DNA of 64,000 nt, from positions 109,936,829 through 110,000,828 of the forward strand of contig NC_051063.1 in NCBI RefSeq assembly GCF_004664715.2. Reading direction: 5' to 3'. The position numbers and the translations under genes are program-made. Below the pieces are notes generated by a model. That model did not search any database. It was not told the DNA's origin and saw only the letters and a list, made by a program, of their open reading frames with translations. The DNA comes from Peromyscus leucopus. Lineage: Eukaryota; Chordata; Mammalia; Rodentia; Cricetidae. Every line of letters starts with the position of its first letter. The stretch's first letter is position 1. Positions 1 to 64,000 of the stretch are shown here, piece by piece.

Positions 1-914
1 TTTAGGCATTAACTGACTTCTTTACTAGACATACAAATGGACTTTATGCTCAGTGGTATATCACTTCTGAATCCTCATTGTCCTGCACAGTGTTTGGTAC
101 AAGTTTTATTCCTGTTAAGAATCAATTTTTTTAATGCCTCAATGAGTATGATTCTGTAGTCACCATCTTCCAGTAGCAGAAGATGAAGATATTAAAATAT
201 GAGAATTTAACATATATGCAATAGATCTGACACTCAATCATGCATACACCGTGACCCTGTTCATTATTCTTTAATCAAGGATTTTTAAAACTGTCCAAAA
301 AAGATAATTAAAAGGACAAAATACAGTCTGGCAGTAGAGTAGAAGTAGAAAAAAATGATATATCAAGATTCAAGTTAGTAAAAATGAAAGTTTCATTAAT
401 TTAATAAAAAATAAATTCGAGGCAAATTGTCCAGGATTTAAATCCGAGAACTTATAAAGACTGCGTTGAATGGTCTTGCAATCTGGTAGTGAATGAAAGA
501 AGCTGAAAAGCAGTCACTCTCTTGTTAGCAGGGGGAAGCCAGGTGTTCCAGGGTCAAGAGGGGAAGGTGCCTCGCTCTCTCCAACTTGATGCCAAGTGTC
601 AATACTGCCTCCACAGAGCGCATACTTCAAAAGTAAAAGCAGCTCACCAGGTAGACAGAAAGGTATGCCCAACAGACAAAATTGTATACACAGGAAGAAT
701 GAGGTGAAAACACGAAGTTTATGTATTTGGCATTGACAGTGTCAATTTGGCATTTTTCTGTCATCAGGAAAAATAGACAGAAGTATGTGGAAGCTTGGAA
801 GGTAAGGTTGATGATGAAGTCCGTTCACATCAGCAATGCATGAACAAAAGAATTCTATGATATAAATGTAACTGTTTGTGAAGATAAGAGGGAGGTCCCT
901 ATCCTCCCATCTTA
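1..914. other. No recognised feature
   Basis: This is AT-rich single-copy-looking DNA. I see no gene, SINE, LINE or LTR that I can name. A short open frame at 522-707 has no recognisable protein motif and no context to support it. Confidence 0.5.
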
Positions 915-916
915 CA

Positions 917-948
917 TACACAGACACACAGACACAGACACAGACACA

Positions 949-980
<32 letters not shown>
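917..980. repeat. (CA)n microsatellite with CAGA interruptions
   Basis: The tract begins as CAGACA-type units and becomes a pure CA run at 950-980. It also produces a poly-Cys/Val open frame on the minus strand, which is an artefact of the dinucleotide repeat. Confidence 0.95.
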
Positions 981-982
<2 letters not shown>

Positions 983-1018
983 TGCTCACTGGTTTATTTG
1001 GAGGAGGAGTGTATCTTT

Positions 1019-1189
1019 TTGTTTTGTTTTGTTTTGCTTTGATTTTTCGAGACAGGGTTTCTCTGTGCAGCTTTGGAGCCTGTCCTGGAGCTCACTTTGT
1101 AGACCAGGCTGGACTTGAAATCACAAAGATTCACCTGGCTCTGCCTCCCAAGTGCTGGGATTAAAGGCATGCACCACCATTGCCCGGCA
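1019..1189 (-). mobile_element. B1 SINE, minus strand, with TSDs
   Basis: Read on the minus strand, the sequence has the B1 head (accaccatgcc), the CTTTAATCCCAGCACTTGGGAGG core (here a diverged form) and the ACAGAGAAACCCTGTCTCG tail followed by an A-rich stretch. A direct repeat GAGTGTATCTTT at 1007-1018 and 1190-1201 is the target-site duplication, so both boundaries are firm. Confidence 0.93.
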
Positions 1190-1201
1190 GAGTGTATCTT
1201 T

Positions 1202-1950
1202 GATACTACAGAATGAACCTGTAGAAGTAAAGCTCAAAAAAAAATGCATTCTTGGGGTGGGGTGAGTGTCTGTATAACTTTCCACAGGATAGATGAGCAC
1301 AGAAGATGTGGATTCTGAAAGGCATTTAAGATTTAGTATTGACAGTATATAGTGGATACTTGAAAACAGATGGAAAAAGGAAGAAAAGACACCATGGAAG
1401 AAGGAAGACACATACGTTTATGAATTCAGAGGATACTGGTGTTGGTTGCTTCAGTCACCAGAACAGAACATGTAAGTGGCACCACCCAGAGACAGAAAAT
1501 GCATTTAGTCTGGAATTTCATGCAATAAAACACACGTGACCCATGCACAGCTTTGAGTCATAAATAATGTCCTTTGAACTGAGAACACTCAGGGGTGTTG
1601 AAGAAAATTAGAATATATGTATACACCTATGACCAGAAAAGAAAACCAAAGAGAGGGAGATGGTCATGGGCAGGACAACAATAGCTACTCTATATAACAG
1701 GACAATTGGGATACAGCAGAGACTCTGGAGGCCTAATTTAAGAATAAACAAGTTCAACAAAACTGTGGCCTGTGTCCACCATGAAAAGAGAGCATGAAAA
1801 TAAGTTGGATTTTGAATTAAGAAGACCTCAATAACCTTTACCTGAAAAGCATCATGGGATGTCAACAAAGTTAGCATTGAGAAATATGTCAGAAGAGGTA
1901 ACAAGATGAAAATGCTTCTGGGTTACACACTGTTAGATATAGCTTTCTCA
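1202..1950. other. No recognised feature
   Basis: Mixed AT-rich sequence. Open frames at 1339-1539 and 1608-1904 show no motif that I recognise, and nothing here resembles a known repeat strongly enough to name. Confidence 0.45.
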
Positions 1951-1954
1951 TCAA

Positions 1955-2335
1955 GCTTTTGGGAGTGATAGAGAGATGGGTCAATTGGGTAAAGCATTTC
2001 TCACACAAAGATGAGGTCTGGAGTTTGGATCTACAGTTTGCATGCAAATGCCATGTGGACATGGTAGCTGGCCTGTGATCCCAATACTCTGGAGTTGGAT
2101 AAGGGATCCCAGAGCAAGCAGCTAGTTAGTCTAGTCAGACTGGCAACCTCTGGGTTTAAGAAGAGGTCTTACCTCAATATACGGTGTGTAGTGAGATTTT
2201 GGCATATGATATCTATCTCAGGCCTTCACCTGGATGTGCATATATATGATTATGCACCCACTCACAAGTCTGTTCACACATGAGGATCTGTGTCACACAC
2301 ACACACACACACACACACTCACCCCCTTAAAAATG
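1955..2335 (+). mobile_element. B4/B3-like composite SINE, diverged
   Basis: The head resembles the tRNA-derived 'gagagatggctcagtgggtaaagc' box (here a diverged form). It is followed by a B1-like middle (gtagctggcctgtgatcccaatactctgg) and ends in a CA run at 2294-2320. Head, B1-like middle and CA tail are the architecture of the B4-type fusion SINEs. Divergence is high, so the subfamily is uncertain. Confidence 0.7.
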
Positions 2336-2344
2336 AAATTATAT

Positions 2345-3470
2345 GCAGAAGGGGGCAGAGTAAGATGAATGAAATTTGGGGATATGATGTGGGTATGTGC
2401 TATAAAAGTAGTGAATGCTCAGTTAAAGTCTATGCAGTGAACACCATCTCCAACAGAATACACTGTACCAGGCAAATCTAATCGTAGGAAGTCTATATTT
2501 GTGCTTAAAGATTTAGAAAAGGCTGCCAGAGATGTACACATCATTTGTTCTGTGAGCTTTGTACATAAATGATGACTCAAATCAATGAAAGATTTAATCC
2601 AAACTGATGTGTATGCAAATCCCCTAGTCAGAGCCAGCTGCCACGGTTAGTTCTGTGCATCTGGGAAACAGCTGTCCGGCCTCATGGATGCCCTGCTTTT
2701 GTTCCACTTCAAATGGATGTCAAGAATAAAAGGAATGTAGGTGATTAGAAGGTAGTTTCCATTTCAGAAAGGCTCAAGGGTTTCTGGGTACCTCTGTGTG
2801 CAGATTCTGAATTGCCCTCCTCCCCTAGAGTGAACATGATGGAACATTTTCCACCTTTCCCATCCATGCTCTGAGGGTGCCTGGGCTAGATGGGGGCAGG
2901 GGGTAGCTTGTTTAATGATTTTAAAAGCCCTCTTCTCTCATGATTACACAGAGTCAGTAATGGGAGAGTCATTTTTAAGGCCAAGCATAAGTGATTACTC
3001 ACCGGGATGTAGAGGTTATGATAGGATGAGCCCAAGCCGCTGCTGACAGAGGCAAGATGCAGAGTTTGACCCTCTAAGGCAAGATGCTGCAGAGCCTGTG
3101 CCTCTGAGCTAGACAGCTGATGAGATGCCTTTGCCTTGGGATTCATACTACAACAATAGGCTAATAGATTGATGCCATAAAGGCACTGACCTTTGTGGGC
3201 AAGAACATTTTCTCACAGGAGAGGAAAAGGTACTGCAGGCCCTTGTGTGCTACAGTTTTGACAATGACTGACAGCATGGGCTGGTCCCAGTCCCCAGGAA
3301 GCATATGCATAGACTTTTGCATTGTTACCCTTTGATTAACTTCTGACACACTTTACAACATAAAACTCTTACAAGAAATTGCTCTGTAATGCTGGCTGTA
3401 GCATCTAGAAACTTTGCCAATGGGAGCTAAAATTGTCACTAAAGCAGTTTGGCTGGGAATACGATGGATA
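2345..3470. other. No recognised feature
   Basis: This is single-copy-looking DNA. The minus-strand frames at 2886-3146 and 3161-3349 show no motif or family resemblance. Confidence 0.45.
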
Positions 3471-3471
3471 G

Positions 3472-3472
<1 letters not shown>

Positions 3473-3512
<40 letters not shown>
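3473..3512. repeat. (GT)n microsatellite
   Basis: An uninterrupted GT dinucleotide run, followed by a short alternating purine-pyrimidine stretch (gcgcatatgtac). Confidence 0.95.
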
Positions 3513-3515
<3 letters not shown>

Positions 3516-4920
3516 ATATGTACATTAAACATTTTGGAGTTTAAGTCTTTGTACTCCTAATGCTATTATTCAAATGCAATATTCAGAAAAATATCTTCAC
3601 ATGTTACAGACATATTGAGCCTGAAGAGACTTAAGGTCACAATGAAAATAAATAATGCATGGAGTCAGAGGCCTGAAGCAAAAGTTAACTAATTTCAAAA
3701 TGGGTCAAAATCACAACAATTAAGTTCCTGACATGTGAAGTCATTTTTTTCCTACCTAAAATATTAACCAACTTGCTTCACTTCTTCTAGATTGATTTGT
3801 AGAGCACAAAAGGTCATTTTGGAGGTGGGGGTGTGGGGATTTGGCTTCTACAAGCCATCCATAATGAAAGCCAATAAATTAGGTAAAGCCCCTGTTTACC
3901 TAAGCTGAAATATTGATGTCCACAACCACATCGAATGCAAATCTCTGCATTAATCATTTTTCTCCAGTCAGGGAATTCAGACCATGGTAACACACGCTTT
4001 GATAGACCTATACATCATAGTTACAGCAGCATTAGACAGTGCCTCAGTGACAGAATGCAAATATATGGCAACGGATCGCCTTCATTTTCCCCAGCCTGAC
4101 TTTGTGTCGGCTCAGTCTTTTCCGAGGTTTTGACATGGGTTTGAGTCACTCTTGTAGCTCAAGACATAAGGACAAAATGTGAACAAGAATTTCTGCTGTT
4201 GGTAAATGCTAAGTAAGACAGAGAAGGGTCAGGTGAGAATTCCATAAGCATAGAAGTCATAGCATCCATGTCCCATAAGGTGTGATCCATGAACCACCTG
4301 CAGTGGTACTTTCAGGGAAATGCAGCTTCTTAATCTCTACTCATAACATAAAGATTCCATTTCCATAGGTCAGGACCAGATTATCTTCATTTTTTATGAG
4401 CTCACTACATCTTAACAGAGCACAAAATTTAATACCTGCGATGGATAGCTGTCACGTGCCAGATCCTGACCATCACGCTGATCCTGCCACTTTGTACAAA
4501 AAGGTATTAGTTTACCAAATAGATTCCAAATTCTCTAGTTTTATACTTAGTCCCCTTCCTCTGCTTTGATAGAGAACCCAATCTCATCTTCCAGGTAGCC
4601 TGCTATCTCCTCCATATACAAGACCCTTCAACTGTGAGTTCCAACAGAGATATTTTACCTGGCTTCAGATTGACTTATGAAAATGCCTGTTCAGTTTCTG
4701 TACTTGACACTTTGAAGACAAGCATGGCAGACTAACCTCGTTGTAACCCCTGTGCAAATAGTGTTTTTGCTATTCCTCATGTCATTATTTATTTTTATTA
4801 AGTAAACTACCCAATGAGTCACAGAAGTATACACCTGTAGCTGCCACCACAGCCCATCCTGTCCTTCCAGGGTGGTTCTGCCTTTCTCCTTTGACACCAT
4901 AATAGGCCGCCAGCTTTTTG
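3513..4920. other. No recognised feature
   Basis: No nameable repeat or gene. A short minus-strand open frame at 4691-4900 has no recognisable motif. Confidence 0.4.
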
Positions 4921-4924
4921 CACA

Positions 4925-5200
4925 GTCTTTTGTCTAGAATTTCTCAAATTAATCTTCCACATGGTAACTAAATGCTATTTTAAAAATATATCTGACTGAG
5001 TCACTTGTTTCTTTAAACAAATTCCTCATGTAGGATAAATCCCAGGTTTCTAACCCAGAAACCTGCCCTTTCTAATGGAGCTGCCTTTTCATCGCCAGCC
5101 CCCACACAGACACAGCTTCTGTCCCACCCGTCTTAACTGTCTATCAAAACAACTTAGAAATATTAAGTTTTATCAAAAACTTATGCTTATGGTCCTCTTT
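4925..5200 (+). mobile_element. L2 LINE 3' remnant
   Basis: A diverged form of the L2 3' region can be followed: 'tctgactgagtcacttgtttct...' then the 'ctgcccttt...tcatcgcc' part, in the plus orientation. This is an ancient mammalian LINE; no coding potential remains. Confidence 0.5.
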
Positions 5201-6028
5201 CCCTTTTATGTAGAATGCCCCTTCTCAATTATATCCAATTAGATTGTTAGCCAAACTTATTGTTATAAATGATATTTATGAAATGGCATCTACATTAATG
5301 CTATCACCTAATAACAGTTGTTTTCTGTGTATATTGAATAATCTCCATGTATTAAAACAATGGTATAGATTAAATTAAAAGTTCCTTCTATTCTCACTAA
5401 GATCTAATATGTAATCATAACTATCACTCTTTCAAATAATCTCTGTTCAAGCCTTTGTTTTCATCAGCTTTAAAAAAAAAAACTTTCTATTTCTTGTGCT
5501 GTGACAGTTAACACTTCCTATTCTTACTTCAGTTAAAACCATCAGCCTAATCTATGAAAATACTGCACTTAGACTATCCTTTCTCTTCTCACTGCTGCAT
5601 GACCTGCACCACAAGGCAGGGTAGGAATCACAGTGTTCATGTCTGATTTCTTAGGATGTAGCTCAAACTCTGGAACAGTGAAAACTGACAATTGATGTTT
5701 CCTTCCTTCCATCTGGTCCACGGCAGTAGAGAATACTGCCATGAGCAGCCCTCATCATACTAACTAAAATGGTTTGACTTCGGAGGGTAAACACAGGGCC
5801 ATGAACATGATTCTTTCTATAGTATCTGGTCCTATGTCTTCTATATGATCAGTTTCCAAAAGTCTTGGTAGAAATACAATTGCCAGTGTCTGCATTTTAG
5901 GCATTTCACAGTGACAATCAGCTCCACAAAAATTTTAAAATACAGAATATATATTCATTGATAAAAGGAAAAGAAATATGTATATTAGCTTCACTTGACA
6001 AACATGTCAAAATGAATTTTCATTAGAC

Positions 6029-6029
<1 letters not shown>

Positions 6030-6058
<29 letters not shown>
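6030..6058. repeat. (GT)n microsatellite
   Basis: A GT run immediately left of the L1 insertion at 6113-8682. It may have been present at the target already. Confidence 0.95.
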
Positions 6059-6061
<3 letters not shown>

Positions 6062-6112
6062 CAGACAGAACAAATGCAAGAACTCAAGATAGTACACAAA
6101 AATGAAACAAGA

Positions 6113-8682
6113 TGCCATAGAATTTTTACTGCTGAATAATACTCCATTGTGTAAATGTACCATATTTTTCTTATCCATTCTTCAGTTGAGGGGCATCTAG
6201 GTTGTTTCCAGGTTCTGGCTATTACAAATAATGCTGCTATGAACATAATTGAGCAAGTGACATCTTTTGGGTATATGCCCAATAGTGGTATTGCTGGGTC
6301 TTGAAGTAGGTTGATTCCCAATTTTTTTTATTAAGAAATATTTTTTAATCATTTTATATACCGATCAAAGATCCCTGATTCCCAACTTTTTGATAAACCA
6401 TCATACTGATTTCCAGAGTGGCTTTACAAGTTGGCACTCCCACCAGCAGTGGGGGAATGTTCCTCTTACTTCACATCCTCTCCAACATAACTTGTCATCA
6501 GTGTTTTGATCTTAGTAATTCTGACAGGTGTAGGATGGTATCTTGGTGTCATTTTGATTTGCATTTCCCTGATGGCTAAGGATGTTGAACAATTTCTCAA
6601 ATGTCTTTGGGCCATTTGAGATTTTTCTGTTGAGAATTCTCTGTTTAGCTCTATAGTCCATTTTTAATTGGAATATTTGGTATGTTGATGTCTAGTTTCT
6701 TGAGTTGTCTATATATTTTGTAGATCAGCCCTCTGTTAGATGTGGGGTTGATAAAGATCTTTTCCTCTTCTGTAGGCTGCCATTTTGTCTTGTTGATCAT
6801 GTCCTTTGCTTACAGAAGTTTCTCAGTTTCAGGAAGTCCCATTTATTAATTGTTGTTCTTAGTGTCTGTGCTACTGATGTTATATTTAGGATGTAGTCTC
6901 CTGTGTCAATGCATTTAAGACTATTTCCACTTTCTCTTCTATCAGGTTCAGTGTAGCTGGAATTTTGTTGAGGTCTTTGATCCATTTGAACTTGTGTTTT
7001 GTGCATGGGAATAGATATGGATCTATCTGAATTCTTCTATAGGTCCACACCCAGCACCATTTGTTGAAGATGCTTTGATTTGATTCCATTGATCCACATG
7101 TCTGTTTTTATGCCAATACCAAGCTGTTTTTATTTCTATAGCTCTGTAGTAGAGCTTGGTGTCAGGGATGGTGATGCTTCTGGAAGTTCTTTCATTATAC
7201 AGAATTATTTTGGCTATCCTGGGTTTTTTTGTTTTTCCATGTAAAGTTGAGCATTGTTCTTTTGACGTCTGTGAAGAATTGTGTTAAGATTTTGATGGGT
7301 ATTGCATTGAATCTGTAAATTGATTTTGGTAGATTGCCATTTTTACTATGTTGATCCTACCTATCCAAGAGCATGGGAGATTTTTCCGTTATCTAATATC
7401 TTCTTCAATTTCTTTTTTTAAAGACTGAAAGTTGTCATACAGATCTTTCACTTCTTTAGTTAGAGTTACTCCAATATATTTTATGTTGTTTGGGGCTATT
7501 ATAAAGGGTTATATTTCTCTAATTTCTTTCTTAGCTCATTTATCATTTGTATATAGGAGGGCTACTGATTTTTTTTTTGAGTGAATCTTGTATCCTGCCA
7601 CATTACTGAAGGTATTTATCAGCTGTAGAGTTCCCTGATATTTGTAGGCACATGGCTAGAACTATAAAGAATCATTCTGAGTGAGGTAACACAGACCTAG
7701 ACAGGTAAACATGGTATGTACTCACTCATAAATGGATATTAGACCCAAAGCAGAGGATAACCAGGCTACAACCCATAACCCCAGAGAAACTAGGTAAAAA
7801 GGAGGACCCTAAGAGGGGCACACATGGAGAGACCCAGGAAGGAAAAATAGTTAAGATCTCCTGGGGAAACTTGGAAGTGAGGTAGAAGGGAATAGATGGG
7901 GCATGGGAACAGGAGGAACTGAGAAGGCCCTAGTGGGAAGAGGGATAGAAAGGGAGAGCAATGAAAGAGATATCTTGGTAGAGGGAACCATTGGGGGTTT
8001 AGGGAGAAACCTGATACTAGGGAAATTCCAAGCTATCCACAAGGATGACACAAGTCTAGCAATAATGGAGCGGGTGAATGAACTTACCTTCCCCTATAAT
8101 CAGATTACTGATTATTCTCATTGTCATCATAGAACCTACATCCAGTAATTGATGGACGCAGATGCAGTGATCCACAATCAAGCATTAGGCTAAATTCCTA
8201 GACTTCAGTTGAAGAGAGTGAGGAATGATCACAGGAGCAAGTGAGGTCAATATCATGATGGGGAAAAACACAGAGACAGCTAACCCAGGCTGATGGTAGC
8301 TCATGGACTTTGGCCTATCAATTGAGGAACATGCATGGGACTGAAATAGGTCCTCTGAATGTGGGTAACAATTATGTGGCTAGATCTGTTTGGAGAGCCC
8401 CTAGCAGTGGGACCAGGACTTACCCTGGGTGCATGAAATGGCTTTCTGGAACACATTCCTTAGGGTGAGATACCTTGCTCAGCCTTGATACAGAGGGTAA
8501 GGGCTTCTTCCTGCCTTAATTTAGTATGCCAGACTCTTGTTGACTCCCCAAGGGAGGCCTTACACTCTCTGAGGAGTGGATAGGGGGTGGTATGGGTGGA
8601 TGTGGGAGGGTGGGAGAAGGGGGGCAACTGGGATTAGAATGTAAAATGAAAAAAAACTTTTTAAAAATAAATTTAAAAAAAA
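6113..8682 (+). mobile_element. 5'-inverted, 5'-truncated L1 insertion
   Basis: From 6113 to about 7645 the sequence is L1 ORF2 read on the minus strand. Conserved ORF2 pieces include 'IPLLGIYPKD', 'CPSTEEWIRKIWYIYTMEYY' and 'SIFNKWCW', with stops and frameshifts. From about 7650 to 8682 it is the end of ORF2 (cattctgagtgaggtaac), the G-rich 3' UTR and an A-rich tail, on the plus strand. Joined segments of opposite strand with the tail at one end are the signature of twin priming. GAAACAAGA occurs at 6104-6112 and 8683-8691 and is the likely target-site duplication. The element is dead: it lacks ORF1 and most of ORF2, and contains stop codons. Confidence 0.9.
6322..6375 (-). mobile_element. 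54-bp L1 3' tail nested in older L1
   Basis: A short segment interrupts the ORF2-derived sequence. On the minus strand it reads as the last bases of a rodent L1 3' UTR (ggatctttgatcggtatataaaatg in kind, compare the plus-strand tail at 12816-12870) and runs into an A-rich end. It is flanked by TGATTCCCAA at 6312-6321 and 6376-6385. The ORF2 reading resumes after the second copy. Confidence 0.88.
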
Positions 8683-8874
8683 GAAACAAGAAAGAAAGCC
8701 TGTAGTAAGAAAAAAGCAAATGGCAACTTAGAGAGCTAGAAACTCAAGAAATAAATTATCCCATGAATATTATACTTTAGAACAAAAACCTTTTAAAATA
8801 CATAAATGCATTTTGTGATTTGGGTTATAAAAATGGAGAACAATATAATAATAAATGATTATTCCATTTATTAA
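8683..8874. other. Flank between L1 and MIR
   Basis: The stretch begins with the right TSD of the L1 and continues as AT-rich DNA without a nameable feature. Confidence 0.5.
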
Positions 8875-9015
8875 GTGCATATCGTGGCCCAGATGTTTTG
8901 TGTAGCTAAAGATAACTGCAAAGTTTTCTCTTGTTTTGTAGATGAGGAAACTGTGTGTCAGGAGGATTTAATAAATTATTCAAAGTCATGCTAAAATACA
9001 AGCACATACAACATA
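8875..9015 (-). mobile_element. MIR SINE remnant
   Basis: The phrase 'tagatgaggaaactg' and the following 'ttcaaagtcatgct' match the reverse complement of the MIR core and its flanks (tttcctcatctgtaaaatggg on the sense strand). It is an old mammalian SINE, diverged. Confidence 0.7.
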
Positions 9016-10767
9016 GCAAGTACTCTTTCATTTGACAGGCATGTGCTAAGAAAGAAGTATGCTGAACATTGAAACAGGAGTTAAATATTCAGGATTGAAT
9101 AAAAGTTCAAGTAATTCCCTAACTTGTGGTAGAGTAATAGGGAATAATATATAGGTTAAAAAGCAGGCACGATGACAGCCCATTGTGGGGAGTTTGTAAA
9201 GGAAACAATGTCCTCAGAGACAGACATCCAGTCTGACTTGGCTAGAGGAGTCATGTAAACCATATGAAAATACTTCTCTAATAGTCACAAAAATACCTAA
9301 TTTCCTGAGGGAAGAATCATGGTTTGAAACACAATGTTCAAAACTTTTGCTACCAGCATTTTTGAGAAGATCACAGCAGATCACCCTGACTTTGCAATCT
9401 AAGTGGATACCTGAAGTGACATTGTGTATTCCATGTGACTTCCAATACTATAGTCCGTAGGAGGTTAATGAGGATGAGACACATGTTATATCACAGAGGG
9501 ATGTTTCACATATGTGCAGGCATAGGTATAAGTGGTGCCCTTCAGCCTATGTTTAGTTTAATGGATCTTATTTGCTTTGTGCCTCATGATGATTCTTCAA
9601 ATGGTTTTCTTGGATTTATGAATAAGAAGGCTAACATCCTAGCAATTCATCAGAAATAAGGAAAAGTTCCTTTTCATCCCTTGTGGCATTTTTCCTTTGG
9701 CACCACCAAGGGTACTTTCTTCTTCCAATGTCTAGTTCCAATGTCACAAGACAATATCCTCAGTCTTGCTTTACTTCTCCAAAAGCTCCAGTGCCTCTGG
9801 CTCTATTCCCTTCTGTATTTTCTCTTTCCCAGTTCTTTGATTTTCTTTTTGTAGCTCTGATTTACTGAACAATGTAGCTGAGAAAGGATCATTTCCTATT
9901 GACTATGCATGGGACTAAATTTGTTCTTATTATGCTTGCCACTCTGTGTCTAGTAAATTGTCTCAATATTAATCTAGGCCATAGAAGACCAATATACAGC
10001 ACCGATTCATGAAGTATTTATTAAGGTCCATATGTTATCAAATTTACAAGATCTTGGGCAGAGCCACTATTGGGAATGGTGAACTTAAAGTAACAAAATA
10101 AATACGAGATGGTGCCTATAACAAATATGCATTGCCTTTTGAATACCCTTCTGTCTCCCTTTCAGGACCATGTGGTTGTTAAACCTAATTTTATGACCAA
10201 TGTCATGATGTTAAACTTGTCAGTCTTCATTGTACCCTCAGCTGTGAGTTCTCCCATACCCTCCCTTTACATGTTACTCTAATTCAGGATGTGGGTTGAA
10301 ATCCCAGAAGTGGTGAGCTTGGGCTCTGAGCACACAGTACATTAATTTATTGCACACTGACATCCATTAATTTTGACTAGTACTATCAATTATACTACAT
10401 AACAGGGAGATAACTATGTTATCACCTTTACAGAGTGTCTTTCTTAGGAAATGTATGTAGTCTTTGCAAGACTCTAATGCTGATGGATAATTCTTCCAAA
10501 AGCACAATTTGGTGGTAGTTTCTTCTATGAGATCTTAAAAATGCAAGTTCATAGAATGTTTCTGAGGTTTGTATCACCTATCTAAATAGACAATTAATAA
10601 ATTTACCATGGTTATTCTGATAAAGAGGAGTAATGTGTCCCTAATTATTTTGGACCTTTTAAATACATCTACTTTGCATGTATGAAAGTTCATATAAAGC
10701 AGTGTTACAGCTTTGTCTGGCTTTATGAGTTATTCCAGATTTATCTATTAGGTGTCACTATAAGTAT

Positions 10768-10768
<1 letters not shown>
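9016..10768. other. No recognised feature
   Basis: About 1.7 kb of single-copy-looking DNA. Open frames at 9435-9659 and 9683-9868 carry no motif that I recognise. Confidence 0.4.

Positions 10769-10798
<30 letters not shown>
10769..10798. repeat. (CT)n microsatellite
   Basis: A CT run directly abutting the diverged B1-like SINE, a common position for A-tail-adjacent simple repeats. Confidence 0.93.
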
Positions 10799-10799
10799 G

Positions 10800-10935
10800 T
10801 TTTATTGAGGCAGGGTCTTAATAGGTTGACTTCAGTCTCATTACGTGGTTAATGCTAGCCTTGAATTACTGACCCTGCTGCCTCTACATCATTAGTGCTG
10901 CGATTACAGGATGTGCCATTACATCTGGTTGAGGC
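10800..10935 (-). mobile_element. Diverged B1/proto-B1 SINE
   Basis: Reading the minus strand, 'catcctgtaatcgcagcactaatgatgtagaggcag' in kind and 'gaggcagggtct' on the plus strand are the decayed B1 core and tail. It is older than the other B1 copies here. Confidence 0.7.
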
Positions 10936-10939
10936 TTCT

Positions 10940-12155
10940 TACTTTTGAAATCCCATTTGACTTTACCTCATGTGATCATATTCTGTCTAATCCTATTACA
11001 TTTCCAATCTAGATATTTTCTGTCTTGTCTTTCTTCTAAGTAGCTTCTAGATCTTGCTCTTCTAACAGAAGTTCTCTGATGTTAAAAGAAAATTGAATAT
11101 TTTATTAAGCTTCAGGCCTCTTAAATTACTTCTGTTAAATCAGTCATGGGAAAAGATTAGGAAATAATTCAGAATTCTCTTCTGGCCTCCAAATTCACTC
11201 CAAATAAAATGGAATCTTTGCCAGTAATGCCTTGCAAGAAATTTACCCAGGATAAACATGTGGCACAGCTACTCACTCAACTTCAGGCATTATTTTATGT
11301 TATTGTAAACAAGAGCAAGACATCATACCATCTCACATTTAATGTAGAGAAAGGAAATAATAGGAACAATATGCACTGAAATGAGATGATGGAGAAAAAA
11401 GAAAGAAAGAAAAAGAGAATTAGACTACAGAAATGCAGAGCAGAGTGAAAGGAGGTTGAAAGAAAAGTACAGAAAAAGTAAGACAGGGTTACTAGAAAAA
11501 AGTCTGCCAAGAGCATCCTGAGGAGTGATGGTAATGCAGAGATGGAAGTGCACATCTAGAGACAGCATTCCCAGTGAGAAGCCACAAGGGCCAGGTCTTG
11601 AGGTGGGGTTAAGTTAAGGGAGAGAGTGAGACCACAGTGCTTATGGAGAAGTAGGCAAGGGTAGTGCTACATGGGAGTGAGATCTGGTAGACTGAATGTG
11701 GTGGAAACCCCATGTGGCCAGTGCTGTTTCTCATCTCTTTTCAGGCCTATGGAAAGAAAGACAAAAGGCTTCTTCACAATTTAAGACAAGTCTTGGTGTT
11801 TCCAGTGAATCATGCCACCAGTGTGTCAATAAATAAAATTTTTTAATATCCTTTCAACACCTCTTTAGATTAAATTATCCAATAAACTTCCTGCTTTAGA
11901 GGAATATTTAGTAGTATTAGAATATACTCACATTTTATTTCATAGCACAGAGATGCTAGGCCCATACAACCTTCAAAACTAGGTTAGTTTCATTTATATA
12001 TAATTCACATGGTTCATAAAATCACTATAGGACTACTTGTAATGTTATTTTTAAGAAATTAAGTGGTGAAGCCATGAAAATTAGTCTACTTTTAATCATT
12101 TAAACAAACTTATGTTTTCTTATATTTCAAGTATCTCTCAATGAAAGTGATACCA
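10940..12155. other. No recognised feature
   Basis: About 1.2 kb with no nameable repeat or gene. A minus-strand open frame at 11295-11555 is Phe/Leu/Ser-rich because its plus strand is purine-rich (gaaagaaag stretches), and I do not regard it as coding. Confidence 0.4.
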
Positions 12156-12159
12156 TGAT

Positions 12160-12874
12160 AGAGACATCATGGGAATAGAGAAACACCCGGTTCTAGGGAA
12201 GTTGCCAGGAATCCCCAAGGATGATGACCCCAGCCTGGGTTACTAGCAATGGTGGAGAGGGTGCCTGAACCAAACTGGCTTGCCACAGAGATCGGACTGG
12301 TGAATACCTTGACTGTCCTCACAGAACTTTTCACCAGTGACTGATGGAAGCAGATGCAGAGATCCACAACTAGTCACTAGAAGGAGCTCCAGGAGTCCAA
12401 TCAAAGAGAAAGAAGAGGGATTCTATGAGCAAGTGCATCAGGATCATGGTGGGGAAACATGCAGGGACAATCAAACCAAATGGAAGGGAACTTAATGAAA
12501 GTTGCATCAATGGCTATGGAGCCTACATGGGACTGGACTAGGCCCTTTGCATGGTGAGACAATTGTGTAGCTTGATCTGCTTTGGAGGCCCCCTGGCAGT
12601 AGAATCGGAATCCATCTAGTGCATGAGCAGGCTTTGTGGAAGCCACTATCTGTGATGGGACACCTCTTGCAGCCTTGAGGCATGGGGAAGGACTTGAACT
12701 TGCCTCTACTGAATGTGCTTCCCCATTGGAGGCCTTGCCTTCTTGTGGGTGCGAGTGGGGATGGGTTGGGTTTGGAGGGGGAGGCTCGGGAGGTGGGAGG
12801 AGAGAAGAGGGGGGTCTTTGATTGGTATGTAAAATGAATGAAAAAGTTTTCTTGATAAAAAATAAATAAATAAA
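12160..12874 (+). mobile_element. L1 3' end, 5'-truncated
   Basis: The L1 3' UTR is in the plus orientation. It contains the 'gatggaagcagatgcagagatccacaac' and 'agactcc...ggagtcca' type landmarks, a G-rich tract at 12760-12815, then 'ctttgattggtatgtaaaatg' and an AAATAAATAAAT tail. The other L1 tails at 8580-8680 and, on the minus strand, at 20005-20120 have the same layout. Confidence 0.9.
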
Positions 12875-12879
12875 TGTAC

Positions 12880-13175
12880 TTGACTTTGAAGATATAAAAC
12901 TGAAAGTGGTTAATAAAATTTTCTAATTTTTTTCCCTTTAAGATGATACAGAGTAGTTAGCATCAATCCTATACAAAGAGCTATGGACAATTAAGGGATG
13001 CTGAGAGTGGAAGAAATTGTCTTCCTCAGGGAATAGCACACTGATTGGTTATCCAATACCAAAAGTTCAGCCCTGAAAACACACATTCTAGTAACATTAT
13101 ATAGACAGAGCATATTATGTTTAGTAATGTCCATATACATACACATGTACATTTAATAACAATTAATTAAAAATG
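12880..13175. other. No recognised feature
   Basis: AT-rich stretch between two L1 tails, nothing nameable. Confidence 0.4.
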
Positions 13176-13265
13176 GTCATAGTTTGAAAGAGCAAAGAGA
13201 ATTATATGGGAGGGTTTGAAGGAAGGAAGAGAAAGAAGAAATGATGTAATTGTATTTTAATCTCA
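13176..13265 (+). mobile_element. Very short L1 3' tail
   Basis: The run 'tatgggagggtttgaaggaagg...gaaatgatgtaattgtatttt' and 'aatctcataaaagc' resembles the end of an older rodent L1 3' UTR subfamily. I found no clean flanking duplication, so boundaries are approximate. Confidence 0.5.
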
Positions 13266-13269
13266 TAAA

Positions 13270-14299
13270 AGCAAAAATACAATGCATCAAGCTCATGGAA
13301 GATTCTCCAGACACAGGCAGGTTGTAGTGTGTTCAGACTTTCTTGTCTATCATATTAAAGCCAAAAGTAAAGGGGAAAAGTTAATATGGATTATAATTTT
13401 CCCCCATACATAGAATTGTTAACCATTTATATTATTATTTAACAAAATGATGATGGACATGCCATTTAACTTCACTGAATGTTTCATTACCTAACAATAG
13501 GGGAAACACTACTATATGTTCAAATAATTATAAGAAGTAAGTTAAAAGTCATGAAAGCAATATTCACCAGCAGAAATGCCTTAGCTATACTAATTTGGAA
13601 TTCAGGAACTGTACTATACCTACATGGTATCTAACAGAGATTATAAAATGTACTTTTTGCTGAATAATGGAAGTTTTGGGCTGCAATACTAAAGGACTCT
13701 CCATCAACATATAATTACAGAATAATGAAATCACTGTCTTGATACTTAATGTGAAATATTAGGTCTGTCCACTCCAATTCTCCTGTTAGCTCCAGTCCAG
13801 TCTGCTTTTCTGATCAGTGAAGACACAGCTTATTTCAGCACACCTGTAACAGTGTCCTTTCATTTATTAAAGCAATAACTATTGTACATTAAGATGAAAT
13901 TCACTTATTAGATTTTACATAGTTTATCCCAAATCCGCTCATTTTTTTCTTGTCACTTCCCATGTAGCTTCTCTCTTCATGGTCTAGATAAGAAACACAC
14001 TGTGTACATGACAGTTAATGACAGTGTCTAGTGACAGTTAGTCACTCTTGTCTCCACTAATCCACATTATTATCTTTGTTCTTTCCAGATAATCCTCAGA
14101 ACACAACTTTACAAGGTCGCTTGATTCCTTTGTAGGATACCAGTGAGTCATCCCACTGATTGCCTGAAATTAATTTCCAACATAATACATGGGGATGGTG
14201 CACGTGTCAAAGATAGAGCATCTTCTACAGTGTATGATGCATTTCAAGTATTCAACAAACTATGGTTGCTACTGCCATAATTATAACTACTTTATTATT
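13270..14299. other. No recognised feature
   Basis: About 1 kb of AT-rich DNA with no nameable repeat or gene. Confidence 0.4.
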
Positions 14300-14610
14300 T
14301 TTTATGTGTGTGAATGTGTGAGTGTTGTATGTGTACACATTTACTTATAGAGGGCAGAGGTCAGGGGCTTTGGATGTCTTCCTATATGTACTGCTCTCCA
14401 TCTTACTTTGTTGAGCCTGGGTCTCCTAATTGAACCTGGAGTTCACTGATTTGGCTAGACTAACTTGGCAGTGAGCTCTGGGGATCTGCCTACTTCTTCC
14501 CTACACCAATACTGTAGTGACAGACACATGGATTCTGGGGAATCTGAACTCAGGTCCTCATTCTTACATGCAAATACTTTACTCCCTAAGCTATCTCCTC
14601 AGCCTTCAAT
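14300..14610 (-). mobile_element. B4-like composite SINE
   Basis: The element ends at the right with the reversed tRNA-like box 'ctaagctatctcctcagcc'. It has a decayed B1-like middle and a TG-rich start (tgtgtgtgaatgtgtgagtg), which on the minus strand is the CA-rich tail. The same layout occurs at 21890, 25280 and 47165. Confidence 0.7.
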
Positions 14611-14702
14611 GTGATTACTTTGAAATCTTGAGAAATTTTGCATTATCAATCACGAAATCACATCTCCATGATATGGCTCATGTGTGTGGTTTCTCATATG
14701 AA

Positions 14703-14881
14703 AGCACTTGTTGCTCTTCCAGATGACTCAAGTTTGGTTCCCAGCATCCATGTTAGGTGGCTCACAATCACTTGTAACTCCAGCTCCAAAGGATCTACTG
14801 CCCCCTTCTCTTGCTCTTGGGTACCTACACACATATGACACACACACACATACATATAAAATAAAATCTTAAAAAGATTAA
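14703..14881 (+). mobile_element. B2-type SINE, 5'-truncated
   Basis: B2 landmarks are 'cttgttgctcttccaga', 'ttcccagcatccatgttaggtggctcacaa' and a CA- then A-rich tail 'ataaaataaaatcttaaaaagatta' (several short boxes, not one uninterrupted match). The next B1 was inserted into this A-rich tail. Confidence 0.85.
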
Positions 14882-15048
14882 GCCGGGCGGTGGTGGCGCA
14901 CGCCTTTAATCCCAGCACTTGGGAGGCAGAGGCAGGCGGATCTCTGTGAGTTCGAGGCCAGCCTGGTCTCCAACGCGAGTTCCAGGAAAGGCGCAAAGCT
15001 ACACAGAGAAACCCTGTCTCGAAAAAGAAAAAAAGAAAAAAAGAAAAA
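14882..15048 (+). mobile_element. Young B1 SINE with TSDs
   Basis: Near-consensus full-length B1 starting GCCGGGCGGTGGTGGCGCAC, with the RNA polymerase III B box (GAGTTCGAGGC), the core 'agttccaggaaaggcgcaaagc' and a mixed A/AAAAAG tail. AAAAAGATTAA at 14871-14881 and 15049-15059 is the target-site duplication. Low divergence and an intact polymerase III promoter make this the most recent SINE in the window. Confidence 0.96.
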
Positions 15049-15059
15049 AAAAAGATTAA

Positions 15060-15823
15060 AAAATAGCTCTTTGTAGCTTTACTCATTTTGAAGCCACAAT
15101 CAGCTTTCTTTCTCAGAGCCTTGTTGCTTGTGCCTGTGATGCTCTGTCTATTGGCTCTTTCTCCAGATGAAAATGTTGGTTGCAGTAGATCAAAATCAAA
15201 GGCACAGGTGTTATGTATCAGCTGAGATGAGAAAGAAAGGGGCTGCTTTTAACTCTGCACATCTGTGCCCATTTGAAAATGGAACAGTGAGACATTTCTA
15301 ATCATGTAATTTTAGCCTACTGGGTCACTCCATTTATGTGAAGTGCATTTAAACAGAAAAGATCTAACAGGATTTGGAAACTGTCATTATCTGTCTTTTT
15401 GGAAACAGACTGAATCATATTTAAAATCTGGAAATCCCTTCCTCTATTTGAGTAGTGTAGTTAAGAAAAACTAGCTAATTCCTTAAAACATACTCCATTC
15501 TGAGCTTCAACTCAGATCTTGAGGAATTCTTGTGAAACAAACAGTTCTTCCATCTATATCTATCACTGCTAAGTGTGCTTGCCAGAGGGAAAACAGACAA
15601 CTATGGGTATTTCTGAGGCTTTGCAATTACAATTATAGCCACATGATTTTAAGGATTTTATAACTAAAAACATTTTTCAAGTCATTTTTTTTAAAATTTG
15701 TGTCAGCTTCATGCATCTATACAACTTTTTTTTTCTGATTATTTTAAGCCTTTACTACTCATTGTTATCTAATCTACTACTGATGATCCCCTTCTTGAAA
15801 GTAGGCCACCCCTACATTCATGT

Positions 15824-15824
<1 letters not shown>
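15060..15824. other. No recognised feature
   Basis: Single-copy-looking DNA with no recognised gene or repeat. Confidence 0.4.

Positions 15825-15863
<39 letters not shown>
15822..15863. repeat. (GT)n microsatellite
   Basis: Uninterrupted GT run. It creates poly-Cys/Val frames in both GT phases, which are not genes. Confidence 0.95.
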
Positions 15864-15864
<1 letters not shown>

Positions 15865-16681
15865 ACCAACCCATTCACAAGGTCCTATGCAAGGAGCCAC
15901 AATTTCACTTTCTTCATAATTGGATATCATGGTGTTTACCCTCATCTTCTGGTTATTAACATCATTCTGTCCCCTTGGAGGAGATATTATAAATGTCCCA
16001 TTTATGGATGAACATTGAATGACCGCTTTGACCAGTTATGAGTTCTGCATTCACCATTTGAAATAATAAGCATCTATGTTGACAGTTAAGAGCATGGTCC
16101 GTCTATGGATATAAACATAAGTGTTTAGAATGCAATTTGACTACTTGTCCATTTAGCAAAAATTCAATAATAAATATATCCTTATGTCTTGTGACCCCCC
16201 CCACCCAGCTTTTGTCAAGGCTTAGAGTATGAGGTTTTTATTCTCTCCTGTGGAATCGGCCTCAGTTCTAATCATAATGCAGTTGGTTGCCTTTACAATG
16301 GTCATGCCACAGTTGTATCAGTGGGTACATCTTGTGTGGCAATTCAATAAACATGGAGCACAGAGTCTGCAACTAGATAACATGAATTTGCAACTATAGC
16401 AGTCTGCAAAGCCCCTGCTGACACTAAAAATGCTGGCAAGTCATAAGAAAGTTTCCAATTCATTTCTACCAAAATGGGAGTAGGAAGATATGGGAAAAAA
16501 GTAACAGGTGAAAGGTTATTTAAAACTCGGGAGGTTTGACAATGCTACACAGAAATTACTATTTTATAAGCTAACAAAACTATAACTAAAATCAAAGATT
16601 TGAAAAAAAGGAACCCTTCATGGGTAGAAAATAGTACTTCCAGAAACCATGGATATTTAACTGAAAACCCCAGTGCCAGAT
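15864..16681. other. No recognised feature
   Basis: No nameable repeat or gene before the solo LTR; open frames here lack motifs. Confidence 0.4.
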
Positions 16682-16687
16682 GTAGAA

Positions 16688-17139
16688 TGTGGTGATATTG
16701 TGTCTCCCAATATATCGTGTACTTATCTGGGGTCAGAGAACAGAACAGCCACAAGACAGACATAGAGGCTAGAAAATGGTGGCACACACACCTTTAATCC
16801 TAGCCTTCTGGATGAGTTCAAAGCCATACTGGAAACAGCCAGGCATGGTGACACACACCTTTAATCCCAGGAAGTGATGGCAGGAAGCAGAAAGGTATAT
16901 AAGGCATGAGGACCAGGAAATAGCCTTGTTAAGCTTTTAGGTTTTAGCAGCAGTTTAGCTGAAATCCATTTGAATGAGGACTTAAGAGGCTTCCAATTTG
17001 AGGAAAAAGTATCGGCTGAGAAGTTGGTGAGGTGAGGTTAGCTATGCCTTGTTCTGTTTCTCTGACCTTTCAGCGTTCACCCCAATACCTGGCTCTGGGT
17101 TTGTTTTTATTGATAAGACCTTTTAAGATTCGTGCTACA
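16688..17139 (+). mobile_element. Solo LTR with B1-like interior (cricetid type)
   Basis: The 452-bp element starts TGTGGTGATATTG and ends GTGCTACA. It is flanked by the 6-bp direct repeat GTAGAA at 16682-16687 and 17140-17145, so it has the TG...CA ends and 6-bp duplication expected of an ERVK-class solo LTR. Inside are two B1-like half units, each with a CACACCTTTAATCC core (about 16785-16800 and 16848-16868). A TATA-like 'ggtatataagg' lies near 16895. I recall this repeat from cricetid genomes but not its formal name. The sister copy is at 19198-19648. Confidence 0.8.
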
Positions 17140-17145
17140 GTAGAA

Positions 17146-18095
17146 TATGTTTTTAGGAGTTGTTGGCCAAAGAGTTCCTAGAGCAGTCAATAAAAGCTAT
17201 TGTCATTGCTCTTGGCAGCCTAACAGAACTAGATGGCAAAACTCTATTGTTTGAGACCCTACAGACTTTGAACAACTTTCTATAATAATCAGAACCATTC
17301 TCCTCAATACATTCAGAATACAGCCTGGGAGAGATAGGAACTTCTCCAGGTTGACTCAGCTTGGTGGTCAACAGTAACTGAGACTTTTAATTACCTACAG
17401 GTCAGATCATTGTTTCTCTTGTCTTCTAACTGTCAGGGTCCACTTACATCAATAAATACAAGCACTGTTTACCTGATGATTATATATGCTGTCTAAAAGC
17501 CTTATTCATGAATATAGGATTTGATAATTAGAGGTTGAAGATATCAATGCATAAGTTGAAAATGTCTATGCCTCTTAAGTTTCCTTGCAAAAACACATGT
17601 AATGAATTAAATGCACATATTAATATACAATTAATTTCCCCTGAATTCTGTTAGCTTGTCATTATTTGTTGTTGTGTTTTCCTTGGAGGAGGAGTATAGG
17701 GAATTAAAACAACATCTTTTTGATAGAGGCTACAGGCTTGCTACTTTTATTTTCTCTAAATAATTTATTCTGCAAATATTTGACTATGTGAAAGTTCTCA
17801 TGTAAAGTATGTCTAATAGAAATTATCTACTTCAAAGAGTCCATCTGTCCTGGTGGTCCAAAGTCTAAGTGACAAGGAAACACAATGTACACTTTGACTA
17901 CAAAAGAACACTCTGGTTCTCTTACCAAAAACACACAGGCTACAGATGCTGTTCCACTACATTTTCTCCAATATTAATTTTAAAAGGTACAAACATCTAA
18001 TGGACATCAGTAACAATGACAATTGCATTGAGTGATGTTTTCTCATTCAGATCTCTCAGTTCCTCTGAAACATAAATGTTTTGATTACCCCTTAG
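17146..18095. other. No recognised feature
   Basis: Single-copy-looking AT-rich DNA; the minus-strand frame at 17153-17371 has no recognisable motif. Confidence 0.4.
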
Positions 18096-18099
18096 TGAT

Positions 18100-18220
18100 T
18101 ATAGCTTAAAACGTAACATTGCCAGATGCTAATTAACTTGTCTCAGGTCACATAGGAAGTGAACAGAGGAATCAGAATTTGAATGTCTTCAAAGCCCATG
18201 TTTTGTACATAGCTTTTATG
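18100..18220 (-). mobile_element. MIR SINE remnant
   Basis: The stretch 'ttaacttgtctcaggtcacataggaagtgaacagaggaatcagaatttgaatg' in kind corresponds to the reverse complement of MIR (aagtaacttgcccaaggtcacacagctagtaagtggcagagccggga). It is ancient and diverged. Confidence 0.72.
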
Positions 18221-18229
18221 GAATATTCT

Positions 18230-19190
18230 GCTATCAAGGTGGGTGTCAGCCATGTGTGTCTTTTACAGCAGAAATAGAGAGGTGAGAAATTGGAAGAAAT
18301 ACATGCATCACTGAACTCAACAGCTTGTCTTTGCCTGACTTTTGTAAGATTAAAAACAATTATCTATAAATTTAGAATATATATATACACACACATTTGT
18401 GTATACATGCAATTTCCTAATCTAGACGTGCAAAGTTCTATGCTAGATCTTTAAAAATCATTGTTACAAGAATGATTTTTACTCCCTTTCTAAAGATTTT
18501 TTTTTCCTCCTGCCTTTACACTAAGAGCAGGTCCACATGGAATTGCTTCCTGTAAATTTCCATTATTTTTCCCAGTGTGCATGATCCTGGCAGTGAGTTT
18601 ATCTCCTGCTAAGCACATGTCTTTTTGGCTGTACAGTTGAGCTATGCCAAATTGCCTTAGCTCTTTGGCCTTGCCTGTGGTATAATACTTGCCAGGAGTT
18701 TCCCTTGGGGAAATTAGTTGAGCTAAGCAGTTCCAGATCTTTTCGCCCCAAGTTTCCTCAAAATAACCTGGATTTTTTCCAACTCCTCTGTTCCACCTAG
18801 CTGGTCCCTGTACATGTTGTGTAAGCCTCTTAGTTGATCTTGACCATTCCTAATTTGAAATCACTACAGGTAGCACAAGAAATGGGCCTCTGGCATGGCC
18901 TTTCCTACTATTTGACAGCTTTGCTTATGATGGAACAGGGGTTTGGTTAAGAGGAGGCATCCCAGGCTTTTGATAAGAAGTCAGAGATGGAAAACACCAG
19001 GCAGATGCTTCATTCCATTTTCCTTTGCTTTCAGAAAGTGAATCTGCAATGTAAACAGGAGGCTTAACTGCTGCAGAGTTAGTTAAATCATGTATTACCA
19101 GGTGCCGGGAACAAAATAGAAAACAGGATAGACAATGATGGTCCTCCACTCATGAAGCTTGCCCTTAGGCCCCCTTTCAGTTTGGAAAAA
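18230..19190. other. No recognised feature
   Basis: Includes a short alternating AT/AC stretch near 18378-18400. Otherwise nothing nameable; the frame at 18925-19149 (minus) has no motif. Confidence 0.4.
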
Positions 19191-19197
19191 AAAAGGT

Positions 19198-19648
19198 TAT
19201 GGTGTGATTTTATTTTTATTAAAATGTTATTTGTATGTTAATAAAGTTGCCCAGGGGTCAGAGCTATTAGCAAACCATAGGAAAGCTGGGTGGTGCATGC
19301 CTTTAATCCCAGCACTTGGTAGGCAGAGCTAGGTAGATCTCTGTGTGGTCAAGGATACAGCCAGCATTGGAGACACATGCCTTTAATCTCAATACCAACC
19401 ATAGAAGATCTGGAGGTCTGTACAGACAGGCAGTGACTAGGAGGTCATATGGTTGGGTTTACAACCAGTGAGAAGGCAGAACAGAAACTCTATAAAAAAA
19501 GAGACACAGGAAGTAGGTCTCTTTCAGAGAGGTAGGACCACCACGAGAGGAAGGGTAAGGTTTTTAGCTCTTAACTCTGACCTCTTGGTTCTCTTCTTTG
19601 CATTGGTTCTGTGTTTCTTATTTAATAAGGTGGTTGGATACATCTACA
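19198..19648 (+). mobile_element. Second solo LTR with B1-like interior
   Basis: The 451-bp element starts TATGGTGTGATTTTA (expected TG with one substitution) and ends CATCTACA. It is flanked by AAAGGT at 19192-19197 and 19649-19654. It carries two B1-like cores (GCCTTTAATCCCAGCAC near 19300 and GCCTTTAATCTCAATAC near 19380), a TATA-like CTCTATAAAAAA near 19490 and an AATAAG near 19625. Architecture, length and orientation match the element at 16688-17139, but the sequences differ enough to be separate subfamilies. Confidence 0.8.
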
Positions 19649-19794
19649 AAAGGTCACATATCCCAAGAAGACAAGTACTCACAGTACTAATGAACCTGAA
19701 AATGGTAGCATCAATTTGCACCCACAAGACTAGTCAAAGTACTTGGATTCAAAGACAGAATTTAAAATGTAATCTTACATGTGTTTATAGAGAA

Positions 19795-19975
19795 CTTGTC
19801 ATAGCCAAAGTGCTATGGCAAGTGCTTTATAAACATCAGTTTAACCTTCGTATTGTCTCTAGCCCATGAAAATGACTGTCCATCATCAGCCTCACTTTAT
19901 AGACAAGGAAACTGAGACCCAGGAACATTGAGTAACTTACATTCATAGTTAAACAAACAGCAACTAACAGAACTT
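19795..19975 (-). mobile_element. MIR SINE remnant
   Basis: Clear reverse-strand MIR: 'gtgctttataaacatcagtttaac', then 'tttatagacaaggaaactgagacc' and 'ttgagtaactt'. These match the MIR core and flanks in order, in short diverged blocks. Confidence 0.8.
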
Positions 19976-20004
19976 ATATTTTAATCTAATAACAGTACTC
20001 TTTT

Positions 20005-20892
20005 CTTTTTTTTAAATTAATATGTCTTTTATTCATTTTACATACCAACCACAGATCCCAGTCTCTTTCCTGCCCCTCCCCAAGCCTTCTCCCCCAACCC
20101 ATCCCCCATCCCCTCCTCAGAAAAGGTAAAGCCTCCTATTGGGAGTCAGCAAAGCCTGGTACATTCAGTTGAGGCAAGTCCAAGCCCCTCCCCCTGCATC
20201 AAGGCTGTGCAAGGTGTCCCATCATAGGTAATGGGATCCATAAAACCAGCTCATGCACCAGGAATAGATCCTGATCCTACTGCCTGTGGAGGCCTTAAGC
20301 AGACTAAGCTACACAACTGTCTTGCTTATGCAGAGAGCATAGTCCAGCCCCATGGAGGCACCACAACTTTTGGACTAAAGTTCATGAGTTCCCACTAGCT
20401 TAGTGCAGTTGTCTCTGTAGTTTTCCCCATCATGATCTTGACCCCAGTTGCTCATACATTTTCTCTTCCCTTTCTTTGCCTGGACTCTTGGAGATTGGCC
20501 TGGTGCTTGGCTGTGGATCTCTACATCTGCTTCCATCTGGATGAAAGCTCTATGATGTCAGTTAGGGTATTTACTGATCTGATAACTGGGGTAAGCCAGC
20601 TCAAGCACCCTCTCCACTATTACTAGCAGCTTAAGCTGGGGTTATCCTTGTGGATTCCTGGGAATTCCCTAGCACCAGGTTCCTCCCTATCCCCATGATG
20701 TCTCCCTCTATCAAGATATCTCTTTCATTGCTCTCCCACTCCATCCCTGTTCCAGCTCAACTATCCTGTTCCCTTATGTTCTCATCCCCCATCTCCTACC
20801 CTCTATTGTTCCCCCACCCCCAGGTTACTTGGGAGATCTCATCTATTTCCCCTTCCAGGGCGATCCTGCATCCCTCTTAGGGTTCTTATTAT
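20005..20892 (-). mobile_element. L1 3' end, minus strand
   Basis: A T-rich start (the tail in reverse) is followed by 'attttacataccaaccacagatccca', a C-rich tract (the reversed G-rich 3' UTR) and the reversed 'ggatctctacatctgcttccatc' and 'atgatcttgaccccagttgctc' landmarks. It is about 0.89 kb, 5'-truncated within the 3' UTR or ORF2 junction. It is the mirror of the plus-strand element at 12160-12874. Confidence 0.9.
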
Positions 20893-20894
20893 TA

Positions 20895-21885
20895 TTAAAA
20901 AAAATGGCACCTCTCAGTTAATTCATTGAAAAACAAATTTCTTTGAGTTGGGGTTGAAGAAAGGCTAGACAATAGTCATTTGGCTATAAAAAGCATCCTG
21001 TATGCTTTGGACCCTTGCCATTTTCTCTGTTACACACCTGCTCTCCCAGGGTAGTTCTGTTATATAAGGGATGAGAGTACCTGGCACTGAGGTTGTCACA
21101 TAGAATGGACACTCAAAAGACTTAACTCTACCACATTGTTCCACAGTGCTGAGAATGCATGGGGATAGAAAGTTTCCTTCCTTACATGGCCTCAGGCTTA
21201 AGCTGAAGGACACAGAGGAACTGACTGGGCCAAAATAAGATCTGGGCAGAGCAATAGAACTGCCTGTTTGGCACCAGGGTCCTGAGAAATCTTATCATAT
21301 TTTGTTCCTCAGTCTATCTGAAGTCCACCATGAACTCAGGAAGTTCCAGTCCCTGAAAAGAATGTGGAAATGATCTTCTCCTGTCTAAAAAGCAATTTTT
21401 GCACATAGCAGCTTCATCCCCAACACATCCCTCACATATGCAGAGAGGAGATTGATGACAAATAGCCTACTCTATCAGGCAAGTCCAAATCTGCCTCATA
21501 CAGCTCGCCTGGAACAGAATAGCTGCACAGCAAGGAGGGTCCCTCCTTGTCACTGTTTTCTAGAAATGTGAACATACAGACTTCTTAAAAGTCTAGGTAA
21601 TTTGATGAACAGAGTAAGGGAAAGAAAACAGAGTTGATTTCTCTAGTTCAGGAAACACTAAAAATGAAAACAATGATTGCTGAAATGAAATTTGACCACC
21701 AAGTGCCGTCTAAGGCGCACTTTGGGTTTCAAATGTCCCTCCATCCCCTCTATCCTGCCATCTCCTTTCTTCAGTCTTTCTTCCACCCCCACCTCAGGTA
21801 ATGTAGAGAGGTGAAACAGTAGGTATTGGACCCCAGAAAAATGTCTCACACACTTTGTATATCAGTCTTTCTTTTGATTATGAAT
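20895..21885. other. No recognised feature
   Basis: Single-copy-looking DNA; open frames at 20965-21213 and 21658-21849 (minus) lack recognisable motifs. Confidence 0.4.
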
Positions 21886-21889
21886 ATGT

Positions 21890-22085
21890 CATCCTGGTGT
21901 ATGTGCAGAAGCCAGAGGCGAATAGCAGTTGTATTCCTCAATGGTTTTCCATCTTGTTAAGAAAGGGTTTCTTCATTGACCTGGATCTTCCCAATTCCCT
22001 AGGCAATGAGGCAGGGACTCTCAACTTCCCCAGAGAGTGGATTACAGACATGTGCTACCCTGTCTGGCCTTTCACACAAGTGTAG
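21890..22085 (-). mobile_element. B4-like SINE fragment
   Basis: Reading plus: 'ctggtgtatgtgcagaagccagagg', 'cctcaatggttttccatcttgtt', 'attgacctggatcttcccaattccctaggc' and 'gtggattacagacatgtgctaccctg'. These are decayed pieces of the reversed B4 composite in the right order. Confidence 0.65.
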
Positions 22086-22395
22086 GCTTTTCAGGTGTGA
22101 ATCTAAAGTCAGCCATCCCAGCTTCCATGGGGAACACTTTATACCCCATATCCCAAGTAGGTAAAGATTTAGTATGGATATTATGTTACTTTGTCCATGG
22201 GGGATACTTTTCTTTCCCCATTCTTACCCTTTTTCTTACCCTGTTGACTTTCTATCCAGCCCTTAGCAAAACTGCTCAATTTTTACTTTAGAGTATGCAA
22301 TTTTACATCATGGTCTAGTTCACATCATTCTGAAGGAGAGTTATCAGCTTGGCAGCTCCCACTGTAGAATCTGTCCATCTCCAGAGATCATATTT

Positions 22396-22553
22396 TTTTT
22401 TTTTTTTTTTTTTGGTTTTTCATGATAGGGTTTCTCTGTGTAGCTTTGCAGCTTTCCTGGATCTCACTCTCTAGACCAGGCTGGCCTCGAACTCACAGAG
22501 ATCTGCCTGGCTCTGCTTCCTGAGTGCTGGGATTAAAGGCATGTGCTACCATG
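22396..22553 (-). mobile_element. B1 SINE, minus strand
   Basis: A T-tract (reversed tail) is followed by the reversed B1 tail (gggtttctctgtgtagctttg) and core (gtgctgggattaaaggcatg). TCATATTT at 22388-22395 and 22562-22569 may be the TSD, although a few extra bases follow the element on the right. Confidence 0.92.
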
Positions 22554-22569
22554 TTTTTAAGTCATATTT

Positions 22570-23248
22570 CTCCATGAAAATTTATCTATGTAAATGAGGC
22601 TCATTATCCCCTTCCCTTTTAACTATCAGTCCCCTTGTCATTCATTACCATCCAGAGGCTGCTGGGTGCTTTCTGTCTTCACATTCACAATCTTTATTTC
22701 CTCTGCAGACTACTTCCCACGTCTCCACCTTACAGTGTGTTTCTTTCTAACATTTTTCTGTGCTCTGTGACCAAGCTGGGTGGAAGTCACTAACATATGG
22801 AATGTTCTCTGGAACTTCCCAGCATTGATGATTTGGGGCAATCGGACCTGCTTGCTCCAGCTCAGAGCAGGAGTAAGCATCCTCAGACTGACTTCCTTCA
22901 CTGAGTTAGAGATGAGCTTCTTGTTCATTATTGACTATCATCTGTGCTGGTTTATTCTTTCTTTAGTCCTTTGTCTTGTGGCTCTAGTCCTATGCAGACC
23001 TGTTGCTTGGTTCCTGCTCACTATATACTGTTTTTCTGATCCTCTGTAATCTGCTTCTCATTTTCTGTAAGCTCACTTGTTCAGTTCCCACTATGAACAA
23101 AACCAAATTTCAGGTACCTGAGAGTTTCTCATGGCCTCTTCTCTGAAATATTCAGCCTGGTCCCCACTTTGAATCTAAATGCTAGATGATTGGTTCACGA
23201 TAATTCTCAGTTTGCAAACATTATCATGTATCATTATTGTCTTGTAAA
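22570..23248. other. No recognised feature
   Basis: No nameable repeat or gene. Short frames at 22710-22928 (minus) and 22780-23049 (plus) lack motifs. Confidence 0.4.
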
Positions 23249-23261
23249 AGCCACTTCTTTT

Positions 23262-23884
23262 TTTTTGACCTTTTTTTAAATTTTTTTTTTATTTTACAAC
23301 ACCATTCAGTTCAACATAATAGCCACAGATTCCCCTGTTCTCCCCCTCTCGCCCCCCTCCCCTCCCCCCAGCCCACCCCCCATTCCCACCTCCTCCAGAT
23401 CAAGGTCTCCCCCGAGGACCGGGATCGACCTGTTAGACTCAGTCCAGGCAGGTCCATTCCCCCCCTCCCAGACCGAACCAAGTGTCCCTGCATAAGTCCC
23501 AGGATTCAAACAGCCAACTCATGCAACTAGCCCAGGACCCAGCACCAACGCACAGCTGCCTCCCAAACAGTTCAAGCCAAATGACTGTCTCACCCATTCA
23601 GGGGGCCTGATCCAGTTGGGGGCCCCTCAGCCTTTGGTTCATAGATCCTGTGCTTCCATTCATTTGGTTAGAGAGATGGCAGGAACTGACCTACTCTGGT
23701 GATGGGATGGACAGACACCCTGATAGTTGTGCCATAAACCCCATCCAAGGACTGAGGAATCCGGATGCAGACATCCACGGCTGGGCCCCTGGTGGAGCAC
23801 TGGGAGTCTAATTAGTGAGAAAGAAGAGGGTTTATATGAGCGAGAATTGTTGAAGCCAAGGTTGGATAAAGCACAGGGACAAAT
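23262..23884 (-). mobile_element. Second 5'-inverted L1 insertion
   Basis: From 23262 to about 23668 the sequence is L1 3' UTR on the minus strand, with its tail as a T-tract at the left. From about 23669 to 23884 it is upstream L1 sequence on the plus strand (compare 43640-43850, same strand, near-identical). AGCCACTTCTTTT at 23249-23261 and 23885-23897 is the target-site duplication. The plus part ends at '...acaaatagcc' and the minus part begins where that RNA would continue, so the two halves are collinear across the inversion. Confidence 0.92.
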
Positions 23885-23897
23885 AGCCACTTCTTTT

Positions 23898-24530
23898 AAT
23901 GTATATATTTCTGTATTTTCCCTCTCCACAATGTCTGGTTTCTACTTGCTTCCCTGCCTATGTGCATAAGTCATCTCTGCCATCATGCTTGCTCTTTGCT
24001 TATGAATCTCATCCAATGTCACCAACCCACATAACTGTTGAGCATGATATAAATTTTGTATTATATGGATTTTGTATTAAATGTTCAGGATGAACATTGG
24101 GTAAATAAATTTATAAAATTATATATCATAAAGCACACACACATGCATACACCCCACTTTTTTTTTTTACGAGTTTCCATGGTTCACTGTGTGTGTTGAC
24201 AGCTTTACACATCTACAGTTGTCATTACAATTTTCTGATTGGTATCAGACCTGTCCTGCTCCCCCACCCGACAATAACACACTACACTGCAACATTTTTT
24301 TGGCCCATTCTTTGGAAAACACGCATAATCTTATTCAATGTAAAAGTTCCAGTATGTACATATTATAAGAGACTTTTTTTTCAAAAAAAAAATACTTAAC
24401 ATGTGTATATTTGTGTTGTATTTGAAAAATCAGATATTAGTCTTTAAATATCATTGGCAAAATTTGTGTGTTGTCCAGCAAACCTGGTTTCCTCAGAAGC
24501 TTTGTAGTTTTCATTCCTTGAGTTAGCATA
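23898..24530. other. No recognised feature
   Basis: AT-rich DNA with a short CA run near 24136 and a T-tract near 24161. Nothing nameable. Confidence 0.4.
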
Positions 24531-24539
24531 GCACGGCTA

Positions 24540-24611
24540 TTATATATATATAGTGTTAGTATATAGTATTATATTATTATATAGTATTATATATATACAT
24601 ATATATATAAA
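24540..24611. repeat. (TA)n-rich simple sequence
   Basis: Imperfect TA/TATTA alternation upstream of the next B1. Confidence 0.85.
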
Positions 24612-24644
24612 CAATAAATGTTGTGTTATGAAAAACTGACTCTT

Positions 24645-24828
24645 GCTGGGTGGTGGTGACACACGGCTTTAATCCCAGCACTCTGGAGGCAGAGGCAGGT
24701 GGTCTCTGTGAGTTTGAGGCCAGCCTGGGCTACAGAGTGAGTTCCAGGACAGGCTCCAAAGTTATACAGAGAAACCCTGTCTGGAAACCAAAAAAAAAAA
24801 AAAAGAAAAGAAAGAAAGAAAGAAAAAA
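24645..24828 (+). mobile_element. B1 SINE with TSDs
   Basis: A plus-strand B1 (gctgggtggtggtgacacac..., core ttccaggacaggctccaaag) with an A/GAAA tail. TGACTCTT at 24637-24644 and 24829-24836 is the target-site duplication. Confidence 0.95.
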
Positions 24829-24839
24829 TGACTCTTATT

Positions 24840-25279
24840 CTATATACATATATATGCAGTTACTTTATAAAAAGTAAATTGCATATAAATATCATTCTGA
24901 TTTCTTTTATTTACTTTTTTATAATAAGCATTATGGCTTCAGATTTCTTTTTATTGTGGTGTGTTTTTTTAATTTCTGTGTGTTACTTCTTGTAATTTTA
25001 CATTAATTCTTCCATTCATACCCACCCAAATTATTTTTAAATTCCTATAGCTATAAGTAACATTAAAATCAATAACCTTGTACACATTTACTTTAATGTG
25101 CACAAGCCTTTCTTTGACATCATTGCCTAAAAAAGGTATGGCTAGGTCATGGGACAGGGAAAGGTTTAGTTTTCCTCAAGAATGTCAGCTTGTGCTCAGG
25201 AGGGTACATGTTAGTCTCTGCGCTTGACCACAATATGTAAGCAGCCCATCTGGCACCATGATTCTCAGTGGTTTAGTGT
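24840..25279. other. No recognised feature
   Basis: AT-rich DNA with no nameable repeat or gene. Confidence 0.4.
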
Positions 25280-25640
25280 TCATATTTGGCATGGATGGGT
25301 ATATGCATTATCTCATGTGTGTGGGTTCACGTGTGTTAGGGATGAGTGCATATCCACTTGAGTGCCTGTGCTTGTAGAGGTCAGAGGCTGACACTGGGTG
25401 TCTTCTTCCCTCAATGGCATGAATCTTTACTGAGGCAGGTTCTCTCTCAGAACACAGAACTTGTCCATTTGGCTATTCTAGAAAGCCATCTTGCTCTTGG
25501 GGTTTCTGTCTCTTGAGCACATGGATATCAACATATGCACTACTACATCTGTTTGCATTTTCATGTTGGTGCTAGGTACAAAACTCTGGTACCCATGCTT
25601 GTGTGAAAGCACTTTATCCACTGAACCATCTCCCAGTCAC
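25280..25640 (-). mobile_element. B4-like composite SINE
   Basis: Plus-strand landmarks: 'gtgcctgtgcttgtagaggtcagagg', 'tgggtgtcttcttccctcaatgg', a decayed B1-like middle, and the reversed head 'gaaagcactttatccactgaaccatctccc'. The order matches the other reversed B4-type copies. Confidence 0.72.
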
Positions 25641-25879
25641 TCTGTGTTTTGCTCTGTTCATATGGTACCCACCATTTCTACTTATTCTTCAAGCCTAGGA
25701 TCATATCACTCATTATTATCTTGATTCTGCATTACTCAAAGTCGTACTCCTCAATAGTATCCCCCTTTCCAGCTCTCACAAATACATGCCTTTCCTTTAT
25801 GGCCCACAACAGTGATACTGATATTGTCACTATGGTTGTCTAATTTCTTATTTACAGGTTTATTTCTTATTTTATGAGC

Positions 25880-26045
25880 TAATAGTGTAAATTTTTATGT
25901 GTAGGATGTGTGGGTCCAGGGAGTGTACATGGGGAGATCAGAAGAAATCCTTCAGTAGCCTTTCCTCTGTGGGTTCTGGAAATTGAGGCCAGGTTAGCAG
26001 GCTTACGTGGCAAGCTCTTTCACCTGCTGTCACCTTACCCGCTTC
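25880..26045 (-). mobile_element. B3-like SINE fragment
   Basis: Weak but ordered match: 'ggggagatcagaagaaatcctt', 'cctctgtgggttctggaaattgaggcc', then the reversed head 'ggcaagctctttcacctgctg'. Confidence 0.55.
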
Positions 26046-26084
26046 CCTAACGTTCTTAATAAATATCCCACCTACTTCCCAAAG

Positions 26085-26450
26085 CCTCAGCAGTCTGATT
26101 GCTAATTATGCACAAATTCTCATCTCTAATTCTCCAGTTGCATTCATGCATTCTTTGTAAGCAACATAGGGTCTGGCCCATTTCAACTGAATTTCCAAGC
26201 TCTCTGGCATTCTATGACTGCTTCACTTAAAGAAGAAAGAAGTCATTTCTGTCATAACACCCGATAAATGTTAAATGCCTTTTATTTTGCCTCTTTGCTT
26301 TGCTAATATTTGTTTACATAGTTCTTTACTAAGAGAATCCTGGGATACTAGAAGATAGAGTAGTTTTCTTGTTCATCTTTGTTTTTCACATAGTTAGCAT
26401 GATCTCAAAAACTATCTATTGAGTGACTGAATAAATGAGCAAAAATAAAT
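26085..26450 (+). mobile_element. L2 LINE 3' end
   Basis: Ordered L2 3' landmarks are present in diverged form: a 'gcatgcattctttgtaagc' type segment, 'ctgcttcacttaaa', 'ttgttcatcttt' and the terminal 'ctattgagtgactgaataaatgagc', which corresponds to the TTGTTGAATGAATGAA end of L2. Confidence 0.65.
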
Positions 26451-28000
26451 AAATCAAGTATTATTTCTATCAAGTGCCCTTAAGTAATCAAACTTTGTAA
26501 TGTCCAATATTTTAGTCACAATTTAAAATTCTTTATTAACAAAGTACTAAAAGATGTGATGCAAGAACTTCAATTAAAAAGAACTGTATCTTAAAACCAA
26601 TTTACAAAGAAGACTGCTTGATTATTTGTTAGTTTTTTTCCTCCAGAATGTTTTATTAATGAGCCTCTCTATAATCCTTTTTAATCGTTATCATATTGCA
26701 TATCAATAGTGTTAAGAATTCCAAAACTGAAGTATAATTGAAAATAAATTCATCAGCTAATTCTCCCATCATCATAAAGTGAATCCAGTTGAGTCAATTC
26801 ATTCTTTCTTCTCATGATCCCTTAGATGGTTAACATATGCACTAGGAAGAATACCATCTCTTTATTATTACAGCTATGTAAAGGAACACGTGTTCCTTTG
26901 GGAAATGGGGGTTCTGAGAGCTGCACTGCTCTGCTTTTAGCACTACACATCCAGCATCCAGAAGGTGCTTTGGTCTGAGGTAGACTGGACAGTCGCAACA
27001 GATGTAACCTTTCTTATTTATTATAGATTCCCCTGCTCTTCTTTCCTGTCATATTTTAGGCAGGTCTTCTCACAGTCTATTTTAAGGGCATACTGTGCCA
27101 TATAGCCTATTCTTAACACAGTCACTGATCAAGGAGTGATATATCCACATCTGACCAGTTTGGGTCAAATGTTATGTCTTCTACATGTGTCCTAATACAT
27201 TTAGATTCTCCTGACTCCAAGACTATCTTAGAATGCTATTTCTTCTCTGTCTTGTACAGTGCACTACATATGTATCAAGTCATATTGTTTCAAGAAAGAA
27301 TCAGCATGAAATATGGCTGCAAAACATCCTTCAGCTCATAGCACAGTAACAAGTAATATTATATCATGCATTTGCATATGAATAAATAAATATCCAAAAT
27401 TCCTTGTCAGCTTTCAACACAGGCTATTAACATTACTCCAATTATCTTTGTCTTCTAGTATATGTTAGATAACATATTTTCAGTAATAGTAGTATCATTG
27501 GATTTGTTGTCTTAGTTTAAGTGGAGAACATGATATAGCAAAAAGTATCTGTGTATTAAGGCTATTCACCTATCAATTTACACTCTATTCTTCCTCTTCC
27601 CATCTTGGAAGAGTCATCTAAATCCACAGCTTCAGATTCCCCATCTTTTAAGTGGATATACAACTTTCTGTTATACTGATGCATATGCAGCTTTAAAAAT
27701 AATATATATTGGCTATCAGCAAACTGGAAAACTATTCAGGAAACATAGACATAGATAATTATTTGTCTTGTCTTTTTTTTTTTGTGGGGGAGGTTTTACT
27801 GTCTGGGACAAAAATATTCTTACAGCCCAAGTAGTCTCAAAGAAAGCACATATAATAAAGGAAAGAATAAAGTGGCTATGTTCTAAAAATAAGTGTTTAT
27901 AAAACCAGGTATTGAGACAAACTTGGCCTGTATGCTAGTTTGTTATCCCCTGGCATACACTGAATATGTAACAAATGTAATTAATTTAGCCTGTCTTTCT
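26451..28000. other. No recognised feature
   Basis: About 1.5 kb of AT-rich DNA without a nameable gene or repeat. Confidence 0.4.

Positions 28001-28002
<2 letters not shown>

Positions 28003-28034
<32 letters not shown>
28003..28034. repeat. (GT)n microsatellite
   Basis: Uninterrupted GT run. Confidence 0.95.
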
Positions 28035-28035
<1 letters not shown>

Positions 28036-28519
28036 TACTGTTTCAAATTAAGCTCTATCTAATATGATATGTGATAATACTATTTTATGATTTGTTTCAT
28101 AGCCTCCCTCATATAAGTCTTCTGTAAGCACTTCAGTAAGATTATACGATGTGCTATATTGAATCTATTTCTGATAGAGACAGCACATTGAAGTTTGATG
28201 ATTTTAATACCTGATTCTCCATTTTACATGGAGAATTACTAAATTCTCCAAACATACATTCTACTTTACCCAGAATCTATATAATTATGATCTGTTCTTG
28301 AAATACACTAGGGATTCCAGCAAGGTCTGGAGAAAAGCAGTAATCATATCATCAACCAAGTCTCTGGAGACCAGCCCTTCTCTGTAAAATGTACTGTGTT
28401 GCCTCCTGATTGTCTTGCAGCCTTGCAAAGAACTCATTTCTATCATTCTATCAGTCTTGGTTTGGGTTGTAAGTTAGAACTACTGCAAGTGTTTGAAGCA
28501 CAAACATTTCTCAGACCAG

Positions 28520-28549
28520 ATTTAAAAAAAAAAAAAAAAAAAAAAAAAC
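28520..28549. repeat. Poly(A) tract
   Basis: A long A-run. The sequence upstream does not resemble a SINE or L1 tail that I can name. It could be the tail of an unrecognised retrocopy or part of the old L1 that follows. Confidence 0.85.
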
Positions 28550-28589
28550 ATAAAAAAATGGAGATAAATTTTCACAACACTTAAAACTC

Positions 28590-29220
28590 CTGCATTAAAA
28601 GATATCAAGGAGGAAAAAATTATCAAACTACACACTGCAAGAAAAGGATTATAAAACACACATCTGACAAAGGACTGGAATTCAGGGGGCTATATAACAA
28701 GAAAGAAACCTGAAAACCTCTTACAACTGAATATAAGAAGATCAGCAACACTATAAAAGGAGTGTGAAGAATTTAAAAGCAACTTTACAGAAGAAGATAT
28801 AAATGGTCACTAAGTATATGAAAAATGCAGATGAGCTCATTAGTCATTATAATGAGAAAGTAGGATGTATCTCAAGAAAATCTACAATTAAAATGATTGA
28901 GCACACCAGCACTGATAAAGTTGAGGATAAACTGGGATTCTCTCATAAATTATACTTGAATACAAAATAGGGCAAATGCTTAGACAAAACTCTTTTTATA
29001 ACTAAACATGTACTCATTCAATGGTCTAATAATCCTGCCTCCAGAAATGGAAACATGTTTATAATAGCATTGTGTAAGAACAAACTTGGCTGATATAGTT
29101 GATCATAGTCAAAACACAGAAATACACAGTACTTACCAGAAGGAGAAGGTATAGATACAGTATAGAATAATTGAATCACTACATAATATAGTACTGCTTA
29201 TCAACATAATTTTAAACTAA
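28590..29220 (+). mobile_element. Ancient L1 ORF2 3' remnant
   Basis: Diverged L1 ORF2 phrases occur in order on the plus strand: 'aattaaaatgattgagcacaccagcactgataaag', 'aaactgggattctctcataaattatac', 'ataatcctgcctccagaaatgg' and 'aatagcattgtgtaagaac'. All frames are broken. The degree of decay fits an old mammalian L1 rather than a rodent-specific one. Confidence 0.68.
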
Positions 29221-29227
29221 GATTTTA

Positions 29228-29640
29228 TGTCTTAGTTAGGATTTCTGTTGTCATAACGAACCACCATAACTAAAAAGCATGTTGGAAAGAAAGGGTCTAT
29301 GTGGCTTACACTTCCATATTGCTGATCATCATCCAAGGAAGTCACCACAGGGAATCAAACAAGACAGAAACATAGAGGTAAGACGATTGATGCAGAGGCC
29401 ATGAGTGGGTGCTACTTACTGGCTTGCTTCCCCTGGCTTGCTCAGTGTGCTTTCTTATAGAGAACAGGACCACCAGCTCAGGATTGGAACCACCCACAGT
29501 GGGCTGGACCTTCCTCCATCAGTCATTAGTTAGAAAATGCTGGATGGCTGGATCTTATGGAGTCAGCTTCTCAGTTGAGTTTCCCTCATTTCAAGTAACT
29601 CCAGTTTGTGTGTCAAGCTGATATAAGATTAGTCAGCACA
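29228..29640 (-). mobile_element. MaLR-type 3' LTR
   Basis: On the minus strand this runs TGTGCTGACTAAT...AAGACA, with TG...CA ends. It is the left LTR of the 29228-31364 element. On the minus strand a promoter-like TATAAGAAAGCAC box can be seen (near 29455). It resembles the abundant rodent MaLR (MT/ORR1-group) LTRs; the subfamily is not settled. Confidence 0.8.
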
Positions 29641-30793
29641 ACTGACCCATTTTCATCTTGACCGACAAACAAAACACATTTCTGTTCTTATTCCTCCCCA
29701 CTATCTCACATTAAAAACATTAATATCTTTTAAAAAGTCTTTACAGATTCAAACACATTGAAATTTCAGTCTTTTTAAAATATCCAATCTCTCTAAAACT
29801 CCAAAATCTCTTTTAAAAATTCAGACTTTCACTTGTGGGCTCCTATAAAAATCAAAATTAAATTAAATACCTTCTTCAGAATGGAAGAATCACAGCACAG
29901 TAACAATCTGAACCAAACAATACCAAATTCTAACAATATAAATAACTCAATGTCCAGTTATCTGGAATTCCCTCACAATCTGGGCTCCTCCATTTTTTCA
30001 GCTCTGCCCTCTGCAGCATACACAGCTTGTCTTCTAGTTCTAGCTGGCTCCACTCCACTACTGTTGCTGTTCTTGGTGAACATCCCAGGGTACTGGAATC
30101 CCCAAAATGCCAAGGTCTGCTGCAACTGGGCTGCACTGTCATCAATAGCCTCTCATAGGCTTTCTTCATGGTGCCACGCCTCAACTTCTTTGTATGACCC
30201 CTTCAATCCTGGGCTTTCAAATGCCACTGAGGCTGTACCCTCACCTGGCCTCTCACAGTGCCAAAGCCTAAATGTTCTCCCTTCATGCCTTCAAAACCAG
30301 TACCACCTGGGTGACTCTCACACCACTAAGTCCAACCTCTTCTAGAACATAGCTTGTGTGTGCTGTCCCTGAGCAAATACCTTGCAGGAGATTTACCTCA
30401 ATGAAACTAGTCTCTTCTAATCACTGATGATTTCTTAGGCCCAGCTAACCAGAATCAATTGCCTCAATAATGCAAAGGTTTCACTCCAATGTGGATGGTC
30501 TCTTGTTAATTACAACTGATTTGGCCCCAACTAAGAATAATGACCGAATCTCAATTCAAAATAGCAAATGGCTTCAATATAGTCTTTAAACTTCCCTCTG
30601 AAACTTCATGCGCCAGGCCTCCATCATATGCACTGCTTTCAACATTCTTATCTTCCAAGTTCCTACAGAACAGCTCACTGAGCTCTCAATATTCAATGAC
30701 TTTTCTAGTGGAAAGCTCCAAAGTCCTTCCACAACCCACCCAAAACCATGGTCAGGTCTATCACAACAATACCCCACAATACTTGTACCAACT
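29641..30793 (-). mobile_element. MaLR-like internal region, non-coding
   Basis: About 1.15 kb lies between two LTRs of the same type and orientation. Next to the right LTR the minus strand starts AGTTGGTACAAG...TGGGG, resembling the TTGGTACC...GTGGGG start of MaLR internal regions (leucine-tRNA-type primer site). I see no gag, protease or polymerase motifs, as expected for this non-autonomous group. The 170-codon open frame on the plus strand (29833-30345) is antisense to the element. Confidence 0.72.
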
Positions 30794-31364
30794 TGTCTTA
30801 GTTAGGGTTTCTGTTGTTGCAATGAAACATCATGACCAAAAAGGGAGTGGAAAAGGAAAGGATTCAGTTTACACCTTCATATTATTGTTCATCATCCAAG
30901 GAAGTCAGCACAGGAACTCAAATAGGTGAGGAACTTTGAGGCAGGAGCTGATGCAGAAACCATGAAATGGTACTGCTTGCTGGTTTGCATCCCCTGGCTC
31001 ATTCAGGCCAGGGATGACACCACTCACAATGGGCTGGGCTTTATCAATCACTACTTAAGAAAATGGCAGACAGCTGGTTTTTTTTGTTTGTTTGGTTGGT
31101 TTTTTTTGTTTTTTGTTTTTTGTTTTTTTGAGACAGGGTTTCTCTATGTAGCTTTGCACCTTTCCTGGATCTCACTCTATAGACCAGGCTGGCCTCAAAC
31201 TCACAGAGATCCACCTGCCTCTGCCTTCCAAGTGCTGGGATTAAATGAATGTACCACCACTGACCGGCCACAGCTGGATCTTATGGAGACACCTTCTCAA
31301 TGAGGTTCCCTCATTTTAGATGACTCTAGTTTGTATGTCAAGTTGATACATGACTACCAGCACA
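30794..31364 (-). mobile_element. MaLR-type 5' LTR interrupted by a B1
   Basis: Second copy of the LTR: plus-strand start TGTCTTAGTTAGGG and end ACTACCAGCACA. It is visibly similar to 29228-29640 but diverged from it at many positions, so the insertion is old. A B1 splits it at 31078-31269. The bases outside the two LTRs (TTTTA left, GATTA right) are only a partial match, so the 5-bp duplication is not clean. Confidence 0.8.
31078..31269 (-). mobile_element. B1 SINE nested in the MaLR LTR
   Basis: Minus-strand B1 with a long T/GT-rich start (reversed tail), the reversed tail box 'gagacagggtttctctatgtagc' and core. ACAGCTGG at 31070-31077 and 31270-31277 is the target-site duplication and lies in LTR sequence, so the B1 is younger than the LTR element. 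Confidence 0.95.
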
Positions 31365-31369
31365 GATTA

Positions 31370-31900
31370 TAACTATTAGCATTGGTAAGTTTTCCTCATG
31401 GTAGATGGCTTACAAAAAAGAGTGCACCCTAAGTGTATCATTTGATCAACTCTTTGAAAAACACAATAATCAGTCTGTGATGGGGAAAAGTCAAAATAAT
31501 GATTGGCCAACTTTGGGATCCAGGCAAAAGAAAACATGATTGTAATCATGACAGCAGTCTGCTGGATAGGTTTGCTACAGAAGTACTTGCATCAGTTAAA
31601 AGTTTGAAAATGGACAATCAATATTTGAATATTTTGTTATAGGTAAATTGTACAACACAGGAAAATACTCTATAAGTAAAGTGAGCTCTTATTAATGGTA
31701 GTGAAGTGGTCCATTAAGATGGGAGCATGAGAACATGTGATAAATACATTGTAATAAATCAGAATATAGTGTGGATTACAGGTGATTAGAGGGATGGGTA
31801 AACTGATACACAGCAATGAAGCATAGAAAACAGTGTAGAAACTAGATAGGAAGTTCATAGACACTTAATGCAAAGTGCAAAGTTCTTTTATTTTGTCATT
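31370..31900. other. No recognised feature
   Basis: Single-copy-looking DNA; the minus-strand frame at 31670-31864 has no recognisable motif. Confidence 0.4.
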
Positions 31901-31902
31901 TG

Positions 31903-31922
31903 CTATATATATATATATATAC

Positions 31923-31972
<50 letters not shown>
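31903..31972. repeat. (TA)n microsatellite with TACA interruptions
   Basis: Long TA alternation ending in a T-tract. Such tracts can form cruciforms and are hard to assemble. Confidence 0.95.
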
Positions 31973-31974
<2 letters not shown>

Positions 31975-32049
31975 TTTTTTTTCAAGGGCCTGATATAATA
32001 AGATAAGGTATGCAGGTAATATCTTACTCAGCTGGGTCTACTTGCTCAT

Positions 32050-32101
32050 ATGTGTGTGTGTGTGTGTGTGTGTGTAATATGTTATTATATATATATATAT
32101 G
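32050..32101. repeat. (GT)n then (TA)n compound repeat
   Basis: A GT run at 32050-32074 followed by a TA run at 32084-32101. Confidence 0.9.
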
Positions 32102-32109
32102 ATTAAGTA

Positions 32110-33057
32110 TTTTACATTGATCAACTTTCCTTATATATATATGCTCAAGATATAGATTAGTTGTGTTATGTAAGGTACCCTACAGATGATGCATGATCTT
32201 TGTGTAGTACAGAAGACAAAGCAAAGACACTTAATGAAATGTATTAAAATGTAAAGCTAAAAAAGATAATTCATTTTTTCATTTTACAGTCTCAGAAGTC
32301 CCATATATTTGATTGCTTTCAGGGTATAAGTTAAAGTTTTTTTTTGAGACAAAAGTCTTGCAGATTTAGTATATTTAGTAGAGTAAATGGTCCTGCCTAA
32401 TTTGGGTGGATGCAGCCCAGTAATATGAAGGGATACATAAGAGGGAGTGCCTCTTCCAAGACAACTTGAGCAGAGACACGTGTTTTGTCCTTCTTTTGAA
32501 CTTCAACTTAAACATTGGCCGTTTCTGGTCTAAAGCCTACTGTGTCTTCTAGGTGACAACGTCCAAATTCAGCTTTCCTTGATCCCAAGCTTGCTAACTG
32601 AAATTGTAGGACTTCTTAGTCTTCAGATTTTATGATAAATATTTGTCTGACTACCATTGGTGCTATCTCTCTGAATAACTGTGACTAAGACATTCAGTCA
32701 AAATCCTCTATTAAGTATAAACTAATATAAGAAAGCTAAGTGTTAAGATGATAACATCCTCATACTTGTCCACTAAAATGTGTTTTCCTCCACCAAACTC
32801 AGCTGTAAGTTCCACATGTACAAGAACCATTTTCTGTTTACCTTTGATTTTTCATTGTCATTAGATGTGACATGTAGGGAGTTCTCAATCATCAACTGAA
32901 TCTAATGTGAAGATTATTCAGGCAAAATTCCTGTGTCCTTTTAAACCAACAGCTCACAAATATCTATGATATTGAAATGGTCTATCATCCCAAAGTTATT
33001 TGTACATAAACTTGACTGTATGCTAGTTAAATATGTAAATATTTCTAAATTACATTT
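32110..33057. other. No recognised feature
   Basis: AT-rich single-copy-looking DNA without a nameable gene or repeat. Confidence 0.4.
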
Positions 33058-33232
33058 AGTGTGTGTATGTGAGTCTGTGTATATATGTATGTGTTTGTGT
33101 GTGTATATGTGTTTGTATGTGTGTGTGTGAATATTTGTGTGTCTTTGTGTATGTGTTTTGTGTGTATATATGTCTGTGTGTGTGTTTTGTGTGTATGTAT
33201 GTGAGTATTTGTTTGTGTAAGTGTGTTTCAGT
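33058..33232. repeat. Imperfect TG-rich repeat
   Basis: About 175 bases of TGTG/TATG/TTTG variants. Overlapping Cys/Val- and His/Thr-rich open frames on both strands arise from it and are not genes. Confidence 0.9.
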
Positions 33233-33235
33233 ACA

Positions 33236-33385
33236 CATGTGGAGGCCAGCAGACAATTTCTAAGAGTTTCTAAGACAGTTTCTAAGAGTGGAATATCATT
33301 CCACCAAGTCAGATCTTAGGATCAAAATCAAATGTCAAGCTTATCAGCAGGTACGTTACCTGCTGAGCTACCATGTTGGTTCAAC
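33236..33385 (-). mobile_element. B3-like SINE fragment
   Basis: After the TG-rich tail (reversed) come 'acatgtggaggccagcagaca', 'aagtcagatcttaggatcaaaatcaaatgtcaagctt' and the reversed head 'aggtacgttacctgctgagctacc', in the order of a minus-strand B3/B2-type SINE. Confidence 0.7.
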
Positions 33386-33389
33386 ATTA

Positions 33390-33530
33390 GTTTTTATAAT
33401 TGAGAAAACAGTGGTGTGTAGAGATAAAGTAGCTTGCCAAAAGTGGTGTAGGCAGAAAATAAGAGAATCAATATTCTGTCCCAGGACTGCTAAACTCCAT
33501 AGCCAAGTGCTTTCCATGATGTCATAACAG
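33390..33530 (-). mobile_element. MIR SINE remnant
   Basis: 'aattgagaaaacagtggtgtgtagagataaagtagcttgcc' and the following bases correspond to reversed MIR (gaggaaactgaggcacagagaggttaagtaacttgcc), diverged. Confidence 0.6.
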
Positions 33531-33622
33531 CAACAGAGCAAAAGGAAGCCAGAGATGGAACCTGTTCATCACAAGGCACATTCTCAATGAGAACTCTCTG
33601 TGCCCTCTCAAAAGTTTGAATA

Positions 33623-33709
33623 GGGAGGGTGGCAGGAGAGAGGAGAACAAGGGAATCCGTAGCTATGTAGAACTAAATTATATTGTAAAATAAAATTAAA
33701 TTAAATTTA
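33623..33709 (+). mobile_element. 87-bp L1 3' tail with 14-bp TSD
   Basis: G-rich start (gggagggtggcaggagagagg) then 'gaatccgtagctatgtagaactaaattatattgtaaaa' and a TAAAATTAAATT tail: the last part of a rodent L1 3' UTR. CAAAAGTTTGAATA at 33609-33622 and 33710-33723 is a perfect target-site duplication. Confidence 0.93.
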
Positions 33710-33723
33710 CAAAAGTTTGAATA

Positions 33724-35030
33724 AAGTTCATTACCACTATTGTAGAACATATAATACTGCCAACAAAATTTCTCTATTTTATATTTGCCTGACAAAGACA
33801 GGACACTCCCTTCCCCCTCTTGGATAAACTATCAGAAGAGAGTGATGGTTGAATGAAAATAATACATCACATGTGTTGTTCATAATTTCCCTTGACAAAA
33901 AGGTTCTGAATGAGGTGTACTGCAGAATTGTATAATGCACACCCCACCACTACTGCCATCTTTAGGCTGATAAAAGAGAAAAGAAAGAACATTATGGCAA
34001 AGTATCAGATCTAGGAATCCTTTTTCTCTGACATATCAGGTTGTATATGCTTGTGACTTTTGAGGCATTGTTTATATTGGTTAGCAATCTCAGAATAGGC
34101 AAGAGTGAATTGCAGAATGATAACTTTGCCAGGAGAATGACTTCAGAAAGTTTTCAATAGTATTTGGGGACACACTAAATGTTTTACTGTGATGTACTCA
34201 TGTTATCTTAACACTGTACTAACAGTATCACAGGCTACACAAACTGGATGCTATCCTATAACTTGATGTGTATCAGCAACTGGCATTCTGAAATATTCTG
34301 GCATATTCAGTGGTTGTTAGTAAGAGTAATATTGAATAAAACAAAATTTTAAGACTTAACATGACAGATAAATCATATCTTGGTGGGGTACTTATATTTA
34401 TCTCGTTAGTCTCTCTCCTCCTTTTCTTCCTCTCTTTCCCTGTCTCTTCTCCCCTCTTATAATCTTCCCTTCTTTCATTTAAGAGGAGAAAATTTTGTTG
34501 AAAAACAAAACAAAACAAAATATATAAGATGTAATCTTGGTATTTTCCTTCTTCATTTGGTGTGACTAGTAACTTTTTAGATTTGGGATCTACCAGAAAC
34601 CAATCCTTGAAAACAGATGGGATATGACCTAAAGCAAAAGAAGGGAGGCAGAGAAGGGAAAAACAGGAAATCCATGACCTTTGCATTGATGAGCAACTTA
34701 TCACCATGTGCACTAGAGCTCAGTCCTACTGCTGATGTCTTAAAGAGGTGATCACACCTCAATGGCAAAGAATCTATTTCTCTTCCTAACCCTACTTGTC
34801 TTGGTTGAGAACTGTTTTCAAGAGTTAAATCCTTTGGCATCCTGATTTGTCTTATAACAGACAGAATACTTGTCTGAGGCCAGGAAAATCCCGGTGGAGA
34901 AAGATCTAGGTCCCTGCTGTGGATCAGTTTCTGCCATGCATGGGGAGTGTGAATTACAGAGATATGTGCACACCAGCAGCAGCATGTGCTATTAATTTCA
35001 TTTGGATGGAGTCCAAAAACAGGGGGTGAA
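33724..35030. other. No recognised feature
   Basis: About 1.3 kb without nameable features. A 146-codon minus-strand open frame at 34273-34713 has low-complexity Arg/Glu- and Ser/Leu-rich stretches from a polypyrimidine region, with no domain that I recognise. Confidence 0.4.
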
Positions 35031-35033
35031 GTT

Positions 35034-35056
35034 AAAAAAAAAAAAAAAAAAAAAAC
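35034..35056. repeat. Poly(A) tract
   Basis: An A-run preceded by sequence that I cannot assign to a repeat. It might be the 3' end of an unrecognised retrocopy; no flanking duplication was found. Confidence 0.8.
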
Positions 35057-35254
35057 TAGCTTATGAAATTAAACTCATGCACACAATTCTTTTCTTATAA
35101 TAGTCTCTAGACCATTATAATTATTATATCCCAAGGGCACTAGGAAGCAGAAAAGAGAGATATGACAAGGTTGGAAGTGTGTACTTAGTGGTTAATATGG
35201 AAAAGGTGAACAAATTGTCAGTGCGGATTGATTAAAACATTTTAAAGGTTGTTG

Positions 35255-35461
35255 TTCTATTGCTCTGTTCATGCTGCCACTGCAGCACAGCACAACCTGG
35301 GAGGTTTAAACAGCCAGCATTTTCACAGTTGTGATGAAGCCTGAGATCAAGGTGCTGGCCATTCGTATCCTAATGATGATTATGCAGTTGGCTTTCAGAA
35401 AGCCAGAAGTTTCTCTGTGTCACCCTATAGGAAGGAAAAGGAAAGGGCTGTGTGGGGGGAG

Positions 35462-35512
<51 letters not shown>

Positions 35513-35620
35513 GGTAGTATTTTCTCTTCTCTGAATAGATGCACTCCTCATGAGTATCTCATCTCCTAACTGAAGTCACATACTACCTCCTAAATACCCC
35601 GTGTATTATATTGTGGGGGA
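35255..35620 (-). mobile_element. Old MaLR/MLT-like LTR remnant
   Basis: The plus strand reads 'tgctctgttcatgctgccact', 'aacctgggaggtttaaacagc', 'cacagttgtgatgaagcctgagatcaaggtgctgg' and 'acctcctaaataccccg'. These are decayed blocks, in order, of an old mammalian LTR commonly seen in reverse orientation. A CA microsatellite interrupts it. Confidence 0.6.
35467..35511. repeat. (CA)n microsatellite
   Basis: Uninterrupted CA run within the old LTR remnant. Confidence 0.95.
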
Positions 35621-35629
35621 CTAAGTGTT

Positions 35630-37305
35630 AAGATATTAGTTTCTGATGATTAATTTAAGTTTACGATCCTGCCAAATTAGCATAAATCAGAATTTATTGC
35701 CAAAGGCATTAAATTTTAAATAAAGATAATTTTGTTACCATGATGATATTTTGATTTCTATCACAAATTATCCATCATAGAATCCATGTGTATATAATAA
35801 TACATTATGAATTAAATTTCTTGAAAAATAATCACAGACTGAATTTTTAACAAAAAATAAATTTCTTATGACTAGCTTTTAAAAACTTCCTTTTTTTTAA
35901 ATAATCAGTTTCTTTGTAGGATGAAAGTGAGTAGTTCTATTCAAATTCTGTATACAGAGCTGTTAGAACAATCTGGTTTCAGAAATACCTCTCTAATCAA
36001 AGAAGCCAAATTGACACAATTATGATATACATCAGTGGGGATATTAGTAACAATAAAAGTAATTGATAACATTGGTGGAAAGCAGAAGACAGCATGCTCT
36101 ACGCAGTTATTTTCAGTAAGACGCCATGGAAAGTGACTGGGCCAAGCTGCTTCCTGGTAACACAGGAACAGGACCCATCTTGGATAGTTGGAAGGACTAG
36201 ATGCAACTTGTATCTCTGGCACATCAGAGTGAATTTCAAAGGGTGGATTAGCTCATTCAGACTTTCATGCATGATAAAGGTTGGCTTGGAAACTGATAAA
36301 GGATACATCTTTTCCTCATAGCCCTGAGGTCTGTGAGCAAATGTCAGTTAGGATGATTCAGCTCATCAAAGAACCATCAATCTAAAACCTGATGACTGAG
36401 TTGTTCTTAAGAACACTTCCTAAAGACCACGCATCAGATTAGAGATCTAAATGTGTGTAGGAATCAATCAGGTTTATGGATGGTACAGGGCCAGGTATCA
36501 TTGGGAGAAAAAATAGTTGCTCTAATACAAGATAAAAACATGATAGTTAGAGGTAAAGCAGCCTATTGAAATCTATTATGGTGACAGGATCAAGGAATAC
36601 AGACCAGTATGGAGGCCAATGAGAGATATGACAAGGTGGGAAGTAAGCACCAGGATCTTCTAGACTGTAGATTATCTTGAAAGACTTAGCCATTATGAAA
36701 AAGCCAACAGGAAGCATCAAATAACTACAAAAGCTGCAAGATCAGATTAAAGATTTGGGAATGTTAGTCATAATCCTCCTAAGTCTATCTCATCTAAGGA
36801 TGCTTCTGGCTTTGAGAGGCAGAGGAATAAAGAGAAACTTTGTAGGAGCCTGACTCTTTTAGCAAATATATATGGCATAGACTTAGGGGCAATTTAAACA
36901 CAAAGAAATAGATAAGTCTGAGTTAATGATGACATTGAATATTCTGCCTTGGGCAGCTAGACCAACACTAATTGCAACTATTAAGAAATATCATAGGAAG
37001 ATCAAGGCACTAATGTTTTCTCAGATATTCTAGAAATAGAACAATGCTTTCACTGTTAGAAACAGAATTGTGACACTTTGATTTTTCACTAATTCTATAG
37101 CATATAACTTTATAAAAAAGTATTGCTAAACTTGATCTCTATTAGACATGTACAGAATTGATCCTTACTTTGATAATTTCTTTTTATAATTCAAAATACC
37201 ATTTATCAGTTCAAAATTCTTCTAATCCTTTGTCTTATGTACAATTAATCTTTCATCCCCCACAGCATAGTGCATTGCTTTATCCTCTGCCATAATACTG
37301 AACAC
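35630..37305. other. No recognised feature
   Basis: About 1.7 kb. The frames at 35941-36321 on both strands overlap each other and show no motif. Nothing nameable. Confidence 0.4.
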
Positions 37306-37308
37306 AGC

Positions 37309-37355
37309 TGTCTTTATTTCAAAGATGAAATTGGTTCTTTTCCGTCCAGATGACA
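37309..37355 (+). repeat. Source copy of a 47-bp duplication
   Basis: TGTCTTTATTTCAAAGATGA and what follows to 37355 recurs at 38443-38489 in the same orientation with two mismatches (45 of 47 identical). This copy sits in otherwise unique sequence, so it is the likely donor. Confidence 0.92.
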
Positions 37356-37359
37356 ATAA

Positions 37360-38395
37360 ATACATCTAAGACCTTGGACTCTGTATCCAACACCATAAAG
37401 AGACTTGAGCTATCATCATCTATTGCATTTTTGAATTCACAGAGAAAGATGCCTTGCCATCTGCAACAATGTTTTGAAAATATGCAGAATGGTGCTTCAG
37501 ACCTCCTCCACATTCCACACATGAGTAAGTGAGTTTTATCTTATTGCTTATTCTACAGCTTCTTCAATACAAATAGTTGGGCATTTTTATGGACACAGGC
37601 TATTTCTCTTTGAAAAGCTAAGTAAACCTTGTAGCTGACAAAAAGTGGATACTGTGGGGGCAAATGGTGTCTGTTGAACAGCAATATATAACTTGAGGAA
37701 TCCACCAGAGTAGAAAGTTAAGCAGAGTTAAGCATAAGTCAGACTTCTATTCTCAATGGCTACAAGTCCTCTAATATTCAATATATTAGTCTGACTTTCT
37801 CCTTCTGTGCCATGGAACTGAAAACCTAGATACTCAAAATAAGGTAACCTGTTTTGTTAATTTTCAAGTCACACTTTGTTTCTAAGTTCTAAGGCTAGAA
37901 TTCTATTTCTGTGTTATTCTATATCATTCATTTATAGTACATCCTAAGGCCTTTTACAAGAACACAAGCTCAGCCTCTTGCCATTGCATTGTGTGACTTA
38001 GCAAAGTAAACAACACCATTCCTTCCTCCCTCCCTCCAATCCCCTCTCTCTTTCTTTCATTTCTTCAAAGCAGCTGCCTTTCCTAACCATGCACATGAGA
38101 AGCTGTAGGACTGGACTGTAGCCATAGTCTTAAAATGTAGCACAGTTCGCAGCTTCTTAGGTTTAAAGCATAAGCGGCCAGGCTCCCTCATACAGACTGC
38201 TGTTTTACACTGTTGCTTCTGCTGTCCCTCCTTCTTATCAAGCCATTTCCTGATTTGGTTATTTGACAAAATATCACTAGTCTTTTAAACCCTGGCATAA
38301 GCCACATCCTTCTTTGTTTATTCCTCAAAAAATCCCCATCTCATCCTAAGCACTGTCCTACATGTCTCACATGTCTATTGTCAAAGATAATATTT
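37360..38395. other. No recognised feature
   Basis: Unique-looking sequence; frames at 37319-37532 and 38057-38269 carry no recognisable motif. Confidence 0.4.
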
Positions 38396-38397
38396 TA

Positions 38398-38490
38398 AGA
38401 CATTTATTTATTCATTCATTTTATTATTTGTGCATGTGTCTGTGTCTTTATTTCAAAGATGACATTGGTTCTTTTCCTTCCAGATGACAC

Positions 38491-38544
<54 letters not shown>

Positions 38545-38655
38545 CATGCATGCACCAAAATCACTCCTCCATCATGTGGTTCTAGGGAGTGAACTCAAGT
38601 CATCAAGCTTGGCAGCAAGGTCCTTTAGCTACTGAACTGCCTAAGGGCCCTGGGA
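38398..38655 (-). mobile_element. B3-like SINE with inserted duplication and GT repeat
   Basis: The reversed A/T-rich tail 'catttatttattcattcat' and 'gtgcatgtgtctgtg' lead into a long GT run (38493-38541). Then come 'ccatcatgtggttctagggagtgaactcaagtcatcaagcttgg' and the reversed head 'aaggtcctttagctactgaactgcc'. A 47-bp foreign piece (38443-38489) interrupts the tail just before the GT run. Confidence 0.75.
38443..38489 (+). repeat. Inserted copy of the 47-bp duplication
   Basis: Near-identical to 37309-37355. It lies between 'gtgcatgtgtctg' and the GT run of the B3-like tail, where a SINE tail would normally continue without it. Confidence 0.9.
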
Positions 38656-38659
38656 AATA

Positions 38660-39995
38660 CATTGTTTACTGAGATGTGTCATGTACAGCTCAGACTCCTT
38701 TGCTAGTGTTTAAGTTCACTGAAAGCAGGGATCATGTGTATCATAAAAGCATAAATCTGTAAATATACCTCTGACCCACAACCTCCATAGCAAGAAGCCC
38801 AAATGGCCAGGTTTTGGCCAATGAGAGAAGCTGTCCTTTAGTTTCCAGTCTTGGGACAAGCTGCTTAAAGTCAACATGTTCTTCAACTCGGTTACTTAAC
38901 ATGCTCAGCCTCCTTTCTACTTACTCCATTCCAGTCTTATTGAACGCTAACCTCTGAATAGGCTTCCATCTTGAAGTTTACTCACTTCCCTGCCTGTCTG
39001 ATGTTTCTGGTAAATACAATGTTGGGGCTGACTCCTTTGTTGTATCAAGCTTGAACAAAGTGAATACACAAGCTCTGGTTGTTCTCACCTGGACAGCCTT
39101 CATTGACTTCCAGAAATCCCAACACTAAGCATAATTTAATGTTTTATGATTATATTCCGTACCCCTACACCAACAGGGAGAGTGTAGGGTAGGCAGAAAA
39201 ACTCAGACTGGAAAATCTATGTAGAAAATTCCTTTCAAAAAATGTTTAACATAGTATCAAAGGAAGCAATTATATCACACATACAGCATGATGCCTCATA
39301 GATTGTAAATGGGGATCCATGGAAAGGGATGTGAAGATAAGGAATAGAAAGGTATAAAATGAAAGGAGGTAAGCCACTGAGTATGCCCTAAAGGTGACAG
39401 TAATTGTATGCTGCTGTTGCTAGCCCCTCTGATCTGAAGCGTACATAAAGGAACTAGAGTAGACCATATTCATTGCTTTAAAATAAAAGAAATACTAGAT
39501 AAACCTTCAAACACTGAAAGGATATGCAAATCTATGCTCAGACTCAGCTGTCTCTCCTTCGTCTACAAAACAAAGTGATTTTACTTTAAGTTCTAAATAA
39601 TATATTTCATAAGACAGTGCCTGAGAAGCTTAATCAATTTTACACATGGAAGGGCAACAGAGCAAACTTCTCATGACATGAGGATGGGTGTGTCTTGGGA
39701 GCACTAGATCCAGCCACGGTACACACCGGCGCACCTCTGATACTTGAAATTAATAGGCAGCAGAGAGAAAGCTTAGTCATTCAGGCTGTACTCCCTGCTG
39801 AAAGAAAAGCTAACAAGCCACACCTGTCAGTGCAGGAGGTTGCCTTTGAATCTTAAGGATGTTATCTCTGCCATAGCAACACCACGACTCTCATTCACTG
39901 AGTTAAAGAACATTATACATTTTTTTTCTCATTTTAGTGTGCAATCAGGTAACGGCTCTATTTGTGTTGGTAGCAAATCATACTACCATAGAGCA
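38660..39995. other. No clear feature; possible L2 scrap at its start
   Basis: 'ttaagttcactgaaagcagggatcatgtgtatc' at about 38710-38745 resembles a short L2 3' piece. The rest is unrecognised. Confidence 0.35.
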
Positions 39996-40004
39996 TAAAT
40001 GGTG

Positions 40005-40185
40005 GATCTGAAAACCTGAGTTTAGATATCGGTTACTACCATGAAGGTAAATAGGCATGTCATTTAACCTCTTGAGTCCTGAGGCTCCTGACATAGAATG
40101 GATATATTAACTCAATATCTTAGAGATATTTTGATAACAAAGTTCTGACACATGAAACATATTTAGGGTAGCATATCAGCAATAA
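40005..40185 (+). mobile_element. MIR SINE remnant
   Basis: Sense-strand MIR blocks in order: 'ggcatgtcatttaacctcttgagtcctgaggctcctgacatagaatgg' and 'ttaactcaatatctta'. They correspond to the conserved ttacttaacctctctgagcctcagtttcctcatctgtaaaatgg region. Confidence 0.7.
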
Positions 40186-40189
40186 CCAC

Positions 40190-40975
40190 TATTTTATTGT
40201 TGCATATCCACATATGAGCAGGCACTTCTGATAGATCTTAATGATTCTATGAGACATTGCCAGATTTATAAAGGCCATGTATCGAAATGTTCATGAATCT
40301 CAAGGATATCTGTACAGCAAATGTAATCTATACAATGTAGTAGATTAAACATTCCTGTGTGTCTGGTAATGCATTTTAAAACCATAAAGCTACTTGGCAA
40401 CAGAAATGTTGGATGGGCAACTGGATTCAGTTCCTTACAGAATAACCTGAACATCAGCCTCAAGGGCACAAACAAATCACACCATGCCTTGGAAAAATTA
40501 ATGTTCTATTACTGTTATTATTGCTTTTCATGGTCACTATCAAATACTTAGATCTATGGTGATTGAATTCACAGACACTAATGATCTGCTGTCTACATTT
40601 ATTTCATGCATTCTTGTCCTCTCCTTCCTTTCCCTGGTTTGAACAGCTACAGGAATGTGTCTAATTCTTCCTTTCAGAGCTGAGTCAGAAGTCACCTGTG
40701 GCTGGAGCACTTCTCTTTATTCTGTTTTCTCTCTGTGTGTGCACAGCTCATGGTTTTCTCTGTGCAGTAATCTCTATCACTTAATAAGAGACTGAGTTAC
40801 TCAAGGACAAAGGATTGTGTTTTGTACATCATTGTAGTAACAATATTTAGTAAATCAAAACCAATACATTTTGTTCATTTATTCCACAAGTTCTACTTTG
40901 TGGAATCTCATTGACTCTTTGAATTTTAATAGGTGCCATGTTACACTTAGTTTCACCACTGAAATAAGAAGGCAT
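40190..40975. other. No recognised feature
   Basis: No nameable repeat or gene; short frames at 40266-40551 on both strands lack motifs. Confidence 0.4.
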
Positions 40976-40978
40976 GAT

Positions 40979-41351
40979 TGTAGTCGGAAGGTTTCTCTGG
41001 TCTTGCCTGGTCCCAAGGTCCTACAGTTGCTTATAAAATAATTACTGAGAGGCTTCTGTCAGTTACCAATTGCATGGCATATGGCAGGCTTCTTGCTAGC
41101 TAGCTCTTATAACTTAAATTAACCCATTTCTATTCATCCATGTTTTGCCACATGTTTCTTGGCTTATTGATCTGCTGGTATATTGTTCCTTGTGTGGCAG
41201 ACTGGCATCTTTCTGCCTCTGCTTTCTCTTCCTGTCAATCTGCTTGGATTTCCCGCCTGCCTCTAAGTTGCCTGGCCATAGGCCACTGCAGCTTTTTTGA
41301 ACAACCAATCAGAGCAACACATATCCACAGCATACAGTAAGACATACCACA
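40979..41351 (-). mobile_element. LTR-like repeat (cricetid type)
   Basis: Plus-strand ends are TGTAGTCGGAAGG and GACATACCACA. Inside are 'ttataaaataattactgag', 'gctagctagctcttataacttaaattaacccatttctat' and 'accaatcagagcaacacat'. On the minus strand the ATTGG (CCAAT box) near one end suggests that this is the sense strand. I recognise the repeat type from cricetid genomes; no clean target duplication was found. Confidence 0.65.
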
Positions 41352-42690
41352 GCAGTTCCCTCTTCCCAAATTATTTTTATCTTGTATCAAATTGACAAAA
41401 CATGAGCCAGTCCACTAGGGTACATAGTGGAGGAAAATCTGGTCTATAAAGACCAAGTTTGCACAATCTCAGTAAAGAATGAACCACAGCTAGTAAAAAT
41501 AGGGTTTTAAAGCCAATGGCACATTGTAGGCTTGGAAAAGTGGTACATCATGAAAGTTTTCAGAGCTTTGTTGGCAATTTTGTATACTTTTAAGTGATAA
41601 AATAAGTATTAAGTAATGAATAATGTTATAATACAATAAGGCAGTTTTAAGTAGGTTTAATTTTTGATTGACTAAAATTTGTAAATATTTATAGCACAGT
41701 ATATGATATTTTCACACATAGACATTTTACAATGCTCAAATCATTTAAACATACTCATCTCGTCAATCCTTTTCATCCCAGATTTCCAGAAATATTTCAT
41801 ATAGGAGCACTTTTTAATAAGTAATTGGAAAGATCAAATTTATGACTATAAACAACTTCTACGTGTTATGTAAATTGCATCTGACACGAAAGTGTTTGTT
41901 GGGAGAGTAGTTAAACACACGACCTAAGGTGTGATAATTTTGGTGGTGGCTCACCTCAGGAGTACATCGAGAGCATGGGGAAAAGAGAGTGGGCATTTTG
42001 TGTACAAAGCCACGAGACTGTTCTGTTTCATTAACTCACTGAATTAGGTGACACATGACAGGAGGACTCAAAAGACCTGAGAATCTTTTCACCCAGGTGA
42101 AATTTTAGCATTTCTACACAAGTACAACTCTGCAGTATTTTTCCTTTGCTTTAAGGATGAGTCTGGGCCCTTAGTACTGAAGGTGGGAGAAAATATAAGC
42201 TATCCCCAACTGTATATTTGCCTGCTTATTATATTAGTATCAGCTGTGTGCAAATCTGAGCACATGGTCTACAGTTTGTCCCTTCCCTCCTCTTCTCTGC
42301 CTGGAGCTCTGTCCCTTTTAAATGTCTCCACTGCTATTCCTTCTAATATCAAAATTCTCCAAAAATTCTGACGTGTTTGATATTTTTGTCAAAATACATC
42401 TATTAGCCAGCTCCTTGGTCTCTGTTCTCTTTGCTCTGTGTAAACTCTTATTTCTATTCTGACCATACTTGGAATACTTGTGGCTATTGCTAAATATATA
42501 TATATATATAAAATTTATATATTTCTTGTTTGTCATAAACGAAGAGGCCAAACTCATTTTATTTTTACGTCTTCACAAGGAAATACTATTCCAGAAAAAA
42601 AAAGCAGTATAGTTTAATTGGGCCACTAATGCTTAATTGTTTATATTTTTACCTCGTTTATATTTCAGAACAAATTGTGGACTTATGGAG
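41352..42690. other. No recognised feature; possible Mbl2 3' UTR in its right part
   Basis: AT-rich DNA with a TA run at 42494-42511. The part immediately left of 42730 should contain the 3' untranslated region of the Mbl2 retrocopy on the minus strand. I cannot fix where it ends and see no convincing T-tract for a poly(A) tail. Confidence 0.35.
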
Positions 42691-42729
42691 CACAATAAGG
42701 CATCAACGAGGACTGAGAAACAAACACCC

Positions 42730-43170
42730 TCAGTCTGAGAACTCACAGACTGCCAAAAAGGAGTCCAAGCAGTGGACATCATTCCATTTGCTATTTAACA
42801 GGAGTACCACACACTCTTTCTCATCCCCTGTGTTGTTGGGTTCACCATCATTCCAGTTAGTGTACTGCAGTCTGTTTCCTTTCAAGTCCAAAAACTGGTT
42901 TTCAGTCCTCTCATCTGTCAAGCCCATGTAGGCAATCTCTTTAGCCACCTTCTGCATTTTTCCTCAGCATTCCTGGGAGTGAGGCCTGGAATTGGGAGCA
43001 CAGAGCCTTCACTCCATTAAAGCTCATTTTTCTGCCAGTGTTCACAAAGCACTTCTTTCCAGCTTCTTCACTTGTGGAGAAGAGCACCCACCTCTTAATG
43101 CCTCTCAGCTCTGCTTGTAGAGCTGCGATTTCTGCATTGATTTTTCTGGTATCATATTCTCTGCACCATC
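42730..43170 (-). pseudogene. Mbl2: Mbl2 (MBL-C) processed pseudogene, neck and lectin domain
   Basis: The functional gene encodes a secreted collectin that binds mannose-type sugars on microbes and starts the lectin complement pathway. On the minus strand the neck reads EYDTRKINAEIAALQAEL and runs directly into the lectin domain (...RWVLFSTSEEAGKKCF...). The intron that separates these exons in the family is absent, so this is a retrocopy. The C-terminal 75 codons (42730-42957) are open and keep EPN, WND, the VCEFSD end and a stop codon. Cysteines in ALCSQF, ECVV, VHC and VCEF are also kept. The frame breaks around 42955-42985, with two short gaps relative to the expected sequence. A further 2-base shift lies at the neck start. 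The match is to MBL-C rather than MBL-A. Confidence 0.93.
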
Positions 43171-43190
43171 AGCAGGTTAGTGGTCACACT

Positions 43191-43926
43191 GCCTTTGCAG
43201 GCAAATGGATGGATCTAGAAAATTCATCCTGAGTGAGGCAACCCAGACTCAGAAAGACAAATATGGTATGTACTCACTCATATGAGGATACTAGAGGTAG
43301 AACAAGGATGACTGGACTGCTACTCACATCACCAGGGAGGCTACCTGGAACACAGGACCCCAAGAAAGACACGAGGATCACCCAATGATGGAGAAATGGC
43401 TGAGATCTACATGGACAACCTAGACATGAGTGGGAGTAATGAAGGGCGAGGGTCAAGGGAAAGAGAGCCTGTGGGAGTGGGAGATCCCAGCTGGATCAAG
43501 AACAGAGAGGGAGAACAAGGAATAGGAGACCATGGTAAATGAAGACCACATGAGAAAAGGAAGAAACAAAGTGCTAGAGAGGCCCACAGAAATGCACAAA
43601 GATACCCCCACAACAGACTGCTGGCAATGGTCGAAAGACAGCCGGAACTGACCTACTCTGGTGATGGGATGGCCAAACACCCTAATAGTCGTGCCAGAAA
43701 CCCCATCCAAGGACTGAGGAATCTGGATGCAGAGATCCATGGCTAGGCCCTGGGTGGAGCTCTGGGAGTCTAATTAGCGAGAAAGAGGAGGGTTTATATG
43801 AGCGAGAATTATTGAAACCAAGGTTGGATAAAGCACAGGGACAAATAGCCAAACGAATGGAAACACATGAACTATGAACCAAAGGCTGAGGGCCTGCCAA
43901 CTGGATCAGGCCCTCTGAATAGGTCA
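43191..43926 (+). mobile_element. L1 3' segment between the two Mbl2 parts
   Basis: It starts near 'tttgcaggcaaatggatgg' (end of ORF2). It continues through 'catcctgagtgaggcaacccagac' and 3' UTR sequence nearly identical to 23669-23884, and stops at 'ccctctgaat', short of the G-rich tract and tail. It has no poly(A). Its right end runs into the Mbl2 collagen segment on the same strand through the shared bases GGTCA. Confidence 0.88.
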
Positions 43927-44032
43927 AGGGCTCAGAGGCTTGCAGCACCCTTCTGGAAAGATAGGACCAGCAGGATCCCCAGGGACTCCTGGGCCAAAGG
44001 GAGCAGTGGGGCTAAAAGGAGACCATGGAGAG
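43922..44032 (+). pseudogene. Mbl2: Mbl2 processed pseudogene, collagen-like segment (inverted)
   Basis: The plus strand translates as GQGLRGLQ followed by Gly-X-Y triplets (GKIGPAGSPGTPGPKGAVGL is part of it) to GDHGE, the collagen-like stalk of MBL-C. One Gly position is lost (QHPSGK where QGPPGK is expected). It lies on the strand opposite to the neck and lectin domain. Its last codons are the ones that would precede the neck at 43170. In life the stalk trimerises the protein and carries the serine-protease binding site; here it is a fossil fragment with no signal peptide or start. Confidence 0.88.
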
Positions 44033-44038
44033 CCTCTG

Positions 44039-44090
44039 GCCCACCCCCCATTCCCATCTCTTCCAGGGCAAAGACTCCCCTGGGGATGGA
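44039..44090 (-). mobile_element. Short reversed L1 3' UTR scrap
   Basis: GCCCACCCCCCATTCCCA and the bases after it match the reversed G-rich L1 3' UTR at 23357-23412, at roughly 80 percent by eye. It has no tail and immediately follows the collagen segment. Confidence 0.75.
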
Positions 44091-44099
44091 GTTCATTTC

Positions 44100-46530
44100 T
44101 TAATGAGAGAAGCTGGGACCATGTTACAGGTACTGAGTCCACAGGAAGTAGCACATGCTCTTCCCGTTTGAATAATGAGGAACTCAGAGAGAATATTGCT
44201 GATTTCATTCATGACAAATTTCAGTAAAACCAAAATATAATTTATATATTATAGCATATGTACTTTAATATTTTAACCTCTGGTCTGAAAGGTTATTAAT
44301 TACCTATGGCCTGTATTAAATAGATGCTAGTAACACACACACATACACACACACACAACTGCTTGTGAAATTCAACGGTGTGTTCTATGATACATCTCCC
44401 CTTTTAGAAGGAGAAAAGAGCAAAAAATAAAATGAAAATGCACCAGGAGTCAGTGACTCTGTGGTCACATTGTTCAAATGATGCCAGTTTATCTTTAGAA
44501 TGATCCTGTGAGGTTGGATTCAAAAGCCATATGCGGTACTCAATCTCTTCCTTTGGAGACCCTGGGGATGAATGCACAGTGGTGTTCACAAAAAACTAAA
44601 GACATTGCTCATTGTTTGCCCCAGATGACTTCTGCCTTGTTTTATATTCTACATTATAGGGAATGACATCATTTATACTAGGTGAAGGGGAAACGTTGTC
44701 AGAGATAAATTAGATTGCTGTCCTGTCACAATAAAGGTCTCATCTTTCATTGTGAAGACTCCAAATCCTTCCCAAAGCATCAGGGAAATACAGCATTCAA
44801 ACAACAAAAGGACAGCAAGTTGCTTTCATGGGATTCCATCTCTACAAAAGACAAATACTTCTTTGAAGACAATTCTCAATGACCCTCCAGTTGCACAGCA
44901 ATGAATGTATGCCCAAAACCCTGGGGTCATATTTATCCATATTTTTAGTATTTTGGTTTGTTTATTGATATGCCAAAAAGGTACAGTAGAATAGAAAGTA
45001 AGTGTTGTTAAAATGACTGCTTTTTTTAATTCAGGAAAATAACCTACTCAGGCAAGCATCTATTTCCTTCACCTGCATTAGAATTAATACCAGTTAAGCA
45101 GTACAACTCAGAGACTTAAATGCATTTAGGACTATAAAACTCTAGCATCATGCATGACACTTAATAAATTATCTTCATTTTATTTTGGGTTATTTGTAGT
45201 TTTAATAGAGAAAGTTGAAGAAGGGGAGTAGGATAAATAAGTTGAACAAAGTACAATGTTAATTTTCATAACACTTTGGCTGATATTGGTGGTTAGATGT
45301 GAGCATTAACCTCTCCCAAAGCTTGTTACATTCTTGGAGAGATAGTGCCATCAGTGGAGGCCACATTGGGAGCAAATGACTTCTTATGCCACAGATAACC
45401 TACCTCATTCTGCCTAAGTCTCAACAACAACAAAAAAAGTACTCCTTTCTCTTTTCTCCTTTTCCCCTAATGCAGACTTTCCTAGAAAATTAATAGCTGG
45501 GGATATGATCAACAAAATCAATTTAGATGCAAGTGCTTTATAGTGACATATTAATTGTTTGGAAAGCATAAAGGTATCAAGGACAATGCTAAGACATTCA
45601 TACCCTGTGTTTCAAAATACATGAGAATTCCACATGGAATCATTAAAGAGCATGCTAATTCATTCTTTAAAAAAAGAAAGACAAACTTGAGTGAAAGGAC
45701 ACTAGCTTCTGAGCATCACAATCAGAAGAATCTAGTCTGCAACCTTGACATCCATGCGCCACTCTGCTTTGTACTTTGGAGTGATTGGAAGCTGATTATT
45801 GAATCTCCTGTTCATGGCTTTCAAATTAGTTATCCTATTCTTTTTTCTTTAAATTTTAACTGAGCTGTATCATAGCATCATCAACCCCTTTCCCTAAAGC
45901 CTTTACCTCCACTACATTTAAAGTTATTGCTAAGTCATAACCTGTGTTTCTATCATTCCATCAGCAACATATTTATACCTTGACACCATATAAACCAAGG
46001 TGGCCTTTTCTTTCTGAATTTTTTCCAACACCCCCTCTTCCCTCCACCACCACCACCATTCTCCTCAGCCAGCCCACTCCTCACAACTAACACACTCTAA
46101 CCTGCTCTCTCAGATTGAAAAGTAGTTCATTATCTTTCATCCTTCCTGTTTGAGCTAAAAATGTTCAATGAATCTTAGTATACATCTGTCCATATCAAAT
46201 GTTAATGTTCAAACCCATCCCACACGCCCGAAGGAAGGATTTCAGACTATTCTTCATTAATATGTAAACTCCAGCTGCCATTTTTCAATGCAAGTCATCC
46301 CTCTTATCAGCTTGTGAACTCTATCAACTGCTTATGTTCTTATTCCAGAATCCTCAATTGCATTTCCTCCCCCTGCCTTACGTGCATTTGGCAAACTGAC
46401 ACCTATGTCTTGTTCTAATAGCATTTCAAAGACTTGAGAAGCTTTCTCTGGTGCCAATAACTCTCAAGAGGCTTAAGCTTCCCTATTGTGTACATTCCTA
46501 GAAATATTTCTCACAACATTAAATGCACAG
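44100..46530. other. No recognised feature
   Basis: A short CA run lies at 44333-44357. A short open frame ending at 44227 contains an acidic ENIADFIHDKFQ end that I cannot assign. About 2.3 kb is otherwise unassigned. Confidence 0.4.
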
Positions 46531-46535
46531 TAGTG

Positions 46536-46693
46536 GCCGGGTGGTGGTGGCACACGCCTTTAATTCCAGCACTCGGGAGGCAGAGCCAGGCAGATATCTG
46601 TGAGTTGGAGGCCAGCCTGGTCTACAGAGAGATCCAGGAAAGGCGCAAAGCTACACAGAGAAACCCTATCTCGAAAAACAAACAAACAAAAAT
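46536..46693 (+). mobile_element. B1 SINE
   Basis: Plus-strand, near-consensus B1 (gccgggtggtggtggcacac..., aaggcgcaaagctacacag) with an AAACAAACAAAC tail. Flanking duplications are not evident. Confidence 0.93.
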
Positions 46694-46699
46694 CTAACT

Positions 46700-47160
46700 G
46701 TGTATGCTCCCTGTGTTGAAAGTACATGTACTAGTTCTACAACCCCATTTCACTAAGGAAATGAAAACAATCTGAGAAATGCTACCTGTTCCAATGCTGC
46801 ATCTAAGAGCATCATTGAAACTGTTCCTTTCTCTTGAACTTTTTTCAGCTGCACATCTGGGGACTCACTCAAGGTCTTTGTCCTATGTTTTTCCCCTCCT
46901 TCTCTTTTATCATTTACATTTCCTCTCTCTTGAATCAGTTTTGAAATAAAACAGTACTTACTTCCTTTGACGAAACTCTACCCCAGTTCCTGTCATTCCC
47001 TCACTGTTGAAAACCAAAGCTCTTTGGAGGAGCTATGTCCACTTGCAATATCCAGTTCCCCTCTATTTCCCATTAAATGGTTCCTATTTGGGACATATCA
47101 TATTTACTCTGCCTTGAATTTTTTCTCTTCTAGCTTTTCTTGCTCTTTTGGATACCCTTT
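46700..47160. other. No recognised feature
   Basis: No nameable feature; the frame at 46967-47236 runs into the SINE tail that follows. Confidence 0.4.
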
Positions 47161-47164
47161 CTCA

Positions 47165-47450
47165 GATTTCTTTTGTGTGTGGTTGAGTAGTAGTGAATGG
47201 GTGAGTGGGTACGTTTGTGTGTGCAGGAGCACATGAAGCCCTTAGGTGCCAACTACTCACCAAAATGGAACTCACCAAGCAGGCTAGATTGGTGTTCTGG
47301 TGTGTAACTGGAATCCACTGCCCTGCCCAAGCTGAGATTAAAAGTATGTGCCACTCTAGATATCTTTCTTGACTTATGTCCTGGGAATTAAACTCACATC
47401 ATTGTGCTTCCAAGGCAAGGATGCTACTAAAAAATCTCTCTCCTAGCCTA
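47165..47450 (-). mobile_element. B4-like composite SINE
   Basis: TG-rich start, 'gtgcaggagcacatgaagcccttaggtgcc', a decayed B1-like middle (ctgagattaaaagtatgtgccac) and the reversed head near 'aaatctctctcctagcc'. Same order as 14300-14610 and 25280-25640. Confidence 0.68.
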
Positions 47451-47819
47451 TCAGCAATATGCTTTGAAAACCGTGACTCTATCCAAATCTTAAAAGTTGC
47501 AGTGTTTCCTTACTCAGAAATACCAACGATCCTCAAAATTATATTTTCAAGCCAGTGTGTATCTTGAAAACAAGATTTGTAATAGACGATGGTGACTTGG
47601 TTCTTTCTAGCAGAATATTTATAAGTTCTATAAACGTGAACACATTCAAGATAGATGCCCTATTTTCTACACAAATTCTTAACATGAAGAGTCTTCATTA
47701 GCTCAGCTAACAAAATGCTATCCATTCCAGTTCTGAAGCAAAAGTTTGTGGAACCATTATTAAGGACTCCTCTACAAACCGAGAATGTGTTTGACTCAAC
47801 ATTCAGAATGTGTCCATTT

Positions 47820-48138
47820 CTCACTCTTTCTCTGCACCCTCACCTAAGCCACCACCATCATTTCTGTGCTTTGTTGCCTTACACCCCTGACTGAGCCCAT
47901 TGCTTCTATTCCAGTCCTGATAGAATCTATTCACTACATATCCAGCGCAACAATAACTTAAAGACCTTGAGATAGTAAGATCATTTCTTCAACCACAATA
48001 ATAGTCAAGGATCTTGCTTATTCTCTAACCAGTTTTATCTCTGACCTTGACACGTTATATTCATATTCCATGTCCTTTAAGCATGATCACCTCTTTTGTT
48101 CCTCCTGTATGTAACTGACACACTTCTGTCTTAGTGTC

Positions 48139-48186
<48 letters not shown>

Positions 48187-48535
48187 CCATATACTTGGAA
48201 CACTCTTTCTCCCTTTTAGCTTCATGATTTCTGTTTTCCCTGCTCCAAATAGTTGTTCAAATGCCATCTCAGTAGTGCTCACCTTGACTAATCATTCTAT
48301 AATTTCACTCACTTCCAACCTTCCTTCTTCCCTATAATTTGCTATACTTTTTATAATCTCTATGCCACTGGCTATCTTTTACAATACTGTTAATACAATT
48401 AATAATCTCATGTCACTTTTTCACATGAAAACATAAATTCTCCTAGGGAAATTATTTTGGCCTGCTTCACTGCCTTATGCCCTGTAGTACTTAGAAAAAT
48501 TCTTGGGCCTGAATATATGTTCAATTAAACATTTG
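47820..48535 (+). mobile_element. L2 LINE 3' end with embedded (GT)n
   Basis: Several diverged L2 blocks occur in order on the plus strand: 'ttccatatacttggaacactctttctccc', 'ttcaaatgccatctcagtagtgctcaccttgac', 'ttttataatctctatgcc' and 'ttcaattaaacatttgc'. These parallel the tggaatgctctt, aaatgtcacct, tgacc and caataaatatttg landmarks of the L2 3' region. A GT run (48140-48184) interrupts it. Confidence 0.78.
48140..48184. repeat. (GT)n microsatellite
   Basis: Uninterrupted GT run inside the L2 3' end. Confidence 0.95.
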
Positions 48536-48539
48536 CAGA

Positions 48540-50335
48540 AAAATCCCAACTTTCACAACAAAAGTCCTTCTCACTCTAGGTTATTGAATTAACATCAAAG
48601 TAAATTAAAGATGATGATCTTATTTACTTTCTGAGACACAAGACATAACCATGAGACTTTTATATAAATGCAACAGATTTATTCAACATTTAAAGTTTAC
48701 CCTTTATGTAGTCTGGTGATTCAAGCTCATTCAGCTGTCAGTTCTACTTTTCAAACTCAGTGTCACAAACAAATAAAAGTAATCCATTTCCTTTACAGAA
48801 TAATCTTGAAATCTGAACTGTAAAAAGAACAAAATATTTACATTTCTATGACTGGGAAATGAATGGTTAATGTCTATGTTACATTCTCCCCCACCATATT
48901 GTTCTCATTTGTATACAAATATCTAAATGAAGAGTATGGTATACATAAGTTTTGTTATTTAACTTTCTCAAATTCATTTACATTAGCACATTTTATGTGG
49001 ATTGTGTTTTCATAGCAATTAGGAAAACACAGTAAGTACAATGAATGTGAAGCCTGCCATGACCAAGAGCATGCCACTTTGACGTGCTTAAGTATGTCCT
49101 TTTATCTATTTTAGAATGCACCCTCTTGGTGTACCTTTTTATCTGACATGTGGCCATAAATCTTCCCTTTTAATAATTCAGAGCTGTGCACAATTTCTCT
49201 CTCATTTGTAAATGTAAAACATCCAGGAAACTAGAGGCACGCCATTCATTTTGGTGCTGTTAAGAGAGAGGCCCCTGGCTATTTCTCAGAATTGAAGTTT
49301 ATTACCTAGCAAACAAGCAGCCCTGGTCACTTGCCACACTACTGTCCTTACTCAGAGCAACCCAAAAAACCAGAGAAAGTAATTGATTGGGGCAATTATC
49401 TAGCCAGCCTTCACACCTGCTCCCTCATAACAGCCAACCGACCACCTAAACAACAAACAAATAGCAACAGTCCCATTATTCTCTGGAAACAACAACAACA
49501 ACAACAACAACAACAAAAAACCACCACAGTTTCATAAGCGTCGTGATAATGGTACCAAAACCAATTTTACTTGAATGAGATGGATAATTTCACACAGAGG
49601 AAAACAAAAAGAATTGTTTTTGCGTCAAGTACCTGCTGACTTAAAACAAAACATGTACTTTTGGTTTGTCTGTGTAATCTTTCCTTTTTCTGGTGTGAAG
49701 TGAGGCAAAATTGACTTAAATTTCCAATTAACTTCCATTAGCCTCATGTTCAAGAAGAAAACAATTCATCTGTTTTCCCAAGTCAAAGCATAAACTACAC
49801 CACTTTTTCTCATTTCATAGGACATCTCTAGACCCAACCCAACATCTATGAAATTTCCATTTGATTAATAATTTATAAATTTTAAAGGTACTTTCATAGG
49901 CACTGCTGATAAGTAGATGAGCATTTTTCTAAACTTTTCTCTTTGCATTTTCTGTATTCTACTCTAAAGGTAAAAACTCATCAGCAATTAAAAAATAATA
50001 ATACTCAAACAATATTTATAGGTATGCTTCAGCACATATAGTTTTCTGTGATTTTTGCCATGTACATATAATAGTTGTATTTATGTAGAATATTACTTTT
50101 TTGGGGAACAGGGATCAGTTTAGATTCCTACAGCACTGTCTTAATATGAGGCTGGCTTATTTCAGTGTTGATGTTAATGAAGCCACTAGCGGAAGCTAGA
50201 GTTCCTTTTATTGTTGTCAGTCTGTCTGAACAGGAACTTGACCACATTGTTTTTCAATAGGTCTCAGATAGAGGGGGGGGCATAATAAACAGTGGGTTTC
50301 AACTAAAGAATTGGACATGATTCCACTTACATATT
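48540..50335. other. No recognised feature apart from a (CAA)n run
   Basis: A CAA trinucleotide run lies at 49490-49515. The remaining 1.8 kb shows no nameable gene or repeat. The poly-Gln open frame at 49331-49537 is due to the CAA run. Confidence 0.4.
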
Positions 50336-50339
50336 CCCT

Positions 50340-50610
50340 TTGCATCATTCATTCATTTACAGTTATTGAGCACACATCATGTACATTATGTGCCAGTCAG
50401 TGTTCTCAGGCCTAGAGGTACAGAAGCAAAGAAGGCACTTTTCAACCTCCTGGAACTTGTAGGTTTACACTTGAATTGATGAATGAAAGTGCTTATCTAA
50501 GACCTAATGTGTGGTTAAAGGTACAAAAGGTTTTCCAAAATAACAAGCAGGGGGCAGGGGCACAGACATTGGAGAGGTCATCAAGATCATGAGTAATGTC
50601 CAAGGTGACC
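50340..50610 (-). mobile_element. L2 LINE 3' end, reversed
   Basis: 'catcattcattcatttacagttattgagcacacatcatgtacattatgtgccagtcagtgttctcaggcc' in diverged blocks matches the reverse of the L2 terminus (ttcattcattcaacaaatatttattgagcacctactatgtgccaggcac). Confidence 0.78.
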
Positions 50611-50626
50611 AGCTAAGAAGCAAATA

Positions 50627-50666
50627 ACTAGTAATCACTAGTAATTACTAGTAATAACTAGTAATG
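50627..50666. repeat. Four tandem 10-bp units ACTAGTAATN
   Basis: Four perfect contiguous units ACTAGTAATC, -T, -A, -G differ only at the last base. Each carries an ACTAGT palindrome, spaced exactly 10 bp apart. Confidence 0.97.
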
Positions 50667-50744
50667 GCATATTTCTAGACTTTATGTACATTCTAGACCT
50701 GCCCTAAATGAGTTTAATAGTTTAGGCAATATATTGTGTTAAAC

Positions 50745-51020
50745 TTTTCCTTACTGTAACAAAAAACTGGGAAAGGGAACTTATAGAAGAAAAGGTTTGG
50801 TTTGGGTCATGATTTTTGGGGTCTCAATTCATTATGATGGGAAGAGTAGCAGAGAACAAAAGCTCATAGGATATTGGCAGAAAATAGATAATTCCTTCAC
50901 TAACTGGTTCCCTTCTTTCTCCTTTTATTGTGTGTCACCAGCTTGTAGGATGTCACCACTCACATTCATGTCACTATATAAACATTCTTGCAGACATACA
51001 CAAATATGTGCCTTGATAAC
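50745..51020 (-). mobile_element. Decayed MaLR-like LTR
   Basis: The plus strand resembles a reversed rodent MaLR LTR: 'ttactgtaacaaaaaactgggaaaggg', 'gtttggtttgggtcatgatttttggggtctcaattcattatgatggg' and 'atgtcaccactcacattc'. Ends are not determined. Confidence 0.5.
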
Positions 51021-51275
51021 TCCCTGAGTACTTTTCCTGCTCAACCCAATTAAATAAATATTTAAGATTAGCCCTCATATTATTAAAGCATGTTAGGATT
51101 CATTTTCTTACTGGCTTAATGATAGACAGTAGTGAGAGCATCTATCTCTAGGATTCTGGTAGTAAGTAAATGAGTTCAACAAAGCAAAATGTTATGATGT
51201 CTTGTACATGTAATAATATATGAGAGTATTATTGACATCTACAGGAATAATTCACTGTCAGGAATAATTCCACTT

Positions 51276-51425
51276 TTAAAAAAATAGGATTACTCTGTGA
51301 AACAGTCCTGACTGTCCTGGAACTCACTCTATAGACCAAGTTGTGCCTTGAACTCACAGAGATCCTCCTGCCTCTGGAGACCTTCCAAGTGCTGGGATTA
51401 AAGGAATGCATCACCAGTGCCCAGC
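51276..51425 (-). mobile_element. B1 SINE, minus strand, with TSDs
   Basis: Reversed B1 with a short insertion (gagacc) in the middle. TAATTCCACTT at 51265-51275 and 51426-51436 is the target-site duplication. Divergence is moderate. Confidence 0.93.
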
Positions 51426-51596
51426 TAATTCCACTTCTTACAGGTTTACACATGAGCCTCTTAACTTCCTCATAAAAGTAAAACACTAAAAACTTACGCA
51501 ACACATGAATTGTTAACTTATTTTTACTTCCAATTAATTATTAGTGGTCTGTGCAATTAATAGGAGGAACAATATGGTACAAAAAACACTCCTTTG

Positions 51597-51766
51597 GGGC
51601 TGGAGAGATGGCTCAATGGTTAAGAGCACTGCTTGTTCTTCCAGAGGTCCTGAGTTCAATTCCCAGCAACCACAAAGTGGCTCACAACCATCTGCAATGA
51701 GATCTGGCGCCCTCTTCTGGCGTGCAAGCAGAACACAGTATACATAATAAATAAATCTTAAAAAAA
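51597..51766 (+). mobile_element. B2 SINE with 16-bp TSD
   Basis: Near-consensus B2: 'gggctggagagatggctca' (polymerase III A box region), 'gttcaattcccagcaacc', 'ccctcttctggcgtgc', then AATAAATAAATC and an A tail. AAAAAACACTCCTTTG at 51581-51596 and 51767-51782 is a perfect target-site duplication. Confidence 0.96.
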
Positions 51767-51782
51767 AAAAAACACTCCTTTG

Positions 51783-53030
51783 TCATTGTGATAATAAATA
51801 TACGTGATATGGAATTGGCTGTTTTATGCATTCGGTATACATTTCAGTGGCACTAAAGGCATTCAGGTTGTTGTGCAAATACAAACAGCCTTCTCTTCTA
51901 GAACATTTCTGTTTTTTTCATACTGAAAATCTGCACATATTAAGTAGTAGCTCCCTATCCCTACCCCCACTCAAAGTCCCTGAAATAATCAATTTATTTT
52001 CAGCCTCCATTACTTGAACTACTGTAAGTATAAACTAAATGGAATCATTTATTGCTGTTGTAAGTCTGATTTATTTTACTTTATATACTGTTTTCAAAAT
52101 TTATCCTTATAATGTGATTATTTCACTCATTTTTTATTTTAAACATGATTTCATTATAGGAATATATCACATTTTGCCTACAAATTTATCATTGGACAGT
52201 TGAACTACTTCTATCTTTTTTGGCTATACTGACTAAGAAAGATAAGAACATGTGTGTACAAATATATGTGTGGGTCTCTATTTCCAATCACTTTGGGGAA
52301 TACGCTTACCAGTGTGTGGTGGTTTGAATGAAAATACCTCCTACTGAATTGAATATTTGATACTTGATCCCTAGTTGGTGGTCCTATTTGGGAGTTTCAG
52401 GATATGAGGCCTTGTTGGAGGAAGTATGTTGCTATGGGGGCTGGCTTTGAGAGCTTATCTGAAAGCTTAAAGACTCAAGCCACTCCCAATTGACCCTCTT
52501 TGCTTCCTGCTTGTTGTTCAAGGTGTAAGCCCTCAGCTTCCTGCTGGTGCCACCATGCCTTCCCATTGCTACAGGGTCTCCTCACCATGAGGGACTCATA
52601 ATTCTCTTGAAGTGTAAGTCAAAGTAAACTCTTCTATAAGTTGCCTTGGCCATGGTCTTTTCTCATAGCAGTCGAAAAGTAAATAACACAGTGTCACTGC
52701 TAGACTATGCAGTGATATGGGTATTGAAACCCTATTCTACTGTGCTCTATGATGGCTACATCACTTCTCACTTTTCCTAGCGAGGCACAAGGTCCAAGTC
52801 TCTCTACACTCTTGGCAACATTTGTTTTCTTCTGCGGTTTTGATGTTCATTATCTTGATAAGTATGAAAGAGTAATTCTTTGAGATTTTGATTAGCATTT
52901 TACTAAGGATTGACAATGCTGCATATCTTTCCCTGTCCCTACTTTCATTTGCATATTTGCTTTGGACAAAGTAACCATTCAATTCACTTGCAAATTTTAA
53001 GTTTGTCTTTTCCATTGCTGTGTTTAAAAT
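51783..53030 (-). mobile_element. Ancient L1 remnant split by a solo LTR
   Basis: Plus-strand blocks are reversed old-L1 phrases: 'acatttcagtggcactaaaggcattcaggttgttgtgcaaat', 'gaatatatcacattttgcctac', 'tctctacactcttggcaacatttg' and 'gattttgattagcattttact'. The 52315-52688 LTR interrupts it. It has no coding capacity. Confidence 0.72.
52315..52688 (+). mobile_element. ORR1/MaLR-type solo LTR with 5-bp TSD
   Basis: The 374-bp element starts TGTGGTGGTTTGAATG and ends AAAGTAAATAACA (TG...CA). It is flanked by CAGTG at 52310-52314 and 52689-52693. The start matches the ORR1-group MaLR LTRs. The 5-bp duplication fits the ERVL class, and there is no second LTR or internal region. Confidence 0.9.
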
Positions 53031-53034
53031 AAAA

Positions 53035-54090
53035 AAAATACATTACATTCTGTTTTTCACAAAAACCAAACAATAGATTGTATTTTTTAGTGAAGATGGT
53101 GAAATAAATGTTTAACTATAAATAAATAAGTTTGTTAGTGTGAATGAAAGAGAAGAAAGTGAATAATATCTGTCTTTTCAAAACAGATACAATGAAGGTA
53201 GAAAGATTTGTTAGCAGCCTGAGCACAGTTATGTACAAACAGCTTTCACTTCATTTTCTACTCAGTTTTGCTGCTTATCTGTATCAGATTTCAGTTTCCA
53301 AATTTTGTCTAATGATCATCCTCATTACTTACACTATTGTGTTTATATAATACATGATTAAAGATAATAAATATATAGTGGTACAATTTCCTACTTAGGA
53401 AATGGATTGTTGAGGTAATGTAGCTTGACTGCTGCTTCATTGCATCTCTATCCTATGGCTACACAAAATGGTATTTAGAAAAATCTCATCTCTTCCTACA
53501 GTTCAAATGCATTTATGCTCCCTCATGAAAACATTACCCTATGTGATGATCATCCACATATGAGGACCTTCTTCGAAATTGTAGTTGTGATCATTTTCAC
53601 CATGCCCCCATGTGCAATGGCAACAGGCAGGTGTCAATCCACACTGCTTGCATGAAAATATACATTATTGTGCATTTCTCAGTTCAATTTATGATTCTTT
53701 AATTTTCTATCTATATTCCTTGAAACTGATTGAACCACTCCAACTCTTACATTAATTTGCTATGAAGTTTAGATTTTGTTATTTCATGCTATTTTATGAA
53801 GAACAAATGATTGTTCTGAACATATTTAACAACAAAAGCATCATAATTTTTTTTTACTATATTTCACTTTATACTCATACCTGGATCTTATTATAAGAGT
53901 TAGCTCAAGTCAACAAGGATCATAGAAAGATTTTAGACCCAGTTGCAGCATGTCAAAGTGACAGGGATTCAGGACTGCACAGGATGCTACATGGCATTTC
54001 TTGTGATCTTTACAAACTTACAGAACTTCTAAAACTGTGGGAGAAAAAAATCAAGTAAAAGAACCAACATTAATGCTGGTGAAGATGTAG
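53035..54090. other. No recognised feature
   Basis: AT-rich DNA with no nameable gene or repeat. Confidence 0.4.
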
Positions 54091-54092
54091 AA

Positions 54093-54133
54093 AAACAAAC
54101 AAACAAACAAACAAACAAACAAACAAACAAACA
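54093..54133. repeat. (AAAC)n microsatellite
   Basis: About ten AAAC units directly upstream of the B1 at 54141. It may derive from a SINE tail. Confidence 0.93.
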
Positions 54134-54140
54134 CTTCACT

Positions 54141-54325
54141 AGCCAGGCAATGGTGGCACACGCCTTTAATCCCAGCACTTGGGAGGCAGATCCAAGCGGA
54201 TCTTTGAGTTCAAGGCCAGCCTGCTCTACAGAGCAAGATCCATGACAGACACCAAAACTACACAGAGAAACAACTGTCTTGAAAAACAAAACAAAACAAA
54301 AGCAAAACAAAAACAAAAAAACATA
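54141..54325 (+). mobile_element. B1 SINE
   Basis: Plus-strand B1 (agccaggcaatggtggcaca..., cccagcacttgggaggcag) with an AAAACAAAAC-rich tail. Moderately diverged. Confidence 0.92.
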
Positions 54326-54469
54326 ACAAAAAACCCACTCTATTAAAATAATATTAATTTGACAAACAGTTTAGGAGTTTCTTAGAAAACTACATATGTG
54401 ATTACCATAAAATCTAGAAACTGAAGCCATGGGTGTCAATGCAATGAGATGAAAACTCTGGTTCGCATG

Positions 54470-54608
54470 TGGTATGGCTTCACAAATGAAAACTTGGCTC
54501 AGCAGGTAAAGGCACAAGCAAAAAAGCCTGATTACTGAGTTCTCAACCCAGGCTCCAAGTAGAGAAGCAACTCCAGATATTTTGTCTTTTATATACATGT
54601 GCTGAGGG

Positions 54609-54659
<51 letters not shown>

Positions 54660-54705
54660 GCGCACACACACACATACATACGAGCACACACACAGATAAA
54701 TAAGT
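54470..54705 (+). mobile_element. B3-like SINE ending in a CA microsatellite
   Basis: The head 'aaacttggctcagcaggtaaaggcac' and the following 'ctgattactgagttctcaacccagg' lead into a CA tail (54613-54676). Head and tail order match a plus-strand B3. Confidence 0.72.
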
Positions 54706-54800
54706 AAAGTTAAAAAATTAATTTACACACACACATAAAGTAAAAAAAGTTCTGAATTCACACACACACGATAATCTGCATACACACACACACACACACG

Positions 54801-54862
<62 letters not shown>
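54609..54862. repeat. Compound CA/CG/TA microsatellite cluster
   Basis: A CA run (54613-54656) is followed by CGCGCG, more CA, then 'gtaaaaaaag' spacers, another CA run (54785-54822) and a TA run (54823-54859). Several tracts alternate purine and pyrimidine and could adopt non-B DNA. Confidence 0.93.
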
Positions 54863-54863
<1 letters not shown>

Positions 54864-54869
54864 TTATAC

Positions 54870-55425
54870 ACACACATAAACAAAATTAAAAAAAAAGCAA
54901 AAGCAGAAAAAAGCCTGTATCCAGACAATTGACTATTGCTCTTCCTACAAAAAGAAATAGGGTCTTGTCATTTGCCCTGGTATTGGATAAATCTATAAGA
55001 CAATATGCTAAGTAAAGTAAAATAAGCCTTGAAAAAGAAAAGAAAAAGAAAAAAAGAAAAAGCTATGTGACCACATGTCCAGCTGAAATGTAAAACCACT
55101 CTTCCAAGAAAACAACAATAACAACAAAACAAAAACCATGACCATGAAGAAATGGGGACTACAACAGTGGTTACTAGATATGGAGGAGGAACACTGCAAA
55201 ATGTAGGTCAGACACTACAAAGAAGAAAATTACTTATACAAAAAACAATTGTAGATTTCTAATTTATAATATTGGGAATACATGCAATGAGAAAATACAG
55301 GGGTTAAGGGATATTTAAGCCTCTGTTACACACACATACAAATGGCATGGATGTCACCATGCATGCTGATGGATAGTTAATTTGCCTTATGACAGGATCA
55401 TTTTTTTTTCAACTTAACACAAACA
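54870..55425. other. No recognised feature
   Basis: A/GAAA-rich near 55030-55060; otherwise nothing nameable. Confidence 0.4.
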
Positions 55426-55429
55426 TAGA

Positions 55430-55791
55430 CATACCTAGGAAAAAGAAATCTCAGTCAGGGAATTGATTGCATTAGATTGGTCTTTGGGCTTGTCTACTGG
55501 GACATTTTTTTGATTGCAAAGTGATGTATGACGTCCCTTGATACTATGAGTGCTACCATCTGTGAGGCACTGGCCTGACCTAAGTAAGAAAGTAGCTAAA
55601 CATGGGCTGTGGAACAATCCAGTCAGCATCTCTCCTCCATGATCTCTGCTTCAGTTTCTGCCTCCGGGTCTCTGCCTTGAATTCCTACCTCTCAATGATG
55701 GACCATAAATTGTATGACAAAATACTCTTTCTTCCCCAAGTTGTTTTGGTATATGATATTTTTCACAGAAACAGAATGCAAACTACAACAC
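55430..55791 (+). mobile_element. MaLR-like LTR, 5' end incomplete
   Basis: The pieces 'gaaatctcagtcagggaattgattgcattagattggtc', 'cttgaattcctacctctcaatgatggacc' and 'cttccccaagttgttttgg', with the terminal 'acagaaacagaatgcaaactacaacaca', resemble the 3' part of a rodent MaLR LTR (polyadenylation-side half). The 121-codon open frame at 55602-55967 is partly inside it and is not a gene. Confidence 0.68.
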
Positions 55792-55799
55792 AAAGTCAT

Positions 55800-57135
55800 C
55801 TCTTTAAAACTGCCTTCAATGTATCTCATAAAAGGTTTCAACATTTAAATCCACATGGCAAGATTAATATTAAAATACCTGTATATGCCTACAGCATAAC
55901 TGTTCATAGCATTTTTTCTAAATACCCACCCACCATGTACAAGCAGCAACAGAGACAGAACCTATAACCTCAGGCATGATAAGCAAGCATATGATTAGTG
56001 AACTGCATTCCAGCTTCAGAGGTGAATGTAACAACCATAGTAAAACAAAAGTATATTATACTTCTTATTGATAAGAATAAATAAATTGTTGATGCACAGT
56101 TATCAACTCACATGGATCTTCAGGATACTTTGCAAAGTGGAAGTAGCCAATACAAAAGTTAACACTCATGCTTCCCTTTGCATGGCAAGGTGAAGTCACA
56201 GACTTATAGAAATAGAGGGCACAGTGGGGATTGACTGTAACTAGCACATAGGAGGTGTGGGGATGGCAGTATGGGGGTTCTCTGATGAGGGAACTAATTA
56301 TCAACTGTGATCAGTAGAAAATAGTAGCATTGGAATATAGTATACTTTTTCAAGATGATTCCCCTTTGGGAAATATATAAGTGGTAGAGATTATATTAGC
56401 ATATAATTAATCATAACTTTATGTGAACCTATAATTATCCCCAAATTAAAAATTTAAATTTAAAGTAGTTTGGTGTGGTTGATCAATTATATAGACTTCC
56501 TAATTATTACCACAAGGACTTCCAGCAATATCAGAAATTTTGCGTCCCTTATGAATTATAAAATCTTACAAGGAATAATGAAAAATGAAGTTTCATGAGA
56601 GGTTATTATGTGATGTGACTATAAAAGCATCAGTTTTTCTCTACAGGGAGTCTATAAATTAAAAAAAATGTGACTACGTTACAAAATGTAACAGAAGAAG
56701 GGTTAGTATCTTATTCAAGTTTACATGGAGATTGTGTAGCAGGGTTGAGTTAAACCAGATAGTGGAGTTCTTACTCCTAATGCTTCTCATCACTTCTCTT
56801 AGTTCTGAAGACAGCATGCTAGGCTGGCAATACTTTTATTATAAAAACTGTTTTTTGTTAGTAGTATGTACACCTGAAATGCGCATGTCATTTCCAAATA
56901 TTCCACTTAGGGACCACATTTAAACCATGTAGAAGCTTCATAGACTTTCATTTTTTAAAAGAATATTAATTATACCCATTTTTACATGATGCATGGACTT
57001 TAGTATCATGTCACTATATAACAAGTAATCACAATATGTTAAAGCCAACCAGAAAAATCCTTTCTTTTCCCATCAGAAACAGAGTATTTCCTAAGTTCTT
57101 GATTTTCTTTGGGATATTCTCTTTTCTTCTCTCTT
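55800..57135. other. No recognised feature
   Basis: About 1.3 kb of AT-rich DNA with no nameable repeat or gene. Confidence 0.4.
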
Positions 57136-57140
57136 TCTGC

Positions 57141-57286
57141 TTTTTTTTTTTTTTCAAGACTTGATTTCTCTGTGTAGCCCTGGCTGTCCTGGAGCTCATT
57201 TTGTAGATCAGGTTGGCCTTGAACTCACAAAGATCCACCTGCCTCTGAGTGCTGGGATTAAAGGCATGTGCTACCACCACCCAGCC
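57141..57286 (-). mobile_element. B1 SINE, minus strand
   Basis: T-tract (reversed tail), 'ttgatttctctgtgtagccctggctgtcctgg', and the reversed core and head 'gtgctgggattaaaggcatgtgctacc'. TSDs are not evident. Confidence 0.93.
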
Positions 57287-57677
57287 TCCATAGGCCATTC
57301 TTATCACCACAGTAACAATTATTAAAATAAGTTGCTTCTGGAAAAATGTTTTCTTAGAATTATCAATTGATTTTAAATGCTACATTTTATTTAAACATAC
57401 ATATATATGTGTATGTCTATACTAATTCTGATTTAAGTTCCCCATTCAATAGTCAAAAACTTTCTGAAAAATTTCATGGGATACAAAACACAAGACTCAT
57501 GTTGACCTCACAGCATAGTAAGGCAAGTAACCCAATGTCACTGAACCAATTGCATTCTTTTCCTGATTCTAAGATAGTATGAAGGAAAAATATTAAATTG
57601 TTGTAATACATTATGATGGTAAGATGAGGATATTTTATTCTTTTCTATTTTGCCAGACTTTTACCATAAGCAGACAG

Positions 57678-57679
<2 letters not shown>

Positions 57680-57766
<87 letters not shown>

Positions 57767-57830
57767 TGCATGCATATATGTGCATGCATGCGTGTGTGTG
57801 TACATATATATATATAATATATGTACACAT
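57680..57830. repeat. (TC)n-(AC)n-hairpin-(TA)n compound repeat
   Basis: A TC run (57680-57742) is followed by a CA run (57743-57766), ATGCATGCA arms with their reverse complement, a GT run, and then a TA-rich near-palindrome at 57799-57827. See the separate finding on the hairpins. Confidence 0.95.
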
Positions 57831-57849
57831 TATAATGTATATATATGTA

Positions 57850-58005
57850 TATAATTAAACTTTATCATCCTTTTTGGTTCATCAGAAAGATGTATTTTCA
57901 TTTGCAAACCATTGTTGTAGCTCTTAAAGAGAAATTATATAAGTCAGGATAGAGTATCATTACAAAATAGTAGCATCATGACAACTTTTTTGTGTGATTT
58001 TAGTT
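57850..58005. other. No recognised feature
   Basis: Short AT-rich spacer between the compound repeat and the old L1 remnant. Confidence 0.4.
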
Positions 58006-58009
58006 GGTC

Positions 58010-58440
58010 TTTCATGAGCCACAAAAAAAGTCTATAAGCATGAGTGGACTCAGTTACCATCTTTACAAAGATGATTTCAAGTTCCCTCAATTTCTCTACA
58101 AGTTTTATAATTTTACTCCTCATTACAGCTGAATAGTACACCAATGTGTACATAAGGCATATTGTCATTATCAATTCATCAATTATTGGGCACCTAGGCT
58201 TTTTGCATTTTCTGGCTATTTCAAACACAGCAGCAATTGACATGGATGAGCAAATAACCCTGAAGTATGCCACAGTTTTTTTTTCATGGAATATGCACAG
58301 GAATGGTAGTTGGTTTCTAGGGTAGATTTATATCTAGCTTTTTGAGGATCCTCCACATTAACTTTCATGGTGCCTGTACCAAGTTATACTCCCACCAGTA
58401 GTTCATAAATGTTTCCCTTACCCCACATCCTAGCTATACA
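58010..58440 (-). mobile_element. Old L1 ORF2 C-terminal remnant
   Basis: On the minus strand a decayed ORF2 end is readable (FEIARKCKKPRCPIIDELI, then YTLVYYSAV). It parallels the IARxWKxPRCPSxxEWI...YTMEYYSA block seen intact at 6130-6250. A TCTA run follows at 58443-58484. Confidence 0.8.
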
Positions 58441-58442
58441 TA

Positions 58443-58447
58443 TCTAC

Positions 58448-58480
<33 letters not shown>

Positions 58481-58496
58481 CCTACCTACCTACCTA
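58443..58496. repeat. (TCTA)n/(CCTA)n tetranucleotide repeat
   Basis: TCTA units pass into CCTA units, a typical polymorphic microsatellite. Confidence 0.93.
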
Positions 58497-58539
58497 ATCT
58501 ATGATTGATAATTAAATGGAGTTACCCTGTAATGGGTAC

Positions 58540-59735
58540 TGTATATCTCCCAAATATCTTAAGTTAGCAAATTAAAACCCAGTGCCAAGTATGTGTCCCC
58601 TCTTTTCAAGTTGTTGGTTGATGCTACCCAATAGACTCCCTCCACAAACTTTATAGGATATTGACATTTCTCTTGGTGGCCTCAAGAACTTGGTATAAGA
58701 ACTGCAATAAAATTGTATTTCAGAAGATACAACATATCTGAATTATAGGACTGGAGAAATCAGGCAAGCACTGACCTGAAAGATTTATCCTACCAGCTAG
58801 CTTTCATGGTGCCATAAGGTTCTATTTATGATAAGTGTATTCAACATCTGGTAAGGTATGCACACCGGTGCAATGGTTTCTCAAATGTTTTGGAAGTAAC
58901 CAATCACTTTCTGATGAAATGATGAAAGTCTGCTACACAAGATGTAACTCATACCTGGTACAAGTAATTGGGTCAAAAATCTATAGCTGGATTGGTCATG
59001 ATGCCTACAGGGGAAACTGATACTCTATTAAATGGACACAGTATTGAACTATCTCTTCAATTCTTATCCTTATACTCATAGATTAGTGCATTTCTCACCC
59101 TCATTAGAGAAGCTTCTTTTGGCAGTAGATTGTGATTATACAAAGACCCATAATTGGTCAACACATAGAAAATAAGAGTCTGTGGAATGCTAATCTTTAA
59201 ATAGAACATCTATACCATACCTTCTTACACCACAAGGCTCAGTGATCATTGTAGAAAAGGGTCAAAAAGATTAAAAGTGCCAGAAGTAGTTGGTGTCTTT
59301 GGTGAAAGCATTTGCTAGACTTGAGAGGACTGTTACACATATGAATGCATAGGAGCTGTGACTACATGTAAAAGACCTGCATAACACCAAGCTGCTCAAA
59401 ATAACAGCATGGAAAAGAGGAGGTGGGGGGCTCATGAAGTTTCATGTATAGCTGAGAAGCTTTTGGCAGGTGATGGATACTTGGAAAGTAAGAGTAAGTG
59501 TTGTTCAGGGATGTGGCAAGAGATGGGCCTATACCTATGTGCATATAGGGAAATGTAAGTATAGATCAGAGAGAGAGGAGGAGGGGTATGGTGGGGGTCA
59601 GATGAAGTAGGGAGGGAAAAGTAGTTGGGGGATAGGGGAAAATTGGAGGGGAAGGAATTAGGTAAAGATTTGTTCTAGTCATAACTATATGACTATATAA
59701 AATTCTTAATAAAAATAATAAAAAAATTTAAACCC
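58540..59735 (+). mobile_element. Probable old rodent L1 3' UTR
   Basis: The long non-coding stretch has a purine-rich G-rich tract (59565-59650) followed by 'ttctagtcataactatatgactatataaaattcttaataaaaataat' in kind and an A-rich tail, as in older rodent L1 3' ends. Phrases such as 'tgcatttctcaccctcattagagaagcttcttttggcag' match a repeat I know from rodent genomes. With the reversed ORF2 piece at 58010-58440 it could be one 5'-inverted element. Confidence 0.55.
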
Positions 59736-59739
59736 TGTA

Positions 59740-60255
59740 AGGACCCTTTATGTAACTCTAAAATGGAAACAGAATGTTCAAACCCTGGTTCTAGCACTTA
59801 AAAGTTTGCAAGACTTTGCCTTCAGACTTCAGGTGTTCTTTTCAGAGGGTTTCACATTTTGCAGAGCTGTGATATTCAGTAATTCAGGAAGTTCTGTGCT
59901 AGTAACCTGGGCTGATATAGCAAGAAGAATGCAAATACCTACAGAGCAGAAAACATTTCAGAGTATGGAAAGAAAAAACTTTGTGTTCTTTGAGTACTTA
60001 ACTTTAAACTTGGGCTCTGGTGTATGCTGATGTACATTTTAGTCAATATTATAACATCCCATGATACAGATGATATTTCTAATTTTAAGTAATATTTATC
60101 TGGTGGCTCCCACTAGCTAGTGATATAGATGCAAGGTAACTTCATTGCCACAGATGTAGTCAAAGCCTCTGGCACAGTCATTCAGATGGCTTCCTAATTG
60201 GTTTTCACTTTTATTTGTATCTCTTTTCAACTGTTGTACTCTAGAAATAAAGTAG
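59740..60255. other. No recognised feature
   Basis: No nameable repeat or gene; the frame at 59806-60030 lacks motifs. Confidence 0.4.
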
Positions 60256-60259
60256 AGGT

Positions 60260-60660
60260 TTGTACATATGAAAATGAGACAACACCAACTCCGTGATTGA
60301 AATGCTTCAACAATTTTTCATTCAGTCCAAATTAGCAGCTGTACTAGACTAGAACTTTGCAATGCATGCTCAGGGCCTTGCCTATCTTTTCAACGGGGGT
60401 ATTCCCTAAAATATCCCTTGGCTTCTCATGCTGTGCTCAGCCTGATTTCCTGACAGTCAACACATTAGTCACCTTCCTTCTAGCCATTCTAGCCTCAAGA
60501 ACCTTGTATGGTTTTTAATCTCAGCTATGAACTTTTCTCAGTCCCAAGATGCTCCTTACCCAACCTATCCTGTCATTTTGATCTCTCTGGCCTTGAGGGT
60601 CCCTTCTTAGGGATGCCTCTTTGGGTATTCCATTTCCATCAGAGACTCCCTCTTGGGCTT
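60260..60660 (+). mobile_element. L2 LINE 3' remnant
   Basis: Diverged L2 blocks occur in order: 'attgaaatgcttcaacaatttttcattcagtcc', 'gggccttgcctatc', 'tagccattctagcctcaagaacc', 'tttctcagtcccaagatgctcc' and 'tttgggtattccatttcc'. These parallel the L2 region from 'ttcaatggcttcccattgc' onward. Confidence 0.65.
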
Positions 60661-60661
60661 C

Positions 60662-61505
60662 AGTATGACATGATTTCTTCATGGTAAGTTTTACACTCTA
60701 AAAGATTTATTCCTATGTTCAAGTCTGTTAAATTACAGATATATAATAAAGTATAGGAGACTTTGATTCCCAGTGTCTTGAAATACCTTGTCCTTGGTGA
60801 GTACTCAACAGCCATTTTTAAATTAAGACTACTGTGGCTGAGAGCCTGTAAATTAGCCTCTATTTGTAGAAAAGCTTCAGTGACACTTAGGATGCAACAG
60901 TTTTGCTGCACCTGGGCCCCCAGCTAATTGGATGGTGATGTCTACATTGAAGGTTGAGCTTGCCCACACAGTTTCAGTTCACATGCCAATCGCTAGAAAT
61001 AGCCTCATCTGCACAGCCAAGGCTGTCCTATCATTATAAACAAAATCCAAACATGTATTTCCTTACAGCAGAGGAAGGATGGATCTATGTCCACAAGGGC
61101 AATGAGAATAAACAATGCTTCCCTGTGCTCTCTGAGAATGCTTCCGTCCAGTCTCGCTGACACTCAAGGCCAACCATATAAGCCCCAGTGTGATGATAAC
61201 TTCTCATTGATCTTCTGTAAGTGCTTCATTACCTCTCTTGAGTCCCTTAATGTTGCTCACCTGCCTCAATTTTGATGAATACTTAGGCTAGGCCATCTGT
61301 CACAAGCTGAGACCTGATGATTGTTTCATTCAGGAAATGCTAAGTCTTTCATTTTAGGAATATTGAAAAGCAGAAAGTGAAAAAAGAAAAGGAAAAGAAA
61401 GAAAGAAACAAGATAGCATTGCATCTTAGAGTTGTTTTCCCTTCAAATACTTTCTTGCTGAAATGACAATGAAGCTAATATGCATTTACTTATTTTTATT
61501 TATTA
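60662..61505. other. No recognised feature
   Basis: An A/GAAA-rich tract lies at 61378-61410. Nothing else nameable. Confidence 0.4.
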
Positions 61506-61509
61506 AAAT

Positions 61510-61697
61510 TCTTTTATTTTTATATATTTTAATAATTTATTTAACTTTATTTTATGTGCATTGGTTTGAAGGTTTCAGATTCCCTGCAACTGGAGTTTCA
61601 AACTGTTGTAAGCTGCTATGTGGGTGCTGGGAATTGATCCTGGGTCCTCTGGAAGAGCAGCCAGTGCTCTTGACTGCTGAGCCATCTCTCTAGCCCC
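61510..61697 (-). mobile_element. B2 SINE, minus strand
   Basis: A reversed A/T-rich tail (ttattttatatatttta...), then 'gtgggtgctgggaattgatcctgggtcctctggaagagcagcc' and the reversed head 'gctgagccatctctctagcccc'. B2 of moderate age. Confidence 0.9.
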
Positions 61698-61699
61698 TT

Positions 61700-62160
61700 A
61701 AGCTAAAATACACTTTCATTATGTAATAGGCATTGGGACCACTCTGGTATTGATATTAAATTATCTCAGCTCATCTGAGATAAATATTCTTATCCAGATG
61801 TTACACTCAGGACAATAGAAAGAATCTTTATTTGTCTGAAGTCTGAAATAGTGAGTATTAAGGTCAAATTTAAAACTGGCAAAGTGACAGCAAACCTATC
61901 TGCATTTCCAGTACCATTATTATTCCACCTTCATCCAGAGTTCTCCAGACAAAGGAGATTAAACAGCAGAACTTTGCAGCCCCAAAGCATTACTTCTTAT
62001 TTATAGCATTACTTCACTTAGCAGGTTCAGGCTCTTGTTCCAAAATCCCTAAGTATAGGTTTCTACTCCAGGAGACTAGCTTGTTTTGCTATTGCATTGT
62101 CCTTATTTAAACATTTTAGGAAAGCTGAAAACAGTTCATCCACAGTTCCTTGTGCCTCTG
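61700..62160. other. No clear feature
   Basis: A faint reversed-MIR resemblance near 61800-61900 is too weak to annotate. Otherwise unassigned. Confidence 0.35.
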
Positions 62161-62164
62161 ACAT

Positions 62165-62191
62165 AAAAAAAAAAAAAAAAAAAAAAAAAAG
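62165..62191. repeat. Poly(A) tract
   Basis: A-run preceded by unassigned sequence. Confidence 0.9.
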
Positions 62192-62194
62192 CCT

Positions 62195-63030
62195 AAGATA
62201 TTGCAGGACAATTTCAAATTCAAGTTCTTGTTTCATATTTGAAAAATCCTTGCTTTTTCTTTTATGGTTTTTATTTTGTTTTACATATCATCTTCCATTT
62301 AACATAAGGATGCCTCTTACATTTTTCTCATGATCTAGTTTTATAAACAGGCATGAACTACCAGGCACTGGTTTCTTTAAAAAAGTAATTTCTGAATTCG
62401 ACAGAGGAAATTATCATTCCTATGCTTTTGCTGATCAAGCACCCCCTCCCCCTGATCTCTGTATGAAGTTCACTTTAGTACTGAGTCCTGAAGTACATGG
62501 GAAAACAACTTTCAGTCATGTTGCTGGTTAGAGGAGACAAACCTACAGACCAGTCCTAGGTGGCTGCTTAGCTTTTTAGGTTGAACCTAGTTTCTGGCTG
62601 CTGGCCTGAAGCAAGAAAAAATCCCCTGGAGATAGATCCTTTTGTCTAAAGACGTCTAAAGAGAGAGACCTGAGTTCCTACTAAACTGTTGTGACCTTGG
62701 CTATACCCCATGTCTTTGAAACCTTATGGGTGCTTTTAGGTTGAATTTTGTATTGCCAGTCCTACAAGTCCTTTCTGACCAGGGTTAAAAGATTGAGCCA
62801 GCTCCTGCTGGAGCACTCTAGCACCTACTCAGTCAGCATATTTGTTTGGGGAGTTGACTTCCTTTCGAATCCTTTTAAGCTTGTCATTTCCAGTAATTAA
62901 TGGCAGGAGGAGTCCTCTAATTCCCAAGAAAGCTTCAGAGTGCTCCCAATATGTCCCAAATCCCCCCAATTAAACCTGTTTCCAAGTCAAATGACTCATT
63001 TTATAATTATATAATTTACGCACTTTCACA
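62195..63030. other. No recognised feature
   Basis: Single-copy-looking DNA with no recognisable gene or repeat. Confidence 0.4.
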
Positions 63031-63034
63031 ATTA

Positions 63035-63097
63035 ATTCTTATTTATATGCAGAGAGGTTTTTTATTTATATTTATATTCTTATTTATATGAGAGGTT
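63035..63097 (+). repeat. Short direct duplication
   Basis: ATTCTTATTTATATG-(CAG)-AGAGGTT at 63035-63059 recurs without CAG at 63076-63097, separated by a TTTATTTATA stretch. Confidence 0.9.
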
Positions 63098-63454
63098 GCT
63101 CATTGTAGGCGATTTATTGAAAAAGCACAAGAAAAACAGGCTAACAATGTTAAAATTAACAAAATAATAGAAGGAATTTCTGATAGGGATTCAATGATGT
63201 TCCAGGTTAATGCTCCACAGTTATATAAATGCAATCACATCTGTCCTACTCTGTATATATATATACAGAGATGAGCCATGGGAATAGACAGATATTTTCC
63301 AAACAAATTCACTGTGATGATCCAAATGTAGAATTTAGGGAGGTGGGACTATAACCAAAAATTGGGCAAAAGAAAAGTTCAACTTCTAAAAATATACCTT
63401 GCCTAATATTTGTTTTTCTAGCAGATGAAGAAAGACGAGGAGAAATAGTTAGTG

Positions 63455-63645
63455 AACTGTGAAAACCATTTAATCTTGATTTTGAAATTCAGCTTAGCCT
63501 CCCAACCAGCTATGTGGCTTTAGATGGGTTATTTCTATTGTCTGAACCTCATATAATCTTCTATAAAATAGTAATAATAAAGCTACTTTATATTCTTGGA
63601 AAGTTTACAGAGAATATATGCAAGGAAGATGATTTTTCATGTAAA
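63455..63645 (+). mobile_element. MIR SINE remnant
   Basis: Sense-strand MIR blocks in order: 'agctatgtggctttagatgggttatttctattgtctgaacctcatataatcttctataaaatagtaataata'. They correspond to the agctgtgtgaccttgggcaagttacttaacctctctg...tcatctgtaaaatgg core. Confidence 0.78.
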
Positions 63646-63649
63646 GCAG

Positions 63650-64000
63650 AAACAAAAGCAATGAATTATTATTGATCCCCATGGGTAGTTCCATATAATG
63701 TTGGCTGAAGAATGAGCTAACAGTTGCGGACCCACAGCTTGAAACTGAGGAGAACATGAGGCTTAACAAGAACTAACTAGATGAAGGTTCTAAAGAACCG
63801 AGATGTAAACATATGCTGACATCTCTGGGTTAAGATAGTTTGACTTGTGGTTTGTGAGTTTATGGTCATGAAGAATGACACTTATTTGACAAAAAACACA
63901 CTTCAATATTCAGACTTTGTTCTTTTCTTGGGCTAGCAATGTGCTGTAGGACTCTGTTTATTCACTGGACAACTGTGTTCCTCTTTAAACATATTGAATT
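63650..64000. other. No recognised feature
   Basis: No nameable gene or repeat to the end of the window. Confidence 0.4.

Follow-up and report, generated by a model that had tools for sequence, protein, structure and literature searches.

An inverted L1-Mbl2 chimera in Peromyscus leucopus, best read as one insertion of a spliced RNA

Processed pseudogenes whose 5' part has been inverted by twin priming are a known kind of element; L1-mediated processed retrocopies carry a target-site duplication (TSD) of about 7-20 bp, and the L1 endonuclease cuts at sites like TTTT/AA. Classical L1 3' transduction reads through the L1 end, and spliced integrated retrotransposed elements (SpIREs) lose internal L1 sequence.

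The closest described systems are the human spliced mRNA/LINE-1 chimeras of Law and Burns (2026; PMC13174262). In the available text of that report, host exons lie upstream of an L1 that is mostly near full-length and gives the 3' end, 15 of the 17 host loci have no intronic L1, and antisense mRNA chimeras are linked to twin priming and show no splicing features. Exonised L1s of the mouse form a second point of comparison (PMC2176070; BMC Genomics 2007): the available portion of that paper describes antisense L1 acceptors used for exons of host mRNAs, sense L1 donors from the beige L1 insertion (BG_SD+4694 and BG_SD+4903), and one mouse cDNA that uses sense and antisense L1 together.

The locus described here lies in a 64,000-nucleotide stretch of Peromyscus leucopus DNA (C1:109936829-110000828; hereafter the window), part of a genome of 2.475 Gb. 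An earlier note had recognized in it, at 42730-44090, an alternating Mbl2(-)/L1(+)/Mbl2(+)/L1(-) mosaic, and all four blocks are present by tblastn and L1 comparisons. With Onychomys Mbl2 (P0001) as query, the minus strand yields the neck and the start of the carbohydrate-recognition domain (CRD) at 43159-42977 (88.5%) and the remaining CRD at 42957-42733 (92%; E 6.8e-67), and the plus strand yields the collagen region at 43922-44032 (86.5%; E 6.8e-17); among the top protein matches of the Mbl2 pieces are one from Onychomys torridus (84%) and an 'MBP-C-like' protein of Peromyscus maniculatus (89%, with 78% of the query covered). The L1(+) block at 43194-43922 is 94-96% identical to 39 other genomic L1 copies among the matches listed (40 of 7757), and the L1(-) block, from about 44040 to about 44089-44095, is 83% identical over 48 nt to one L1 of the window and 94-100% identical over 55-63 nt to genomic L1 copies among the 40 matches listed. 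The ends given for the mosaic have to be moved outwards, as the unit is larger and runs from 42524 to 44234; it is best read as one insertion lying inside a 16-bp TSD. Its parts are as follows.

42508..42523, no strand: left TSD copy, ATAAAATTTATATATT, identical at 15 of 16 positions to 44235-44250
42524..42526, minus strand: very short remnant of an A-tail, AGA on the minus strand between the end of gene homology and the TSD
42527..42732, minus strand: Mbl2 stop codon and 3'UTR, with AATAAA at 42558-42563
42733..43089, minus strand: last Mbl2 exon (CRD), frameshifted, mapping to C1:24168672 onwards
43090..43158, minus strand: Mbl2 neck exon, 69 nt, matching C1:24167809-24167877
43159..43193, minus strand: cassette exon from the collagen-neck intron (at least its 3' part), ending in GGTGCAGAG and matching C1:24167446-24167485
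43194..43922, plus strand: L1 3' region as an exon, stopping at CTGAATAG
43923..44039, plus strand: complete Mbl2 collagen exon, 117 nt, matching C1:24164913-24165029
44040..44234, plus strand: intron-derived exon, antisense L1 (about 44040-44095) followed by unique intron sequence, matching C1:24166176-24166372
44235..44250, no strand: right TSD copy, ATATAATTTATATATT

By resemblance, the L1 exon probably falls in the L1 '3'UTR'. Very probably the whole arose when the L1 machinery inserted a spliced chimeric L1-Mbl2 RNA in a single event, with its 5' part inverted by twin priming. The copy is a dead pseudogene and implies no function for Mbl2.

Because an intact Mbl2 gene is found in the same genome, with coding exons from C1:24164151 and a 3' end placed by homology at 24169251, each non-L1 piece can be assigned its place. 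Identity to the gene, counted over ungapped positions, is 194 of 203 for the 3'UTR at 42527-42730 (two gap events), 328 of 352 for the CRD exon (four gap events), in which the reading frame is broken near 42957-42984, and 66 of 69 and 106 of 117 for the neck and collagen exons respectively, neither of which has a gap. The cassette exon agrees at 27 of 30 positions with one gap event (85% in a separate alignment), and the intron-derived exon at 188 of 195, also with one gap event, its unique Mbl2 intron part contributing 140 identities in 145. Neck and CRD exons are joined directly in the copy, which lacks the gene's intron of about 0.8 kb between them and keeps only two exon-like pieces of the collagen-neck intron. 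Whatever RNA lay between 24166372 and the cassette exon left no trace in the copy and cannot be recovered from it. One of the two exon-like pieces provides the 30 nt before the neck. Antisense L1 was tried as a source for these 30 nt and rejected, the matches to three of four L1 copies being no better than 200 shuffles and the fourth equalling the best shuffle.

A genome search with the CRD and neck part gave four candidates, all of which were scored: the locus itself, two exons of one gene, and C8:99096749. A second Mbl2 gene as parent was accordingly rejected, these candidates yielding only one gene besides the locus. The remaining candidate, C8:99096749-99096947, matches the CRD part at 68% and is perhaps a related collectin gene.

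We note that C1:24166176-24166372 and C1:24167446-24167485 are candidates for hidden exons within the collagen-neck intron of Mbl2, the first of them made from an antisense L1 fragment. The Peromyscus maniculatus MBP-C-like protein (P0003, 149 aa) has MR at its N-terminus in place of the normal sequence, exactly up to the neck exon, and this N-terminus may come from a transcript with the same cassette exon, which gives AGA-G before the neck. Mbl2 exon boundaries were also sought in PMC4916122, the available text of which gives none.

The joints within the copy fall at splice sites that can be seen in the gene or in sister copies of the L1 (a slash marks the joint in what follows). The gene's collagen exon reads CTTCCTACAG/GTCAAGGG..GGAGAGCGTGGGG/GTAAGG; its 117 nt in the copy are an exact fit in length, and L1 gives way to collagen at the exact first base of the exon (CTACAG/GTCAAGG). 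The neck exon in the gene reads ..TTTTCTAG/AATGTGAT..AAGAGGT/GTAAGT, and the cassette exon is followed there by a donor, GTGAGG, that scores 10.2 vs 8.3 for that of the collagen exon under approximate weights, all splice-site scores here being based on general splice-site frequencies and not on a fixed matrix. On the L1 side, the exit point reads AATAG/GTGAG in nine of 15 distinct sister copies, which were chosen as the best matches to the L1 parts of the locus and are therefore not a random sample; the others show ATGAG (one), loss of a base to give TGAGA (one) or a different sequence (four). Outside these 15, a more distant copy (L017, 89%) has ATGAG after GATAA, and the other L1 loci compared gave no match at this point. 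By the approximate weights the L1 donor ranks second of 24 and first of 33 GT sites in two of the four L1 copies of the window, and it is outside the six best in the other two.

At the far end of the collagen exon the copy continues with CCCACCCCCC, which directly follows the AG of a long antisense-L1 pyrimidine tract. In one L1 copy of the window this AG ranks first of 26 acceptors, and in three older copies the best antisense acceptor is elsewhere. The gene at the start of the intron-derived exon reads CCCTCCCCACAG/CCCACACCCC, with ..CCCCTCCCCACAG likewise ending at the joint. The joint is slightly blurred: over 44033-44039, the final 7 nt of the collagen exon, three positions disagree with the gene, a higher share than elsewhere, and in some genomic L1 copies the match reaches back as far as 44033. 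The L1(-) segment was part of the RNA, since it continues into unique Mbl2 intron sequence, and it is an L1 fragment of the parent Mbl2 intron that required no insertion of its own.

The precision of these joints bears on a different origin for the L1, in which reverse transcriptase copied Mbl2 mRNA as far as the first base of that exon and then changed to an L1 RNA as its template, the exon being the collagen exon. Such a jump would suit the 2-nt overlap (GT) at the L1/collagen joint, and L1 chimeras formed by a switch to another RNA template are discussed in the available parts of PMC13174262 and PMC4476161; however, it would have had to land by chance at both the exact exon start and the GTGAG donor of L1, the next joint likewise pairs an exon end with an acceptor, and the same L1 base forms the joint in a separate L1 subfamily described below. 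We consider this origin improbable and retain splicing as the source of the joints.

Because the exon that follows the L1 is the collagen exon rather than the one before it, the joint points to an intronic L1 since lost, to trans-splicing or to another route. No sense L1 matching the L1 exon was found in C1:24000301-24174300 (174 kb, E 1e-5), an interval that begins about 164 kb before the first coding exon and ends only 5 kb beyond the gene, and the only two matches of the L1 exon there are antisense (88% at 24152004-24152420 and 76% at 24148341-24148443); the 587-bp intron before the collagen exon has no match to it. Quite possibly an L1 once lay in that intron and was spliced in cis, having since been lost or never having become fixed; trans-splicing is a somewhat less likely maker of the L1/collagen joint, and otherwise another route was used.

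The earlier note had suggested looking for a single TSD round the entire unit, and the 16-bp repeat that brackets 42524-44234 answers to this description. Either copy, at up to two mismatches, occurs only at these two places on the plus strand of the 64-kb window. The 15/16 agreement is reached by none of 500 dinucleotide shuffles and by six of 500 same-geometry pairs of window stretches, and because those six real pairs equal it the repeat, which is AT-rich, is moderate evidence when taken alone. The Mbl2 homology was found independently of the repeat, and its limits, 42527 on the left side and 44235 on the right side, coincide with the inner edges of the TSD or lie next to them; a looser alignment extends the right-hand homology to 44240 with two mismatches. 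At the 3' end the gene reads CGCGTG after ACAAACA, and the locus reads AGA and then the TSD, such that the poly(A) tail amounts to only about 3 nt; AATAAA lies 34 nt upstream of the 3' end. The site before insertion would have read ..AAAATTTATATATT ATAGCATATG.., and the nick site TATT/AT in this reconstruction (TATATT^ATAGC) is a weak match to the L1 endonuclease consensus.

Inside the unit, a search for repeats flanking the inner blocks found none at the thresholds used. Run on the same window, the script recovered the 13-bp TSD of the twin-primed L1 at 23249-23897; on three older L1s of the window it gave none for two and only two 8-bp matches for the third. That element, a short, 5'-inverted L1 3' end with a perfect 13-bp TSD (AGCCACTTCTTTT), is itself a clean example of twin priming in this window.

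The idea that a single L1 inserted later into an Mbl2 retrocopy was discarded, as neither a tail nor, at the thresholds used, a TSD belonging to the L1 block was found. A plain twin-primed L1 insertion was rejected because the L1 orientations, plus on the left and minus on the right, are the reverse of those at 23249-23897. That pattern and the alternation of four blocks might instead suggest several independent events, namely an Mbl2 retrocopy, later L1 insertions and then a genomic inversion, yet the inner blocks lack flanking repeats at the thresholds used within one outer TSD, no L1 tail is seen inside, and the L1(-) passes into unique Mbl2 intron sequence that reaches the TSD; this history is highly improbable. 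That the Mbl2 gene was duplicated as DNA and rearranged, which would account for the intron sequence in the copy, is scarcely credible, since the copy lacks the neck-CRD intron and its intron pieces end at splice sites.

Several elements of the preferred reading, a single insertion of a spliced chimeric RNA, were already in the earlier note, and others were not. It had proposed a chimeric RNA with L1 5' and Mbl2 3' and a 5'-inverted insert, with which the single TSD, the ends of homology and the collinear order agree. Its remark that the inner L1 block lacks its own tail is borne out for L1(+), and the separate TSDs round that block which it named as evidence to the contrary did not appear at the thresholds used. 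It had also held that turning round 43191-44032 restores the Mbl2 order; this is correct for the order of the exons, which after reversal is the gene order on C1, and incorrect for the limits, the inverted block being 43194-44234. The splice joints, the derivation of the terminal L1(-) from an Mbl2 intron and the short cassette exon before the neck are additions to it.

The chimeric RNA would have comprised, from 5' to 3', L1 as far as its 3'-region donor, the collagen exon, the exon of antisense L1 and intron sequence, the cassette exon, the neck exon, and the CRD exon and 3'UTR with AATAAA. Target-primed reverse transcription by the L1 enzyme would have started at the Mbl2 3' end (left, minus strand) and proceeded through the CRD, the neck and most of the cassette, while the second strand of the break would have primed inside the intron-derived exon and been extended 5'-ward across the collagen exon as far as 43194 in the L1. 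Joining of the two cDNAs would then leave the 5' part inverted, as expected of twin priming, which we infer to be the cause of the inversion. The inversion itself is plain: 43194-44234 is inverted relative to 42527-43193 and both lie inside the single TSD, with about 3 nt of microhomology (AAA) at the inner joint between L1 and the cassette.

The L1 base at which the transcript left L1 appears to have been used a second time. Four of the 15 sister copies (L020, L021, L025 and L026) read CTGAATAG and then ATCTCTGAAGTATTCGAAGGCCACC, a leader of about 25 nt that in one of the four ends CAC-A instead of CAC-C, followed by a second L1 3' end that is about 85% like the first in an alignment of two of the four copies. 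At the donor position this second 3' end has ATAAG instead of GTGAG in all four. The arrangement is multicopy: the 22-mer ATCTCTGAAGTATTCGAAGGCC has 122 exact places in the genome (control 0), all 20 of those fetched are preceded by L1 up to the joint base, 17 of the 20 with CTGAATAG unchanged, and a 36-mer across the joint has 244 places at up to three mismatches (control 0). We infer that the subfamily was founded by a splice at the same L1 base; no acceptor locus for it was found. The L1-Mbl2 copy suggests that this L1 carries a usable splice site near its end. Tentatively, there may be a rodent L1 lineage with a working 3'-region donor (AATAG/GTGAGA), the RNAs of which repeatedly swap their 3' end for downstream exons, with the L1-Mbl2 copy and the subfamily as products; if so, L1 3' ends evolve by spliced 3' transduction. 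The available portions of PMC10089650, on deer-mouse transposable elements, and PMC6530004, on sigmodontine L1s, contain nothing relevant on UTRs or splicing.

On this reading the locus is a base-level record of an RNA, possibly made no longer, in which an L1 transcript was spliced to the middle part of a host gene, and the same RNA records two hidden Mbl2 exons, one of them from antisense L1. It illustrates how L1 can shuffle exons while itself supplying the 5' part, and the recurrence of the L1 joint in a multicopy subfamily leads to a claim that can be tested: a splice close to its 3' end would help L1 to change that end. Among the matches listed in the open-access literature, we found no description of a chimera with L1 first, spliced to host exons and inserted with an inversion, and none of the AATAG/GTGAG donor in L1.

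Comparison with the known systems places the locus among several of them. Like the chimeras in the available text of PMC13174262, it is one insertion that combines host exons and L1, with some joints at splice sites and one TSD, and as at 15 of the 17 loci described there no intronic L1 was found near Mbl2; in contrast, L1 here forms the 5' part and the host gene gives the 3' end, the reverse of the published order. Splicing features, not reported in that text for the antisense mRNA chimeras linked to twin priming, here occur together with it. The cases in the available part of PMC2176070 are transcripts, whereas here such a transcript would have been reverse transcribed and inserted. With SpIREs, as presented in the available text of PMC5860796, it shares the character of a retrotransposed product of spliced L1 RNA, but host exons here replace the L1 3' end. 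As in L1 3' transduction, host sequence is carried downstream of L1; unlike in that process, the L1 3' end is missing, as after splicing. The loss of introns, the TSD, the inverted 5' part and the microhomology at the inner joint are those of a twin-primed processed pseudogene, from which the locus differs in that the RNA was abnormal, containing sense L1, antisense L1 and cassette exons, and in that the tail is nearly absent. The kind of event is already known; the L1-first order, the 3' end given by a host gene, and the conjunction of splicing with inversion set the locus apart from the chimeras described in PMC13174262.
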